In this document: positions 1 to 64,000 of the stretch, piece after piece | Numbering within the stretch: the first letter of the stretch is position 1 | How the letters are laid out: each line of letters begins with the position of its first letter | Assembly (NCBI RefSeq): GCF_001687565.2 | Contig: NZ_CP016534.2 | Location: 2,918,501-2,982,500, forward strand | DNA length: 64,000 nt | Direction of reading: 5' to 3' | Origin: Planococcus antarcticus DSM 14505 | Lineage (GTDB): Bacteria; Bacillota; Bacilli; Bacillales_A; Planococcaceae | The notes under the pieces: generated by a model | What the model saw: the letters and a program-made list of their open reading frames with translations, nothing else | The model's database searches: none | What the model was told of the DNA's origin: nothing | Made by a program: the position numbers and the translations under genes

Positions 1-69
1 TCCAATTAAAACTTTCTTCACGTAAGTACACACCCTTAACTTTTCTTGGTTTGGCCTGGACTGCAGGCA

Positions 70-1629
70 TTATTTCTTGGCGATGAATTTATTTATGACA
101 GGAATTCGCTGCAATGCGCTTTGGTCCACTGCTTTGGTAACCAGCAGCAGGACAAAATAAATGATGCCACCGACTGCTACTGCTATTCCTACGTATAATA
201 ACGCTGCAAGTCTTGACAACTCTTCGAAATCCATTAGAGTACTCGGCAGCCAGATGACTGCTCCCATGACAAGTGAAGCGAAAATGATGGTGCCAGTCTT
301 TTTCGGAAAAAAGCTGAACCCTGTGTATTGACGAATGGCTATAGCATTTAGCAGGAATAAGATTACATAGATAGCTGCGGTCGAAATAGCCGCGCCTTCC
401 AGGCCATAAAGATTAACCAACACCAGGTTCAAGGCCAATTTGATGAGCACCCCGATGACGATAATCCAGGCACCGAGACGCGCTTTATTGATCCCCTGTA
501 AAACGCCTGTCCCGAGAACTGTCAGCGAAGTGAATAAGGAACTGAACGACACGATGGCAAGCACCGTACTGCCCTGCAAATCTGTGAACAGACCCAGGTT
601 GATCGGCAAGGTCAGAGCGACGAGGCCGACAGCGGCTGGAACGGATAGTAGATAAGTCAGGAAAAAGGTATTGGTAATCAGTTTAGCTGAGCCGATCTTG
701 TCGTTCTGTGCCAATTTCGCTGAAATCGACGGAATCAAAGGCAAAATGACCGAGGTAGCGAAAACTGTAACGATTTGTACGAGCGCCAAGCCTCTGCCAT
801 ATATCCCGTAAAGCGAATTGATGTTTCCAGTGGCTTCGCCATGCATTTTTAAGGCAGTCGGAATGGTGATCGAATCAACCAGATTCAATAAAGCCATCGT
901 AATGGCTCCAATACAAATCGGAAGAGAAATCTTCAAGATGGTTTTGGCGGTTGCTTTGAAATTTGCCATCTTATAGGGCAGTTCTTTAGCCACTTTCACC
1001 GATGAGCGATTGTACAGGATGCGCAAATAAACGAACGAGCCAATCGCCCCGATGATGGAGCCGATCATGATGCCGCCCGCAATTTGCTCATCGCTATAAA
1101 GACGATCTACCATGAAGATAGCTACCAACAGGATCAGCCCGACGCGGATAAATTGCTCGATAACTTGCGAGACAGCAGTTGGTGTCATGTCCTGATGCCC
1201 CTGGAAATAACCGCGATACACCGCCATATATGGTGCCACGAGAAGGGTACAAGAAACGACAATCAAGGCAAGGCGTGTCGTTCCGCCGCCTAGAACCGCG
1301 GCGATTTGATGGGAAAATCCGTAGAGGACAAAGAAGCTTGTGATTCCGAAAATCAGCGCCAGAATACCGGATGTGAAAAAGATATTCTTGACCTGTTGCT
1401 CGTCATCTTTTGAACGGGCTTCCGCAATCAGTTTGGAAATGGCAATGGGAATGCCGGCGACGGACAGTGTCAACGCGACCATATAAACTGGATACACCAG
1501 CGTGAAAATCCCCAGCACTTCATCTCCTGCTATATTTTGAAGTGGAATCCGGAACAGGCTGCCAAGTATTTTAGACAGCAAGGCCGCAATGGATAAAATC
1601 AAGGTACTTTTGATTAACGTGTTTTTCAT
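70..1629 (-). CDS. MOP-superfamily polysaccharide/lipid flippase (MurJ/SpoVB-like)
   Basis: A 519-residue integral membrane protein with about 14 hydrophobic segments along its whole length. The N-terminus, with SKILGSLFRIPLQNIAG near residue 20, is typical of the polysaccharide biosynthesis/SpoVB/YtgP branch of MOP flippases, which move lipid-linked sugar precursors across the membrane. The ATG overlaps the TAA stop of tagA by one base (TAATG), so the two are translationally coupled. With TagA upstream, the substrate is more likely a lipid-linked wall polymer precursor than lipid II, but this is inference. Its sporulation name would be misleading here because neighbouring spo genes are missing. 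Nothing recognisable lies in bases 1-69 downstream of the stop. Confidence 0.85.
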   Translation of the reverse strand: MKNTLIKSTLILSIAALLSKILGSLFRIPLQNIAGDEVLGIFTLVYPVYMVALTLSVAGIPIAISKLIAEARSKDDEQQVKNIFFTSGILALIFGITSFFVLYGFSHQIAAVLGGGTTRLALIVVSCTLLVAPYMAVYRGYFQGHQDMTPTAVSQVIEQFIRVGLILLVAIFMVDRLYSDEQIAGGIMIGSIIGAIGSFVYLRILYNRSSVKVAKELPYKMANFKATAKTILKISLPICIGAITMALLNLVDSITIPTALKMHGEATGNINSLYGIYGRGLALVQIVTVFATSVILPLIPSISAKLAQNDKIGSAKLITNTFFLTYLLSVPAAVGLVALTLPINLGLFTDLQGSTVLAIVSFSSLFTSLTVLGTGVLQGINKARLGAWIIVIGVLIKLALNLVLVNLYGLEGAAISTAAIYVILFLLNAIAIRQYTGFSFFPKKTGTIIFASLVMGAVIWLPSTLMDFEELSRLAALLYVGIAVAVGGIIYFVLLLVTKAVDQSALQRIPVINKFIAKK

Positions 1630-2363
1630 TATTTACGTAGAGCCTTTCGTCCGATCACAGTCGCTGCGAATTTCGGCAACACGAGCATGCGTTTCCACCT
1701 GGAAGGCTGCTTGACCAGCCGGTAGAACCATTCTAGGTTCATCTTCTGCCACATCTCCGGTGCGCGTTTGACCGTTCCGGAAAAAACATCGAAACTGCCT
1801 CCGATGCCAATGAAGATTCCTTTGTCGAACTCCTCGATATGGGCACCGATCCACTGTTCCTGCCTCGGGAAACCGAGCGCTACAAAGACGATATCAGGCG
1901 CTGCGTTCTTGATTTTCTGCGGCAGCAGATGGTCGTGCCAGTCGAAAAAGCCATTATGGCTGCCAGCAATTTTGATACCAGGGTATTCCCTCTTGGCTTT
2001 CGCGACGGTTTGCTGCAGCACTTCTTCAGCTGCTCCGAGGAAAAAAATACTGGAATGATTGTTATGCGCTGATTCAAGCAGGTCGAGCATCAAATCATAA
2101 CCGCTGACGCGTTCGGGCAACGGTTCGCCAACGATTGCGGCAGCTTTTACGATGCCGATGCCGTCTGCTGTTATGTACTGTGCTTTTGCCAGAGTCTGTT
2201 TGTATTGAGAGTCTTCCAGCGAATGCATGACGATTTCAGGATTGGCGGTCACTACGAAAGTTCTTTCCTGTCTTGCAATGTGGTTTTGCAGGGTGTTGAT
2301 AAAATCTTTCTGGTTGGTGTTAACGAACGGCACTCCCAGTATGTGGACGAATTTTGAAGTCAT
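1629..2363 (-). CDS. tagA: TagA/WecG-family N-acetylmannosaminyltransferase
   Basis: 244 residues, the usual size for the WecG/TagA/CpsF glycosyltransferase family. Family motifs are visible: TANPE near residue 40, ADGIGIV near 87, a PRQEQW box near 170, GGSFDVFSG with RAPEMWQ near 190, and LEWFYRLVKQPSRWKR near the C-terminus. TagA adds ManNAc to undecaprenyl-PP-GlcNAc, the second step of wall teichoic acid linkage-unit or related secondary wall polymer synthesis. The ManNAc donor depends on MnaA, encoded at 45.0-46.1 kb. ATG at 2363 is preferred over an upstream TTG (2369) because GAGGAG sits 7 bases before the ATG. It is followed directly by the flippase gene. Confidence 0.88.
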   Translation of the reverse strand: MTSKFVHILGVPFVNTNQKDFINTLQNHIARQERTFVVTANPEIVMHSLEDSQYKQTLAKAQYITADGIGIVKAAAIVGEPLPERVSGYDLMLDLLESAHNNHSSIFFLGAAEEVLQQTVAKAKREYPGIKIAGSHNGFFDWHDHLLPQKIKNAAPDIVFVALGFPRQEQWIGAHIEEFDKGIFIGIGGSFDVFSGTVKRAPEMWQKMNLEWFYRLVKQPSRWKRMLVLPKFAATVIGRKALRK

Positions 2364-2412
2364 GGTCAATCTCCTCTTTAGGGCAAAATATCTTAGGCTA
2401 GTATAACATAAA

Positions 2413-2459
2413 GAAGAACCCTGTGTTCAAGCTATAACCGCTTGAACACAGGGTTCTTC
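2413..2459 (-). terminator. Intrinsic terminator of the SLH glucosaminidase gene
   Basis: Perfect 20-bp inverted repeat (arms 2413-2432 and 2440-2459) with a 7-base loop, just after the 2482-4449 gene on the minus strand and followed by a T-rich stretch (TTTATGTTA). It separates that gene from tagA. Confidence 0.85.
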
Positions 2460-2481
2460 CATTAAGATTGTGTAAATTATA

Positions 2482-4449
2482 TTACTGTGCGAGTGGCAGC
2501 ATTTTGATGTAGTTGCCATGAACGTAAGCCTTCGTATAAGCTTTGTCTTCTGATGCCACTTCATACCAAAGTGCCCCGTTGGATGCTTTGATTTCGTTGT
2601 TGATAATAACCGGTACTCCGGCAGTCCTGACTGTGTAGATAGATGCAAATGACGTGCTTGCATCTCTTCTGAAGTTTAGTAGATCTGTTGTCGTGTAGCC
2701 GAGATCATACTGGTTTAGGTCCTTGTTTCCGAGATGAAGATCTGCACGGAACATGTGTCCTGCGATTTTCTCTCCCCAGAAAGCATCTGAGGCATAGCGG
2801 ACGTTCATGCCGATGCCTTTATTTCCAAGGATCGAGCCGTTGTAATAGCTGCCAGTCGGTGACTGATAACCTTTGTTGATGCGCAAGGCCGCGTCTTCGA
2901 TCGATTCTTTGAACGTATCGTATGAGTATGCTCGGTTATAAGCATCACCATCCACCGCGCCATAACCGAAGAGATTGTGTTTATCCTGTGCAATTTTGCT
3001 GGTTCCCCATCCGCTTTCATGGATGGCATGGGACATCAAGTAAAGAGCGTTGATCTTATGGGTCTTTTCCATTTCTTTAAAGAATTTTCCAGCGCCAACA
3101 AGCGGGCTGACTGTCCACTTTTCACCATTTAACGTCTTGTTATAGTAGGGGAATTTATCCTGCAAGTATTTGTCCAGTTCTGTAGCCGTGTAGCTGGTTG
3201 CAGAATGAAGTGGCAACATATTGAAATACTGATGGCTGTCAGCTACTTGTGCGCCGGATTCATTCGTAAACGTTGCACCGTCCCAGCTATAGTATTTCAT
3301 GCCGCTGACAAATTCCTTCGGCGCTTTGCCGATGAGACCAGTCGATGCGTAGCTGCCAGTCGCGTGGTTGAAGATTTTATGGGCCATATTGCTGCCGGAT
3401 ACTTCGTAATACGACTGCCCTTTTTGCATTGCTTCCGGGACTAAGCGGACCACCTTAGAACTGACATAACCTGCTTTTCCAGCCAATTCCACTTTAACGG
3501 TTGTCGCTGTGGCATCCAGGAATTTCAGTTCGGTGTTAGCCGGAACATAGGGCCGGAATGTGCTGTTGCCCGCTTTCAGGCTTTCTGTCGGATAAATTTC
3601 TGTAAATGCATTGGTCGTGACGACCCCTTGCTTCATCCAAAGAATCTGATTGCTGCGCTCGACTGCCTGAGTTTTTGAATTCTTTTGTGCATATTGTTTC
3701 GCTTGGGCGAATGTATCGAAATGCTTCACGATGGTCGTCTTTTCTGCAGTGACTGCTGATGCCTGAAATTCTAGGTTTTGAGGAGGGAATACTTCATCTC
3801 TTGCTCTCAGCATGACTAAAGCCACCATCCATCTTTTAGAGCTGTCTTTCGGTTTAAAAGTGTTGTCATCATTGCCGGTAAGAATTCCTAAATGAGAAAG
3901 GATACGAACGTCGTCTTTGTGTTCGTTTCTAATAGTAGAAGCATCTGTAAAGTTCAATGATTTTGTTTCTAGTACATTAATGACGATGCCTTTTGCTTTT
4001 AAGGCACGAGATACCATTGTCGACATTTGTTCACGGTTAATCAGCTCGTTCGGCTTGAACGTGTTGTCCGGATAGCCTTTAATGATTCCGGCCTCTACTG
4101 CTTCAGTAATTGGCGTATAAAACCACGGTCCAGGCTGTACATCTTTAAAGTCCGCAGATGTTGCAGTTGCTGTGCTCAAAAATCCAGCATTTTCAACGGC
4201 AGCACTGTTAGCAGGTGTTCCAAGTTCGAATGATTGTAGGACCATTTTCGCGAACTCAGCACGCGTCACTTCTTTATCAGGGCGGATTGTGCCATCTTTA
4301 TAACCGTCGATGACTCCCAGCTCCATCAATTCTCTTATTTCCTTTTCATATGCATGACCTGCCAAATCATCCGCTGCTTTTGCAGTCTCTTGTGTAAAAG
4401 CCGATAGTGCTACAAGTATCACCATAAATCCTAATAGTAACTTTTTCAT
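2482..4449 (-). CDS. Secreted SLH-domain N-acetylglucosaminidase (GH73-type autolysin)
   Basis: 655 residues. An N-terminal signal peptide (MKKLLLGFMVILVALSAF) is followed by three SLH repeats (about residues 30-75, 98-150 and 165-220) that should anchor the protein to the secondary wall polymer. A linker region and an SH3-like stretch (about 300-345) follow, then a glucosaminidase domain (about 460-560) containing SHAIHESGWGTSKIA, with the Glu of HES the likely acid, and NLFGYGA. The C-terminus (about 595-655) looks like another SH3-type wall-binding module. The enzyme should cleave the glycan backbone of peptidoglycan. AAAGGGGG lies upstream of the ATG. It is divergent from the SLH amidase and ends at a very strong terminator. 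Confidence 0.88.
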   Translation of the reverse strand: MKKLLLGFMVILVALSAFTQETAKAADDLAGHAYEKEIRELMELGVIDGYKDGTIRPDKEVTRAEFAKMVLQSFELGTPANSAAVENAGFLSTATATSADFKDVQPGPWFYTPITEAVEAGIIKGYPDNTFKPNELINREQMSTMVSRALKAKGIVINVLETKSLNFTDASTIRNEHKDDVRILSHLGILTGNDDNTFKPKDSSKRWMVALVMLRARDEVFPPQNLEFQASAVTAEKTTIVKHFDTFAQAKQYAQKNSKTQAVERSNQILWMKQGVVTTNAFTEIYPTESLKAGNSTFRPYVPANTELKFLDATATTVKVELAGKAGYVSSKVVRLVPEAMQKGQSYYEVSGSNMAHKIFNHATGSYASTGLIGKAPKEFVSGMKYYSWDGATFTNESGAQVADSHQYFNMLPLHSATSYTATELDKYLQDKFPYYNKTLNGEKWTVSPLVGAGKFFKEMEKTHKINALYLMSHAIHESGWGTSKIAQDKHNLFGYGAVDGDAYNRAYSYDTFKESIEDAALRINKGYQSPTGSYYNGSILGNKGIGMNVRYASDAFWGEKIAGHMFRADLHLGNKDLNQYDLGYTTTDLLNFRRDASTSFASIYTVRTAGVPVIINNEIKASNGALWYEVASEDKAYTKAYVHGNYIKMLPLAQ

Positions 4450-4878
4450 CTTTTAATAAATCCCCCTTTTGGTAATAAAACCAATTTCTTACTATTCAAT
4501 AATCCAGCAACATAAAGCCGTGCTCTGTTACCTCTACAATAAATCATTTGATACAGGCAAACTATACTTCTTATTATCTATATTTAACCATTTTTACATG
4601 GATAAATAATTATATAACAGAGACAAGTGTACCACTAAACCCTATATATTAGTAAAGACATATTTTTATCATGCTCGCTTTTTTTCCTAATGCATTAGAT
4701 TAGTCTGTTATTTTTATTAAAAAAATAGGCACAAAGAATTAGTGTAAAATTACCTTGATAAAAATAAAACTTTTAAACCATACTTTTTTCTTATTTATTA
4801 AAAAAAGACATTATTTTGAATAAATATCTGCTAATATCACTATCAGATAGAAATTACTTAGGAGGAAATGACGAATCC
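4450..4878. other. AT-rich divergent intergenic region between two SLH wall hydrolase genes
   Basis: About 430 bases, very AT-rich, with no plausible gene. It must hold the promoters of both flanking genes. One weak plus-strand candidate is TTGATA (4755-4760), an 18-base spacer, then CATACT (4779-4784). No convincing WalR box was found here. Confidence 0.5.
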
Positions 4879-6270
4879 ATGAAAAACGTATTATCGAAAA
4901 TCACCCTATTTCTAGTTGCTGCTGTTTTTGTGATCTCAAGCTTAGGCGTACAACCTGTTTCTGCTGCAAGTAATCCATTCAAGGATGTCTCATCATCAGA
5001 TGAAGAAATTTTGTATTTATGGAACAAAGGATTGATCAACGGCGTCAGCAAAACTGCTTACGGATCAGAACAGGCGGTTACCCGCGAGCAAGCTGCTACA
5101 TTAATCGGCCGTGCACGCAATGTGAACGGCACTCCCCGTAAAACTAAGTTTGCGGATGTAGATCCAAGCCGTTATAGCTCAGGCTACATCCAATCAGCTG
5201 TTGAAAAAGGATATATCACCGGAAATTCAGATGGAACTTTTCGACCATACGATACAATGACACGCGGAGAAATGGCTTTCCTGTTGAGCCGTGCATTTAA
5301 CTACACTCATACCGGAGATGTCTTTTTTTCAGACCTCAAAGCTGATTCCCATCCAGCAAGCTTATACACTGCAGTCAATAAAATTGCTACAGCCGGTGTT
5401 TCGAACGGCACTGGTACTGGCACTTATTCACCAAACAATAAATTGATCCGCGAAGAATTCGCCATTTTCCTAGCACGCGCACTCAGCTCTACCTTCAAAG
5501 TAAGCTACAAGAATGTAACGATCGACAACTTGAACGTTACCGTCAATAGCCTAAATGTCCGTACCGGACCAAGCACAGGCTATAGAGCAATCGGTAAACT
5601 GAACACGGGTGCCGCATTTCAGGTCTTTGGCTATAACGGTTCATGGGCCTACGGCAAAAGCGGTAATACCACTGGCTATGTCAGCTCTACCTTTTTAGGA
5701 AAAGCCGCTCCTGCAACTGCTAATAATCGTTTTATCACACTTGACCCTGGCCACGGAGCCCAGGATCCTGGTGCAGTCGCCAATGGATTACGTGAGAAAG
5801 ACATTAACCTTGACGTTTCAAAACGTGTCGAAGCAAAATTGAAAGCAAAAGGCATTAAAGTTTATATGACACGAACGACAGATGTGTTCCACTCATTGGA
5901 TGCCCGCGTCGATAAAGGAGTCGCCAGCGGCTCTAACGCATTCCTAAGCATCCATACAAATGCAGCATCTGCTGCTGCAAGCGGCTCTGAAACATTCTAT
6001 TCCGCTTCAGTTGGCAATGACAGCAAGCAATTGGCCACATTCATTCAAAATCGTCTTTACAAAGCGATGGACCATCCAAATCGCGGAGTCAAAAACTACG
6101 GTTTTCAGGTTATCCGCACCAACCCACTTCCAGCCGCTTTGGTAGAATTAGGATTTGTCACCAACAAGTACGATGCTGCCAAATTAGCATCCGGCACTTA
6201 CAAAGATCGCGCTGCTACAGCCATTGCTGAAGGAATCGAAGATTATTACAATTGGAAAGCAAAAAATTAA
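4879..6270 (+). CDS. Secreted SLH-domain N-acetylmuramoyl-L-alanine amidase
   Basis: 463 residues from the ATG at 4879, chosen because GGAGGAAATG lies just upstream (4861-4870); an in-frame TTG at 4816 has no ribosome site. Order of domains: signal peptide ending near PVSAAS (about residue 30), three SLH repeats (about 33-80, 92-145 and 150-205), a bacterial SH3 module (about 215-280, NVRTGPSTGYRAIGKL), then an Amidase_3 catalytic domain (about 285-460). Zinc and catalytic residues are visible: His in DPGHG, Glu in LREKDIN, His in SIHTNA, Glu in VELGFVTN. It should cut the MurNAc-L-Ala bond of peptidoglycan at the cell surface. It is followed by a terminator and then the SLH protease. Confidence 0.93.
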   Translation: MKNVLSKITLFLVAAVFVISSLGVQPVSAASNPFKDVSSSDEEILYLWNKGLINGVSKTAYGSEQAVTREQAATLIGRARNVNGTPRKTKFADVDPSRYSSGYIQSAVEKGYITGNSDGTFRPYDTMTRGEMAFLLSRAFNYTHTGDVFFSDLKADSHPASLYTAVNKIATAGVSNGTGTGTYSPNNKLIREEFAIFLARALSSTFKVSYKNVTIDNLNVTVNSLNVRTGPSTGYRAIGKLNTGAAFQVFGYNGSWAYGKSGNTTGYVSSTFLGKAAPATANNRFITLDPGHGAQDPGAVANGLREKDINLDVSKRVEAKLKAKGIKVYMTRTTDVFHSLDARVDKGVASGSNAFLSIHTNAASAAASGSETFYSASVGNDSKQLATFIQNRLYKAMDHPNRGVKNYGFQVIRTNPLPAALVELGFVTNKYDAAKLASGTYKDRAATAIAEGIEDYYNWKAKN

Positions 6271-6277
6271 TTTCACA

Positions 6278-6302
6278 AACGGACTTTTTAGTCCGTTTTT
6301 TT
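6278..6302 (+). terminator. Intrinsic terminator of the SLH amidase gene
   Basis: 8-bp stem AACGGACT/AGTCCGTT with a 4-base loop followed by a run of T, eight bases after the stop codon. Confidence 0.85.
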
Positions 6303-6306
6303 GTTG

Positions 6307-6312
6307 TATAAT
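6307..6312 (+). promoter_or_regulatory. Probable -10 element of the SLH protease gene
   Basis: Consensus TATAAT directly after the amidase terminator and 34 bases before the TTG start. The expected -35 position overlaps the terminator hairpin and is not a good match, so the promoter is only tentative. Confidence 0.4.
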
Positions 6313-6346
6313 ACAGGGAAGTTTAAAGCTTCCGGGAGGGATTCTA

Positions 6347-7996
6347 TTGAAAAAATTATCAGTTTTAGCAATCTCTATACTACTTTTTAGTGGATGGTCC
6401 AGCAGCGATGCCTCCGCTGAAGCCGGCGACGCTCTAGATCGTGTGATTATTTCATTTAAAGAAGAGATCGACTATAAGCTTCTAAAAGAAATGGGCGCCG
6501 ACATTCACGAGGAGTTTGACGCCATTTCTGCGGTATCGGTCACTTTACCAGACGAAACTACGATCCAAGCTGCCAGTCATGACTCTTCTATTGAATACAT
6601 AGAAGAGAACTCAGTCGTCCGAGCCGCCGCACAAACCACCACTTGGGGCTACCGGACGATTAAAGCGAATACGGCAACAAGCCTTGGCTACACCGGTAAA
6701 GGTGTGAAAATCGCTATCATCGATTCGGGCATCAATTCCAAGCATCCCGATTTGAAAGTTGCAGGCGGCGTCTCCAAGGTCGCAAATTCAAGTGCCTTTA
6801 CAGACGGCAATGGCCACGGCACCCATGTCGCCGGAGTCATCGGCGCGCAAAACAATTCAATCGGCATAGTCGGGGTAGCGCCGGATTCCCAGCTTTACTC
6901 CGTCAAGGTTTTGTCTGCTAACGGAATCGGCACCCTAGAAGGCGTAGTTGCGGGCATTCAATGGGCCATTGACCAAAAAGTGGACATCATCAATATGAGC
7001 TTAACTACCGTCAATAACGATCAAACTTTGCGCGATATCACAAAAAAAGCTTATGAAGCCGGCATCCTTATTGTTGCTGCTTCCGGAAATGAACGCGAAA
7101 GCGGTTTATACAGCGATGTTCTTTACCCGGCACGCTTTCCTTCCGTCATTGCCGTCGGATCGGTTTCACAACTCAACAAACTGTCTTACTTCTCGAATTA
7201 CGGAGCTTCACAGGAACTAGTGGCACCTGGTGAAAACATCTTGAGCAGTTTCGTCGATTCTTTATCCACTTCACAAGACGATTACGCTATTTCTGAAGGA
7301 ACATCTGTTGCCTCTCCTTTTGCAGCTGGAACTTTTGCGCAATATATGGAAGCTTATCCGCATCTCTCAAACAAACAATTGCGAGAAACCGTTAAACGCG
7401 CAGCAACGGACCTTGGTGCAAAAGGCCGCGACAATCAGTATGGCAATGGGTTGATTAAATCCCTGCAGACTAAAGCCGCCTTGTTCCCTGATTTAAAAAA
7501 TGATTTCTGGTACTCAGAACCGATCAAAAATATTTTTGATCGCCAGATTATCACCGGGTTGCCGGATGGCACTTACCGTCCAAACGCTACCATTACACGG
7601 GCCGAAGCCGTGACAATGCTAGGACGTGCTTTAAAACTCGATAAGACAAATAAAAACCACAAGTTCAGCGACGTTTCAAAAGACTCTTTCGCAGCCGGCT
7701 ATATCAATAGTGCATACGACCTTGGCTATATCCAAGGTGTTAGCGCCACTAAGTTCCGACCGAATGATCCAATCAAACGGGGCGATATGGCACTTATCCT
7801 TCAAGCCGCGTACAAGCTCAAGAGTACACAGCAAGCCAACTTCAAGGATGTACCAAAGTCTATGTACTATTACGACGCCATCCAAGCAGCTTTTTCGAAC
7901 AATGCCGTCACAGGTTATAATGACAATACTTTCCGGCCTCAAAATCCCATCACTCGTGCAGAGAATGCTCAGTTTCTGAGTAAACTAGTGAAATAA
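6347..7996 (+). CDS. Secreted subtilisin-like serine protease with C-terminal SLH domains
   Basis: 549 residues from a TTG at 6347, chosen because GGGAGGG (6334-6340) precedes it and a signal peptide (KKLSVLAISILLFSGWSSS) follows at once. An I9-type propeptide region (about residues 30-90) precedes the S8 peptidase domain (about 100-360). The catalytic triad is Asp126 (IIDSG), His157 (GHGTHVAG) and Ser320 (EGTSVASP), with oxyanion Asn248 (ASGNE). The usual GTSMASPHVAG reads GTSVASPFAAG, a mild deviation. Three SLH repeats occupy about 383-549, so the protease is anchored by its C-terminus, unlike the two neighbours with N-terminal SLH. It may process surface proteins or feed on external protein; the target is unknown. 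Confidence 0.92.
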   Translation: MKKLSVLAISILLFSGWSSSDASAEAGDALDRVIISFKEEIDYKLLKEMGADIHEEFDAISAVSVTLPDETTIQAASHDSSIEYIEENSVVRAAAQTTTWGYRTIKANTATSLGYTGKGVKIAIIDSGINSKHPDLKVAGGVSKVANSSAFTDGNGHGTHVAGVIGAQNNSIGIVGVAPDSQLYSVKVLSANGIGTLEGVVAGIQWAIDQKVDIINMSLTTVNNDQTLRDITKKAYEAGILIVAASGNERESGLYSDVLYPARFPSVIAVGSVSQLNKLSYFSNYGASQELVAPGENILSSFVDSLSTSQDDYAISEGTSVASPFAAGTFAQYMEAYPHLSNKQLRETVKRAATDLGAKGRDNQYGNGLIKSLQTKAALFPDLKNDFWYSEPIKNIFDRQIITGLPDGTYRPNATITRAEAVTMLGRALKLDKTNKNHKFSDVSKDSFAAGYINSAYDLGYIQGVSATKFRPNDPIKRGDMALILQAAYKLKSTQQANFKDVPKSMYYYDAIQAAFSNNAVTGYNDNTFRPQNPITRAENAQFLSKLVK

Positions 7997-7999
7997 GCA

Positions 8000-8044
8000 A
8001 AAGCCTGAAAAAAACCGATTTCCCGGTTCTTCTCAGGCTTTTTG
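8000..8044 (+). terminator. Intrinsic terminator of the SLH protease gene
   Basis: Arms AAAGCCTGA and TCAGGCTTT with an inner AACCG/CGGTT pairing, followed by a T run, immediately after the stop codon. Confidence 0.85.
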
Positions 8045-8451
8045 TTTTACTCAATTTTTTTACTAAACATCGCACGATGCTTTCGAGCCTTTTCTTCAAC
8101 TTCTGTTCTCATACGTGAGTTTTTTAACGCGGCTATGTGAACCTTTTCGTGCTCTACATGACTTTTCGTGCTTTCTCTATATGTTAAATTTTAGAATCAT
8201 CCTTTTAGACACCCCTTCGGCTGCTTTAGTCCAAGCTCCTACTATGAGTCCAGAAGACCACTCGTCTCATCACTTCGTCTTACCTCTGGACGCACCTGTG
8301 TTATAAAACTTGCTATACAACTAGGAATTATCTATTTCCCTACTAATTAACGGGAGAATATAAAGCAAAACAACGAAATTAATCTAGGCAAGCACAGCGT
8401 TTTTCCTGAATATCGACCGGTGGAAATCATCAGTTCACACCTATAATAAAA
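8045..8451. other. Gene-free region with degenerate dispersed repeat
   Basis: About 400 bases between the convergent ends of the SLH protease and the SLH NlpC/P60 gene. No supported gene. It contains short repeated units of the type CTACATGACTTTTCGTGC (8152-8177) that recur at 14 kb and 25.9 kb. Confidence 0.55.
8118..8190 (+). repeat. Dispersed intergenic repeat, family A (copy 1)
   Basis: Contains ATGTGAACCTTTTCGTGCTC followed by TACATGACTTTTCGTGC, two near-copies in tandem. The same CTACATGAA-TTTT-TTCGTGC pattern is found around 13.95-14.09 kb (plus) and 25.87-25.95 kb (minus). Confidence 0.5.
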
Positions 8452-8491
8452 AAAATACAAGTCAGCTTGGTAAACCGAGCTGACCTGTATT
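8452..8491 (-). terminator. Intrinsic terminator of the SLH NlpC/P60 gene
   Basis: On the minus strand the arms AATACAGGTCAGCTCGG and CCAAGCTGACTTGTATT pair with one mismatch and a short loop, followed by a run of eight T. Confidence 0.87.
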
Positions 8492-8524
8492 ATGAGCGAC
8501 TTCTAGATAGAGATGACCGTTGTG

Positions 8525-9547
8525 TTAGTTATTCTCGATAGCACGGTAAACAAATGCAGTGTATTCTGCTCGCTTAGCATTGGCATTCGGCTGGAACGAT
8601 CCATCCTTATGTCCAGTCGCTACTCCATTTGCGGCTAAGGCATTAATGGAATTCTCAGCCCAGTGACCTTTGGTATCGGAGAAGGACTTTGTTGAAGACG
8701 AAGCTACACTTTTCAAATTATATGCCATTGTCAACAATTTGCTGATTTCTCCACGTGTAATAGATTCGTTCGGCGCAAAGTAACCAGACGAACGTCCGTT
8801 GACGATTCCTGCTTTTTTGACAGCGTTAATATTGCCGGCTGCCCAATGCGAAGCTGGAACATCTTTAAAAGTAGTCCCTTTAACTTGTTTCAGATCCAAT
8901 GCCCTTGCAATAATTGTCGCTGCTTCCGCTCTTGATACATGATCATTCGGTTTAAAGATACCACTGCCATTACCTGTGAGAATTCCGTCCAAAGTCAGGA
9001 CTTTGATCTCATTAGCTGCCCAAAATCGTTTCGGCACATCATAATACTGTCCAGCTGCAAGAGCTGGTTTTGATACAGGTGTCGCTTCGTTTTTAACTTC
9101 ACTCAAGCGGCGGGCACCCGTATACTTTGGAGCCCAATAAGAGTTGGTATTCAAATTGGCAATCGACACTCCGCTGCCTGAGGCAGAAATAAAATTGCCG
9201 TTACCGACGTAAATGCCTGCGTGTGAAATGCCTGGTTTGTATGTACCTGAGAAGAAAACCATATCGCCTTCTTTAAGATTGCTTTTGCTGACGCCAGTTC
9301 CTATTTTGTATTGTTCAGCAGAAGTCCGCGGAAGTGAAATATCAAAATTATTGAAAACATAGCGTAAATAGCCTGAACAATCAAAGCCTGATGGCGTTGT
9401 CCCTCCAAATTTATAAGGTGTTCCTGTAAATTTCTTAGCATATGTAGTTAATTCATTTGGTGTCGCTGCACTGGCTTCGGTGGCGTTGAATGGATTGGCT
9501 GATACTAATAGGACTGCAATGATTATGAGCATTAGACGTTTCTTCAC
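8525..9547 (-). CDS. Secreted NlpC/P60 D,L-endopeptidase with three SLH domains
   Basis: 340 residues from GTG at 9547, preferred over an upstream in-frame start at 9592 because GAAGAGGTG lies just before it and the signal peptide (KKRLMLIIIAVLLVSA) follows directly. The NlpC/P60 domain (about residues 33-145) has the catalytic Cys in FDCSGYLRYV and His in SHAGIYVG. Three SLH repeats (about 170-340) follow, each with the FKPN/TRAE pattern. It should cleave the D-Glu/meso-DAP or equivalent bond in wall peptides while attached to the surface. A WalR-type box lies about 115 bases upstream, consistent with control by the essential wall-stress two-component system. It is convergent with the protease gene. 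Confidence 0.92.
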   Translation of the reverse strand: MKKRLMLIIIAVLLVSANPFNATEASAATPNELTTYAKKFTGTPYKFGGTTPSGFDCSGYLRYVFNNFDISLPRTSAEQYKIGTGVSKSNLKEGDMVFFSGTYKPGISHAGIYVGNGNFISASGSGVSIANLNTNSYWAPKYTGARRLSEVKNEATPVSKPALAAGQYYDVPKRFWAANEIKVLTLDGILTGNGSGIFKPNDHVSRAEAATIIARALDLKQVKGTTFKDVPASHWAAGNINAVKKAGIVNGRSSGYFAPNESITRGEISKLLTMAYNLKSVASSSTKSFSDTKGHWAENSINALAANGVATGHKDGSFQPNANAKRAEYTAFVYRAIENN

Positions 9548-9609
9548 TTGGCACCTCTTCGTTTGGATTTCGGGATGGTGATCAGGCATCAACCGTTTTT
9601 ATCTTTTTT

Positions 9610-9615
9610 AGTATA
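9610..9615 (-). promoter_or_regulatory. Probable -10 element of the SLH NlpC/P60 gene
   Basis: TATACT on the minus strand, about 60 bases upstream of the GTG. No good -35 match at 17 bases, which would suit an activator-dependent promoter. Confidence 0.4.
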
Positions 9616-9654
9616 TTTTTGATTGTATCAGTAAAAACCACCATTTAATGTTAC

Positions 9655-9677
9655 GATTACATTACAATTATGTAACA
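9655..9677 (-). promoter_or_regulatory. WalR (YycF)-type binding site upstream of the NlpC/P60 gene
   Basis: On the minus strand TGTTAC-ATAAT-TGTAAT (9677-9661) fits the WalR consensus TGTWAH-N5-TGTWAH exactly. A third half-site CGTAAC (one mismatch) follows after another five bases, giving three half-sites at 11-base spacing. It lies upstream of the likely -10. WalR control of NlpC/P60 endopeptidases is established in Bacillus and Staphylococcus; control here is inference. Confidence 0.6.
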
Positions 9678-9894
9678 AGACCTATTTTAATGTTTAATTT
9701 TAGTAAATAAGGGAATATTATTGTTTATTTTTCTTCGGGACTAAATTTTTTTTAGATTGACGGAGTTTTTTCTGTTATGAAGTTGCATTCCTTTACCATC
9801 AAATACCGGTAGATTAACGATAGTGACCAGTACGTACTGGAGCGGCCAGCAACTGAAATCGCCTTTTACAGCAAACTTCAGTTTACACAGCCAT

Positions 9895-9936
9895 AAAAAA
9901 AGACCTTTTTGCACGTTGGCAAAAAGGTCTTTTTTT
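9895..9936. terminator. Terminator of the AGCS symporter gene (possibly bidirectional)
   Basis: Arms AAAAAAGACCTTTTTGC and GCAAAAAGGTCTTTTTT form a perfect stem with loop ACGTTG. The hairpin ends one base before the symporter stop codon and has T runs on both strands. Confidence 0.88.
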
Positions 9937-9937
9937 A

Positions 9938-11356
9938 TTATTCGTGTCGGCTTTCGCCTTCACCCCAGCACTCGGTGTTTTTCAAGCCAGGAATATTTTT
10001 TGCAAAGAATTCCGGATTCTTTCCAGCTTTGCGCTGATTTGTATAATCATTCAGTACCTTGAAGGCAGTTTTGCCGAGCAAGGCGATAACAACCAGATTG
10101 ATAACAGCCATGGAGCCCATGAACAGATCAGCCATATTCCAGACCAATTGAACTTGTGCCAATGCACCGAACATGACCATTGCCAAGACGCCAATGCGGT
10201 AAGCCGTTAGCCAACCACTATGGGCATTGATGAATTCGATATTCGTTTCACCGTAATAGTAGTTGCCGATGATGGAGCTAAATGCAAAGAACAAAATAGC
10301 AATTGCCAAGAAGTATGGTGCCCAGCTGCCAAGATGAACATTCAATGAAGCCTGTGTCAGCAGGATTCCCTCTTTTTCAGTGGTCGAATATAAGCCAGCC
10401 AGAATGATGATAAAGGCAGTCGCTGAACAGATTACGATGGTATCGAAGAAAACACCTAGACTTTGTACCAAGCCTTGCTTCGCTGGATGCGAAACGTTAG
10501 CAGTTGCTGCAGCGTTTGGTACAGAACCCATACCAGCTTCGTTTGAGAACAAACCACGACGGACACCTTGCATAATGGCCGCTCCGATTCCGCCGCCTAC
10601 TGCTTCTTCTAAGCCGAAAGCGCTTTTCACGATCAGGCTGAAGACAGCTGGAATTTCAGTGAAATTCATAATGACGATATACAATGCCACAAGGATGTAA
10701 ATAGTTGCCATAATCGGTACTACTATTTGTGTGACACTGGCAATCCGTTTGACCCCTCCGAAAATGACAATCGCTGTCAGCAGGACGAGACCTGCTCCAA
10801 CCGTCCAATCCGGAATATTGAAGACATCTTCGAATGATTGTGCAATGGTGTTTGATTGAACCGAGTTAAAGATAAACCCGAACGCCAGTGTCAGTAGAAT
10901 CGCGAAAACGATTCCCAGCTTGCGGTTACCGAGCGCTTTTTCCATGTAATAGGCTGGCCCACCTCGAAATTGCTCGCCGTCACGAACTTTATAGACCTGC
11001 GCCAATGTACTTTCGATAAAAGCTGTAGCCATCCCGATAATTGCGACCATCCACATCCAGAAGACCGCTCCCGGTCCCCCGATGGCAATCGCTAATGCGA
11101 CGCCAGTGATGTTGCCGGTTCCAACACGTGATGCAGTAGAGATGGTGAAGGCCTGGAAAGCGGATATACCGCTGTCTCCATCCTTTTTCTCAGTGATAAC
11201 GCGGAACATTTCGCCGAATAGACGAACTTGAACAAATTTCGTGCGAATTGTAAAGTACAGACCAAGACCCATCAGAAGTGCGATTAATATGTATGTCCAG
11301 AGTAAAGTATTGACGTGATCAACGAACCACGTGATTCCATCTAAAAAAGCATCCAT
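9938..11356 (-). CDS. alsT: Alanine or glycine:cation symporter (AGCS family, AlsT-like)
   Basis: 472 residues, about ten or eleven membrane segments. The motif region SAFQAFTISTASRVGTGNI (about residues 63-81), FWMWMVAIIGMATAFIESTLAQ, and GGPAYYME are hallmarks of the AGCS sodium/alanine-glycine symporters, which import small neutral amino acids (some members glutamine) with Na+ or H+. GGGGAG lies 8 bases before the ATG. It is monocistronic, with terminators on both sides. Substrate cannot be set from sequence alone; the AlsT name reflects family, not proven specificity. Its long leader (11357-11440) includes a small inverted repeat GGCAAAA/TTTTGCC at 11406-11424 of unknown significance. Confidence 0.88.
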   Translation of the reverse strand: MDAFLDGITWFVDHVNTLLWTYILIALLMGLGLYFTIRTKFVQVRLFGEMFRVITEKKDGDSGISAFQAFTISTASRVGTGNITGVALAIAIGGPGAVFWMWMVAIIGMATAFIESTLAQVYKVRDGEQFRGGPAYYMEKALGNRKLGIVFAILLTLAFGFIFNSVQSNTIAQSFEDVFNIPDWTVGAGLVLLTAIVIFGGVKRIASVTQIVVPIMATIYILVALYIVIMNFTEIPAVFSLIVKSAFGLEEAVGGGIGAAIMQGVRRGLFSNEAGMGSVPNAAATANVSHPAKQGLVQSLGVFFDTIVICSATAFIIILAGLYSTTEKEGILLTQASLNVHLGSWAPYFLAIAILFFAFSSIIGNYYYGETNIEFINAHSGWLTAYRIGVLAMVMFGALAQVQLVWNMADLFMGSMAVINLVVIALLGKTAFKVLNDYTNQRKAGKNPEFFAKNIPGLKNTECWGEGESRHE

Positions 11357-11440
11357 TCAATTTCTCCCCTTTTTGTAAAATTATTAACAATACCCTGTTT
11401 CCAGTGGCAAAAAACACCTTTTGCCATCAGATATAAAAAT

Positions 11441-11465
11441 GAGACCCTCTGTAGAAGAGGGTCTC
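11441..11465 (-). terminator. Intrinsic terminator of the M20 amidohydrolase gene
   Basis: On the minus strand GAGACCCTCTT-CTAC-AGAGGGTCTC followed by ATTTTTAT, downstream of the 11551 stop. Confidence 0.85.
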
Positions 11466-11550
11466 GGATATCGGCTCCCCCTATCATAACATCTGATTAA
11501 AGGTGGCAAGAATTTTTAGTGTTTTAAGTTATTTCCCGGGGAATAATAAA

Positions 11551-12642
11551 TTAGATAGATTTTACTGTGTTCGCCAAAACACGAGCACCCATATCGAGTG
11601 CTTTATGGTTAAAGCTCATATCCGGGTGATGAAGCCCAGGTGACAAATCCGCACCGATGCCGATCATCGCTGCATGCAACTCCGGTTTTCGGATTGTATA
11701 GAAGTGAAAATCGTCCGCACCCGTTGTCTGGATCGGCGGTGCAGTCGATTCATCCCCAAGCGTTTTGCGAATGGCGGCATCCGCAATCTGCATAGCGGTG
11801 TCTGATACTTCTGCCGCTGGTGTGTAGTCGGTCCATTCGAAGGTGATCTCGACATCGTGCAATTTGGCGATCGCTATTAAACCATCCTCGATTTTTTGCT
11901 GAAGTTCCTTCATCAGTTCATTCGACTGCGAACGGACATCCATGGCAAACTTCGCACTTCCCGGAATGATATTGAGGCTGTCCCCACCGGTCTGGATATG
12001 CGTCAGTTTTGCAGAATACGACTCAAATGGTGAAAAATAAATCGATTTCACAAACTGGTGAATTGCCGCAATCGCATCGATGGCGTTTTTTCCTTGATGC
12101 GGACGGGCTCCGTGGGCATCCACTCCGGTGATTTTCCCTCTCAGGAAAATGCCTGATCCGTGATAGAGTGCAGGTGTCACCTGGCCAAACGGCAATTCCT
12201 CGATGGGACGCAAATGCACACCGTATAAGTGTGACACTCCGTCGATTGCCCCCCGCTCGATCATCGACAGTGAACCGTTGCCCAGCTCTTCTGCTGGCTG
12301 GAAAATAAAACGCACACGTTTCGTCAATGTTTCATCTTTTAAGTACAGCAACGCGCCGAGCACCATGGCCATATTGGCATCGTGACCGCAAGAATGATTG
12401 GCCTGCAATTTGCCGTCCACTTCCTGCCAGAGCGCATCAATGTCCGCACGTACCGCCACCACTTCCGGTCCATCGCCAATTTCCGCAATCACCCCGGTGA
12501 CATCCGGAAACGTATGATGTTGAATTCCGAGCTCTGTCATAATTTCCACCAGTTTCTTAGTGGTCTCCACCTCTTTCCAACTGACTTCTGGATGGCTGTG
12601 GAAATGGTTGAAGTAATCAAGTATTCGCTGTTCAATGTCCAT
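11551..12642 (-). CDS. M20D-family N-acyl-amino acid amidohydrolase/peptidase
   Basis: 363 residues from ATG 12642, chosen because AAAGGAG lies 8 bases before it; a longer reading frame to 12858 would overlap the NERD gene and has no start signals. Motifs: RADIDALWQEVDG (about 67-79), SCGHDANMAM with metal-binding Cys/His (about 87-96), QPAEELGNGS with the catalytic Glu pair (about 121-130), YGVHLRP, and TGGDSLNIIPGSA in the lid domain. The family hydrolyses N-acyl or amide bonds of amino acids and related compounds with a binuclear metal centre. The exact substrate is unknown. It lies downstream of the NERD-domain gene on the same strand, separated by about 160 bases. Confidence 0.85.
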   Translation of the reverse strand: MDIEQRILDYFNHFHSHPEVSWKEVETTKKLVEIMTELGIQHHTFPDVTGVIAEIGDGPEVVAVRADIDALWQEVDGKLQANHSCGHDANMAMVLGALLYLKDETLTKRVRFIFQPAEELGNGSLSMIERGAIDGVSHLYGVHLRPIEELPFGQVTPALYHGSGIFLRGKITGVDAHGARPHQGKNAIDAIAAIHQFVKSIYFSPFESYSAKLTHIQTGGDSLNIIPGSAKFAMDVRSQSNELMKELQQKIEDGLIAIAKLHDVEITFEWTDYTPAAEVSDTAMQIADAAIRKTLGDESTAPPIQTTGADDFHFYTIRKPELHAAMIGIGADLSPGLHHPDMSFNHKALDMGARVLANTVKSI

Positions 12643-12806
12643 GTACTTGTCTCCTTTGTCTAAGAAATTCAATACGATAGTTTGATTGTACACGAGGGGA
12701 GAGGAGATTTGTGAAGAAATGGTTGAATGATGGGATGTGTGCTGCGTTTTACCCGGGTGTTTGCGAATGAAACCAGAAATCTCATCGTTGAGACAAAAAT
12801 TTGTCT

Positions 12807-13754
12807 TTACTGTTGCTGAATATAGTGGCGATACCGCCGGCTGCCGACCGGCTGACAACCACTTTTGATGAGGAAATGCTTAGCTGTGTCGAGACTCTTC
12901 AATCCAATAAACTCACAGCATTCAGCTGTATTGATGGACGATTTTATTAGCATAAACCAGTCATTGAGCGCTTCTGAATGTGCGTTTCTGCTAATCAAAC
13001 GACATATCTCACATTCCCATGCCACTTTCGTCCTTTCCATTTTCCCAAGATGGCAGCGTGGACAAAAGACGCCGGGTTCGATTTCAGAGAGTTCAATTTG
13101 AAATTTAGGTGCTAGTGGAAATGACTGATAATCCTGATGAGCATTCAGGAATGTTTGGCCAAGGCGATGGAGTTCTTCTATAGAAAGAATTGGATTCGGC
13201 AGTTTCATCTCCGATAAATAGAAATTGACTTCTCCTGCCGAGAGAACCCGAGCAGCGTGCGGCGCGTCTTCCACAATTTGCGACGGATGCGCGATCACGA
13301 TGATGCTTGCGATCGGCACAGGACATCCGGTAGTTTTCAAAAACGCCTGCATTTGCATTGTTGCATCATTCATTTGTGTAATCGGGCTTTTATAGCTTTT
13401 GATTTTGCCGTCCGCAAGAACTGGATGCAGCGCGCTCGGATTTTGTTTGAATTGAAGTTTGCCTGTAATATTTTTGACTTCTAGCAAAAATACACAGCTC
13501 TGTGTGAGCACCAGGGTGTCCACCTGGATATTGAACGGAGTTGGCAATGAATAATCCTGGAGAATCAAATGCGCATATGGCGGATCGAAACATTCTAACG
13601 CTCCATCCAAGCGAACTTCTCCGCCATATCCGGCTTTCGCATGATTGAGGTTATTTTTTACCGCCGACTTTTTTGGGTGATTTGGCGATAACCTTTTCAA
13701 AAAAGCTTCATAGCCCGCAATCTTTACTGGTTTTTCACGGTGTTTGATAATCAT
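12807..13754 (-). CDS. NERD (nuclease-related) domain protein with zinc ribbon
   Basis: 315 residues. The NERD domain (about residues 40-160) shows the GYGGEVRLDG start motif, an NIQVDTLVLTQ strand and the LLEVKNITGKLQF segment that carries the predicted metal-binding Glu and Lys of the restriction-endonuclease-like fold. The C-terminal part (about 230-260) contains CPRCHLGKMERTK followed by CEIC, a four-cysteine zinc ribbon. NERD proteins are predicted DNA-processing enzymes of mostly unknown role; no helicase or kinase fusion is present. An excellent ribosome site (AAAGGAGGAG) precedes the ATG. It is not close to any phage or defence gene, so a housekeeping or stress role is as likely as defence. 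Confidence 0.82.
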   Translation of the reverse strand: MIIKHREKPVKIAGYEAFLKRLSPNHPKKSAVKNNLNHAKAGYGGEVRLDGALECFDPPYAHLILQDYSLPTPFNIQVDTLVLTQSCVFLLEVKNITGKLQFKQNPSALHPVLADGKIKSYKSPITQMNDATMQMQAFLKTTGCPVPIASIIVIAHPSQIVEDAPHAARVLSAGEVNFYLSEMKLPNPILSIEELHRLGQTFLNAHQDYQSFPLAPKFQIELSEIEPGVFCPRCHLGKMERTKVAWECEICRLISRNAHSEALNDWFMLIKSSINTAECCEFIGLKSLDTAKHFLIKSGCQPVGSRRYRHYIQQQ

Positions 13755-14186
13755 GAAACTCCTCCTTTTATTATTAGTTTAACAGGATTTTTTATTAATT
13801 ACCATTTATACCCAAACCTCATATTTAGGGGCTCTATATCTTCCGAATATGAGATTTGAGCTGTCTTTATGGGTAGCCGGGTTTACATATATGCGACTCG
13901 CATCTTTTGGTTATAAATTTTTGATTGTCGTGAGAAGTATTGTGGTTGCTGCATGAAGCTTTTCCGGTGCAAGGTGAACTTTCGCACATCGCTCGCTTCC
14001 TATCTCACTCTCACACGTCTCTACATGAATTTCTCCATCGTCTACATCAGTTTTTCAGACTCCCATCCGAACTTTCGTCATCTCTAAGTGTCTTATCGTT
14101 TATTATCGATGGCACTCCCTACAAACCCTTTAAACACTTATAGGACAAGCCCCAAAAGCGATTTCACATGCGAAAAGCCATAAACC
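13755..14186. other. Gene-free region with dispersed repeat
   Basis: About 430 bases between the rocB terminator and the NERD gene start. No supported gene. It holds a family A repeat (13.94-14.09 kb) and presumably the NERD gene promoter. Confidence 0.5.
13940..14092 (+). repeat. Dispersed intergenic repeat, family A (copy 2)
   Basis: Begins TGTGGTTGCTGCATGAAGCT, closely matching the minus strand at 25.94 kb (TGGGTTGCTACATGAAG), and later contains GTCTCTACATGAATTTCTCC and TCTACATCAGTTTTTC, further degenerate units of the same pattern. Confidence 0.5.
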
Positions 14187-14214
14187 AAAAAAGCCGCCTT
14201 AATGGCGGCTTTTT
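14187..14214 (-). terminator. Terminator overlapping the rocB stop codon
   Basis: Arms AAAAAAGCCGCC and GGCGGCTTTTT flank a 5-base loop that contains the rocB TAA stop (14199-14201). Translation to the stop would cover half of the hairpin. Confidence 0.8.
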
Positions 14215-15812
14215 ACGGGTATGGACAAGATCATTTCTTCTAACAGGATGGGCATTTCTTCAAATGTGTTTTTGATGTGCAGACGCTCGGTGCGTTTATG
14301 GGCGTCTTTGCCGTACGGACCAACGTTCAGGACGGGAGCGGTCAGCTGCTTCATTGCCTGGAACGGGATGCTGTAGGGATCGCCGTAGACGGGCGTGTTG
14401 TTTTCATAGGTAATCCAACCACCGTTTTGATCGTTGTAGTTAACATAGCTCAGATCTGAGATGCCGTTAAAATAATGCCCTTGCTCGATGTCTAGATTGA
14501 ATTTTTCTTTTGCGTTGGCTGTAACTTGCTGGACGCATAGCTTGACCAGCTCGTTTTCGGACGAGTTGACGGACGGGTAATAAGGCGGCGCGTACATCAG
14601 CACCATGGCAGGCGTCAACTCCTGGCAGTTAATAAGTAGGATATCTGTCACATGCATAGATTTTTCCCGGACATCCCATTCGGGGTGCATCAAGGTATCG
14701 CGCAACAGATCGGTGATGTAGTCATGGCCGAATTTATTGCGCGCGTAGTCCAACAGCTTTTCGTAGCGCATGACGTTGATGCTACCGACCGGCTGAATGT
14801 TTTCGCGTTCGCACATGGCGTAGTAATCGCGCTCGCAATGGGCCGCTGCTTCTTTAGCGACGTTTTCGAAAATCTGGAACACTTCTTCGGCGTCACGTTC
14901 CATGGTAAAGACATTGTACATGGCAGAAGTGCGATAAGGCGTCTGTGCCGAGTAGTCCAGTTTCATATCACGTTGCATCAGGGTTACCGGCAAAGGAGTT
15001 GTTTCTCCATAAACGACTTCCTTGAAGCTTGAATTCCATTCCATGCGATGCGTCAGATAGGTCGAGATATAACTTGAAGTGATGCCAGACAGGGGTTCCC
15101 CAGCGTGAGTCTCTTTGCCATAGAACAAAGCGGATGGCATGATTTTACCGATTGATCCGGTATAGACATAATGAGCCTTGTCTCCGGGCTTCATTGCAAA
15201 AACAGGTTCTCCGTTAAGGAACAGGATGTATTCCAGTCCATGCTCGCGCTCAAGGTCGAGCAGCTTGGCTACGCCATAGCGCATACCTGCCGAGTTGACT
15301 TCTTCATCCGGAACCGTCATCAGTAACAGATTGATCGGCCATTCTTCAATTGAAGCTTTTTCAATCAACGCCATGTGCAGCGCGAGCCCTGCTTTCATGT
15401 CCATGGTGCCGCGTCCGAACAGGTATTCATCAGAATCAAGATCGCTTAACGTATCTGCGTCGAGTTCGTCGCGAATTAGCTTAAAAGCTTCCGCCAGCTT
15501 ATAGGGGCTGAATGCCAAAGGTTCCAGATCTCCATATTCTCCTGTATGAACGGTGTCGAAATGGCTGATGAGGACGATGGTGTCCACAGCTTCCGGGTGT
15601 TTATAGAGAGCTGTTACGTTTTGCCGCTCCCAGTTCACTTCACCCAAACCAATATATTCAGGATGTTCTTGGAAATACGGAAGCTCCATGAGTTTATCTG
15701 TCAGCTTATAGGCAAACTCTACTTCTCCATCGGTCAAGGTCAGGCTTTTCCAACTGACAAGTTCACACAATAATTCCTGCAATTTCTCTGGCGTCCCCCA
15801 TAATGTGGTCAC
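14199..15812 (-). CDS. rocB: RocB-like M20 family hydrolase (arginine utilisation)
   Basis: 537 residues, long for an M20 peptidase but matching RocB of Bacillus. Visible M20 features: ISHFDTVHTGEYGDL (metal-binding His/Asp, about residues 103-117), FGRGTMDMKAGLALHM (about 150-165), and TVPDEEVNSAGMRYG with the catalytic Glu pair. GTG at 15812 is preceded by AAAGGAG at 9 bases. A TATAAT on the minus strand (15857-15862) may be the promoter -10. RocB is encoded with arginine degradation genes in B. subtilis, but its exact reaction is unresolved. Here it stands alone with no rocA, rocC or rocF in the window, so a role in arginine use is inference from family only. Confidence 0.82.
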   Translation of the reverse strand: MTTLWGTPEKLQELLCELVSWKSLTLTDGEVEFAYKLTDKLMELPYFQEHPEYIGLGEVNWERQNVTALYKHPEAVDTIVLISHFDTVHTGEYGDLEPLAFSPYKLAEAFKLIRDELDADTLSDLDSDEYLFGRGTMDMKAGLALHMALIEKASIEEWPINLLLMTVPDEEVNSAGMRYGVAKLLDLEREHGLEYILFLNGEPVFAMKPGDKAHYVYTGSIGKIMPSALFYGKETHAGEPLSGITSSYISTYLTHRMEWNSSFKEVVYGETTPLPVTLMQRDMKLDYSAQTPYRTSAMYNVFTMERDAEEVFQIFENVAKEAAAHCERDYYAMCERENIQPVGSINVMRYEKLLDYARNKFGHDYITDLLRDTLMHPEWDVREKSMHVTDILLINCQELTPAMVLMYAPPYYPSVNSSENELVKLCVQQVTANAKEKFNLDIEQGHYFNGISDLSYVNYNDQNGGWITYENNTPVYGDPYSIPFQAMKQLTAPVLNVGPYGKDAHKRTERLHIKNTFEEMPILLEEMILSIPVKSRH

Positions 15813-15950
15813 GGTTCTTCACTCCTTTAGTTGTTCAAACTGTCTAACTTTCTTCTATTATAATAAACTTGCTGCTAAACAAAAAGAATATGCTTGAAAG
15901 ATTCCTACGTTCGCCGCAGCTTCCAAGATTGGGACAATAAGAAAAACAGC

Positions 15951-16865
15951 TCATTGGGAAAGCCGTTTTCTGCGTTTCTTCAAGAGATCCTCTGCGGCTC
16001 CGGAGCCGAATAGCACACCGATGACAATCAATACCAATCCGTAGATATGGCCGGGGGTGATCTGTTCATTTAAAATCACGCTGGCACCCACTAAAGAGAA
16101 TAAGGTGTTGAGGTTCATGAAAATAGCGGCTTTGGTCGGTCCCGCCTGTCCGATTGAGTAATTATAGAGCATATGGCCGACTGCTGTTCCGAGCATAGCC
16201 GAAAATAAGAAAGCAATCCAAAAAGAGAAAGGAACTGTTGCGAAAGCCTGGATTTCACCGGGCTCTTGTATAAGTGAAATGATGAACAGCACCAACGCGC
16301 CCGTGACAAACATATAGCCCGTCAATAGGCGCGGATCCAGAGAACGCGCTGCATTGGCGATGACGATATAGCTCAACACTTGTGCCAAAATCGAGATGAA
16401 GACGAAGATGTCACCGACGTTCAATCCTGCAGCGGCACCATTTCCTACCATTACCGTGGCGGCTACACCCGCAAATCCGACCACGACGCCGAGCCATTGC
16501 AGGTTAGATGGATAGTTGCGCATGATCAGCGATACCAGTACCGCTGTCAACATAGGTCCCGTACCCAGAATCAGTCCTGCATTCGAACCTGTTGTCAGAG
16601 ACAAGCCGTTCGACAGGAAATAATGGTGTCCGACAACATTAAGCAGCGAACCGAGAAAGATAAATTTCCAATCACTTTTGGCTGGCCATCGCAGCATTCT
16701 GAAGCTTGCCAGGATCCCCATGACTGACAATCCGGCCAACAAAATACGGAATGCCGTCAACGTCACAGGGTCTACAAATTCCACCATATATTTAACAGTG
16801 GCTAGGTTAAAGCCCCAAACAATCATCACAGCCGTCAGGATGCCGTAAATTTTCCACTGAGTCAA
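15951..16865 (-). CDS. EamA/DMT-family transporter
   Basis: 304 residues with ten predicted membrane helices arranged as two EamA repeats (about residues 10-140 and 152-292), the drug/metabolite transporter superfamily pattern. These usually export amino acids, metabolites or drugs. The C-terminus ends in a basic tail (KKRRKRLSQ). Start is TTG 16865 with AGAAGG about 9 bases before; there is no better ATG nearby at the same helix start. It is downstream of panF on the same strand with about 80 bases between them. No substrate can be assigned. Confidence 0.85.
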   Translation of the reverse strand: MTQWKIYGILTAVMIVWGFNLATVKYMVEFVDPVTLTAFRILLAGLSVMGILASFRMLRWPAKSDWKFIFLGSLLNVVGHHYFLSNGLSLTTGSNAGLILGTGPMLTAVLVSLIMRNYPSNLQWLGVVVGFAGVAATVMVGNGAAAGLNVGDIFVFISILAQVLSYIVIANAARSLDPRLLTGYMFVTGALVLFIISLIQEPGEIQAFATVPFSFWIAFLFSAMLGTAVGHMLYNYSIGQAGPTKAAIFMNLNTLFSLVGASVILNEQITPGHIYGLVLIVIGVLFGSGAAEDLLKKRRKRLSQ

Positions 16866-16945
16866 TGTCGAAGACCTTCTTTCATCTATCTGAATATAAG
16901 CATTTATTTTACCGCTGTTTCTGGCATCTGTAAACGTCCGATAAT

Positions 16946-18406
16946 TTACTTGGCTGTTGGAATATTGTACTGATAAGCCTTCCTGCCAATCAATAAACTA
17001 AACGTGATAAAGGCGGCGAGTGATAGCAGCACTGGCAACGTGACGGTATGAACGCCAAACAAGTTGCCATTTTCCAGGTTATAGAAATGCAGCGCGATAT
17101 AACTGGTGATTCCCGTCGCCATCGATGCAATCGCTCCGTATTTATTGCCCCATTTCCAATACAAACCGAGGACGATCGGCCATATAAAAGCAGCTTCTAG
17201 GCCCCCGAACGCGAATAAATTCAAAAAAATCAGCAGCTCTGGCGGATTCAAAGCCAGTAAAAAGACGATAACGCCGAGTGTACCAGTGACGCCAAAGGAA
17301 ATACGCTTGATGGTTTTGATGCTGGCATCAGGCTTAACGTAATTCAAATAGACGTCTTTGACAATCGACGAGCTGACCAACAGCAATAAGGAATCGACGG
17401 TCGACATGATGGCTGCCATCGGAGCAGCCAAGACGATTCCCGCTACCCACGGAGGCAAAGTTTCCAGTGCAATCAGCGGAATGACTTTATCGCCAATTTC
17501 GATTCCCGGCATAACAGGACGGGCAAAGACTCCAATCAAATGCATATTGAGCATAATAATCCCGGTGACAATCGTCCCGATGATTAAGGCTCTGTGCATC
17601 GAGCGTGAATTCTTATAGGACATCGCACGCACCGCAATCTGCGGCAATCCAACTACGCCGACACCAACCAAAATCCAGAACGATGACACGTAAGCGGCCG
17701 TCAAATCACCGTTTGCTCCGTAAGGCGTGACCAAATTCGGGTTTTCATTGATAAGGTCATTGACAATGTTCGGAATGCCGCCACCTGCGATAATGACTGC
17801 GATCAGCAGGACCAGCGTTCCTATAAGCATAACGGCACCTTGTACGGCATCGGTCAAAGCAACCGCGCGGAAACCGCCAATGGTAACGTAAACGAGCACA
17901 CTGACAGCAAATAAAAAAAGAGCTGAATTATACGATAAACCCGTCAGCGATTCTACCAGGCGTGCGCCGCCAATCCATTGCGCTGCCATGGCGGAGAAAA
18001 GAAAGACAATAATACTGAGAGCTGACAGTAACACAACAACTGAACTGTTATAGCGTGATTTGAGGAAATCAATCATAGTGATCGCCTTGTAGCGACGCGC
18101 CATGATGGCGTATTTCTTACCTAGAATCATTAATACGAAATAGCCGGTAACTACTTGAGCCATAGCCAACAGCACCCAGCCGAAGCCCATGGTATAGGCC
18201 GTTCCGGGACCACCTAGAAAACTAGAGGCACTGCCGTAGGTCGCCACCATTGTCATAGCCAGCACGAAGCCGCCGAGCTCACGGCCCCCCAGGAAATAAT
18301 CGCTGATAAAATTGGAGGATGTCGTCAATTTGCGGCTTGCCCAATAGCCGATAAAGAAGATGACCAATAAAAAAGCAATCATTGGCAACAATACTGCATA
18401 ATTCAT
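16946..18406 (-). CDS. panF: Sodium/pantothenate symporter PanF
   Basis: 486 residues, about 13 membrane helices, solute:sodium symporter family. The segment FLGGRELGGFVLAMTMVATY (about 42-61) with GSASSFLGGPGTAY and the R-Y-NSS region after MIDFLKSR are characteristic of PanF. It imports pantothenate (vitamin B5) with Na+ for coenzyme A synthesis. The ATG overlaps the stop of the small upstream partner gene by four bases (ATGA), as in other PanF/YhdT pairs, so the two are co-translated. Confidence 0.9.
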   Translation of the reverse strand: MNYAVLLPMIAFLLVIFFIGYWASRKLTTSSNFISDYFLGGRELGGFVLAMTMVATYGSASSFLGGPGTAYTMGFGWVLLAMAQVVTGYFVLMILGKKYAIMARRYKAITMIDFLKSRYNSSVVVLLSALSIIVFLFSAMAAQWIGGARLVESLTGLSYNSALFLFAVSVLVYVTIGGFRAVALTDAVQGAVMLIGTLVLLIAVIIAGGGIPNIVNDLINENPNLVTPYGANGDLTAAYVSSFWILVGVGVVGLPQIAVRAMSYKNSRSMHRALIIGTIVTGIIMLNMHLIGVFARPVMPGIEIGDKVIPLIALETLPPWVAGIVLAAPMAAIMSTVDSLLLLVSSSIVKDVYLNYVKPDASIKTIKRISFGVTGTLGVIVFLLALNPPELLIFLNLFAFGGLEAAFIWPIVLGLYWKWGNKYGAIASMATGITSYIALHFYNLENGNLFGVHTVTLPVLLSLAAFITFSLLIGRKAYQYNIPTAK

Positions 18407-18672
18407 CGGGAGTCCTCCTCTTCATCAAAAGGCACTTCTATGAAGAAGAATTTCACGATAACGATCACCAATACCGAAATCACCAAAAAGCCGAGGACAC
18501 AGCTGTAGAAAAACCAATCCGGCAAGCCAAAGATATAGCTGTATTCTTCAACCGGTCGTGAGCCTAGCCCATAGGCAAATCCAAACCACCAAACAAAATT
18601 GAACAGCGCCAATCCGACACCGATCCAAGCTTCACGGTGGGCTATCTTAAACCGCCAATCCGTTTCTTCCAT
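18403..18672 (-). CDS. yhdT: YhdT-family small membrane partner of PanF (DUF997)
   Basis: 89 residues from ATG 18672, with GGAG eight bases upstream; a GTG six codons earlier lacks a ribosome site. Two membrane helices with the family-typical FNFVWWFGFAYGLGSRP and YIFGLPDWFFYSC segments, and an acidic C-terminus (EVPFDEEEDSR). Genes of this family lie next to sodium/pantothenate symporters and are often described as a small subunit, though a physical complex is not well proven. Overlap with panF by four bases supports coexpression. Confidence 0.85.
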   Translation of the reverse strand: MEETDWRFKIAHREAWIGVGLALFNFVWWFGFAYGLGSRPVEEYSYIFGLPDWFFYSCVLGFLVISVLVIVIVKFFFIEVPFDEEEDSR

Positions 18673-18819
18673 TCCACACACTCCGTTCACTTGCTTTTTT
18701 CGTTCCGCCCTAGCGGCAAATCAATGCCCTCCCTAGAAAAGAGCTCTCTTATCTGAATCTATCGTACACCATTGCCCAGTGAAGATTAACCCCACTTGCT
18801 GTCTTTTTGAACAATCGAA

Positions 18820-18845
18820 AACCCGAAAGCCGCTGCTTCCGGGTT
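18820..18845 (-). terminator. Terminator of the yknWX-like operon
   Basis: On the minus strand AACCCGGAAGC-AGCG-GCTTTCGGGTT (one G-T pair) followed by TTCGATTGTT, just after the YknX-like stop codon. Confidence 0.7.
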
Positions 18846-18858
18846 GATCTGGTGAACT

Positions 18859-20157
18859 TTAACGTGCCAGCAAGTATTCAACATAAGCACGCCAATAGGT
18901 ATTTTTGGCATATTCGAAATTAGGCTGACGGTCCGGGAACGGCATGAAGACCTTGGGAGGAGACACAAAATTCTCTAACTTGTCTTCCTTGATGACCATC
19001 GTTCCGGCTTCAGGGCCTTCAGACAGCACGGCTTTTGTTCCGTCTTCAAAATCGGTTGCTACTGTCAGTGTTTGTGGACGTCCATTGATGTTCAAGGTAT
19101 GGATTTTTCCATCAACTCCATCGTAATCGAAGAGCCAGGAAATCGGAAGTGCAACTGTATCTTCAGCTGTTTCCAATGTGATGGACGTGTTGACATTGCT
19201 GCCATATGGAATGTCGTTTTCAATTGGTGTATCCGCGACAATCCGCACCTCGTAGTAAGCAAGAGGGTTGTTCTGCTCTTTCGAATCTAAATGATGATAG
19301 GCTTCCAGCCATTTGGTTTCTTCGGCTGGCATCTTGGAAACGCTTTGGACGGTCCCCGTAGCAATGCCCTGGATGCCTTCGCCTTCAATTTTGACCACAT
19401 CCGCCACTTCTACGAGCGGCCATTCATCCTCCAATACATAGCTGAGGAATACTTTTTCATTCGAATAGATTTCAATACTTAAGGGTTCTGTCTCTCCGTT
19501 GATCTTAGATACCGTTCCGTCTACTGGGCTGATAACTGAAGGGTTCGACAAGCTTTGTGATAATTGCGCATCGAGCACCGCCAATTGCGATTCGATGGCA
19601 GCCAATTGTTGCTCAGCCTGAGCGATGCCGGCAGCGTATGAACCGTCTTGCGGAACCGCTACACCAACAGAGACATTAACATCAAACTGTATAGTCTCAT
19701 CATCTTCATTGGTAATTTCGGAATTATCAGTTGCATCCTGTGAAACTGGTCCGCCTTGGGCTGCTCTTGACTGCTGAAGAGTGGTAAGTGAATTTTCTAC
19801 TTCGGTCCGTTGCCCTTCCAAGGCAGTTTTCTGCGTTTCCCAAACTGCACGCTGTTCCTCCGTTTGCGCTTCGTTCAAAGTCGCAAGTTCAGATCCTGCA
19901 GTGACGCTGTCCCCTTCCTTGACCATCCACTGCTGAAGCGCTTCATGGTCCTGCACATAAATTTCCACAGTGTCTTGAGGCGCCGTCAAGGCTTCCTTGA
20001 ACAGGCTGATTTCGTGTTCACCCGTATAGGCCTGTTCGTAGTCGCTGACATAGACGCTTTTAGATAAAATACTTTTCTCACCGAACATCAAAAGGGAGTT
20101 AGCCGTTAAAAAGGCAATAATCGCGATGGATAGACCAATAAAAAAGAATCTATTCAA
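18859..20157 (-). CDS. HlyD/YknX-like membrane fusion (adaptor) protein
   Basis: 432 residues. One N-terminal membrane anchor (FIGLSIAIIAFLTANSLLMF) is followed by an extracellular adaptor: a split lipoyl-like domain (about 70-100 WMVKEGDSVTAGSELATLN, and about 205-225 SNPSVISPVDGTVSKING), a helical hairpin (about 100-200) interrupted by an acidic, low-complexity insert (DATDNSEITNEDDE), then beta-barrel regions. This is the plan of YknX/MacA-type adaptors of ABC exporters. TTG at 20157 has GGAGGG at 7 bases. It overlaps the YIP1-like gene by eight bases, matching the yknW-yknX order of B. subtilis, but no yknY/yknZ-like ABC transporter genes follow; a terminator does. Confidence 0.78.
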   Translation of the reverse strand: MNRFFFIGLSIAIIAFLTANSLLMFGEKSILSKSVYVSDYEQAYTGEHEISLFKEALTAPQDTVEIYVQDHEALQQWMVKEGDSVTAGSELATLNEAQTEEQRAVWETQKTALEGQRTEVENSLTTLQQSRAAQGGPVSQDATDNSEITNEDDETIQFDVNVSVGVAVPQDGSYAAGIAQAEQQLAAIESQLAVLDAQLSQSLSNPSVISPVDGTVSKINGETEPLSIEIYSNEKVFLSYVLEDEWPLVEVADVVKIEGEGIQGIATGTVQSVSKMPAEETKWLEAYHHLDSKEQNNPLAYYEVRIVADTPIENDIPYGSNVNTSITLETAEDTVALPISWLFDYDGVDGKIHTLNINGRPQTLTVATDFEDGTKAVLSEGPEAGTMVIKEDKLENFVSPPKVFMPFPDRQPNFEYAKNTYWRAYVEYLLAR

Positions 20158-20842
20158 ACGGATTCCCTCCTTCCATAAATCCGCTCAGCATATCATTTAT
20201 CGGAATCAGACTGAACGATGCAACGATCAAGGCTGCGAAAATATGAAGCATGATCAAGCCGAATAAAATCAATTTTGGATTAATTTTTGTAAAGTTGCGG
20301 ATAAAACGGTACTGCACCGCAATTATCAAAGAAGTAAATAACGTCAACTGGTTAAAGAAGTAAATTAGGAAATGATTATCAAGAAATGTAGAGGCGATTG
20401 GTCCAAACGAGAAAATCGAGACAGACATCGTAAAACCGGTTAAAGCAAACAACAGGAAAATCAGGCCTTTTTCGATGACTAGCAGAGCGGTAACGTAGGT
20501 CTGCATGATAATTGCTGCCCGCCACGGTACCTTCAAAACCTTACTAAACAAGAAAGCAGCACCATAAAGATGGAAAGCTAAATAAAAGCCTGCCCACAGG
20601 AGCGTACCCGTAAGCGAAGTCCAGCGCGCCAATGTGTAGGCATCCCACATGCCCGCTGCTAAAAGCGGCGTCAGCGACTCGGTGTTCATCCCCCAAATTT
20701 CACTGAGCGCAAAAACCAACAAACCAATAGCAATGATGCACGCAATACGCTTGTTGACATTGCGCATTTCGGTGTGTTGTATATTATGTATAAGTTGGCC
20801 TTGTCTTGGGAAAAAGTGCCAGAATCTAAAGTCTGATATCAT
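20150..20842 (-). CDS. YknW/YIP1-like membrane protein
   Basis: 230 residues from ATG 20842, with AAAGGA nine bases upstream. Five or so membrane helices after a soluble N-terminus, arranged like the YIP1 family; B. subtilis YknW is of similar length and also precedes the adaptor YknX. In B. subtilis YknW assists assembly of the YknXYZ exporter that protects from the SDP toxin. Here the ABC components are not adjacent, so this pair may work with a transporter elsewhere or have its own role. Assignment rests on topology and neighbourhood and is moderate. Confidence 0.65.
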   Translation of the reverse strand: MISDFRFWHFFPRQGQLIHNIQHTEMRNVNKRIACIIAIGLLVFALSEIWGMNTESLTPLLAAGMWDAYTLARWTSLTGTLLWAGFYLAFHLYGAAFLFSKVLKVPWRAAIIMQTYVTALLVIEKGLIFLLFALTGFTMSVSIFSFGPIASTFLDNHFLIYFFNQLTLFTSLIIAVQYRFIRNFTKINPKLILFGLIMLHIFAALIVASFSLIPINDMLSGFMEGGNPFE

Positions 20843-21388
20843 GCGTATAGTTCCTTTCAAGGCAATTGACGTTCTGCTTCACTTTACTTTACCAAAAAAA
20901 CTTCCCCTTTGGAACGTATTAGCTGGTACATTTTTCAATATTTGAAGCGTTTGAGCTAAAAGACACAGAAGCGTGGTTGATGAAGAAACATGAACCCTTA
21001 CTGTTGAAATGCAAAATCCATCTGTAGAATCTGGCACCACTCTACCCTCAACGCAAAGCGACTCCAGAATCCAACGTCACCTACTTGCTCCACACAACTA
21101 TTACGTTCCATCAAACCACCCACCAAGCCGAGGCGCGTAAACGGAGGTGATGGAGCGATAAGACTGGCAAGCAGAGCTGGGCCCGGCTTATTGCGGGAGT
21201 CTACTCCAGAGCGACCGAAGCGGCTTATAGAACATTCAAAAACTACCATTGCTATTCCCTAGCTGTCTGGGTTATCGCGGGAATCCGCTCCAAAGCGATC
21301 GAAGTGACTTTTAGAACCGCACAATCCCCACTCCCTTCCCAATCGCCATCTTATTCTTACAAAATAGCTCCAAAAAACAACAACAAAA
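20843..21388. other. Gene-free region with decayed repeats
   Basis: About 550 bases without a supported gene, between the yknW-like start and the DUF2187 terminator. It contains two imperfect direct copies of a 57-59 base unit (21175-21233 and 21261-21317). Confidence 0.5.
21175..21317 (+). repeat. Two imperfect direct repeats of about 58 bases
   Basis: Copy 1 (21175-21233) and copy 2 (21261-21317) share AGCTG..GG-TTAT-GCGGGA and CTCCA-AGCGA-CGAAG and end TTAGAAC or ATAGAAC. They are roughly 80 percent alike by eye. A related string (AGCAAAGCGACCGAGGAGGC) occurs at 55.68 kb. Confidence 0.55.
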
Positions 21389-21416
21389 AAAGGCTGTTCG
21401 CCATGAACAGCCTTTC
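21389..21416 (-). terminator. Terminator of the DUF2187 gene
   Basis: On the minus strand AAAGGCTGTTC-ATGGC-GAACAGCCTTT followed by TTTTGTTG, 12 bases after the stop codon. Confidence 0.88.
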
Positions 21417-21427
21417 TTCTAATCAAC

Positions 21428-21658
21428 TTACGCTTCGATGATCCGGTATTTCTTATGTGAAATTACAGTCATGTTGGATGCTGCACCTATTTCTTTTGCA
21501 TCTTCTGGCGAAATTTCAACAATCACTGAGTTGTCCATAATTTTAAAGATGGTGCCGTTGACATCGACATCGTTACGAGTGAACGAAATCCATTCGCCAA
21601 TGTAGCGGGCTGCTACGAATTCTGATACTTCTTTTTCATGGGGTTGGAATGCCATCAT
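21428..21658 (-). CDS. DUF2187-family small protein (YkvS-like)
   Basis: 76 residues from ATG 21658; GAGAGG lies seven bases before it. The C-terminal half (VNGTIFKIMDNSVIVEIS, then TVISHKKYRIIEA) matches the DUF2187 pattern, a small beta-rich, KOW-like fold of unknown function found in Bacilli. Monocistronic with its own terminator. Function unknown. Confidence 0.7.
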   Translation of the reverse strand: MMAFQPHEKEVSEFVAARYIGEWISFTRNDVDVNGTIFKIMDNSVIVEISPEDAKEIGAASNMTVISHKKYRIIEA

Positions 21659-21810
21659 TACCACGCCTCTCTTTTGTAAAGCAATATCTGTCTATTATAT
21701 CACAATTCACTACTGATTTCATCTCTCAGCAAACCCTTTAGCTAAATGAATTTATTCGGTAAGCCATTACTGGAGGACTATTTGGAAAATATAGAGAAGA
21801 TAGCTACTCT

Positions 21811-22749
21811 TTAGTCCCGGTACTGCTTTTCAGTGAATCGACGGACCGCACACAATTCCGTTTCGTGCTTTGTACCAGCCAACTCAATGATCTCTACCGC
21901 TTTTCCAGGAGTTGGCGAATGGAGCATCAAGCCGTCGCCATAATAGACGCCTACGTGATGCAGCTTTCCTTTCCCTTCCTCGTAAGCAAAGAACAGCAGA
22001 TCGCCAATATGCCAAGAGTCCGGGTCATACTGGTTGATTTCGGTGCCTTCGAGCGCTTGGTCCACGGCATCGCGTGAAATGCTAATACCATTCGCTTTCA
22101 TTAGATTGTAAGTGAGTCCTGAACAGTCAAAACCATAGCTTGACATGCCGGCCCATAAATAAGGCAAGTCTAAAAATTCTGCGCCCAATTTTGCAATATC
22201 CAGTCCATTTGCCTGTAGACCGCGATTATAGGCGGCGACGATTTCCACAGCATCTGCCATGATGATAGCGTCGCCATCTGGCGTGTGCAGTCGGACAAAA
22301 TCGCCAAGTTCTTTGACCGGCAATAAGGTATTAAAAGAAACAGCTTTTAGGGGTTTGAAGTCTTCTGTCCAGAGCTGGGCTTTATTCTGTGTTACACGGG
22401 CGTAGCCGAGTTCAGTCAAGGCTTCGACTTCCTTTAATTGACTCATGGGCACCCATCCCGGGTAACCCCGCTCTTCTTTTTGGCAAGGCTGCCAAATTGC
22501 GATAATTTTTGCCCAGCCATTCACCACTTCATCAATCAACACAGGTTCTCCATAAAGAAGTTGTGTCTGGATCCGGTTGCTATCGGTCAGATCTTTATTT
22601 TCCTCACGGCTCATTTCCTGCAGCCATTTATTAATATTCGGGTTTTCCATAATGTTATCCGTGTCGATGGGACGTACTTTTTCAGGTGCCGTCCAAACGG
22701 TTGCGACCGGAACACTGCATACCCATGCTGTGGATTCTTTCTGCAGCAA
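21811..22749 (-). CDS. ykfC: YkfC-like gamma-D-glutamyl-L-amino acid peptidase (NlpC/P60 with SH3)
   Basis: 312 residues from TTG 22749, favoured because GGAG lies eight bases before it; a GTG three codons upstream touches GGAG with no spacing. There is no signal peptide, so it is cytoplasmic. Two N-terminal SH3b-like modules (about residues 5-175) precede the NlpC/P60 domain (about 185-310). Catalytic residues: Cys in YGFDCSGLTY, His in LHHVGVYYGD, and a third His in MLHSPTPGKAVEI. YkfC cleaves L-Ala-gamma-D-Glu dipeptides or tripeptides from murein tripeptide. It lies 36 bases after ykfA, with a dppA relic further upstream, forming a murein-peptide recycling group. Confidence 0.88.
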   Translation of the reverse strand: MLQKESTAWVCSVPVATVWTAPEKVRPIDTDNIMENPNINKWLQEMSREENKDLTDSNRIQTQLLYGEPVLIDEVVNGWAKIIAIWQPCQKEERGYPGWVPMSQLKEVEALTELGYARVTQNKAQLWTEDFKPLKAVSFNTLLPVKELGDFVRLHTPDGDAIIMADAVEIVAAYNRGLQANGLDIAKLGAEFLDLPYLWAGMSSYGFDCSGLTYNLMKANGISISRDAVDQALEGTEINQYDPDSWHIGDLLFFAYEEGKGKLHHVGVYYGDGLMLHSPTPGKAVEIIELAGTKHETELCAVRRFTEKQYRD

Positions 22750-22785
22750 GCTCTTCACTCCATTTCTTTACTGATTTTCAGAAAG

Positions 22786-23709
22786 TTATTCAACGCCCGG
22801 AAGAATGGTCAAAGTTTTGGCATCGCCATCCAATCTTGCGAGCGTACCAAGCGGCACAGAAAAATGCGGTTCGCAATGGCCGATTTTAAAGCCTTTAACA
22901 ACGGGAATTTTCAACGCTCCGAAATAATCATTGAATACTTGATCCATCGTTAACGATGCTTTGCGCTTTTTCGGTTCGGCATTTTTGAAATCGCCAATGA
23001 CAATGCCTGCCGCCTCATCGAATTTTCGAGACATGCGCATTTGATTGAGAATTCCGTCCACTTCATAAGGCTCTTTATCAATGTCTTCAATCAATAAAAT
23101 CTTGCCTTTAACGTCCAAGTCGAACTTCGTGCCGATTGCACTGCGGATCAGCGATAGATTGCCACCAACCATCGCGCCTTGTACGATTCCACCGATTATT
23201 GTTTCAAGCGGTGCCACTTCTTCTGTGTAATGAAGTTCAAATGGCTTAAATAATTGGCCGAACATGCGCCCACTGCGTTCATGGAATTCGGGTTTGCCGA
23301 CATCTGAAGCTAACATCGGTCCGTGGAATGTCACCAAATCAGCGTATTCCCCGATGGCTGTATGTAAAAAGCTAATATCTGAATATCCCCAGAATACTTT
23401 TGGATTTTCCTTGATCATGGCGTAATCGATTTTGTCTGCTAAACGAGCAGCTCCGTATCCTCCACCCGCACAAAAAATGCCCGATACTTCCGGGTCTTCA
23501 AACATAGCATGAAGATCTGCTAAGCGTTCTTCATCGGTTCCCGCTAAATAGCCATGTGTCGCGCTAACTGATTTGCCGAGCTTGATTGTCAAGCCAAGTT
23601 CTTCTAAAAACGGCAAAGCCCTCTGTAGACTTTCTTGATCCGGTGGACTTGAAGGTGCAATGACACCAACCAAATCCCCTTTTTTCAGTCGTTTCGGTAA
23701 TTTTCTCAA
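22786..23709 (-). CDS. ykfA: YkfA-like LD-carboxypeptidase (peptidase S66)
   Basis: 307 residues from TTG 23709 with AAAGGAG nine bases upstream. S66 serine peptidase features: nucleophile Ser in WGYSDISFLH (about residue 110), Glu in LLIEDIDKEPYEVD (about 210), His in GFKIGHCEPHFSVPLG (about 275-290). The family removes the terminal D-alanine from cytoplasmic murein tetrapeptide (LD-carboxypeptidase) or relates to microcin C resistance. The neighbour YkfC and the YkfA/YkfC pairing in B. subtilis favour murein recycling. The epimerase ykfB and the dpp transporter genes of the Bacillus operon are not in this cluster. Confidence 0.9.
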   Translation of the reverse strand: MRKLPKRLKKGDLVGVIAPSSPPDQESLQRALPFLEELGLTIKLGKSVSATHGYLAGTDEERLADLHAMFEDPEVSGIFCAGGGYGAARLADKIDYAMIKENPKVFWGYSDISFLHTAIGEYADLVTFHGPMLASDVGKPEFHERSGRMFGQLFKPFELHYTEEVAPLETIIGGIVQGAMVGGNLSLIRSAIGTKFDLDVKGKILLIEDIDKEPYEVDGILNQMRMSRKFDEAAGIVIGDFKNAEPKKRKASLTMDQVFNDYFGALKIPVVKGFKIGHCEPHFSVPLGTLARLDGDAKTLTILPGVE

Positions 23710-23784
23710 GATGATCTACTCCTTTTAATTTTCATACTTTCTTCATTATAACCTGTAAGTGGTTCTCTTTAACTAAGTCGCGGT

Positions 23785-24609
23785 TCAGCAGAACTTCGCC
23801 TGCATCGCAAGTTCGGTCATCACCAGCATGGCGCGGTAGGCTCATAGTATATCTTTGGCTTGGAAATGGACGATTGTCGTACCTTCTTCTAACTCACAGC
23901 CGGGCAACATAGCAGCCAGCTCAGCTTGTCGATAATGGGTAAACTCAATTTTCAACAGCGGCTTTTCAGATGGTCTTAGAGGTTTGACATTCCCTTTATT
24001 TTCAATGGCCTGCATGATCTGTTCGTGCAAGTATCTTTGCGCTTTTTCCGGATGCATCGTTCGGACGGCTGAACGCGACAGTGACTTTTTCACAGCCGCT
24101 GTTGTGATGTTCGGAATCAGCGCCTCTGCTTCTCTGCACGCACAATCGTTTCCTGCCATCAATAAAACCGGTACCCCGTAGTAACCAGCAACGTAGGCGT
24201 TAAAACCGATCTCGCCGATTTCCACTCTGTTGATCCACATCGTTCGGACCGCAAAAATCATCGAATGGGCCGTAACGCCTTTTTGGCCTGCACGCGCGTG
24301 GTAACCCGCAAAAAAAGCACCGATAAAACTGCTGTCCAAACTTTCGACCATCGAATACGCTTTAACTCCGCCAGTAATCAACTCTGCTCTTTCGTGCAAC
24401 TCCTCGGCAATTAGATTGTTTATCTTCGAATGACTGTCATTGACTAAACATTCATCGTCACCGGACTCAACGGAACCCCGGATGATAGCATTGGCATCTT
24501 CCGTCGTTAAACGACGTCCCCGCTCATAGTTGACTTTTTCCGAATCCACATATGTATAATCTGGCAATGCTGTGACGCCTTGCATATCCATAGACAAATA
24601 GAATTTCTT
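23785..24609 (-). pseudogene. dppA: Damaged D-aminopeptidase dppA (M55 family)
   Basis: The open frame 23842-24597 (251 codons) aligns along its length with DppA: NYERGRR, VNDSHSKINNL, GYHARAG, TAHSMIF, GEIGFNAYVAGYYGVPVL, ISRSAV-like LSRSAV, and FQAKD. Three defects are visible. First, the codon where the DppA start Met belongs is AAG (24609-24607), ten bases after AAGAGG; the only in-frame start is a TTG (24597) with no ribosome site. Second, the metal-binding Glu of the SVDMEG motif is Gln (SMDMQG). Third, an in-frame TGA (23844-23842) interrupts the C-terminus, while the same frame past it (AYRAMLVMTELAM, 19 codons to a TGA at 23785-23787) still matches the DppA tail. It was probably the first gene of the ykfA-ykfC group. 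A working TTG-started, shortened form cannot be excluded. Confidence 0.75.
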
Positions 24610-24878
24610 TAAGAAAGTTCCTCTTTTTTAGGACATCCGTCCATTCCTTATGGCTCAATGTACCAATAATAGCCCCATAGTTCAATCCAGGTCCTATTGA
24701 TCTTTTATTCAAAAGCGGGACAATTAAATTCATTTTATTTTATTTTTTAGAATTTTTAGTTATTTTGTACGATGTTTATTAAGAATCATTTATTTATACT
24801 AAAAACAAGTTAGCAAACACTGTAACTTACTTGTAAGATCCTCCATTAACAAACCTAATTGAAAAGGAGCGGATGACC

Positions 24879-24983
24879 ATGAATTCCGATAAAGTACTTG
24901 AACTTGGCTGGGGAGATCTTGCAATCGGAGTAGTTGGCTCGACAGCAGTTATGCTATTTATCAATTTTTATACTTTGATGTAA
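24879..24983 (+). CDS. Small single-pass membrane protein, 34 residues
   Basis: ATG 24879 is preceded by AAAAGGAG at nine bases (an in-frame ATG at 24873 is too close to it). The product begins MNSDKVLELGWGDLAIG and has one hydrophobic segment (about residues 14-34: LAIGVVGSTAVMLFINFY). A possible -10 TATACT lies at 24795-24800. A very strong terminator follows 27 bases after the stop, so the unit has promoter candidate, ribosome site, frame and terminator in 280 bases. I do not recognise the family. A role as a small membrane regulator or subunit is possible but unproven. Confidence 0.6.
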   Translation: MNSDKVLELGWGDLAIGVVGSTAVMLFINFYTLM

Positions 24984-25009
24984 GGGGTGTCCTATGATTG
25001 ATGCAGAAA

Positions 25010-25065
25010 TTTAAAAGCTCTTTTCCAATCTAAATGGAAAAGAGCTTTTAAAATTGCTTTTTTTG
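25010..25065 (+). terminator. Strong terminator of the 34-residue protein gene
   Basis: 18-bp perfect stem (arms 25010-25027 and 25035-25052) with a 7-base loop, followed by ATTGCTTTTTTT. Confidence 0.88.
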
Positions 25066-25130
25066 CATTCAAAAACGCCTACCCATTAATCCGGAGAGAC
25101 GTTTTTTATCCATAGGCTGCTGATTTCACT

Positions 25131-25601
25131 TTACAAACCTCCATGTAATTGTTGTGATTCCCGCTGTTGGGCCCATAATCTATCAAACATCGTTCGATCT
25201 CCTGCGCTTAATGCTTCGTCGATCATTCGACTGTAGTTTTCCTGTTCCAGAAAGTAAATAGCGTCAACGGCTTCTTTCACGGACTGTTCATTTACTTCAA
25301 TCAATTCGTCTCTTTCTTCCTGTAAAATTGCTTGGAGGTGTCTGTGGATGTCCGACACGAGCAACAATTGATAGAGAGGCAAGCGGATAAAGCGGTTACC
25401 TTTTTGAAAGACGAAAACTTCCGAGAGGTTTTCCACTTGGAACGTATTGAGGTTGACGATAATCTCTTTGCCTTCCACGGGAATAAAGTGGAACAATTCA
25501 TCATCTTTCATAATGGAGAAGTATTGATAAGCAAAAACGAATTTCACTAAATGCCCTTCTTTCTTTGTATAGAACGGCTTCATGAGTTTCACATGCAACA
25601 T
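25131..25601 (-). CDS. IDEAL-domain protein
   Basis: 156 residues from ATG 25601, where GGGGGTG lies six bases upstream; a longer frame to 25694 lacks start signals. The C-terminal segment SRMIDEALSAGDRTMFDRLW (about 125-145) is the IDEAL motif, a short helical domain found in Bacilli proteins such as ComK-related and UPF0302 proteins. The central part is mixed beta/alpha with QEERDELIEVNE, likely helical. Function unknown. Monocistronic on the minus strand. Confidence 0.72.
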   Translation of the reverse strand: MLHVKLMKPFYTKKEGHLVKFVFAYQYFSIMKDDELFHFIPVEGKEIIVNLNTFQVENLSEVFVFQKGNRFIRLPLYQLLLVSDIHRHLQAILQEERDELIEVNEQSVKEAVDAIYFLEQENYSRMIDEALSAGDRTMFDRLWAQQRESQQLHGGL

Positions 25602-26126
25602 CTGATTCACCCCCATTTTTTTAATATTCTGATTACAACTATTGTACCATAAAAAGGTCTTTTCGAAAATAGTATTGCACAGGAACCTCCTCATATAATA
25701 GAGGTTTCAGAACATATTTCTGTCACATATTTTATTGAACTAGCCCCACTTAATGGAAGCTGTTTGTATGCTGGATACTTGAGTATAGAAACGATACTTT
25801 CCGGCCACCCTGACCCTCGGAAAAAATGTAATTTTTGTTGTGAAATCCTTGTAACAAGTTAATGGGTTCATGTAGAGAAGAAAACAAGTTTAGCAGAGGC
25901 AACAACAGCTGCACGAAGAAGCATCAAAACTTCATGTAGCAACCCAAAAACTTTTTATAGAACCTGTCTACTCCAAGTACAACATCGCTGTCGAGCGATT
26001 CCAAAAGCCCACACTTCCTATCTACCACATGCCATTAGGATTTCTCCTTACCAAAATCAACCTGCCAACCTAGCTACTACAAAAAAAGTATCACCGCAGC
26101 CAATAGAACACTCCTTCTTCCCAAAT
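25602..26126. other. Gene-free region with dispersed repeat
   Basis: About 500 bases between the 26186 gene's terminator and the IDEAL gene start. No supported gene. A family A repeat lies at 25866-25950 and further repeat-like strings (TATAGAACCTGTCTACTCC) at 25957-25975. The IDEAL gene promoter should lie near 25620-25700. Confidence 0.5.
25866..25950 (-). repeat. Dispersed intergenic repeat, family A (copy 3)
   Basis: On the minus strand TGGGTTGCTACATGAAGTTT, then TTCTTCGTGC, then CTTCTCTACATGAACCC. Shares the CTACATGAA-TTTT-TTCGTGC pattern with copies at 8.1 and 14.0 kb. Confidence 0.5.
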
Positions 26127-26167
26127 AAAAAACCTGTCAGCTACCAAAATACAGGTTAGCCGGCAGG
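26127..26167 (-). terminator. Terminator of the 26186-26557 gene
   Basis: On the minus strand AACCTGCCGGCTAACC pairs with GGTAGCTGACAGGTT (two mismatches), followed by TTTTTATTT. Confidence 0.75.
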
Positions 26168-26185
26168 TTGAGGAAAAAAGCCTTG

Positions 26186-26557
26186 TTATTTTTTGCTGCG
26201 TGTTCGTTGGTGGCGATGGCGTGGAGCGGTGACCATGAAATGCATTTCGTTCGGATTGATATAAATGGATACTTTCTCCATGATATAAGCTACCAGAACA
26301 TGGAATTCCTCGTCGGACAATTGCCGTTTACAAAAAATAATTTGGTTCATTTTGAAATCGACCTGCACCTGCTCTAGGTAATCCGGAAACAGCCGAGGGT
26401 TATGGATACTATAACAATTACCATCTGATGAAATTTGCCAACTGATCTTACCAAATACCAATTCGGCCTTCGCATACACTACTTCCCAAGCCATAATGTC
26501 CTTTGGATGTAAAACGGATCGCAAATCGGGGATTTCCAAAATAAACGAATTGAACAA
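26186..26557 (-). CDS. Hypothetical protein, 123 residues
   Basis: TTG 26557 with AGGAG eight bases before it. No signal peptide or membrane helix. A mixed beta/alpha protein with a strongly basic C-terminal tail (TAPRHRHQRTRSKK) that could bind nucleic acid or polyphosphate. Divergent from the SWIM/SNF2 operon and with its own terminator, so it is likely a real gene. I do not recognise the family. Confidence 0.6.
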   Translation of the reverse strand: MFNSFILEIPDLRSVLHPKDIMAWEVVYAKAELVFGKISWQISSDGNCYSIHNPRLFPDYLEQVQVDFKMNQIIFCKRQLSDEEFHVLVAYIMEKVSIYINPNEMHFMVTAPRHRHQRTRSKK

Positions 26558-26754
26558 CTATCATTCTCCTATCCACACAATTTAATTAGGTCTTTATTAC
26601 TTTTATAATACCATTTGATTTACATAAAACAAGGACTGAATAAAAATAATCTCTTGATTTTATAGCCACTAAAACGACTATACATTCTTCACCATTTACG
26701 GAGCAGCCAGAAAGTCGTACAATAGAAGGAAAGTTTTATTTTGGGGCGATGCAT

Positions 26755-28287
26755 ATGGCTACGGTTCAATCCCTGGCGAAAAGATTCGAAGATACGATTC
26801 ACAATTATATGGCTGCTATCGACAAATCACTTCTGCCAACTCGTGCGTTGGATGAAGAAATGGTTCGAAAAGCAGTCTTTTTAGTGCGTCACGACGGCGT
26901 TCAGATTCAGTCGTTCAATGAAGAGCGATTGTTGCTCGAAGCAATCGTCAAAGATGCACATGCAGTTAAAGTGGTTCTCAACTTCGACAAGCTCACGGCA
27001 ATTTGTGCCTGTCCGCAGGAAACGATGTGCCGCCATCGACTAGCGGTCATTTTTTCGCTGTATCAAAAAATCGGCTCGCTTTCTGAATGGGTTGCCGCCT
27101 GGCGCGAGCCCGAAAACAAGCAGCTAACTTTATTATCCGAAAAGCGCTCGCCTGAACAATGGACAAAATTGATTCGCAGCGTATGGCGCGACGACATTCC
27201 AGACTACACCACACGCAATTATTTTTATTTTGAACAGATGTATGACGGTCGTTTGAAGAACTCCTTATCCTACGTACCCTTGGAACGCGAATGGAAGGTG
27301 CTTTACCGAACCTATGCCCATTTTATTTCATTGACCGAAGTGTGGGCGACTTTTGTCGCTGGCACACAAGAAGTCCATCATTCCTTTTTTAAGACTTGGT
27401 TTGATGATGAATTACACGAATTGCGTGATTTGCTCGGTCAACTGCGCGTTCAGCACCGGACATTTGAAACGGATGCTTTTTTTGAATACCTGAAAACATT
27501 GATCCGTGAATTCATAGAAGTGAAAGATAACTCATTTTCGCAACGATTTTTACTTTACCAATTGTTTTGGACCAATTTATTCACCACTAACCGGATTCGC
27601 GAAAAAGAGCTTGGTGTGCTTAAAAATCCGGACGAACGGCTGAAAGCATTTTTTGCTATTATCTTAAAAAAAGAGCTTGAGGTTCGAAAAATATCACCAA
27701 ACGAAATGCATGACTGGATTGAACTGGCTGTTCTTGCCGAAAATGAAAATCATCCACAAGCATTGACAAGTATTTTGATGGAAATCAAACCTCATGTGAA
27801 AACCTTCCTGTTTGAAGGACTTTATACACAATACCGCCATCACTATGTGCGGACACTCAGCCGCTTGTTTTCGCAAATCGAGTTGAGTGAGTTGGACTGG
27901 GAAGACTTGTTCAAGCAATTTGGCCATTATGGACTCCCAGCCTACTCTGCTTACCTGATTGAAAAGCAATTATACAAACAATGGGCAGAACTGCATCATC
28001 TTCATAACTCCCCTTTATATTTCGCAGAGGAATGCGGACTCAAAGAAGTGCAGACAAAAGCGCCTGATTATGTGTTGCCCCTCTTTCACCGGTATGCGCT
28101 GGCTTATTTAGATGAGCGCAACCGGCCGAGCTACAAGCAAGCCGTGCGCATCTGGAAAAAGATGAAAGCTGCCTGCAAGAAAAGCGGTCAAATGGAGTTC
28201 TGGACTGCCTACATCAATGAAATCCGCACACAGAACAAACGTCTGCGTGCACTTCAGGAAGAGATCGAGAAAGGAAATCTGATATGA
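26755..28287 (+). CDS. ywqB: SWIM zinc-finger protein (YwqB-like)
   Basis: 510 residues from ATG 26755; GGGG lies eight bases upstream, while an ATG at 26749 is too close. The SWIM motif CxC-x6-CxH is visible as ICACPQETMCRHRLAV (about residues 84-99). The remainder is helical with no other recognised domain. SWIM proteins bind DNA or protein and are paired with SNF2-type helicases; in B. subtilis YwqB sits next to helicase YwqA. The stop overlaps the helicase ATG by four bases (ATGA), so the two are co-translated and probably act together in DNA processing. Confidence 0.85.
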   Translation: MATVQSLAKRFEDTIHNYMAAIDKSLLPTRALDEEMVRKAVFLVRHDGVQIQSFNEERLLLEAIVKDAHAVKVVLNFDKLTAICACPQETMCRHRLAVIFSLYQKIGSLSEWVAAWREPENKQLTLLSEKRSPEQWTKLIRSVWRDDIPDYTTRNYFYFEQMYDGRLKNSLSYVPLEREWKVLYRTYAHFISLTEVWATFVAGTQEVHHSFFKTWFDDELHELRDLLGQLRVQHRTFETDAFFEYLKTLIREFIEVKDNSFSQRFLLYQLFWTNLFTTNRIREKELGVLKNPDERLKAFFAIILKKELEVRKISPNEMHDWIELAVLAENENHPQALTSILMEIKPHVKTFLFEGLYTQYRHHYVRTLSRLFSQIELSELDWEDLFKQFGHYGLPAYSAYLIEKQLYKQWAELHHLHNSPLYFAEECGLKEVQTKAPDYVLPLFHRYALAYLDERNRPSYKQAVRIWKKMKAACKKSGQMEFWTAYINEIRTQNKRLRALQEEIEKGNLI

Positions 28288-31007
28288 ATCAATTCCAAAC
28301 TGAAGGAAGCCGCCTCTATTATTTAACGATCAGCCGCGGAGAACTTTTCCGTATCCAGGCGACCAATGAAGCCGGCAACCGGATTCCGCCGGAAATCTGG
28401 AAGCCATATTTGTATTTTCTAGACAAAGATAGCTTTTTTGGTTTGACCGCACAGACAGATGGACTAGACCTAGTGCTGACCCCCGCTGATTTTGTCCGCT
28501 TATTTCAGCGTGAACCTCACCATTATGTGATGTTCGCCGGACAACGCAAGGAAGATGAAGACTGGCTGAAGCTTGCGGGAAAAGTCGCTGATTCCTTGAG
28601 CGATCCAGATTTATGGGATCATGTCTCGGTTGAAGACGGTGACATCCTCATCAGCGATAAGTACGGCGATCAGGAAATCCGGACTTTCCTTAGTGATACG
28701 ATCCATCATCAATTGCGCCAAAAAGGATTAATGGTAGCCCAGCTGCCTTATATCCAGGGATTTATCCAACAGGCGGGTTGGCAGGGCTTACCAGATGCGG
28801 ATGACTATGTCGTCGCAGTACAGTTAAGTGAACCGGATGCAGATGAATTCTGGTCCTTTAAAGTCGTGATGCGTTCGAAAAGGGGCAGCGTCTACTGGTC
28901 CCCTTCCAAGCGTCGTGCAAATGAACCGATCGACAAGGCTTTGCCAGAGAAATGGCGCGCCTTTGCGGAGGATATTCAACAACGCCAATCGCTGCTGTTA
29001 AGCTTATGCCCTTCTGTCGAGCAGTTTGATGAAGACCGTTTTTATCACGTTGAATGGACTGACGCAGAAATTCTTGAGTTTCTGCGCAACGATGCAGAAA
29101 TTCTGCAGGCGTTTGGTATCGAAGTATCGATTCCTTCTTGGCTGAAGGTTGTTCAAGAATCGAAAATCCATGTCAAAGCCAATGTCAACTCGCCGATTAA
29201 GAAAGCGTCGGTTGTTGGACTCGACCAGATTATCAATTTTGACTGGCAGTTTTCCCTTAATGGCCATGATCTCAGCATGCAAGATTTTCAACGGTTAGTG
29301 TCCGAGAACAAGGAATTTATTCGTATTGGCAATGAATGGGTACGCGTCGATTCAAACCTATTGATGCAATTGCGTAAGATGATTGAGGAAGCAGAAGATG
29401 CCGACTGGACCATCAAAGACATGTTGTTTCAGAACGTACCCGAAATCATGCTGGAAGAAACGGCGGAAGAAGAAGATCCACTGGTTGAATTTCATTTGAA
29501 CCGATCGCTGAAAACGTTGCTCGATAAGCTATTAGATAAACGTGATTTGCCGGAAACGCCGCTGCCACAGAATTTACTAACAGAGCTGCGCCCTTACCAG
29601 AAAATCGGTTTTGATTATTTGGTATTTATGCGTGAGGAGGGCTTTGGCCTTTGTTTGGCCGATGATATGGGGCTCGGAAAAACGGTTCAGCTAATAACGT
29701 ACCTGCTGCATGTCCACGGAAAAAATCCGGATCAGCCATCGCTGATTGTCTGTCCGACTTCCGTGCTCGGCAACTGGCAAAAAGAATTGGAGCGTTTTGC
29801 GCCTGATTTGAAGGTTGCAACCCATTACGGCAGCATCCGTCCAAAAGGCGATGAGTTCAATGCCTTTTTAGCGGAAGAAAAACCGGATGTTGTCTTATCG
29901 ACTTACGGCATCGTGTCTTCTGATGGGGAGGAAATGCAGAGCCTGCACTGGTCGAGCATTACCTTGGACGAAGCGCAGAACATCAAGAATATGTACACAA
30001 AACAATCGCGGACGATCCGGAAGTTTAAAGGCGACCATCATATCGCCTTAACGGGTACGCCGATTGAAAACCGGCTGTCTGAATTATGGTCGATTTTCGA
30101 TTTCATCAATAAAGGCTACCTGTACCGCATTAAGCAGTTCCAAGAAACCTTCATGATTCCGATTGAACGTGATAATTCTGAAGAACATAAAGAAAAATTG
30201 CGGCAGCGGATTCAGCCATTCCTATTGCGCCGAACGAAAAAAGACCCGGATTTGCAGTTGAATCTGCCTGAAAAGCAGGAACAGTTGGAGTATTGTCCAT
30301 TAACGCCTGAACAGGCCGCTCTTTACGAAGGACTGGTGCAGGATACGGTGCAGAAAATGGAGACGCTCACAGGTTTTGAGAAAAAAGGTCTGGTATTGAA
30401 AATGTTGAGCAAATTGAAGCAGCTATGTAATCATCCGTCTCTCTATTTGAAAGAGCCGTATACGAGCGCCGCTGAAGTCTTGCCTCGTTCTCAAAAACTG
30501 GAGCGCATTGTGACCTTGGCCGGGGAAATTGCTGAACGCGGGGAACAATGTTTGATATTTACGCAATATATCGGAATGGGGCATTTGCTGCAGCAGGCCA
30601 TTAATGAATTGTATGGCCATGAAGTGCCGTTCTTGACCGGTAGCATGCCGAAACAACAACGTGATTCCCTAGTGGCTTCTTTCCAGGAAGGCAAATTCCC
30701 AATCTTCATCTTGTCCTTGAAAGCGGGTGGCACTGGCCTTAACTTAACGGCCGCGACACACGTTCTCCATGCCGACAGATGGTGGAACCCTGCCGTGGAA
30801 AACCAGGCGACTGACCGTGCCTATCGTATTGGACAGACGCAATTCGTTCATGTCCATAAATTTGTGACCATCGGGACAATTGAGGAAAAAATCGACTCCC
30901 TGCTGGTGCAAAAGCAGTCGATGTCCGAAGAATTTATCCAATCCAGCCAATGGATGACTGATCTTTCGGACACGGACTTGAAGGAACTGTTTACTTATTC
31001 ACTTTAA
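28284..31007 (+). CDS. ywqA: SNF2-family helicase (YwqA-like)
   Basis: 907 residues. A large N-terminal region (about 1-430, SNF2-associated bacterial domain) is followed by the two-lobe SNF2 ATPase: Walker A DDMGLGKTVQLITYL (about 458-472), DEAQ box LDEAQNIKN (about 560), motif III LTGTPIENRLSELWS (about 590-604), and in lobe 2 LSLKAGGTGLNLTAA and the final motif QATDRAYRIGQ (about 848). SWI2/SNF2 proteins translocate on double-stranded DNA and remodel protein-DNA complexes. Co-translated with the SWIM protein. A strong terminator follows 14 bases after the stop. Confidence 0.92.
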   Translation: MNQFQTEGSRLYYLTISRGELFRIQATNEAGNRIPPEIWKPYLYFLDKDSFFGLTAQTDGLDLVLTPADFVRLFQREPHHYVMFAGQRKEDEDWLKLAGKVADSLSDPDLWDHVSVEDGDILISDKYGDQEIRTFLSDTIHHQLRQKGLMVAQLPYIQGFIQQAGWQGLPDADDYVVAVQLSEPDADEFWSFKVVMRSKRGSVYWSPSKRRANEPIDKALPEKWRAFAEDIQQRQSLLLSLCPSVEQFDEDRFYHVEWTDAEILEFLRNDAEILQAFGIEVSIPSWLKVVQESKIHVKANVNSPIKKASVVGLDQIINFDWQFSLNGHDLSMQDFQRLVSENKEFIRIGNEWVRVDSNLLMQLRKMIEEAEDADWTIKDMLFQNVPEIMLEETAEEEDPLVEFHLNRSLKTLLDKLLDKRDLPETPLPQNLLTELRPYQKIGFDYLVFMREEGFGLCLADDMGLGKTVQLITYLLHVHGKNPDQPSLIVCPTSVLGNWQKELERFAPDLKVATHYGSIRPKGDEFNAFLAEEKPDVVLSTYGIVSSDGEEMQSLHWSSITLDEAQNIKNMYTKQSRTIRKFKGDHHIALTGTPIENRLSELWSIFDFINKGYLYRIKQFQETFMIPIERDNSEEHKEKLRQRIQPFLLRRTKKDPDLQLNLPEKQEQLEYCPLTPEQAALYEGLVQDTVQKMETLTGFEKKGLVLKMLSKLKQLCNHPSLYLKEPYTSAAEVLPRSQKLERIVTLAGEIAERGEQCLIFTQYIGMGHLLQQAINELYGHEVPFLTGSMPKQQRDSLVASFQEGKFPIFILSLKAGGTGLNLTAATHVLHADRWWNPAVENQATDRAYRIGQTQFVHVHKFVTIGTIEEKIDSLLVQKQSMSEEFIQSSQWMTDLSDTDLKELFTYSL

Positions 31008-31020
31008 ATAGCTTTAAATA

Positions 31021-31058
31021 AATCCGGCCAGGTCCCCACCTGGCCGGATTCCCCTTTT
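31021..31058 (+). terminator. Terminator of the ywqBA operon
   Basis: Perfect 13-bp stem AATCCGGCCAGGT/ACCTGGCCGGATT with loop CCCC followed by CCCCTTTT. Confidence 0.85.
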
Positions 31059-31070
31059 AGACGTGAAAGT

Positions 31071-31214
31071 TTACCCTTTTTGAACGGAACGGAAGATCGA
31101 TTTCAGTTCACTTAGTTCCCGCTCCGCCTCTGCCAATCGCTGATGGAGCAAAGCGGTTAGTTTGATCAATTGCTCCATATGCACTTCCAGTTGCAGCTGT
31201 ACATCTTTTGGCAT
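31071..31214 (-). CDS. Small coiled-coil protein, 47 residues
   Basis: ATG 31214 preceded by AAGGGGG at nine bases; stop TAA at 31073-31071. The product starts MPKDVQLQLEVHMEQLIKLT and is almost entirely a charged amphipathic helix with heptad-like leucines (LLHQRLAEAERELSELKSIF), ending FRSVQKG. It lies 25 bases downstream of ssb on the same strand, so it is probably cotranscribed with ssb. No family recognised. Could bind SSB or another helical partner; inference only. Confidence 0.6.
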   Translation of the reverse strand: MPKDVQLQLEVHMEQLIKLTALLHQRLAEAERELSELKSIFRSVQKG

Positions 31215-31239
31215 CGCTAAGTGCCCCCTTCTTAATTGT

Positions 31240-31650
31240 TTATACGTTTACCTGCTCCGTCCCCGGCGGTTGGAAATCGAAGTCTGCATCAGACTGCGCT
31301 GTCTCCTGCTGAGCGGCGGTTTCTTCTTGTGATTTTCTCCTGTCGAGAAATCGGATCTGGTCGCCGAGCACTTCCGTCACAAAAATGCGTGTGCCATCTT
31401 CTTTGTCATAAGAACGCGATTGCAGGCGGCCTGTGACAGCGACAAGTGAACCTTTAACACAGTATTTCGAGACATTGTGAGCAGGCTTTCCCCAGGTGGA
31501 GCAAAGAACATAATCTGTTTCCGTTTCTCCTTTCTGATTTTTATAATTTCTGGAGACCGCTATGATGAAGGATGTATGTATCCGCCCTTCACTCATGACA
31601 CGCATGGATGGATCTTTTGTTAAACGTCCTACAATTCCGACTTGGTTCAT
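31240..31650 (-). CDS. ssb: Single-stranded DNA-binding protein (SsbB-like)
   Basis: 136 residues: an OB-fold (about 1-105) with MNQVGIVGRLTKDPSMR, VSRNYKNQKGETETDYV and GRLQSRSYDKEDGTRIF typical of SSB. The C-terminus ends QPPGTEQVNV rather than the acidic DDDLPF-type tip used by SsbA to recruit repair proteins. This, and the location next to ywpF, suggest the SsbB (ywpH) branch linked to competence rather than the replication SSB. GAAAGGAGGTGAG precedes the ATG. The small helical protein gene follows. Confidence 0.88.
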   Translation of the reverse strand: MNQVGIVGRLTKDPSMRVMSEGRIHTSFIIAVSRNYKNQKGETETDYVLCSTWGKPAHNVSKYCVKGSLVAVTGRLQSRSYDKEDGTRIFVTEVLGDQIRFLDRRKSQEETAAQQETAQSDADFDFQPPGTEQVNV

Positions 31651-31900
31651 TTTCTCACCTCCTTTCGCTTACTTAGAGCATACTAAGAAGATTGAATTCT
31701 TTGCAAAACTGAAAAAATTAGTTTTCATGGATTTTCTGCTTTCATATTTCATTTTTTAAACCTGTTATAATATTTTTTTCATCATTATTGATTGAATTGA
31801 TTGTGTTTTGGGATGATCTCTCTCTAAACCAAAAATAGTTTTTAGAAGAGTGTCCATTTTTTTCAGCGGCCTTTACGGTTCGCCTGTCAAATCTTCTATA

Positions 31901-31909
31901 TGCTATACT
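31901..31909 (+). promoter_or_regulatory. Extended -10 promoter of ywpF
   Basis: TGC-TATACT, an extended -10 element, 32 bases upstream of the ywpF ATG; -35 weak as common with extended -10 promoters. Confidence 0.5.
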
Positions 31910-31940
31910 AAAATAAAGTGAGTATTGGAGGCATTGCTGC

Positions 31941-32372
31941 ATGAAAACATTTAAAATGCTGTCATTAGGTGTTGAAAAAGACGAGCAAGTGATGGACTAT
32001 CCTGTTTTTGATGGGATTATCATCAACCAAGAAAATGATGAACGTTCATGGGTTCTTGAAATGCTGATCGATTTACCGCATCAAGAAATTTTTGATCAAT
32101 TGATGGAAACTCAAGAAGTCGTATCTGTTCAAGTCGTAATTTCTTATCCTGGGAACGAACCGGCACCTTTTGAAGTTATGATTCAAGACGTAAAAGTGAT
32201 GGGTGAGCATGCTTCGGTATTGATGAAAGGCACATTAAAACGGGCCCGTCGGAAATATGCAGAAACTTTGCTATCTGAGCTCTTAGAAGATGGACTTGAA
32301 GGCCATGAGCTTCTTGAACGTTTTGAAACTGATATGCGCACACGTCCTGGTCTTCGTAAAGACGAAGCTTAG
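31941..32372 (+). CDS. ywpF: YwpF-like family protein
   Basis: 143 residues. The N-terminus (MKTFKMLSLGVEKDE, then DGIIINQEND, WVLEMLIDL) and the VQVVISYPGNEPAPFEV segment match the YwpF-like family of Bacilli, a small soluble protein of unknown function. ATG has GGAGG nine bases upstream. The C-terminal part is helical and charged. Position between ssb and fabZ agrees with the ssbB-ywpF-fabZ neighbourhood of B. subtilis, supporting the call. Confidence 0.78.
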   Translation: MKTFKMLSLGVEKDEQVMDYPVFDGIIINQENDERSWVLEMLIDLPHQEIFDQLMETQEVVSVQVVISYPGNEPAPFEVMIQDVKVMGEHASVLMKGTLKRARRKYAETLLSELLEDGLEGHELLERFETDMRTRPGLRKDEA

Positions 32373-32394
32373 TTTTTCTTAAAATTTCTTTACT

Positions 32395-32447
32395 AAAAAA
32401 AGCTGTTCACGGAAGTCATTGTTTCTGACTTTCGTGAACAGCTTTTT
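32395..32447. terminator. Bidirectional terminator between ywpF and fabZ
   Basis: AAAAAAGCTGTTCACG-AAGTCA and TGACTTTCGTGAACAGCTTTTT form a long stem with one mismatch between converging genes; T runs on both strands. Confidence 0.88.
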
Positions 32448-32467
32448 ATTTGTTTTGTTGATCCAAC

Positions 32468-32905
32468 TTATGCTTCAACAACTGGCCCTAAAGCAAAAAG
32501 AATGTCGCATTCACAGGCTATTTCTCCGTCTACTGTGGCAATGGCATGCCCTTTACCCATTGAACCGCGAAGTTTCGTCAATTCAACTTCCAGGCGCAAT
32601 TGATCGCCTGGGACGACCTGTCGTTTAAAACGGCAGTTATCGATACCTGTGAAGAATGCTAGACGACCTTTGTTGGCATCCATCTGCAAGACAGCTGCAG
32701 CACCGACTTGTGCCAGCGCTTCAACGATCAGCACACCCGGCATTACCGGATACCCTGGAAAATGGCCATTAAAAAATTGTTCATTTGCCGATACGTTTTT
32801 TAAACCGACAGCTTTCTTGCCCGCTTCGATTTCCAACATACGATCCACCATCAAAAACGGATAACGATGCGGCAAAATTGCCTGAATTTGTTCTGTTGTC
32901 AACAA
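32468..32905 (-). CDS. fabZ: 3-hydroxyacyl-[ACP] dehydratase FabZ
   Basis: 145 residues, hot-dog fold. [13 protein letters not shown] near the start and [22 protein letters not shown] with the catalytic His and Glu identify FabZ, which dehydrates beta-hydroxyacyl-ACP in fatty acid elongation. Start is TTG 32905 (AAAGGAG nine bases before); a second TTG follows directly. Last gene of the mbl-epuA-fabZ run on the minus strand. Confidence 0.93.
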
Positions 32906-33007
32906 TCGATTCAGCTCCTTTTATCTTGCTATAACGGTCAATTAAGCCCAAATAAATCACCTAACGCTTAATGGAAACCAAAAACTCCAACTATGCGAAG
33001 TTTCTCC

Positions 33008-33271
33008 TTATTTCCCATCCATAATGTCTAATATGTGCTGCCAGGTTTCCCATTTCAAAGCGTCAGCTGGTTCGCCATCTCCGATGACACCAAAGCCCAC
33101 CATTGCACCAAAAACAGCCGCTAAGCTAATCAAAGCGACCACCATGATAATACGAAGCCAGATTGGAAACAGACGAATTTGCACCCACCATGTCTTTTTC
33201 GGCGCTTTTGCATCTGTTGCTTTTTTTTCATCTTTTTTCCGAAGAGAAAAGTTTTTTTTCAGCTCAGCCAT
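33008..33271 (-). CDS. EpuA-like small membrane protein (often labelled RNA polymerase subunit beta)
   Basis: 87 residues: a basic N-terminus (KKNFSLRKKDEKKATDAKAPKK), one membrane helix (about 38-62, LRIIMVVALISLAAVFGAMVGF), and a short external tail with PADALKWETWQHILDIM, the conserved end of the EpuA family. These proteins are auto-annotated as DNA-directed RNA polymerase subunit beta without evidence; the membrane helix argues against that. GGAG lies close to the ATG. Between mbl and fabZ, as in related Bacilli. Confidence 0.72.
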   Translation of the reverse strand: MAELKKNFSLRKKDEKKATDAKAPKKTWWVQIRLFPIWLRIIMVVALISLAAVFGAMVGFGVIGDGEPADALKWETWQHILDIMDGK

Positions 33272-33373
33272 TCACTCCGTCAACCTTTCCATCTACTCAA
33301 TTATCAAATCTCAGCAAAAAAAATTCCGATAAACTCATTCCATTATACTAGAACGCTCTTTTTTTGCCATCTG

Positions 33374-34381
33374 CTAATTGACTTTGTTTTTTTGGCGAAA
33401 GATATTTTCTTTTGCTTCCAGCATTAACCCTGTGCCGAGGACAACGCATTCCATCGGATTCTCTGCGATAGAAACCGGAACTTCCAATTTTTTGGCCAGT
33501 AGTTGGTCCAGTCCATCCAGCAATGCGCCGCCTCCCGTCAAGATTGCTCCACTTTCAATAATATCAGAACCCAGTTCCGGCGGCGTTTTCTCCAACACCA
33601 TCCGCGCTGCCTCCACAATTAATTGAACGGATTCTCTAAGTGCTTGTTCGACTTCCATCGATGTGATGATCAACGTTTTCGGAAACCCCGTCAAAATATC
33701 GCGGCCACGGATTTCCATCTCTTTTCCTTCAGTATGCTGTAATGCAGTACCAATCTCCACCTTAATCTTCTCAGCAGTTTTTTCCCCAATCAACAGCTTA
33801 TGATGCTGTTTCACATACCGCATGATTTGCTGATCAAACCGGTCACCCGCCGTTTTAATCGTTTCGCTCGTCACAATATCACCCATGGACAAGACCGCGA
33901 CATCCGTCGTTCCACCGCCAATATCGATGACCATGCTGGCACTAGGCTGATAGATATCGAGACCAGCGCCAATGGCAGCCATTTTCGGCTCAACTTCCAC
34001 ATAAACCTTCTTGCCGCCTGCTTTTTCGGCCACTTCACGAATTGCATTTTGTTCGATACTCGTCACATTTGTCGGACAGCAAATCAAGATGCGCGGCTTG
34101 GTCATAAAACCCTTCAACTTTAATATGTGAATAAAATGCTTCAGCATCGCTTCGGTCACGTCAAAGTCATGAATTACACCATCCTTTAATGGACGAATAG
34201 CCACTATATGCTTTGGCGTCCTACCCATCATTTTTCGAGCCTCTTTACCCACAGCCAGCACTTCGTTGGTCTTCCGATCCATGGCCACTACAGAAGGTTC
34301 ATTTAAGATGATTCCTTTGCCTTTAACGTATATCAATACATTCGCTGTCCCTAGATCAATTCCAATATCTTTAGAAAACAT
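33374..34381 (-). CDS. mbl: Rod-shape determining protein Mbl (MreB homologue)
   Basis: 335 residues from ATG 34381 (AAAGGAG ten bases before; a TTG one codon earlier is possible). Actin-like ATPase motifs: phosphate 1 DIGIDLGTANVLIYVKG (about 5-21), phosphate 2 VIDIGGGTTDVAVLSMG (about 158-174), adenosine motif ILTGGGALLDGL (about 288-299). The N-terminus and IRPLKDGVIHDFDVTEAML match Mbl more than MreB. Mbl forms membrane-bound filaments that direct cell wall synthesis along the cylinder. The spoIIID gene that precedes mbl in Bacillus is absent; murAA precedes it here. Confidence 0.92.
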   Translation of the reverse strand: MFSKDIGIDLGTANVLIYVKGKGIILNEPSVVAMDRKTNEVLAVGKEARKMMGRTPKHIVAIRPLKDGVIHDFDVTEAMLKHFIHILKLKGFMTKPRILICCPTNVTSIEQNAIREVAEKAGGKKVYVEVEPKMAAIGAGLDIYQPSASMVIDIGGGTTDVAVLSMGDIVTSETIKTAGDRFDQQIMRYVKQHHKLLIGEKTAEKIKVEIGTALQHTEGKEMEIRGRDILTGFPKTLIITSMEVEQALRESVQLIVEAARMVLEKTPPELGSDIIESGAILTGGGALLDGLDQLLAKKLEVPVSIAENPMECVVLGTGLMLEAKENIFRQKNKVN

Positions 34382-34599
34382 CAAGCCCGTACTCCTTTTA
34401 AAACCATTTATTCTGCATCTTCAATCGAAAGTTCCAGTGATCGTAAAACCCAATCAGAACAGCTAATATTCAACGTGTAAAACACTGCTGAGTAAACCTT
34501 CTCTCTAGTGTATGTATTCTCAAAAAGACTCTCTTAACTGAATATTTTATCACAGTCAGGAACGCATTGACAAAATTCTTGAAGTTCTCAGCATCAATA

Positions 34600-34637
34600 A
34601 AAAAAGCTTGCGAAGCTGATAAGCAGCACCGCAAGCC
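34600..34637 (-). terminator. Terminator of murAA
   Basis: On the minus strand GCTTGCG-GTGCTG-CTTAT-CAGCTT-CGCAAGC (inner mismatch) followed by a T7 run. Confidence 0.8.
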
Positions 34638-34650
34638 CATTATGAATAGA

Positions 34651-35949
34651 TTAGACCAATTGCCCAACTTTCGTTTCTACTTGTTCAACAGTAACACGCT
34701 CAATATCAGCGCCTAAAGCTGCCAGTTTCGAATGAAAGTTAACGTATCCGCGATCTAAATGATAAAGTTCGTTTACTCGAGTAATACCGTCTGCAGCAAG
34801 TCCTGCCAAAATCAATGCGGCAGCAGCTCTTAAATCGGTTGCTGCTACTTCCGCGCCTTGAAGATTTGATGGGCCTTCCATGATTACTGAACGACCTTCA
34901 ATTTTAACCGATGCATTCATGCGGCGGAATTCTTCCACATGCATAAAGCGGTTTTCAAAGACAGTTTCTGTCAGGATGCCGTTTCCTGTAGCGGTCAGCA
35001 TCAAGGACATCATTTGTGACTGCATATCTGTTGGGAATCCAGGATGTGGCATGGTCTTGATATCGATTGAACGAAGTGGACGAGTCGCACGGACGCGCAA
35101 TCCTTCTGCCGTCTCCTGAATATCAACACCCATTTCACCCATTTTAGAAATCAAGGCAGCCATATGTTCTGGAACAGCATTCTCAATGATAACATCGCCT
35201 TCTGTGATTGCAGCAGCCACCATAAAGGTTCCAGCTTCTACACGGTCTGGAATGATATAATGCTCAGCGCCATGCAATTCTTCGACGCCTTCAATGCGCA
35301 TCGTATCTGTTCCTGCGCCAATAACGCGGCCACCCATTTCATTGATGTAGTTCGCTACATCCACAATTTCAGGCTCTTTGGCAGCATTTTCGATAAGTGT
35401 CGTGCCTTCTGCCAATGCGGCAGCCATCATGATGTTTTCAGTTGCACCAACACTTGGAAAATCTAAGTAAATTTTTGCTCCCTGTAAACGCCCAGTTGTT
35501 TTTGCTTCGACAAAACCGTTGCCAAATGTGATGCTCGCGCCCATCGCTTCAAATCCTTTTAAGTGCTGATCGATTGGACGCGAACCTATTGCACAGCCAC
35601 CTGGCAAAGCCACACGAGCGAATCCATTACGTGCAAGAACTGGTCCCATCACCAAAATCGAAGCGCGCATTTTACGCACATACTCAAATTGGGCTTCACT
35701 TGATAATGTTGCTGAAGAATCAATCAGCATTTCATTTTTTTCTGGGAAATACTCAACAGCAACATTCAAGCTTTTCAAGACCTCTTGAATTGTGTAAACA
35801 TCTGCTAAATTAGGCACCTCTTTAATGATACTCTTGCCTTTCGAAGCCAATAATGCACCGGCTAACACCGGAAGAACTGCATTTTTAGCACCTTCAACTC
35901 GTACCTTTCCTGTTAACTTTTGGCCGCCTTTTACAATGATCTGATCCAC
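34651..35949 (-). CDS. murA: UDP-N-acetylglucosamine 1-carboxyvinyltransferase MurAA
   Basis: 432 residues from GTG 35949, preceded by GGAGGG at seven bases; a longer frame to 35979 lacks a ribosome site. EPSP-synthase fold; catalytic Cys in [22 protein letters not shown] (Cys about 117), [16 protein letters not shown] near the N-terminus and [15 protein letters not shown] for substrate binding. Catalyses the first committed step of peptidoglycan synthesis, adding enolpyruvate to UDP-GlcNAc; target of fosfomycin (Cys present, so sensitive in principle). A second MurA lies at 59.8-61.1 kb. Position next to ywzB and atp matches MurAA. Confidence 0.94.
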
Positions 35950-36300
35950 TAATATACCCTCCATGTGTTTAATAGTCATCTATATGTATCCCATATATGT
36001 TTAAAATTCCAATGTCATTATTTAGAAACAAAACCTTTCTCATACTAACTTGTTTTTTGGTAAAAAACAAGCAACTATACTCTCATTTTGCGCTGTCTTT
36101 TTTAATGCACACCATGGTATTCGGAAACCATGGTGCGTTTATGTCCGTAGGGGGAAAAAAGTCACGTTTTAATAATAACCTACTAGACCTTTTCCCCTCT
36201 ATGCATAGCTTAAACCTTATATACGACTTTATTCCCCGGGAAATATATATTTTGCCGTTTTGCCATAACCGTGAGCTTCAAGGTCATGGCAAAACGGCAA
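35950..36300. other. Intergenic leader region of murAA with two inverted repeats
   Basis: About 350 bases between ywzB and murAA. No supported gene. Contains a hairpin CACCATGGT/ACCATGGTG (36110-36134) and the long inverted repeat at 36252-36300. Confidence 0.5.
36252..36300. repeat. 19-bp inverted repeat next to the ywzB stop codon
   Basis: Arms TTGCCGTTTTGCCATAACC (36252-36270) and GGTCATGGCAAAACGGCAA (36282-36300) pair with one mismatch around an 11-base loop, two bases from the ywzB stop. On the minus strand it is followed by AATATATAT, not a T run, so it is not a classic terminator. Confidence 0.65.
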
Positions 36301-36301
36301 T

Positions 36302-36535
36302 TTAAAATAGGTAAGGTAATTGCCTCGACCAAGATGAAATATTCAGGAAAAAAGTAGATACCATGGTCCCAATTGCAATACTAAGAAAAATATAAAGAAT
36401 TTGTGCCTGCAGCACATGGTGTTTGTGTATCCATTTTTCGAACATCACAGCACGCATCGCATAAAATGCAACCCCACTGAAAAAAATATGGCTGAAGATT
36501 GAAATCAACGCTGTTTGTCCAATCATGATTTCCAT
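36302..36535 (-). CDS. ywzB: YwzB-like DUF1146 membrane protein
   Basis: 77 residues with two membrane helices (about 6-30 and 45-65) and the family-typical FEKWIHKHHVLQAQILYIFLS loop. AAAGG lies nine bases before the ATG. Function unknown. In B. subtilis ywzB lies between atpC and murAA, as here. ywmB, its usual neighbour, is absent. Confidence 0.82.
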   Translation of the reverse strand: MEIMIGQTALISIFSHIFFSGVAFYAMRAVMFEKWIHKHHVLQAQILYIFLSIAIGTMVSTFFLNISSWSRQLPYLF

Positions 36536-36775
36536 TTTTACACGACCTTTCGTAAAAGAAGATTTTTAAAAATGGGTCTTGGCATTCTACAAATTAGTTG
36601 CTACTACTCCAGTTTTTTGGCCGTAGTGGCGATAGTTCTGTTGTTTGTAAATCTATAGCCGCGTTTTCTCAATTTCCTAATAAACAGCAAAAATTTTTTT
36701 ATTTGTTAGTAGTTGCCATACATTCAGGCAGTTTGAACAGCTCAACTCTTTTATTCGACGTATAAAGAAGAATAG

Positions 36776-36813
36776 AAAAAGCGGACAAAAGTCAATTGCC
36801 CTTCTGTCCGCTT
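36776..36813 (-). terminator. Terminator of the atp operon
   Basis: On the minus strand AAGCGGACAGAAG and CTTTTGTCCGCTT pair around an 11-base loop and are followed by TTTCTATTC. It lies beyond the tandem repeats, so these are in the operon's 3' untranslated region. Confidence 0.75.
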
Positions 36814-36831
36814 CCACTTTTCTTTGTCCAG

Positions 36832-37192
36832 ACTCCAACGGCCAACTCCTCGGGTCATAAGTCAACCCACCTGTGTGGCAAGGAGCGCCACACTGCTGGT
36901 CTGCCTTATGCCTGTCGGAGCTGTGCGGCCGTTTCCGCTTTTCTTTGTCCAGACTCCAACGGCCAACTCCTCGGGTCATAAGTCAACCCACCTGTGTGGC
37001 AAGGAGCGCCACACTGCTGGTCTGCCTTATGCCTGTCGGAGCTGTGCGGCCGTTTCCGCTTTTCTTTGTCCAGACTCCAACGGCCAACTCCTCGGGTCAT
37101 AAGTCAACCCACCTGTGTGACAAAGAGCGCCACACTGCTGGTCTGCCTTATGCCTGTCGGAGCTGTGTGCGGCCGTTTTCGCTTTTCTTACT
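36832..37192 (+). repeat. Three tandem copies of a 121-bp element downstream of atpC (repeat family C)
   Basis: Copies start at 36832, 36953 and 37074. Copies 1 and 2 look identical; copy 3 has a few changes (TGTGACAAAGAG for TGTGGCAAGGAG, an extra TG in CTGTGTGCGG). Each contains CTCCTCGGGTCATAAGTCA and CTTATGCCTGTCGGAGC, able to fold with each other. The array ends next to the atpC stop codon (37193). Open frames seen across it are repeat artefacts. Related single copies lie at 39.1 and 44.9 kb. Confidence 0.9.
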
Positions 37193-39061
<1,869 letters not shown>

Positions 39062-39110
39062 TTAAAAACTCCCTTTGCGGGATGTTCACACTTTTTGTTG
39101 TTCAAACTTC

Positions 39111-40137
<1,027 letters not shown>

Positions 40138-40252
40138 TTATTATTTTTTCTTCATATTCGAACTCAGTATTCCCCCGCTTTAACGGGCAGTATGTCTCCC
40201 CCATTGACATGCAGGAGATTTACTGACCGTAAAAGTCCGATTGGATCAACTA

Positions 40253-40285
40253 GTATTCAGTAAAGTTAAAGCCCCCACTGAATAC
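40253..40285. repeat. Inverted repeat between atpA and atpG
   Basis: Perfect 9-bp arms GTATTCAGT/ACTGAATAC around a 15-base loop, ten bases past the atpA stop, in a 172-base gap. No T run follows, so it is more likely an RNA-stability or processing structure than a terminator. Confidence 0.5.
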
Positions 40286-40294
40286 AGTTTCTCT

Positions 40295-41824
<1,530 letters not shown>

Positions 41825-41830
41825 TCATAA

Positions 41831-42361
41831 TTAACTCATTAATTGACGTTGCAGACGAGACAATTTCGTGCTCACGCTGCTGTCGTAAATGCGATTTCCG
41901 ATTTGAAGACGCAATCCGCCGATTAACGATGGATCGATGATGTTTTCAATTCGCAAAGATTGTTTACCAATTTTCCCAGCAAATACTGAAGAAATAGATG
42001 CGCGTTCGTCTTCTGTCAAAGGACGTATAGAGTAAACTTTTGCATCTTCAATTCCTTGTGCATTATTGGATAAAGCGACGAACTCATCAGCTAAAGAACC
42101 AATTTCGTTCATCCGTTTGCGTTCTGCCATCAATTGAAGTGTATTTACCACAAATGGGTTCGCTTCTTTAAACACTTCATTGATCAAGTTTGTTCGTTTG
42201 TCAGCTGAAAGTTTTGGAGAAATAAGTAAATCGTAAAATTCGGGAGTCAGTTCAAAGACTTTTTTCACTTCACGCAAATCATGTTCTACATCCAAAGACG
42301 ATCCGTGCTTTTGAGCAACTTGGAACAATGCTAGAGCGTAGCGTTCTGCAACTTGACTCAC
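41831..42361 (-). CDS. atpH: ATP synthase delta subunit
   Basis: 176 residues; all-alpha N-terminal domain (VAERYALALFQVAQKHGS) and C-terminal IENIIDPSLIGGLRLQIGNRIYDSSV motif. Links F1 to the peripheral stalk. Start is GTG 42361, overlapping the atpF TGA (GTGA), so translation is coupled. Confidence 0.95.
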   Translation of the reverse strand: MSQVAERYALALFQVAQKHGSSLDVEHDLREVKKVFELTPEFYDLLISPKLSADKRTNLINEVFKEANPFVVNTLQLMAERKRMNEIGSLADEFVALSNNAQGIEDAKVYSIRPLTEDERASISSVFAGKIGKQSLRIENIIDPSLIGGLRLQIGNRIYDSSVSTKLSRLQRQLMS

Positions 42362-42879
42362 TGAACTTCGCCTGCCTTCGCAATCGTTTCGTTAATCAAC
42401 TGGCGGTTGTCTTCCTCAGAGATTTCTTTTTCAAGCACTTTCGTAGCAGCGAGCATTGACAATGCCACAACTTCTTCACGAACAGCCGAAATCGCTTTAT
42501 CTCTTTCGTTAGCAATTTCCTGAACTGCAGCATCTTTCATGCGACCAGATTCAGCGCGTGCTGTTGTAATGATTTCCTCACGCGAAACTTCGCCGTGCTT
42601 TTTAGCGTTTTCAACAATTTCTTGTGCTTGCGTACGCGCATCTTTAAGAAGGCTGCGCTGCTCTTCAAGCAACTTATGTGATTCTAGACGGCTGTTTTCA
42701 GCAGTTTCGATTTCACTCTTGATTAAATCTTCACGCTGCTGCATTATGCCCATCAAAGGACCCCATGCGAATTTCTTCAAAAGCACCATTAGTAAAATGA
42801 AGATAACAAGTGTAACGAGAATGTCTCCAATATTCAAAAACTCCCCGGTTGCACCGAGTACGAGGTGATCAAAAAACAC
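42358..42879 (-). CDS. atpF: ATP synthase b subunit (Fo stalk)
   Basis: 173 residues: one N-terminal membrane helix (ILVTLVIFILLMVLLKKFAWGPL, about 20-42) and a long charged coiled-coil helix. Start is GTG 42879 with AAGGGAG ten bases before. The peripheral stalk protein that holds F1 to Fo. The 163-base gap to atpE is long for this operon type. Confidence 0.94.
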   Translation of the reverse strand: MFFDHLVLGATGEFLNIGDILVTLVIFILLMVLLKKFAWGPLMGIMQQREDLIKSEIETAENSRLESHKLLEEQRSLLKDARTQAQEIVENAKKHGEVSREEIITTARAESGRMKDAAVQEIANERDKAISAVREEVVALSMLAATKVLEKEISEEDNRQLINETIAKAGEVQ

Positions 42880-43042
42880 GATTGTTTCACTCCCTTCAAG
42901 AGCCTAAAATACAATTTCTTCTATAAGTAAGATCTTTATCTGTTGTAAGATGAATTTTCAAAAGCAAAATGGTTCATACAAGTTTAAATGGCGAAAACCA
43001 TATCGAAGCATCCCCACCATTTAACTTTTTTGTATAAAAAAC

Positions 43043-43282
<240 letters not shown>

Positions 43283-43325
43283 TCAGGATAGTTGTTTTTT
43301 TGTTTGCTCGATGAGCAGTTTATAC

Positions 43326-44063
<738 letters not shown>

Positions 44064-44435
44064 TTAATGGTGTTTCACGTGATAAACAATCCGCTCTGTC
44101 AATAACAGAGCATAAGGGACCATCAACCCAATTACCGTACTGACCAAGTGAATGTGCTCTGCGAATAAAATAGCAATCGCCACAGCCGCAACACCTGATG
44201 CAAACCGTAATGCCGTTCCAAGCGAACGAACTTTCGAGCCTTCAGCCACCGCACGGTCGAATTTCTCCATCCGACGAACCAGAATCCACATGTTGTAAAT
44301 GCCGAACAAAGTTCCGATTATGAGACCCGCGAACACTTCTTGATAAGAGGTAAACCCCCAACCAATAACGTAGAACGCTAAGATGAAGAAAATCATCTTT
44401 TTTAGCCTGGTATAAATCTCCCGAAGTCCATCCAT
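44064..44435 (-). CDS. atpI: ATP synthase subunit I
   Basis: 123 residues, four hydrophobic helices, matching the ATP synthase I family that assists assembly of the c ring. GGAGACAAG lies upstream of the ATG, three bases after the AtpZ-like gene. Second gene of the operon. Confidence 0.85.
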   Translation of the reverse strand: MDGLREIYTRLKKMIFFILAFYVIGWGFTSYQEVFAGLIIGTLFGIYNMWILVRRMEKFDRAVAEGSKVRSLGTALRFASGVAAVAIAILFAEHIHLVSTVIGLMVPYALLLTERIVYHVKHH

Positions 44436-44438
44436 TTT

Positions 44439-44660
44439 CTACTTGTCTCCTGATTCGAATTTGCGGACAGTCTGAAGCATTGCCCAAACACCGGCAGTGA
44501 TGCCTATGAATAGGCAGATGATCATGAAAAACGGGGCGGTTCCGATCTTTCTATCGAGCCACATACCTGTGAACGTACCGATGAGCACGGACCCAACAAG
44601 TTGTGATAGGATGGCGCTATAAATTGCCATCGCTTGCAAGGGACTTTTTGTTGGGCGCAT
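44439..44660 (-). CDS. atpZ: AtpZ/AtpI-family small membrane protein
   Basis: 73 residues with two membrane helices and the LVGSVLIGTFTGMWLDRKIGTAPFF motif region of the AtpZ family (proposed Mg2+/Ca2+ transport or assembly factor for the ATP synthase). GAGGGGGG precedes the ATG. First gene of the atp operon. Confidence 0.82.
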   Translation of the reverse strand: MRPTKSPLQAMAIYSAILSQLVGSVLIGTFTGMWLDRKIGTAPFFMIICLFIGITAGVWAMLQTVRKFESGDK

Positions 44661-44776
44661 GATACCCCCCTCGAACTTCGTTGATTTGACATTACACCCT
44701 CAAAAAGAGCAGTCGCATCAGGCTTCTAAGACCACATAATCTATGTAAGAAAACCTTCTCATGCATACCCTTTGTA

Positions 44777-44805
44777 AGCATACAATAGGGGTAAAATCAT
44801 GTCAA
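44777..44805 (-). promoter_or_regulatory. SigmaA promoter of the atp operon
   Basis: On the minus strand TTGACA (44805-44800), a 17-base spacer, TATGCT (44782-44777). A consensus -35 with one mismatch in the -10, about 115 bases upstream of atpZ. The best promoter match seen in the window. Confidence 0.8.
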
Positions 44806-44869
44806 TTAGTAGAAGTGAAAAACTTCACAAGCGATTTCCCTCCGACATATAGTCGACAAACTTTAACAA

Positions 44870-45001
44870 GAAAAGTGAAATCGGCTATTTTAGCTCCGAC
44901 GGGCTTAAGGCAGAATGGCGAAGCGGCGTTCTTCGCCGCACAGCCAGGCTGACTTAAGACCCCGAGGAGCTAGCCGATGTAACTAGACAACTTGAAAAGT
45001 G
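44870..45001 (-). repeat. Repeat family C element upstream of the atp promoter
   Basis: On the minus strand: TAGCTCCTCGGGGTCTTAAG, a GCGGCGAAGAACGCCGC hairpin, then CTTAAGCCCGTCGGAGCTA. Outer arms TCGGCTA/TAGCCGA (44881-44887, 44971-44977). Opposite orientation to the elements at 36.8 and 39.1 kb. Confidence 0.75.
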
Positions 45002-45020
45002 AAATTTACCATCTACTCTT

Positions 45021-46139
45021 CTACAACTTCGAAAAATAAGTGTGCAGAGCTTCGACGATCCGGGCAGATGCTTTACCGTCTCCGTATGGATTAGATGCTT
45101 GGGACATCGCTTTGTAGGCTGCTTCATCCGTCAACAATTCCTTAGCCATGCCGTAAATCGTCTCTTCGTCTGTTCCCGCAAGCTTTAGGGTTCCTGCACT
45201 GATGCCTTCAGGGCGCTCAGTCGTATCACGCAAGACCAGCACTGGCTTGCCAAGTGAAGGCGCTTCCTCCTGTATTCCACCTGAATCAGTCAGAATAAAG
45301 AACGAACGAGCCGCAAAGTTATGGAAATCTAGAACTTCCAGCGGTTCAATCAAATGGATACGCGGATCACGGCCCAATACTTCATCCGCTACTTCACGTA
45401 CTGCTGGATTCATATGTACCGGGTAAACTACTTGAATATCGTCATGCTCTTCGATTAAGCGTTTGATGGCACGGAACATATTACGCATCGGCTGCCCTAA
45501 ATTTTCACGGCGATGTGCCGTCAAAAGAATCATACGATCCGTACCGATTTTCTCCAAAATTGGATGCGAATACGTTTCACGCACCGTTGTCTGCAGTGCA
45601 TCGATTGCTGTATTTCCTGTAATATAAATTGTTTCTTCTTTTTTGTTTTCGTCGAGCAGATTTTGAGCTGATTTTTCAGTTGGTGAAAAATGAATATCCG
45701 CCATGACCCCCGTCAATTGACGGTTCATTTCTTCAGGATACGGCGAGTATTTATTGTGCGTACGCAAGCCCGCTTCCACATGTCCAATGGCAACTTGGTT
45801 ATAAAAGGCGGCAAGACTAGCAGCGAAAGTTGTCGTTGTATCACCATGCACCAAGACGATGTCCGGTTTGGCTTCTTTCATGACTGTATCAAGACCTTCC
45901 ATCGCGCGCATCGTTACATCGGTCAAAGTCTGGCGATCTTTCATAATGTTCAGATCGAAATCAGGCGTGATTTGGAATGTCTCCAGCACTTGGTCCAGCA
46001 TTTCCCGGTGTTGCGCAGTCACCGTTACCAATGGTTCGATGGTGTCTGGATGTTTTTGAAGTTCTAAAACAAGCGGCGCCATTTTAATGGCTTCAGGCCG
46101 CGTACCAAATATCGTCATTACTTTCCATTTTTTCGTCAA
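45021..46139 (-). CDS. mnaA: UDP-N-acetylglucosamine 2-epimerase
   Basis: 372 residues, GT-B fold. FGTRPEAIKMAPLV at the N-terminus, HVEAGLRTHNKYSPYPEEMNR (about 110-130), and TDSGGIQEEAPSLGKPVLVLR near the C-terminus identify the non-hydrolysing epimerase that converts UDP-GlcNAc to UDP-ManNAc, the donor for TagA. Start TTG 46139 with GAGGT eight bases upstream. It follows upp by 18 bases, so an upp-mnaA operon. Confidence 0.94.
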   Translation of the reverse strand: MTKKWKVMTIFGTRPEAIKMAPLVLELQKHPDTIEPLVTVTAQHREMLDQVLETFQITPDFDLNIMKDRQTLTDVTMRAMEGLDTVMKEAKPDIVLVHGDTTTTFAASLAAFYNQVAIGHVEAGLRTHNKYSPYPEEMNRQLTGVMADIHFSPTEKSAQNLLDENKKEETIYITGNTAIDALQTTVRETYSHPILEKIGTDRMILLTAHRRENLGQPMRNMFRAIKRLIEEHDDIQVVYPVHMNPAVREVADEVLGRDPRIHLIEPLEVLDFHNFAARSFFILTDSGGIQEEAPSLGKPVLVLRDTTERPEGISAGTLKLAGTDEETIYGMAKELLTDEAAYKAMSQASNPYGDGKASARIVEALHTYFSKL

Positions 46140-46158
46140 GCTGATTTACCTCGCTCTC

Positions 46159-46878
<720 letters not shown>

Positions 46879-46905
46879 TTATTTTCACCTATAGTTTATT
46901 TCTCC

Positions 46906-46946
46906 AAAGAAAAAAATCGGGAAGTATTTCCCCGATTTTTTTCTTT
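46906..46946 (-). terminator. Terminator downstream of the EAL-domain gene
   Basis: Perfect 16-bp stem AAAGAAAAAAATCGGG/CCCGATTTTTTTCTTT with a 9-base loop; A and T runs make it symmetric. Separates the sensor gene from upp. Confidence 0.82.
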
Positions 46947-47058
46947 AGCTCCTTAAAACCGAAGCGATATCCACTGCATGGTCGTGCAGCTGCTGTAGAA
47001 AAAACAGACCAAGCGCCATGTAAAAGTAACAGTATTACAAAAAAACCCTCGGATTTTC

Positions 47059-49233
47059 TTATAATAAATTAGCGTCATTAAGGGGCATCGGCTTGTAGAA
47101 CAAATACCCTTGCCCCACTTTGCAGCCGAGAGCCAACAATGTCTGTCGATCCCTTTCTGTTTCTATCCCTTCTGCTACTGCACGCACATTTAAGTTTTCC
47201 GCAAGCTGGATAATGGTTCGGATAATTGCTAATGTTCCCGGCTCATTCATATTCGAAATAAATGAGCGGTCAATTTTCAGTTCTTCGACAGGCAACTTCT
47301 GCAGGTAGCTAAGTGATGAGTAGCCTGTCCCAAAATCATCAATTGACGTCGTAAAGCCGCAATGTTTCAAGTGCTTGAAAACTTTATTGGCCGTCTCGAT
47401 ATCGACAAAGCCAATCCGCTCAGTAATTTCCAATTGGATCCATTGCGGATCAATGCCATACTCCGCAGTCTTATCCATCAGATGTGGAACAAACGAATGA
47501 TGGAAAAAATGATCTGCTGATATATTGATCGCTACTTGGCGAAGTTCCAAGCCTTGATCTTTTCTTTTTTTCTGCCATTTCAGTACATGCTGCAAGACAT
47601 TCTGCTCCAATAGACGAATCTTGCCGTTTTTTTCAGCTGCTGGAATAAAGACATCCGGTGGAATGATACCAAGATCGGGTGAAGTCCAACGAGCAAGCGC
47701 TTCAAAGCTTAAAATCTTGCCCGTTGCTAAATCGACTTTTGGCTGCAGATGAACACCAACTTCGTTGCGTCTAAGCGCTGCGCTCAATTCGTTGGCCACA
47801 CGCAGATCTTTCATCATGAACTCGTCATGTTCACTCTCAAAATAACAGATAGATTCGCCTGTCCGGAGCTTTGCTTGAGACAGCGCACTGTCTGCACAGC
47901 GAATCAATTCTTCTGAATCCTCCTGGTGAGGTGTCACAATCGCTACTCCCATTTTTAAAGTCAGGAATAATTCCAAATCTCCGACAACGATCGGTTCAAC
48001 CAATCCATGCAGTAAATGCTCTAAATATTCCGGAATTTTCGTGAAAGGCGTCATGCTGTACATTGCCAATGTCGAATCTGAAAACCGAGCAATCAAGCCC
48101 TCCGAAGAATTTTGTGACAGCATCAACCGTTTACCAATTTCACTTATAATTGTATCCCCTGAGCTATGGCCGTATTGATCAACTACTGTGACGTATTCAT
48201 CTGTTGAAATAAAGGCGACAAAGCCTTCTCGTTTTTCCTTGAGCAATTCAATGATTTCATTTCTGAAATAATTTCGATTTGGCAACTCCGTATTCTCATC
48301 TATATAGGCGAGCCGCAGAATTTCTTCCTGTTGCTGAGAATACTTGATCGTCAATGAAGCAATCGATGCGATTTCTTCCATGAACGCCAAATCTGTTTCA
48401 TGGGGTGATGATGGTAAAGGAAAGTAAATTCCGAACGTACCGATCGGCGTTCCTTCAACGCTCATTATCGGGATAGACCAGCTTGATACCAGCTCATAAT
48501 CCTTTACCAATTGCTGATGATTTCGCCATAGATAATCCGTACTCATATCCTCTGTAATCACGGGTTGCCGTCTATGAAATGCCGCTCCACAACCTCCAAT
48601 ATCTTCTTCTACTTCAAGACCGCTGATTGCATCCAAAAAGCCTTTTGGCATGGAATTTGCCGCACCTATCTTGTAAAGCTCTGTTTCATCAATTAATAAA
48701 ACTGTACACTTAGCTCCGTCGATGAAGAACGATTCGGCGGTATGGCAGATATTTTGCAAAAGCACACTCAGCATATAGCCTCTTTCAATTCCCGTATAGG
48801 TCTCTTTTTGGAGCTTAATTAAGGCTTCCGCGCGTTTGCGATCAGTAATATCGTGCTGTAGCATCAAGGTGAATTTAAAATTTCTTTCTGGAAATGACAA
48901 AGGTTGAATTGTTATTTCATTCCAAAAAGGTGTGCCATTTTTTCGGTAATTAACAATTTCAACTATGCCACTTTCGCCGGCATCCACGCAGGCACGTATT
49001 TTATCACTTGCTTGTTTAGCTGTTTTTTCACCGTGTAGAAAGCGCCCATTTCTTCCTAGCGTTTCAGCTTCACTATAGCCGATCATTTTATAAAAGGCGG
49101 CGTTGGCATAGACAACAGGCTGATCTTCCATTTCCGAATTTATGACTAAAAACGATGTATGGAACTCAACACCGAGACGGCGCAGCCACTCCATGATTGC
49201 TTTCTTATCTTTCTTTAGTTCATGCGTGTGCAT
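47059..49233 (-). CDS. PAS/LOV-like - GAF - degenerate GGDEF - EAL cyclic-di-GMP regulator
   Basis: 724 residues. PAS domain of LOV type (about 20-135): GRNGRFLHGEKT (60-71) and NYRKNGTPFWNE (95-106) match the flavin-binding motifs of LOV domains, but the adduct Cys position is Gly63; Asn62, Arg64, Asn95, Asn105 and Gln126 are kept, the usual Gln of FLQ is His67. GAF domain about 150-298. GGDEF domain about 305-465, active-site motif replaced by FSDST (384-388), so no cyclase activity expected. EAL domain about 475-722 with EAL 511-513, NIS 570, EITER 602, DDFGTGYSS 632-640, Lys653, AEGIET 687: a competent phosphodiesterase for cyclic-di-GMP. Soluble, no membrane helix. AGGAGGT nine bases before ATG. 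Monocistronic, between glyA and upp. Confidence 0.9.
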   Translation of the reverse strand: MHTHELKKDKKAIMEWLRRLGVEFHTSFLVINSEMEDQPVVYANAAFYKMIGYSEAETLGRNGRFLHGEKTAKQASDKIRACVDAGESGIVEIVNYRKNGTPFWNEITIQPLSFPERNFKFTLMLQHDITDRKRAEALIKLQKETYTGIERGYMLSVLLQNICHTAESFFIDGAKCTVLLIDETELYKIGAANSMPKGFLDAISGLEVEEDIGGCGAAFHRRQPVITEDMSTDYLWRNHQQLVKDYELVSSWSIPIMSVEGTPIGTFGIYFPLPSSPHETDLAFMEEIASIASLTIKYSQQQEEILRLAYIDENTELPNRNYFRNEIIELLKEKREGFVAFISTDEYVTVVDQYGHSSGDTIISEIGKRLMLSQNSSEGLIARFSDSTLAMYSMTPFTKIPEYLEHLLHGLVEPIVVGDLELFLTLKMGVAIVTPHQEDSEELIRCADSALSQAKLRTGESICYFESEHDEFMMKDLRVANELSAALRRNEVGVHLQPKVDLATGKILSFEALARWTSPDLGIIPPDVFIPAAEKNGKIRLLEQNVLQHVLKWQKKRKDQGLELRQVAINISADHFFHHSFVPHLMDKTAEYGIDPQWIQLEITERIGFVDIETANKVFKHLKHCGFTTSIDDFGTGYSSLSYLQKLPVEELKIDRSFISNMNEPGTLAIIRTIIQLAENLNVRAVAEGIETERDRQTLLALGCKVGQGYLFYKPMPLNDANLL

Positions 49234-49323
49234 ACGAAACGTACCTCCTGTTAAGATTCCTATGTATTTATAAGCAATTGTATATGTCGAACTAGTTATC
49301 TGTAACGGATATTATTCTGCGTC

Positions 49324-49344
49324 TGATATTTCGCAAACTAGCTC
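49324..49344 (+). repeat. Dispersed repeat motif, family D (copy 1)
   Basis: TGATATTTCGCAAACTAGCT, near-identical to strings at 58446 and 61313; lies upstream of the EAL gene in a 280-base gap that otherwise holds the glyA terminator. Confidence 0.5.
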
Positions 49345-49477
49345 AGCTATGCCGCAGAAAGAATGACCCACTTGCTGTGGTGCCAAAAGCATCCGCTTGA
49401 AGCAGTTTTTTTAGCCTTTTCCTTCTAAATATAGCTTGAAAAAGCTAATGCTTCATTCTAACTTTTGTAGTGTAAAA

Positions 49478-49513
49478 TACAGCTGCTAAGCATTATTACT
49501 CGGCAGCTGTATG
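49478..49513 (-). terminator. Terminator of the rpiB-ywlG-glyA operon
   Basis: On the minus strand ATACAGCTGC, a 16-base loop, GCAGCTGTAT, then TTTACAC; four bases past the glyA stop. Confidence 0.75.
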
Positions 49514-49516
49514 AAC

Positions 49517-50752
49517 TTATTTATATAATGGATGCGCTGTAGTCAAGTTGGCTGTCCGTTCTGCAGCGTCTTTTTTCACGGTTTCATCTTCTGGATTTTT
49601 TAGAAGCATCGCCATGATGGAAGCAATTTCCTTCATTTCCGCTTCTTTAAATCCGCGGGATGTGACAGCAGCAGTTCCCAAACGGATGCCGGAAGTCACA
49701 AATGGGCTTTCCGGATCGAAAGGAATGGTATTTTTGTTTGTCGTAATACCGACTTCATCGAGTACGTGCTCTGCGACTTTCCCTGTTAAGTTTAACGAAC
49801 GAAGATCCAGTAGCAGTAAATGGTTATCTGTACCGCCTGAAACGATATTGACACCTTCAGCGATCAAGCCTTCAGAAAGTGCATGGGCATTTTTAACGAC
49901 TTGTTCAATATAGGTTTTAAATTCCGGCTCTAGCACTTCGCCGAATGCAATAGCTTTCGCTGCAATCACGTGCATAAGCGGCCCGCCTTGAATTCCTGGG
50001 AATATGGTTTTATCGATTTTTTTCGCAAATTCCGCGTTGCATAGAATCAATCCGCCGCGTGGTCCACGAAGTGTCTTATGCGTGGTCGATGTAACAAAAT
50101 GGGCATGAGGGACAGGATTGGAATGGGCTCCAGTTGCAACAAGACCTGCAATATGGGCCATATCGACCATCAGATAGGCTCCCACTTCATCCGCAATTTC
50201 ACGGAATTTTGCGAAATCCAATTGACGTGAATATGCACTTGCCCCAGCAACGATCATTTTCGGCTTGTGTTCTAAGGCTGCCTGACGTACTGCTTCGTAA
50301 TCGATCAATTGCTCTTCTTCTGTGACTCCGTACTCAACGAAATTATACTGCATACCGCTAAAGTTTACTTTACTGCCATGCGTCAAGTGCCCACCATGGT
50401 TCAAGTTCATCCCAAGAACGGTATCGCCTTTTTCCAGAATCGCTGTGTAAACAGCCATATTGGCCTGTGATCCAGAATGCGGTTGAACATTTGCATGCTC
50501 CGCACCAAAAATTTCTTTCAGACGGTCGCGTGCAATATTTTCAACAACGTCAACAAACTCGCAACCGCCATAATAACGTTTGCCAGGGTAGCCTTCCGCG
50601 TATTTGTTCGTCAATACTGATCCTTGTGCGTCCATAACTGCTTGTGAGACAAAGTTTTCAGATGCGATCAATTCGATATTCGCTTCTTGTCTTTCTTTCT
50701 CTGCATTCATCGCTTCATATACTGCTGGGTCTTGCGCCTTAATCAATTCCAT
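49517..50752 (-). CDS. glyA: Serine hydroxymethyltransferase
   Basis: 411 residues from ATG 50752 (GGGAGGG eight bases upstream), overlapping the ywlG end by 14 bases. PLP-binding Lys in [13 protein letters not shown] (about 225-237), [11 protein letters not shown] near the N-terminus, and [13 protein letters not shown]. Converts serine and THF to glycine and methylene-THF. Last gene of rpiB-ywlG-glyA. Confidence 0.95.
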
Positions 50753-51323
50753 CTGTATATCCCTCCCGTGATTGAACAAGCTCGCGATTGTAGCTCGCAC
50801 GTTCACCGCCAATCAACTTCGGCCGTGTAGTGGCAGACGCTACAATCGCTTCACCTACTAGTTTAACAGAAGTTCGCAACGGAACGGCAACTCTTTTCAA
50901 ATGCATGCCTATCATCGTTTGTCCAATATCAATCCCTGCATGAGCCTGAATTTCTTCCACCACAACCGGATCAGCCATATTGCTGAATGCATACGCACTC
51001 ATCGAACCGCCAGCTTTTGCGACTGGAATTACAGAAACCGGTTCCCAGCCATATTTCTCGGCTGCCCGCCGCTCTATAGTCAATGCACGGTTAATATGCT
51101 CACAGCCTTGAAAAGCCAGAAACAGGTGATGGCGTGCCGCGAATTTCTCTAAAGGTTCAAACAGGCCTTCTGCAATATCAAGTCCGCCGCCTGTTCCAAT
51201 GCGTTTCCCTGCTACTTCTGATGTCGAACAGCCGACTACAAACACTTGGCCTTTCCTGAATTCGATCTGTTGCTCTAATTCGCTTAAAACCTCTTCAAGT
51301 TGCAATTGCCATAATGTTTGCAT
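50739..51323 (-). CDS. ywlG: YwlG/UPF0340 family protein
   Basis: 194 residues matching the TIGR01440/UPF0340 family: [19 protein letters not shown] (about 28-46), [15 protein letters not shown] and [10 protein letters not shown]. Function unknown. Conserved between rpiB and glyA in Bacilli, as here. AGGAGG precedes the ATG. Confidence 0.9.
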
Positions 51324-51335
51324 ATCGACTCCTCC

Positions 51336-51773
51336 TTATTTTTCGAGGTCCGTAATTTTTTGAATGCGTTTTTCGTGTCTGCCGCCTTCAAATTCTTCTG
51401 TCAGCCATGTTTGAGCAATTTCACGCGCAAGCCCCGGGCCGATGACGCGCTCCCCCATTGCCAAGATATTAGAATCGTTATGTTCTCTCGTTGCTTTTGC
51501 GCTGAACACGTCATGCACAAGTGCACAACGGATGCCTTTGACTTTATTTGCTGAGATGGACATGCCGATGCCTGTTCCGCAAATCAGAATACCACGATCA
51601 AACTCGCCACTCGCTACCCGATCAGCAACTGGTTTTGCATAATCCGGATAATCTACTGAATCGTCTGTATGCGGACCAAAATCCTGATATTCAATACCAA
51701 TCTCGTTCATTAGGTTAACGATTTCTTTGCGCAAGTTATTGCCGCCGTGATCTGATGAAATTGCCACTCTCAT
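51336..51773 (-). CDS. rpiB: Ribose-5-phosphate isomerase B
   Basis: 145 residues from ATG 51773 with GAGGGT upstream; an extended frame to 51872 would run into the ywlE terminator. SSDHGGNNLRK (about 6-16), catalytic Cys in LICGTGIGMSISANK (about 63-77), and TREHNDSNIL. Interconverts ribose-5-P and ribulose-5-P in the pentose phosphate pathway. Confidence 0.92.
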   Translation of the reverse strand: MRVAISSDHGGNNLRKEIVNLMNEIGIEYQDFGPHTDDSVDYPDYAKPVADRVASGEFDRGILICGTGIGMSISANKVKGIRCALVHDVFSAKATREHNDSNILAMGERVIGPGLAREIAQTWLTEEFEGGRHEKRIQKITDLEK

Positions 51774-51880
51774 GATATACCCTCTTTTCTTGAAATCAAA
51801 TTTATCAATCAGCAAAAGCGCCATAGTCGAATCGTGCCGAATGTTCATCACGCTTTTAATCAATTCTAACATTTTTACGC

Positions 51881-51922
51881 AAAAAAGACAGACAAACCCT
51901 CGAGAGGCTTGTCTGTCTTTTT
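51881..51922 (-). terminator. Terminator of the prfA-prmC-ywlC-ywlE run
   Basis: On the minus strand AAAAAGACAGACAAGCC and GGGTTTGTCTGTCTTTTTT pair with one or two mismatches, just past the ywlE stop. Confidence 0.85.
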
Positions 51923-51925
51923 GAC

Positions 51926-52354
51926 TTATGTCATTTTTTCGATTAATTTGTCAACTAAAAGCTTGAGTTCTTGAAATGTCTGTTCATAAAGTTCCAGTGG
52001 GCCGCCATAGGGATCACTGATATCCTCTGCCGATCCGTCTGTAAATTCCTTCAGCGTAAATAGTTTGGTTGCTGCTTCAGGGAAAGCTTGCAAAAGCGTC
52101 ATTTTATGCGAATAGGTCATAGTCAAAATCAATTCTGCCCACTGCATATCTTGGGTATCGAGCGGCTTTGACGCATGTGCGAAAGAAATTTGCTGTTGAA
52201 CCAATACGGTTTGCGCGTTTTTGGAAAGAGGCGCTGTTTCTGCAAATATACCAGCAGAACGCGCTTCGATTTCAGGTAGATTTCTGGCTGATAAGATAGC
52301 TTCAGCCATCGGGCTCCGGCATGTATTGCCTGTACAAACAAAAAGAATCTTCAT
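51926..52354 (-). CDS. ywlE: Protein-arginine phosphatase YwlE-like (low-molecular-weight PTP fold)
   Basis: 142 residues. P-loop VCTGNTCRSPMAEA (about 6-19) with nucleophile Cys7; Thr11 of CTGNT is the residue that favours phosphoarginine over phosphotyrosine in YwlE. The general acid loop is ISDPYGGPLELYEQ (about 112-125). YwlE opposes the McsB arginine kinase in protein quality control. AAGGAGGG precedes the ATG. It follows ywlC by 21 bases. Confidence 0.88.
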   Translation of the reverse strand: MKILFVCTGNTCRSPMAEAILSARNLPEIEARSAGIFAETAPLSKNAQTVLVQQQISFAHASKPLDTQDMQWAELILTMTYSHKMTLLQAFPEAATKLFTLKEFTDGSAEDISDPYGGPLELYEQTFQELKLLVDKLIEKMT

Positions 52355-52375
52355 GCTCCACCCTCCTTCAACAAA

Positions 52376-53368
52376 TCAGCTGAACCACTTATGGTCCGCC
52401 GCTTTTTCGAGTCTGTTCATCAACGCATCGTTAGACTGCATGCCGTTCTCAACTGAAGCCAGAATCAGGTCGGCATCTGTTGAATCGCATTTCCGCAAAC
52501 TGGCATAAAGGGTTTCCATTGAAAGCGGAAAATTAAAGTCGGCTGTCGGGTATTCGGTTTCACTAATGACAGCTACGCGCTTTCCTTTTTTCTGAACGTA
52601 CTCAATCGCTTTTTCGATCAAGCCCGCTTCGTTTTCAATCAAATACAGTGGAGCAGCAGGCGCATAATGCGTATATTTCATTCCCGGCGACTTGGGCACG
52701 CTAGTTTTGTTTTGAGAAGATGATCGGACCGTTCCGATTACTTCCTCAATCTGTTCTTTCGAAATCTTTCCTGGACGCAGAATAACTGGCGGCTCGCAGG
52801 TCGTATCGAGCACTGTCGATTCAATGCCAATTTCTGTAGCTCCCCCGTCCAAAATTAACGGGATTCTGCCGTCCATATCGTGATAGACATGCTCGGCTAA
52901 AGTCGGGCTCGGCTTGCCACTGGTATTGGCACTTGGCGCAGCCAAAGGCAATTGCAGCTTTCGCAATAAATTCAGCGCAACCGGATGATTTGGGACCCGG
53001 ATACCCACTGTCTCCAGGTTTGCCGTAACATTACCGGCAAAGGTTCCCGGTTTTTCCTGCATGATCAACGTTAAGGCACCTGGCCAAAAAGCATCCATGC
53101 ACTGCAGTGCTTTTGCTGAAACCTCCTGCACATGGGTCAAAGCCGCCTTTTTCGAATCCACATGAACAATCAATGGGTTATCTGCCGGCCGCCCTTTTGC
53201 TTCAAAGATTTTGCTGACTGCTTCCGGATTGGTAGCGTCCGCTCCCAGTCCATACACCGTTTCAGTCGGAAAAGCGACAACTTCACCAGCCCGCAGAATT
53301 TCCACAGCCTGTGCATAATATTTTTCTTCATCCACATTTTTATCCACAGAAATAACTTCTGTTTTCAC
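52376..53368 (-). CDS. ywlC: Threonylcarbamoyl-AMP synthase (Sua5/YwlC)
   Basis: 330 residues from GTG 53368 with AGGAG eight bases upstream. YrdC-type domain about 20-205: FPTETVYGLGADATN, KGRPADNPLIVHV, PSANTSGKPSPT; C-terminal Sua5 domain about 230-330. Makes threonylcarbamoyl-AMP for the tRNA t6A37 modification. The start region and its upstream gap carry a cluster of DnaA-box-like sites. spoIIR, ywlA and ywlB, which flank it in B. subtilis, are absent. Confidence 0.92.
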   Translation of the reverse strand: MKTEVISVDKNVDEEKYYAQAVEILRAGEVVAFPTETVYGLGADATNPEAVSKIFEAKGRPADNPLIVHVDSKKAALTHVQEVSAKALQCMDAFWPGALTLIMQEKPGTFAGNVTANLETVGIRVPNHPVALNLLRKLQLPLAAPSANTSGKPSPTLAEHVYHDMDGRIPLILDGGATEIGIESTVLDTTCEPPVILRPGKISKEQIEEVIGTVRSSSQNKTSVPKSPGMKYTHYAPAAPLYLIENEAGLIEKAIEYVQKKGKRVAVISETEYPTADFNFPLSMETLYASLRKCDSTDADLILASVENGMQSNDALMNRLEKAADHKWFS

Positions 53369-53456
53369 ATGAACAACTCCTATTTTTAAAGGTTTTTGTC
53401 CTTCTATCCACAATATGTGGATAAACCCCTGTTAGTTGTGCGCAATTTGTGTATAA
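53310..53456. promoter_or_regulatory. DnaA-box cluster at ywlC
   Basis: Six 9-mers matching TTATCCACA in about 150 bases. Exact: 53340-53348 (plus) and 53416-53424 (minus). One mismatch: 53310-53318 (minus, TGTGCATAA), 53328-53336 (plus, TCATCCACA), 53404-53412 (plus, CTATCCACA), 53448-53456 (minus, TGTGTATAA). The 53404-53424 pair forms a palindrome. A DnaA-binding cluster near ywlC is known in B. subtilis. Confidence 0.75.
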
Positions 53457-53457
53457 C

Positions 53458-54315
53458 TTACGTGATAATCGCAAAAACCATGCGATCGTTTTTGTTGATA
53501 TCTTTTTTACTATAGACTAAAGCATCTGGAAAAGCGTCTTGGAGCATCTTTTGGACTTCCTGCCCTTGTTGATAACCTATTTCAAATCCGATAATGCCTG
53601 GTTTATTGAGCAACTCTGGGAGTTCCAAAGCCATTTTTTCATAAAGAGCCAAGCCTTCTTTATCCGCAAACAATGCACTATGCGGTTCAAAATCACGGAC
53701 ACTGTCCGACAATCCTGGAGCTTCGGCATGAGCAATGTAAGGAGGATTGGACAATATCACATCCCATTTCTCGCCTTTTAACGGTTTGCTTAAATCTCCT
53801 AGACGAATGTCAATTTTTGAATTCAAACGTCTCGCGTTTTCAGCTGCTGTTTGGAGTGCTAGCTGAGAAATGTCAGTTGCAGTGACCCGCGCTTCTGGCA
53901 ATTCGCATTTTATCGTGATAGCGATAATACCGCTGCCCGTTCCTATATCGGCAATAGCTAGCTCTTTTTTTGTCATATAGCGATCGATCAGCTTAAGCGT
54001 TTCTTCTATTAACTCTTCTGTTTCCGGCCTTGGAATCAATACATCCGGATTCACAAGAAATTTTCTTCCATAAAATTCTTCACTGCCGGTCAAATGTTGA
54101 ACGGGAATTCCTTTAGCATGCTGCTCGACTTTTGCCCAAAACTCCCCAAATTGCTGTTCACTAATTTCATCGTGCATCGAAGCAATTAACCCCGAATAAG
54201 TTAAACCCAGTTCATGTTGAAGAAGGATGCGTGCAGCTCCTTCTTCCCGGCCGTTCTCATCTAAATAAGAAGAAGCCCTCTTAAGGGCCTCATAAACATA
54301 CTTAAGCTTGGTCAT
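53458..54315 (-). CDS. prmC: Release factor glutamine methyltransferase PrmC
   Basis: 285 residues. N-terminal helical domain, then a Rossmann methyltransferase: [15 protein letters not shown] (SAM binding, about 121-135) and [12 protein letters not shown] with the NPPY motif (about 186-197). Methylates the Gln of the GGQ motif in release factors. The ATG lies inside the end of prfA (14-base overlap), coupling enzyme and substrate. Confidence 0.94.
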
Positions 54316-55381
54316 TGTTCAAACTTTCCATGCGAGCAGATTGCTCTTCCACAATCAAGGCATCGATGATTTCATCCATTTTCCCTTGCAAAATCTGGTC
54401 CAGTTTCTGGATCGTTAAGCCGATCCGGTGATCCGTAACTCGGTTTTGAGGAAAGTTATATGTCCGGATTCGTTCAGAACGGTCGCCAGTCCCAACTGCA
54501 GATTTTCGAACAGCGTCATATTCTGCTTGGGCTTCCTGTTGGAACTTCTCGTAGACGCGTGCACGCAATACTTTCATTGCACTGGCTTTATTTTTAATCT
54601 GTGATTTTTCATCCTGACACGTTACTACCGTATTTGTCGGAAGATGTGTCAAACGAACAGCTGACATGGTCGTGTTGACGGATTGTCCACCAGCTCCAGA
54701 AGATGCATAAGTATCTGTTCGGATATCGTTGTCGTGGATATCGACTTCGACTTCTTCAACTTCCGGTAAACAAGCAACTGTCGCAGTCGAGGTATGGATT
54801 CGGCCGCCAGATTCCGTTTCAGGAACCCGCTGTACACGATGGGCGCCATTTTCATATTTCATTTTCGAATAAGCGCCTTTCCCTGTAATCATAAAGACAA
54901 TTTCCTTAAATCCACCAAGGCCAGTCGGATTCGAATCCATCACTTGCACTCTCCAACCATTAGCTTCGGCAAAACGCGTATACATGCGGTAGAGATCCCC
55001 GGCAAACAAAGCCGCTTCATCTCCGCCAGCAGCTCCACGGATTTCCATAATTACGTTTTTGTCATCATTTGGATCTTTTGGAATCAATAGCTTGTGAAGA
55101 CGCTCTTCGACAACTGTAATCTGCTGTTCCAATTCGTTGACTTCTTCTTTGACCATTTCGCGCATGTCGCCATCCATCTTGTCGTCGAACATGGCCTTCG
55201 CTTCTGCCAGCTGAGTCGTCAAATCTTTATATTCGCGGTAAGATTCGACCGTTTCCTGCAGGTCGGATTGTTCTTTGGAATACTCGCGCAGCTTATTGGT
55301 ATCGCTGATAATATCAGGATCACTTAGCAATTCATTTAAACGGTCATACCTGTCTTCTACTGATTGTAATCGATCAAACAT
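54302..55381 (-). CDS. prfA: Peptide chain release factor 1
   Basis: 359 residues from ATG 55381 with GAGGTG seven bases upstream; the frame continues to 55528 into a repeat but without start signals. GGQ motif at 231-233 ([12 protein letters not shown]) and the RF1 codon-recognition tripeptide PET (187-189). Terminates at UAA and UAG. First gene of prfA-prmC-ywlC-ywlE. Confidence 0.96.
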
Positions 55382-55751
55382 GGGTGTCACCTCGAGTTCT
55401 AATTTTGTGTTGTTAACAAGAAATCGCTCCAGACGGACGCTTTCCGCGGGCACGGACTCTGCCGCTTCCCTCGCTTTGCTCAGTCCAGTGGCTCCGTCTC
55501 GCGTCGCTCTGTCGCTCTGCTCCGTCACTGCTCCCGCAGGAGTCGCCGTCTTTCGCTCTTTCTTCTGAATATAATCTGGATATATTAGATGAAACCTTAA
55601 TCATTAACTCTTCACTTGAATTGGTGATAATTTTATAAGCAGCTATACCCTATAATCCATATATTTAGGATATGGAGCAAAGCGACCGAGGAGGCTTGGT
55701 GCTCGCCCACAGGAAAGCGGAGCTCCTTTGCGGACTATTACGATCTCGTAT
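55382..55751. other. Gene-free region between tdk and prfA filled by repeats
   Basis: Holds a family B repeat (55418-55570), then about 100 AT-rich bases with the likely prfA promoter, then a G/C-rich string AGCAAAGCGACCGAGGAGGC (55676-55700) similar to the 21.2 kb repeats. No supported gene. Confidence 0.55.
55418..55570 (-). repeat. Dispersed intergenic repeat, family B (copy 1)
   Basis: On the minus strand: GACTCCTGCGGGAGCAGTGA at one end, GCCCGCGGAAAGCGTCCGTC and TGGAGCGATTTCTT at the other, a layout I recognise from intergenic repeats of Bacillaceae/Planococcaceae. It lies 37 bases upstream of the prfA ATG, in its 5' leader. Confidence 0.7.
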
Positions 55752-56348
55752 TCAACTTCTACTAACTGTTACACCTGTCGGCACTTCGTGGTGATGGCGG
55801 CAGCGTGGCTCGTAGGCTTCTGATGCGCCAACCAGGATTGTTGGGTCGTCCGAGCCTGCCGGTTTTCCATCGATTAAACGTTGCGTCCGACTTGCCGGAG
55901 AACCGCAAACGGTGCAAACTGCTTGAAGCTTGGTCACTTGCTCGGCAATTGCCAGCAATGCGGGCATCGGACCGAATGGACGGCCTCTGAAATCCTGGTC
56001 GAGTCCAGCAACGATGACACGGAAACCGTGGTTGGCAAGTTTTTGTACGTTTTCGATGATGTCTTCATCGAAAAATTGGGCTTCGTCTATCGCAATGACA
56101 TCAAATTCATCAGTAATATACTCCCACATTTCAGTTGAACAGGAAATCGGCAGGGCAATCACAGTTGCGCCGTTATGCGAAACGACTTCTTCTTTGCTGT
56201 AACGATCATCAATTTTCGGTTTAAATACGGCAATTTTTTGTTTAGCAAATTGGGAACGGCGAACACGACGGATCAGTTCTTCTGACTTCCCGGAAAACAT
56301 ACTGCCACAGATCAATTCAACCCATCCTGTTTGTTTCATGACGTACAT
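55752..56348 (-). CDS. tdk: Thymidine kinase
   Basis: 198 residues from ATG 56348 with AAAGGGG eight bases upstream. Walker [17 protein letters not shown] (about 12-27), catalytic Glu in AIDEAQFFD (about 85-93), and a zinc site CTVCG plus CRHHH near the end. Type II (human TK1-like) kinase that phosphorylates thymidine. Monocistronic between rpmE and prfA as in Bacillus. Confidence 0.94.
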
Positions 56349-56512
56349 AGGTGAAACCCCTTTCAGACACTTTGTTGTTTTATAACGCAATCATAGTTAA
56401 TAGAGAAATGATGGTCTTCCCACTAAGTAAAGTTTCTTTCTATCCTACCAAAAATAATGCTGCAACTTGCTATTTCCAGGGATATGTAAGGTAGTTTTTC
56501 AGATAAAAGACG

Positions 56513-56553
56513 AAAAAAATACCCGCCAAGCGTTTGCGCGCTAGGCAGGTATA
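56513..56553 (-). terminator. Terminator of rpmE
   Basis: On the minus strand ATACCTGCCTAGCG and CGCTTGGCGGGTAT with mismatches, followed by T7. A second inverted repeat (GGTGACAATTC/GAATTGCCACTT, about 56587-56620) lies closer to the rpmE stop without a T run. Confidence 0.78.
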
Positions 56554-56641
56554 ATTTTGATTGCTACTGAAGAGCGGAAAACTAGAAGGTGACAATTCGC
56601 AAATTGAGAATTGCCACTTCCCGTCCAACGCTCAGTCAGTA

Positions 56642-56857
56642 TTACTCGTTGATTTCTTCTTTTAAGCCGTATTTTTTGTTGAAACGGTCTACGCGGCCAT
56701 CTGCTGATGCGAATTTCTGACGTCCAGTGTAGAATGGATGACATTCAGAGCAAAGCTCAACACTGATGTTTTCTTTTACAGAACCTGTCGTGAAAGAGTT
56801 TCCACATGAACAAGTTACTGTAGCTTGTTTGTAATCTGGATGAATACCTGTTTTCAT
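56642..56857 (-). CDS. rpmE: 50S ribosomal protein L31 (zinc-binding type)
   Basis: 71 residues. [20 protein letters not shown] with Cys16 and Cys18, and [11 protein letters not shown] with Cys36 and Cys39: the zinc-containing C+ form. GGGAGGAG precedes the ATG. A zinc-independent paralogue would be expected elsewhere if Zur-controlled switching occurs. Confidence 0.95.
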
Positions 56858-57006
56858 ACTATTTTCTCCTCCCGCCCTGAACCATCTGGAACAGAGTTTA
56901 ATCTATTTTACTATTGCCTTACACGGTTCTTTAGACCGTATATGCAATAGCTTTGCTTTGATTCACTTTCACGATCATACCAAATTTCCATATTGTTTGC
57001 AAGTGA

Positions 57007-58290
57007 TTAAATCATCTTCTTGTTGCTTCGGTGGGTCTTCATTTCAGTTGCCAATTGCTCAAAGAATTCTTCATTTGTATCTGTTTGGCTCAGTTTTTTC
57101 AAGAAACGTTCACCAAAATCATGCGAATCCGAGAAGGTTTTGCGAATAGACCACAGCTTTTCAAGTTGCTTCGGCTCGATCAGCAATTCTTCTTTACGTG
57201 TTCCAGAACGGCGAATGTCAAGTGCTGGGAAGATGCGACGTTCTGCCAAAGAGCGGTCAAGATGCAATTCCATATTGCCCGTTCCTTTAAATTCCTCGTA
57301 AATGACTTCGTCCATACGTGAGCCAGTCTCTACTAAAGCAGTAGCTAAAATAGTCAAACTGCCGCCTTCTTCGATATTGCGTGCTGCTCCGAAAAAGCGT
57401 TTTGGCCGATGAAAGGCCGCTGGATCAATTCCTCCTGATAGTGTACGGCCACTTGGCGGAATAACCAAATTATATGCTCGAGCTAGGCGTGTGATGGAAT
57501 CCATCAAAATGACAACATCGCGTTTATGTTCAACGAGACGCATTGCGCGTTCAAGAACAAGTTCGGCAACTTTAACATGATTTTCAGGCACTTCATCAAA
57601 AGTTGAAGATACAACATCTGCATCTACAGAACGCTCGATATCCGTTACTTCTTCTGGACGTTCATCAATCAGCAACACAATCAATTCTGCTTCCGGATGA
57701 TTGGTCGTGATCGAATTGGCGATTTCTTTCAGTAACATAGTTTTGCCAGCTTTTGGCGGCGCGACTATCAAGCCACGCTGACCGAAACCAACCGGTGCGA
57801 CTAAGTCCATGATGCGCGTGGACAAATGTGCTGGTGTCGTTTCCAAACGGATATGGCGGTCCGGATAAAGCGGCGTAAGCCCTGGGAAATGGACCCGCTC
57901 TTTGGCTACTTCGGGATCTTCACCGTTTACCGCTTCAACTTGAAGCAAACCGAAATAGCGTTCGTTTTCTTTCGGTGGACGCACTTTACCCGAAACTTTA
58001 TCACCATTTCTTAAATCAAAACGGCGAATTTGGGAAGCAGAAATGTAAATGTCTTGTGAACTTGGTGAATAATTAATTGGTCGTAAGAAACCAAAGCCTT
58101 CAGATTGGATAATTTCCAATACGCCTTCCATAAAGAAGAAGCCTTCTTGTTCTGCACGCGTTTTCAAAATCGCAAAAATTAGTTCTTTTTTTGTCAGCTT
58201 ACTGTAATTGGTCAATTTATATTCTTTTGCTAAGTCATAAAGCTCTTTTAACGTCATATTCTCCAATGCGGAGATCGTTATCGTTGCCAT
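57007..58290 (-). CDS. rho: Transcription termination factor Rho
   Basis: 427 residues. N-terminal helical domain ([14 protein letters not shown]), cold-shock-like RNA-binding domain (about 50-125, [20 protein letters not shown]), and RecA-type ATPase: P-loop [15 protein letters not shown] (about 176-190), Walker [16 protein letters not shown] (about 262-276), Q/R-loop [20 protein letters not shown]. Hexameric RNA helicase that terminates transcription. The leader upstream (58291-58440) is long enough for autoregulation by attenuation. Confidence 0.95.
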
Positions 58291-58753
58291 GTATCGGACA
58301 CCACTCTTATTCGTATTATTTTTGGTTTGTAGATAAGTCGCGCGAATGTATGAGATTCTTTACATCGCTTACTAGAAATAGCTTTCATCTTAAAAAATTG
58401 AACTGTACATGTTGAACTATAAGTCACATTAACAATTCTTTACTGCTGATATTCTGCAAAACAACTGCGCTTGCTGCGGGAAAGCCCAAGTCTCATCAGT
58501 CGCTCCACCACTTTACTCATCTCTTCTACTTGTGAGAGCAGACACGTAGGTTTAATTTTTGTTAAGATAAGCTCATCGCCAGCGCCCGCTGGCTGGGCGG
58601 AGCAACAAGAAAGGTGTTCTTTCCTGCTTATTCGTATAAGCCATTCCCGAAGAGATGTTTGAAAGGTCGTTCTTTCGATTCAATTAAAACGCTTACTTTT
58701 TCTTACGTTATTTGAGGATCAGTAGCGAATGATTGAGAAGATCTTTAAAGAAG
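58291..58753. other. Gene-free region upstream of rho with decayed repeat
   Basis: About 460 bases between the glpX terminator and rho. The rho promoter and leader should lie within 58291-58440. From 58446 to about 58690 there is a decayed repeat starting TGATATTCTGCAAAACAACT. No supported gene. Confidence 0.5.
58446..58466 (+). repeat. Dispersed repeat motif, family D (copy 2)
   Basis: TGATATTCTGCAAAACAACT, related to TGATATTTCGCAAACTAGCT (49324) and CGATATTCCGCAAACCAGCT (61313). Confidence 0.5.
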
Positions 58754-58755
58754 AA

Positions 58756-58779
58756 GTCCGGCAAATTGCCGGACTCATT
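58756..58779 (-). terminator. Terminator downstream of glpX
   Basis: Arms AGTCCGGCAA/TTGCCGGACT, nearly loopless as drawn so the inner pairs must open; followed on the minus strand by TCTTCTTT. Confidence 0.6.
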
Positions 58780-58795
58780 TTATGAAGTAGGATCG

Positions 58796-59761
58796 TTAAT
58801 CGTTCATTACAAGATTCGGCTTTTTCTGCAGACTGTGACGCCCTTCAATAAAGCGAATGGTTCCAGATTTCGCGCGCATGACCAATGTATGGCTTTCTGC
58901 GAAACCACCTTTTAGCTGGACGCCTTTTAATAGTTCTCCGTCTGTAACGCCTGTGGCCGCAAAAATGGCATCATCGCCTTTGACAAGGTCATCCATCATC
59001 AGGACTTTACTCACGTCAATGCCCATATCGATGCAACGCTGCGCTTCTTCTTCGTTCTGCGGAAGCAATTTCCCTTGGATTTCGCCACCTAGGCATTTTA
59101 AGCCGACTGCAGCGATCACGCCTTCAGGTGCTCCACCCACTCCGAACAAAATGTCTACACCGGTTTGGTCGAATGCCGTATTAATCGCTCCTGCAACATC
59201 ACCGTCTGAAATCAGTTTAATACGGGCTCCCGCAGCACGGATTTGATCGATGATATCTTGATGACGCGGACGATCCATAACTGTGGCAACGACGTCTTCG
59301 ATATCCTTATTCTTGGCTTTTGCCACGGCACGAAGGTTGTCGATAACTGGCGCATTGATATCGATTTTGCCTACTGATTCTGGCCCAACCGCAATTTTGT
59401 CCATATACATATCAGGCGCATTCAGAAGGTTGCCGCGGTCAGCGATTGCAAGAACTGCCAAAGCATTCCATCCACCAGCGGCTACGATATTTGTTCCTTC
59501 CAAAGGATCTACTGCAACATCCACTTCCGGACCGTTGCCTGTTCCCAATTCTTCACCGATATACAGCATGGGCGCTTCATCCATCTCACCTTCACCGATG
59601 ACGACTACACCACGCATCGGGATGGTATCAAATACCTTTCTCATTGCGGTGGTCGCTGCATCATCTGCTTCGATCTTCATGCCGCGGCCCATCCATTTTG
59701 AGGAGGCAATTGCTGCCGCTTCAGTGATACGCACTAATTCCATCGATAGACTTCGTTCCAT
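58796..59761 (-). CDS. glpX: Fructose-1,6-bisphosphatase class II
   Basis: 321 residues, inositol-phosphatase-like fold. [20 protein letters not shown] at the start, [14 protein letters not shown] (about 53-66) and [13 protein letters not shown] (about 85-97) with metal and substrate residues. Converts fructose-1,6-bisphosphate to fructose-6-phosphate for gluconeogenesis. GGAGGAAC precedes the ATG. Between rho and murAB as in Bacillus. Confidence 0.94.
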
Positions 59762-59834
59762 ACGATAAGTTCCTCCAGTTCAGCTTTAACTACGTCTTCA
59801 TCATTGTAGCACATATTTTTGCGTTGAAAGAGAG

Positions 59835-61133
59835 TCAGTTTGCGTCCTGGCTAAGGTCGGACTTCATGCTTGTAACCGGATCAATCGTTTCTCTCCGAAT
59901 ATCAGCCCCAAGGCCCTGAAGTTTTTCGATGATGGACGAATAGCCTCGTTCGATATGGTAGATTTCACGGATTTCAGTTTCACCTTCTGCCAAAAGTCCA
60001 GCAATGACCAATGCTGCTCCCGCACGTAAGTCGGATGCTACAACGGTTGCCGAAGTCAACGGAGTCGGACCTGTAATAATTGCCGCTCTTCCTTCCACCC
60101 GACCGCTCGCATTCATCCGACGAAGTTCGTCAATATGCTTAAAACGAGCTGAGTAAATGGTATCAGTAATCATAGAAGATCCTTGAGCCTGCGTCATCAG
60201 CACAGAAAACGGCTGTTGAAGATCTGTCGCAAATCCCGGATAAACTAAGGTTTTCACATCTATCGCATGCAAATTATTAGATTTAGGAATGTGAATGGAT
60301 TCTTCATCTTCTTGCACATCGACGCCCATTTCACGCAATTTAGCAGTTAACGCTTCCATATGGAATGGAATTACGTTATCGATAGTTATACCATCTCCTG
60401 CTGCGGCAGCCATAATCATGAAGGTTCCGGCTTCAATCCGGTCAGGTATGATTGTATGGTTAGTGCCGTGCAATTCCTCCACGCCATCAATCCGAATAAT
60501 GTTTGTTCCGGCTCCTTTGATTCTCGCGCCCATATTTGTCAATAAAGTCGCTACATCAATAATTTCCGGCTCTTTTGCAGCATTTTCAATGGTGGTCTGC
60601 CCTTTCGCAAGAACAGCGGCGAGCATGATATTGATTGTTGCGCCAACACTGACGACATCCAGATAAATTTTAGCGCCTCGAAGTTCATCGGCACGCAAGT
60701 AAATCGCACCGTGTTCGTTCGTCACTTTTGCACCAAGCGCTTCAAAGCCCTTGATGTGCTGGTCAATCGGGCGTGGCCCTAAGAAACAGCCCCCCGGCAA
60801 ACCGATTGCGGCATGCTTAAAGCGGCCCAGCATTGCGCCCATCATATAGTAAGAAGCACGCAATTTTTTCACATTACCATTTGGCAAAGGTATATCTATC
60901 ATTTTTGACGGGTCAATGTTCATTGTCCCATCTTCAAACGATACTTCCCCGCCGATTTCTTCCAGAATGCTTTTCAGTGTCCATACGTCGGAAATTTCCG
61001 GCAATCCCTCGATCGATACGGGCGAATTCGCCAAAATCGATGCAGGAATCAAAGCGACTGCGCTGTTTTTAGCGCCATTGACCTTAATTGTTCCGGAAAG
61101 GCGATTACCGCCCTTTATTTTATAAACATCCAT
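59835..61133 (-). CDS. murAB: UDP-N-acetylglucosamine 1-carboxyvinyltransferase MurAB (second MurA)
   Basis: 432 residues. Catalytic Cys in [21 protein letters not shown], with [21 protein letters not shown] at the N-terminus and [16 protein letters not shown] for substrate binding. AAAGGAG precedes the ATG. Same reaction as the MurA at 34.7 kb; low-GC Gram-positives commonly carry two, with the spo0F-side copy minor in B. subtilis. The genomic position identifies it as MurAB (MurZ). Confidence 0.93.
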
Positions 61134-61608
61134 TAAATTTCTCCTTTATCCACTTTTCCGGCAGCTCGTTTGGCCTGAAAAGTTCCATTGGTTCGGCTTC
61201 TAGGCTGGCTGCCGATCACAACTTACGTTTTCTCCGCTTTAGCGGCTTTCATTTCCCCTGTTTCTCAATCGGAAAATCGACTATATAAGATGAACTAATG
61301 ATTCCAGCCTATCGATATTCCGCAAACCAGCTCCTAAAAACCCATGCTCCTGCATCGCTATGCTAGCTTCGTCGCAAAGCCGTTGACCGAACTCCTTTCG
61401 GTCAACGCCTTTCCTGTTGGAGCAGTGAAGCGACTTCCAAGAGGCTCAAGCGACATCCTTGACAATTGGCACCGCGACGTCCTGTTCGTCACGCCAGTTG
61501 CATAATCCACATCCTATGGGCCCAAAGCGTCCGTCTGAAGCGATTTCTTCTTTTCCTGACCCTCATTGATTTAAAGGATTTTTTTCGTTCAACTTATATA
61601 GTTTTTCT
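61134..61608. other. Gene-free region between tal and murAB with decayed repeats
   Basis: About 475 bases. Contains a family D motif (61313-61332), a perfect 10-bp hairpin CGTTGACCGA/TCGGTCAACG (61381-61407), and a family B tail (61524-61549). No supported gene. Confidence 0.55.
61313..61549 (+). repeat. Dispersed repeats, family D motif plus family B tail
   Basis: Starts CGATATTCCGCAAACCAGCT (family D). AAAGCGTCCGTCTGAAGCG followed by ATTTCTT (61524-61549) matches the family B copy at 55.4 kb in 25 of 26 bases on the opposite strand. The middle is degenerate. Confidence 0.6.
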
Positions 61609-62265
61609 TTATTTTACTTCTACTGAACGTTTTTCCCAATCAGCAAGGAACGCTTCGATTCCCTGATCTGTTAACGGGTGTCTGAACATTTGGTGCATCA
61701 CTTTAATCGGCATTGTAGCAATATGTGCACCGTTTAATGCAGCCTCTGTTACGTGTTGTGGGTGACGGATTGAAGCCGCAATAATTTCCGAAGAAATATC
61801 GTGGATCGCGAAAATTTCTGCAATTGTCGCAATCAAGTCCATACCGTTGTGTCCGATATCATCAAGACGTCCAAGGAATGGAGAAACGTAAGCTGCTCCG
61901 GCACGTGCTGCTAGCAATGCCTGGTTAGCGCTGAAGATTAAGGTAACGTTTACTTTTTTACCTTCTGCAGCAAGAACCGCACAAGCTTTTAAACCGTCTG
62001 GTGTCATCGGTAATTTCACTGTGATATTCGGAGCAAGATCAGCCAGTTCGCGGCCTTCTTTGATCATGTTTTCTGCATCAAGTGCGATAACTTCCCCACT
62101 GATCGAACCATCAACAAGCGCGGCGATTTCTTTCAGGCGGTCGTGGAATGAAACATTTTTCTCTTTTGCAACCAGTGATGGATTGGTTGTAACACCTGAA
62201 AGAATGCCCCAGGCGTGTGCTTCTTTGATTTCGTCAAAGTTTGCTGTATCGATGAAAAATTTCAT
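61609..62265 (-). CDS. tal: Transaldolase (TalC/fructose-6-phosphate aldolase type)
   Basis: 218 residues, the short TalC class. [33 protein letters not shown], and the Schiff-base Lys region in [15 protein letters not shown] plus [19 protein letters not shown]. Non-oxidative pentose phosphate pathway. GGAGGAG precedes the ATG. Downstream of fbaA. Confidence 0.92.
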
Positions 62266-62290
62266 AGTATGTCTCCTCCAGTATGACGGG

Positions 62291-62325
62291 AAAAAGAGAA
62301 GGCTCCATTTGGACGCTTCTCTCCC
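62291..62325 (-). terminator. Terminator downstream of fbaA
   Basis: On the minus strand GAGAAGCGTCCA-AA-TGGAGCCTTCTC (two internal mismatches) followed by TTTTTCCC. Confidence 0.7.
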
Positions 62326-62340
62326 ATCTTTTTTGTCTTC

Positions 62341-63201
62341 TTATTCTGCTTTTCCTGAACTTCCAAACTCACGCATTTTACCCATTACAGTTTTTTTGAT
62401 AGCATCACGGGCTGGTCCCATGTATTTACGCGGATCATAGACATCCGGATCGTTGTTCAATGCATCACGAACTGCTTGAGCCGATGTAATCTGACTTTCT
62501 GTGTTGACATTGATTTTCGATGTACCAAGAGAAACAGCACGTTGAATATCTTTTGTTGGAATTCCTGTCCCACCATGTAATACGAGTGGCACGTCACATT
62601 GTTTAGAAATTCCTTCCATTTCTACAAATCCTAAATTTGGTTCGCCCTTATAAGGACCATGGACCGAACCAAGAGCAGGTGCCAGGCAATCGATGCCCGT
62701 TTGCTCAACCAGCTGTCTGCATTCCTGCGGATCAGCATAAATAACCCCATCTGCAATGACATCATCTTCCTGTCCACCGACGATTCCCAATTCCGCTTCT
62801 ACGGAAACATGATGTTGGCGTGCATATTCTACCACTTGTCTCGTGATTTCAATGTTTTCTTCAAACGAATGATGGGATGCATCAATCATAACTGAAGTAA
62901 ATCCCGCATCAATCGCTTCCTTACATTTTTCAAAGCTAGAACCGTGATCTAAATGAATTGCCACAGGAACGGTAATTTTATAATCATGCATCAATCCTTT
63001 AACAATACTAACAACTGTTGTGAAGCCACCCATGTAACGGGCTGCGCCTTCAGAAACTCCGCAGATGACTGGAGAATTCTCTTCCTGCGCGGCTTGAAGA
63101 ATGGCCTGTGTGAACTCCAAGTTGTTTAAATTAAATTGACCGATTGCATATCCTTCTTGTTTTCCTTTTATCATCATTTCTTTCATTGAAACCAATGGCA
63201 T
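62341..63201 (-). CDS. fbaA: Class II fructose-bisphosphate aldolase
   Basis: 286 residues. Zinc-binding HLDHGSSFE (about 83-91), [13 protein letters not shown] (about 134-146), and [18 protein letters not shown] with the family signatures. Cleaves fructose-1,6-bisphosphate in glycolysis. GAGGAGG precedes the ATG. Downstream of spo0F as in Bacillus. Confidence 0.95.
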
Positions 63202-63284
63202 TTAGTGTTCCTCCTCAGCAATGTGTAAAGCGAATATCTTTTATACTATATCAAAAACCCTGTATTTACGCTACTTCTTCGTCG

Positions 63285-63644
63285 TTACTCTTCTAATAGT
63301 TGCTTTACTGCATCACGCACTTCAAAAACATCAAAGGGCTTGGTGAAATAACGCTCTGCCCCCCAATTCATCGATTCTTTTATGAGATCGAGTTCGCCAT
63401 AAGCCGTCATCATAATGACATGTATAGCTGGGTTGCTTTTTTTTAAGCGCTTCAAGATTTCAATGCCATCCATTCCTGGGATTTTCATATCCAATAAAAC
63501 CAGTTCAGGACAAGCTTCCTGTACTTTTTCAAGCGCTTCTATTCCGCTACCCGCCGCAATCGCTCGGTAACCTTCTTTGCTGAATACTTCTTTTAATAAC
63601 AGCCGGATTCCTGGCTGATCGTCTACTATCAAAATGGTTTTCAA
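63285..63644 (-). CDS. spo0F: Sporulation phosphorelay response regulator Spo0F
   Basis: 119 residues, a stand-alone receiver domain. Acidic pair Asp8-Asp9 (IVDDQPGIR), phosphorylated Asp52 (LLDMKIPGMDGIEIL), Thr80 (MMTAYGELD) and Lys102 (TKPFD). The sequence LDMKIPGMDGIEILKR and MTAYGELD agree with Spo0F rather than other receivers. TTG 63644 has AAAGGAG nine bases upstream. In this otherwise sporulation-poor region its role may be in a shortened phosphorelay or another pathway. Divergent from ywjG. Confidence 0.9.
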   Translation of the reverse strand: MKTILIVDDQPGIRLLLKEVFSKEGYRAIAAGSGIEALEKVQEACPELVLLDMKIPGMDGIEILKRLKKSNPAIHVIMMTAYGELDLIKESMNWGAERYFTKPFDVFEVRDAVKQLLEE

Positions 63645-63663
63645 GAAGAGTCACTCCTTTATC

Positions 63664-63672
63664 TGCTATACT
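63664..63672 (+). promoter_or_regulatory. Extended -10 promoter candidate of ywjG
   Basis: TGC-TATACT 21 bases upstream of the ywjG start in the 48-base divergent gap; weak -35. Confidence 0.45.
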
Positions 63673-63692
63673 TTTTTTACGAGGTGAATTTT

Positions 63693-64000
63693 ATGAATCC
63701 ATTAACTACACAGTTGACTCGCTTGTTTGAACGACTTTCGCAGCAGCAAACTGACATTGACAGCATTGCCGGCGTTTTGGCGCAGGCCTCTGCCGCGGGA
63801 GGAACCATTTTTATCGCAGCTTTCGGTGAAATGAAAGCCGTCGCTGCGGCCGCCATCTACAGTTCAGAACCCTTAACGGCTGCAGTAGAATGGTCGCCAT
63901 CCAGCGTCGTTACCAGTACCGACCGTGTCTGGATCTTATCGCCGAATAAAGAAGGAGATGAGCTTGCTGGTAGATTGTCGGATGCTGGTATTCCGTTCGC
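63693..64000 (+). CDS. ywjG: YwjG-like DUF2529 protein (5' part, cut by window end)
   Basis: 102 codons are present from ATG 63693 (GAGGTGA five bases upstream), open to the window end. The N-terminus MNPLTTQLTRLFERLSQQQ, then AAGGTIFIAAFGEMKAV, looks like the SIS-like DUF2529 family, whose gene is divergent from spo0F in B. subtilis. Function unknown. Partial only because of the window border. Confidence 0.8.
   Translation, partial: MNPLTTQLTRLFERLSQQQTDIDSIAGVLAQASAAGGTIFIAAFGEMKAVAAAAIYSSEPLTAAVEWSPSSVVTSTDRVWILSPNKEGDELAGRLSDAGIPF

Follow-up and report, generated by a model that had tools for sequence, protein, structure and literature searches.

A DnaA-box cluster of conserved geometry at the start of ywlC in Planococcus and other Bacilli

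Introduction

Why should the first codons of ywlC, which encodes L-threonylcarbamoyladenylate synthase, be crowded with sites that resemble DnaA boxes? The question arises from the window studied here, a 64-kb stretch of Planococcus antarcticus DSM 14505. A sequence-only reading of this window had reported six DnaA-box-like sites at 53310-53456, two of them exact. All six were confirmed at these places. The same reading had likened them to a DnaA-binding locus of Bacillus subtilis, and this match is borne out as well. In an in vitro map of DnaA binding, region 6 of B. subtilis lies upstream of ywlC and downstream of ywlB and contains 9 sites, with a Kd of 0.25 uM for ATP-DnaA and 0.45 uM for the ADP form (PMC4447404). 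In B. subtilis, ywlC is described as repressed by DnaA; the reporter fragment of that study begins 240 bp before the start codon and ends 73 bp after it (PMC12112137). According to reviews, deletion of six B. subtilis clusters leads to early initiation, and the effect is strong only if all six are gone (PMC5295017; PMC13220808).

The ywlC cluster itself is already known in B. subtilis. In the literature examined, whose scope left out Okumura 2012, Ishikawa 2007 and Goranov 2005, we found neither its conservation across Bacilli nor its fixed geometry nor its imprint on the YwlC peptide. The comparative result is therefore probably, not certainly, new, because Okumura 2012 is the likeliest source on conservation.

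The ywlC Locus

A box site was defined as a match to TTATCCACA with 0-1 mismatch on either strand. The genes and sites are as follows.

52376..53368, minus strand: ywlC (tsaC), L-threonylcarbamoyladenylate synthase; TIGR00057, 213.8 bits, cut-off 123.2
53298..53306, plus strand: weak partner box ATTTCCACA with two mismatches, ywlC codons 21-24, inverted pair with 53310-
53310..53318, minus strand: DnaA box TTATGCACA, which fits TTATNCACA, coding module C, ywlC codons 17-20
53328..53336, plus strand: one-mismatch DnaA box TCATCCACA, module C, ywlC codons 11-14, 12 bp from 53340+
53340..53348, plus strand: exact DnaA box TTATCCACA, module C, ywlC codons 7-10 (gene strand T GTG GAT AA)
53404..53424, both strands: core inverted pair of upstream module U in the prmC-ywlC gap, CTATCCACA on the plus strand (53404) and exact TTATCCACA on the minus strand (53416), 3-bp gap
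53436..53444, plus strand: weak partner box TTGTGCGCA, forms an inverted pair with 53448- that has two mismatches in all
53448..53456, minus strand: DnaA box TTATACACA, module U, just past the prmC stop codon
53458..54315, minus strand: prmC, open reading frame directly upstream of ywlC; TIGR03534, 274.6 bits, cut-off 199.1
53567..53575, minus strand: outlying one-mismatch box TTATCAACA inside prmC, cluster membership uncertain
53660..53668, plus strand: outlying one-mismatch box TTATCCGCA inside prmC, cluster membership uncertain

Translation of ywlC probably begins with the GTG at 53368, which has AGGAG ahead of it. In the relatives inspected, the equivalent codon is ATG or GTG. The query used for the searches in relatives and the profile match started one codon upstream of this preferred GTG. 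With this likely start, three boxes fall within ywlC codons 7-20 and three in the gap, which bears out the earlier remark that the cluster lies partly inside the coding region. Because prmC ends at 53458, the gap is 89 bp long. Neither spoIIR nor ywlB lies between the two genes, and the absence of the nearby spoIIR that had been asserted for the genus extends to this whole genome, which gave 0 matches in a search that is positive in B. subtilis. The gap contains no sigma-70-like promoter that we could find, and a model of promoter repression is thus without direct support in this genus. A terminator-like stem-loop is present on the plus strand at 53468-53486, within the 3' end of prmC.

Four of the six sites match TTATNCACA, the published DnaA consensus (PMC4447404). 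When two mismatches are allowed per pair, 53310- and 53448- become further inverted pairs via the weak boxes 53298+ and 53436+, the latter of which may be a non-binder. In this genome ywlC is 794 kb from dnaA, or 21% of the contig.

Rarity of the Cluster in the Window and the Genome

The window contains 27 sites at 0-1 mismatch, whereas 100 shuffled versions average 16.0 and none exceeds 26. Only one group of at least three sites within 300 bp occurs in it, namely the ywlC cluster with the prmC tail. The chance rate given earlier for exact boxes, about once per 130 kb per strand, should read about once per 131 kb for both strands together. Genome-wide (3 contigs, 3.80 Mb), exact boxes number 55 and matches to a reversed-pattern control 19; at one mismatch the counts are 1175 and 766. 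Clustering was scored genome-wide on exact boxes, and on one-mismatch boxes in the window and the fetched loci. Exact boxes no more than 200 bp apart occur at six places with 10 neighbour pairs, where simple arithmetic gives an expectation of about 0.16. These places are both sides of dnaA, ywlC, rlmH (= yydA), 3254652-3254715 and 3363988-3364005. It had been proposed to check whether such clusters are common elsewhere. In the related ywlC loci they are not: of the 1454 control windows (520 bp each) taken elsewhere in these loci, not one had four or more boxes. The locus has the marks of a non-oriC DnaA-box cluster (DBC) of the B. subtilis type: several TTATNCACA-like boxes lie within a few hundred bp beyond chance, and their position at the ywlC start is orthologous (TIGR00057; the B. 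subtilis region is upstream of ywlC).

Two of the other places have features of their own. At G000:C1:3363988-3364005 (L004:6988-7005) two exact boxes abut and form a perfect 18-bp palindrome. The gene about 100 bp downstream of it scores below the curated cut-offs of the transporter families that it matches. To our knowledge this palindrome is not among the described cluster sites. At G000:C1:3254619-3254715 (L003:6619-6715) a small cluster (+33-, then -) is found upstream of a 171-aa open reading frame for which the NCBIfam search gave no match. The +33- spacing there equals a spacing in the ywlC upstream module.

The Inverted Pair at oriC, tsaD-ydiF and rlmH

The inverted pair was searched for as TTATNCACA-NNN-TGTGNATAA. 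At no more than two mismatches, this genome contains 7 sites, and the reversed control has none. The ywlC locus accounts for three of them; single sites lie upstream of dnaA, at tsaD-ydiF and at rlmH, and the last, at 2067354, is outside all these loci. A set of 20 other genomes, hand-chosen, mostly single-contig and including six expected to be without the ywlC cluster, contains 44 sites at no more than one mismatch against 2 for the control. Among these, 37 are at oriC, ywlC or tsaD/ydiF (14 at ywlC, 13 at tsaD/ydiF, 10 at oriC), 5 are elsewhere and 2 were not placed (G205:474827 and one in G250). The 10 oriC pairs lie upstream of dnaA at distances of up to about 300 bp, and for five of them the distance runs across a contig end taken as circular. 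For the 13 sites beside tsaD/ydiF, both genes were found at 10, ydiF only at one (G088) and tsaD only at two (G227, G219), and 12 of the 20 genomes have the pair beside one or both of these genes. G199 had no site at this threshold.

The list of B. subtilis DnaA-binding sites given in the sequence-only reading is broadly right. Of the sites looked at in this genome, tsaD (gcp)-ydiF and rlmH (yydA) have clusters, trmE-jag has no more than three boxes, each with one mismatch, and a look around yqeG, the neighbour of sda, found none. The tsaD-ydiF cluster (L223:3622-3789) sits between convergent 3' ends. The family match of tsaD itself (G000:C1:569502-570427, also L223) comes in four consecutive pieces, two of which have internal stops, and these more likely reflect assembly sequence errors than a dead gene.

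Distribution Across Bacilli

All 46 genomes of the genus have a match to ywlC, as do all 151 in the family sample, all 150 in the order sample and 150 of 151 in the class sample. We fetched 209 loci, from the genus, family and class samples and from 80 among the 419 matches listed in a contig search. The class sample had one genome per genus (73 fetched, 70 anchored; genus g70, in which the gene is split, was skipped). In all, 204 loci could be anchored on the peptide AFPTETVYG, while L116, L128, L137, L150 and L175 had no recognisable anchor. Removal of 5 duplicates left 199 distinct loci; the recoding and peptide counts below used 204. Boxes were counted from -500 to +20 relative to the anchor.

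The number of boxes per locus is none in 36, one in 3, two or three in 6 and at least four in 154. The loci fall into two groups, with counts mostly either none or at least four. All 38 Planococcus loci, including the one studied here, have at least four boxes, as do 29 of 38 in the rest of the family (a group assigned from kinship labels and names), 36 of 70 class-sample loci outside the family (22 of 38 families) and 51 of 53 other named loci. The supposition that the cluster is conserved in the genus is hence borne out, and the conservation extends to other families of the class. In the class sample, 29 of the 70 loci have 0-1 box.

Several lineages keep ywlC and are without the cluster. 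These include the sister genus g12 (L043, L044), two Kurthia loci (L073, L075), L077 and L135. The cluster is likewise missing from all three loci scored in family f3, whose genomes measure 5-7 Mb, and from the single scored locus of f26, which has a short ywlC. Kurthia L076 and L095 carry the cluster. We considered loss of the cluster by relocation away from oriC, and this was not supported. The ywlC-dnaA distance is about 4-21% in placed cluster-bearing genomes and 2, 3, 6, 20, 23, 29 and 48% in seven cluster-free ones (the chromosome being assumed circular and some contig sizes rounded), and it does not separate the groups. Genome G074 of genus g12 has no ywlC cluster, has ywlC about 20% from dnaA, and keeps the clusters at oriC and tsaD-ydiF. 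Redundancy among clusters fits the natural absences because these two clusters are retained there.

Geometry of the Two Modules

The boxes form an upstream and a coding module. Distances within each are mostly constant, and the distance between them varies by lineage. Arrangements are written here as strand signs with distances in bp. In the 78 named loci, read on the gene strand, the commonest pairs are -+30 (45 loci), +-12 (45) and +-33 (41), followed by -+18 (39), --12 (38) and ++21 (35); the average for all orientation and spacing classes of 9-60 bp is 2.7. Near-variant spacings are rarer, with ++22 in 8 loci, -+19 in 8 and +-11 in 6. The upstream module, +12+21+12-, is complete in 22 of the 199 distinct loci, and its last inverted pair, +12-, is found upstream of ywlC in 93. 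The coding module, -12-18+, is complete in 64 of 199, and a pair from it occurs in 117. Its boxes stand at -73/-61/-43 in loci of the own family; in many others the positions are -82/-70/-52, which amounts to a three-codon shift. Five loci of four families (f13, f28, f35, f36), namely L147, L165, L192, L195 and L208, have an alternative upstream arrangement, +15-9-.

Individual positions recur to different extents. A box is present at -73 (equivalent of 53340+) in 62 of 199 loci, at -61 (53328+) in 38, at -43 (53310-) in 56 and, as a site of 0-1 mismatch, at -31 (the weak 53298+) in 27. L008, L009 and L013 also have a box matching the place of 53448- (-181/-182, +). The place of the outlying 53567- (-300/-301) has a box in 6 of 7 other Planococcus loci inspected (L008, L009, L013, L015, L022 and L025), L040 being the sole exception.

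Coding Boxes, Codon Choice and the YwlC Peptide

The last 30 codons before the anchor were randomly recoded with synonymous codons according to each gene's own codon use. In Planococcus (L007-L042, 36 loci) 101 boxes were observed against a mean of 16.7 (maximum 30 of 200 runs), and in the 168 other loci, which include five more named Planococcus loci, 279 against a mean of 91 (maximum 123); these simulated maxima, like those that follow, are not P values because related sequences are not independent and the counts were made without a tree. The 36 cluster-bearing class loci have 68 boxes against 21.3 (maximum 32 of 300), and the 29 class loci with none or one box have 0 against 0.4. Box retention in close relatives had been named as a check on the earlier claim; the boxes kept throughout Planococcus exceed what the protein sequence demands, and selection acts here at the level of the DNA.

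Codons +30 to +60 downstream of the anchor served as a control and show little excess in Planococcus (5 boxes against 2.9; 53 of 300 recodings reach 5). In the 36 class loci this stretch has 26 against a mean of 6.6 (maximum 13 of 300). Selection on coding boxes is thus not quite confined to the first 30 codons. This excess, partly on the conserved NPLIVH motif, points to extra boxes within ywlC in other families.

Codon choice and peptide follow the boxes. In the 158 loci with at least four boxes, GTG-GAT encodes 225 of 249 V-D pairs at the N-terminus, compared with 90 of 213 in the remainder of the gene. Of these 158 loci, 90 have the motif V[DN]xx[VI][DN] ('VDxxVD'), as against 0 of the 40 loci that have no more than one box (counted on 204 loci, with 6 of intermediate box number left out). 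Among the 225 coding boxes that are exact or fit TTATNCACA, 218 lie in a single reading phase; L106 and L163 have a box in another phase, which gives Leu-Ser-Thr instead. The loss of boxes upon recoding, the GTG-GAT bias and the tie between motif and cluster together indicate that the boxes thus shape the N-terminal peptide of YwlC.

What the Cluster May Do

We think it probable that the cluster is an old DnaA reservoir on the origin side of the chromosome that also damps ywlC, with DnaA binding being a prediction of this reading. Several DnaA molecules would assemble on the two modules of fixed geometry, an upstream array built on the inverted pair with its 3-bp gap and a direct-plus-inverted coding array over the first ~20 ywlC codons. 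Once the replication fork has copied the locus, the additional binding places would take up free DnaA and re-initiation at oriC would be delayed. DnaA sitting over the gap and the first codons would also lower ywlC (tsaC) transcription. For this Planococcus, we infer DnaA binding, the reservoir effect and ywlC repression from B. subtilis. About 10-fold DnaA overproduction in B. subtilis causes no over-initiation (PMC13220808), which is awkward for a simple sink, and the fixed spacings exceed the needs of a pure sink.

A different weighting makes the cluster chiefly a transcription switch, by which DnaA would repress ywlC/tsaC and tie t6A synthesis to replication status, with initiation effects secondary. 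The repression of ywlC in B. subtilis speaks for it, as does the span of the reporter stretch, which covers the place where relatives carry coding boxes (PMC12112137). The cluster lies over the start codon and, in 40 loci inspected, remains with ywlC although the upstream gene varies between lineages. We nevertheless regard it as unlikely that this is the main role. With no promoter-like site found in the gap, repression here might come from a roadblock within a prmC-ywlC operon or might not occur at all; many lineages that retain ywlC are without the cluster; and the tsaD-ydiF cluster, which has this inverted pair too, lies between convergent 3' ends in this genome and cannot serve as a promoter switch.

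The modules might instead act on the nucleotide state of DnaA, as DARS and datA do, by seating protomers such that ADP is released or ATP hydrolysed. This prediction draws on orientation and spacing that are largely kept across families while the inter-module distance varies, on the E. coli DARS1 and DARS2 cores, which likewise share one fixed geometry, and on a published remark that it is not known whether B. subtilis possesses regulators of the DnaA-ADP/ATP balance (PMC13220808). We judge it distinctly improbable, since +12- and -12-18+ differ from the DARS arrangement, since IHF, datA and DARS are described as absent from B. subtilis (PMC13220808), and since the ATP preference of the ywlC region is modest (PMC4447404). 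A broader conjecture, which we offer tentatively from sequence comparison, would make the ywlC cluster the Bacilli counterpart of DARS/datA and not a passive sink: an old assembly site of fixed geometry that alters DnaA state or oligomerisation and forces the VDxxVD...YxQ residues on the peptide. On this view, the location of the two most widespread non-oriC clusters seen here, at tsaC and at tsaD, may reflect a coupling of DnaA to t6A synthesis.

Chance, or a peptide (VDxNVD...YAQ) that needs box-like codons, is scarcely credible and we reject it: three boxes are coding and nearly all coding boxes share one phase, but synonymous recoding loses them, GTG-GAT is preferred N-terminally over the rest of the gene, cluster-free loci are without the motif, half of the cluster is noncoding and the control windows are empty of such clusters.

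The comparison also has uses of its own. The 154 of 199 loci with at least four boxes reveal which spacings are kept and which vary, and which lineages are naturally without the cluster. The locus also shows clearly how a regulatory DNA element can lie inside the coding sequence of a conserved enzyme and shape the protein encoded there. The inverted pair with its 3-bp gap is a precise element common to oriC and the dispersed clusters, and in B. subtilis it can be altered without protein change.

Comparison With Known Systems

The nearest known system is the B. subtilis ywlC cluster. It lies at the same gene and on the same side, and has a similar number of sites (9 there; 6 clear and 2 weak here). 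Its upstream neighbour is ywlB, whereas here it is prmC across the 89-bp gap; the two were compared by position and site count. In B. zhangzhouensis (L106), the nearest named locus, the coding module is rearranged. The oriC of this genome, like ywlC, has exact boxes and an inverted pair with a 3-bp gap (3765420-3765440); unlike ywlC, it has another box order and is beside dnaA and dnaN. The tsaD-ydiF and rlmH clusters have the same inverted pair as ywlC here and differ from it in their other spacings. Both regions are also DnaA-bound in B. subtilis (PMC4447404).

E. coli offers the more distant comparison. In Bacilli, the two most widespread non-oriC clusters seen here are at tsaC and tsaD, and the E. 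coli datA pair is near tsaE; a literature search for a link between DnaA and t6A synthesis gave nothing relevant. In what we take to be the datA region of E. coli K-12 (L218), the small annotated ORF yjeV contains one +12- box pair, which is about 3 kb away from tsaE. DARS1 is presumably located in the bioD-uvrB gap. DARS2 needs IHF and Fis. For datA, IHF is required (PMC5295017). We placed DARS2 by the deletion primers given in PMC4585315, and the core boxes of DARS1 and DARS2 are both +14-12-. The ywlC cluster was therefore rejected as a DARS on geometry, its arrangements being +12-, +12+21+12- and -12-18+. DARS1, DARS2 and datA resemble ywlC in being small non-oriC groups of DnaA boxes with fixed geometry, but the DARS cores lie in intergenic gaps, whereas the ywlC modules lie at the 5' end of a conserved gene.
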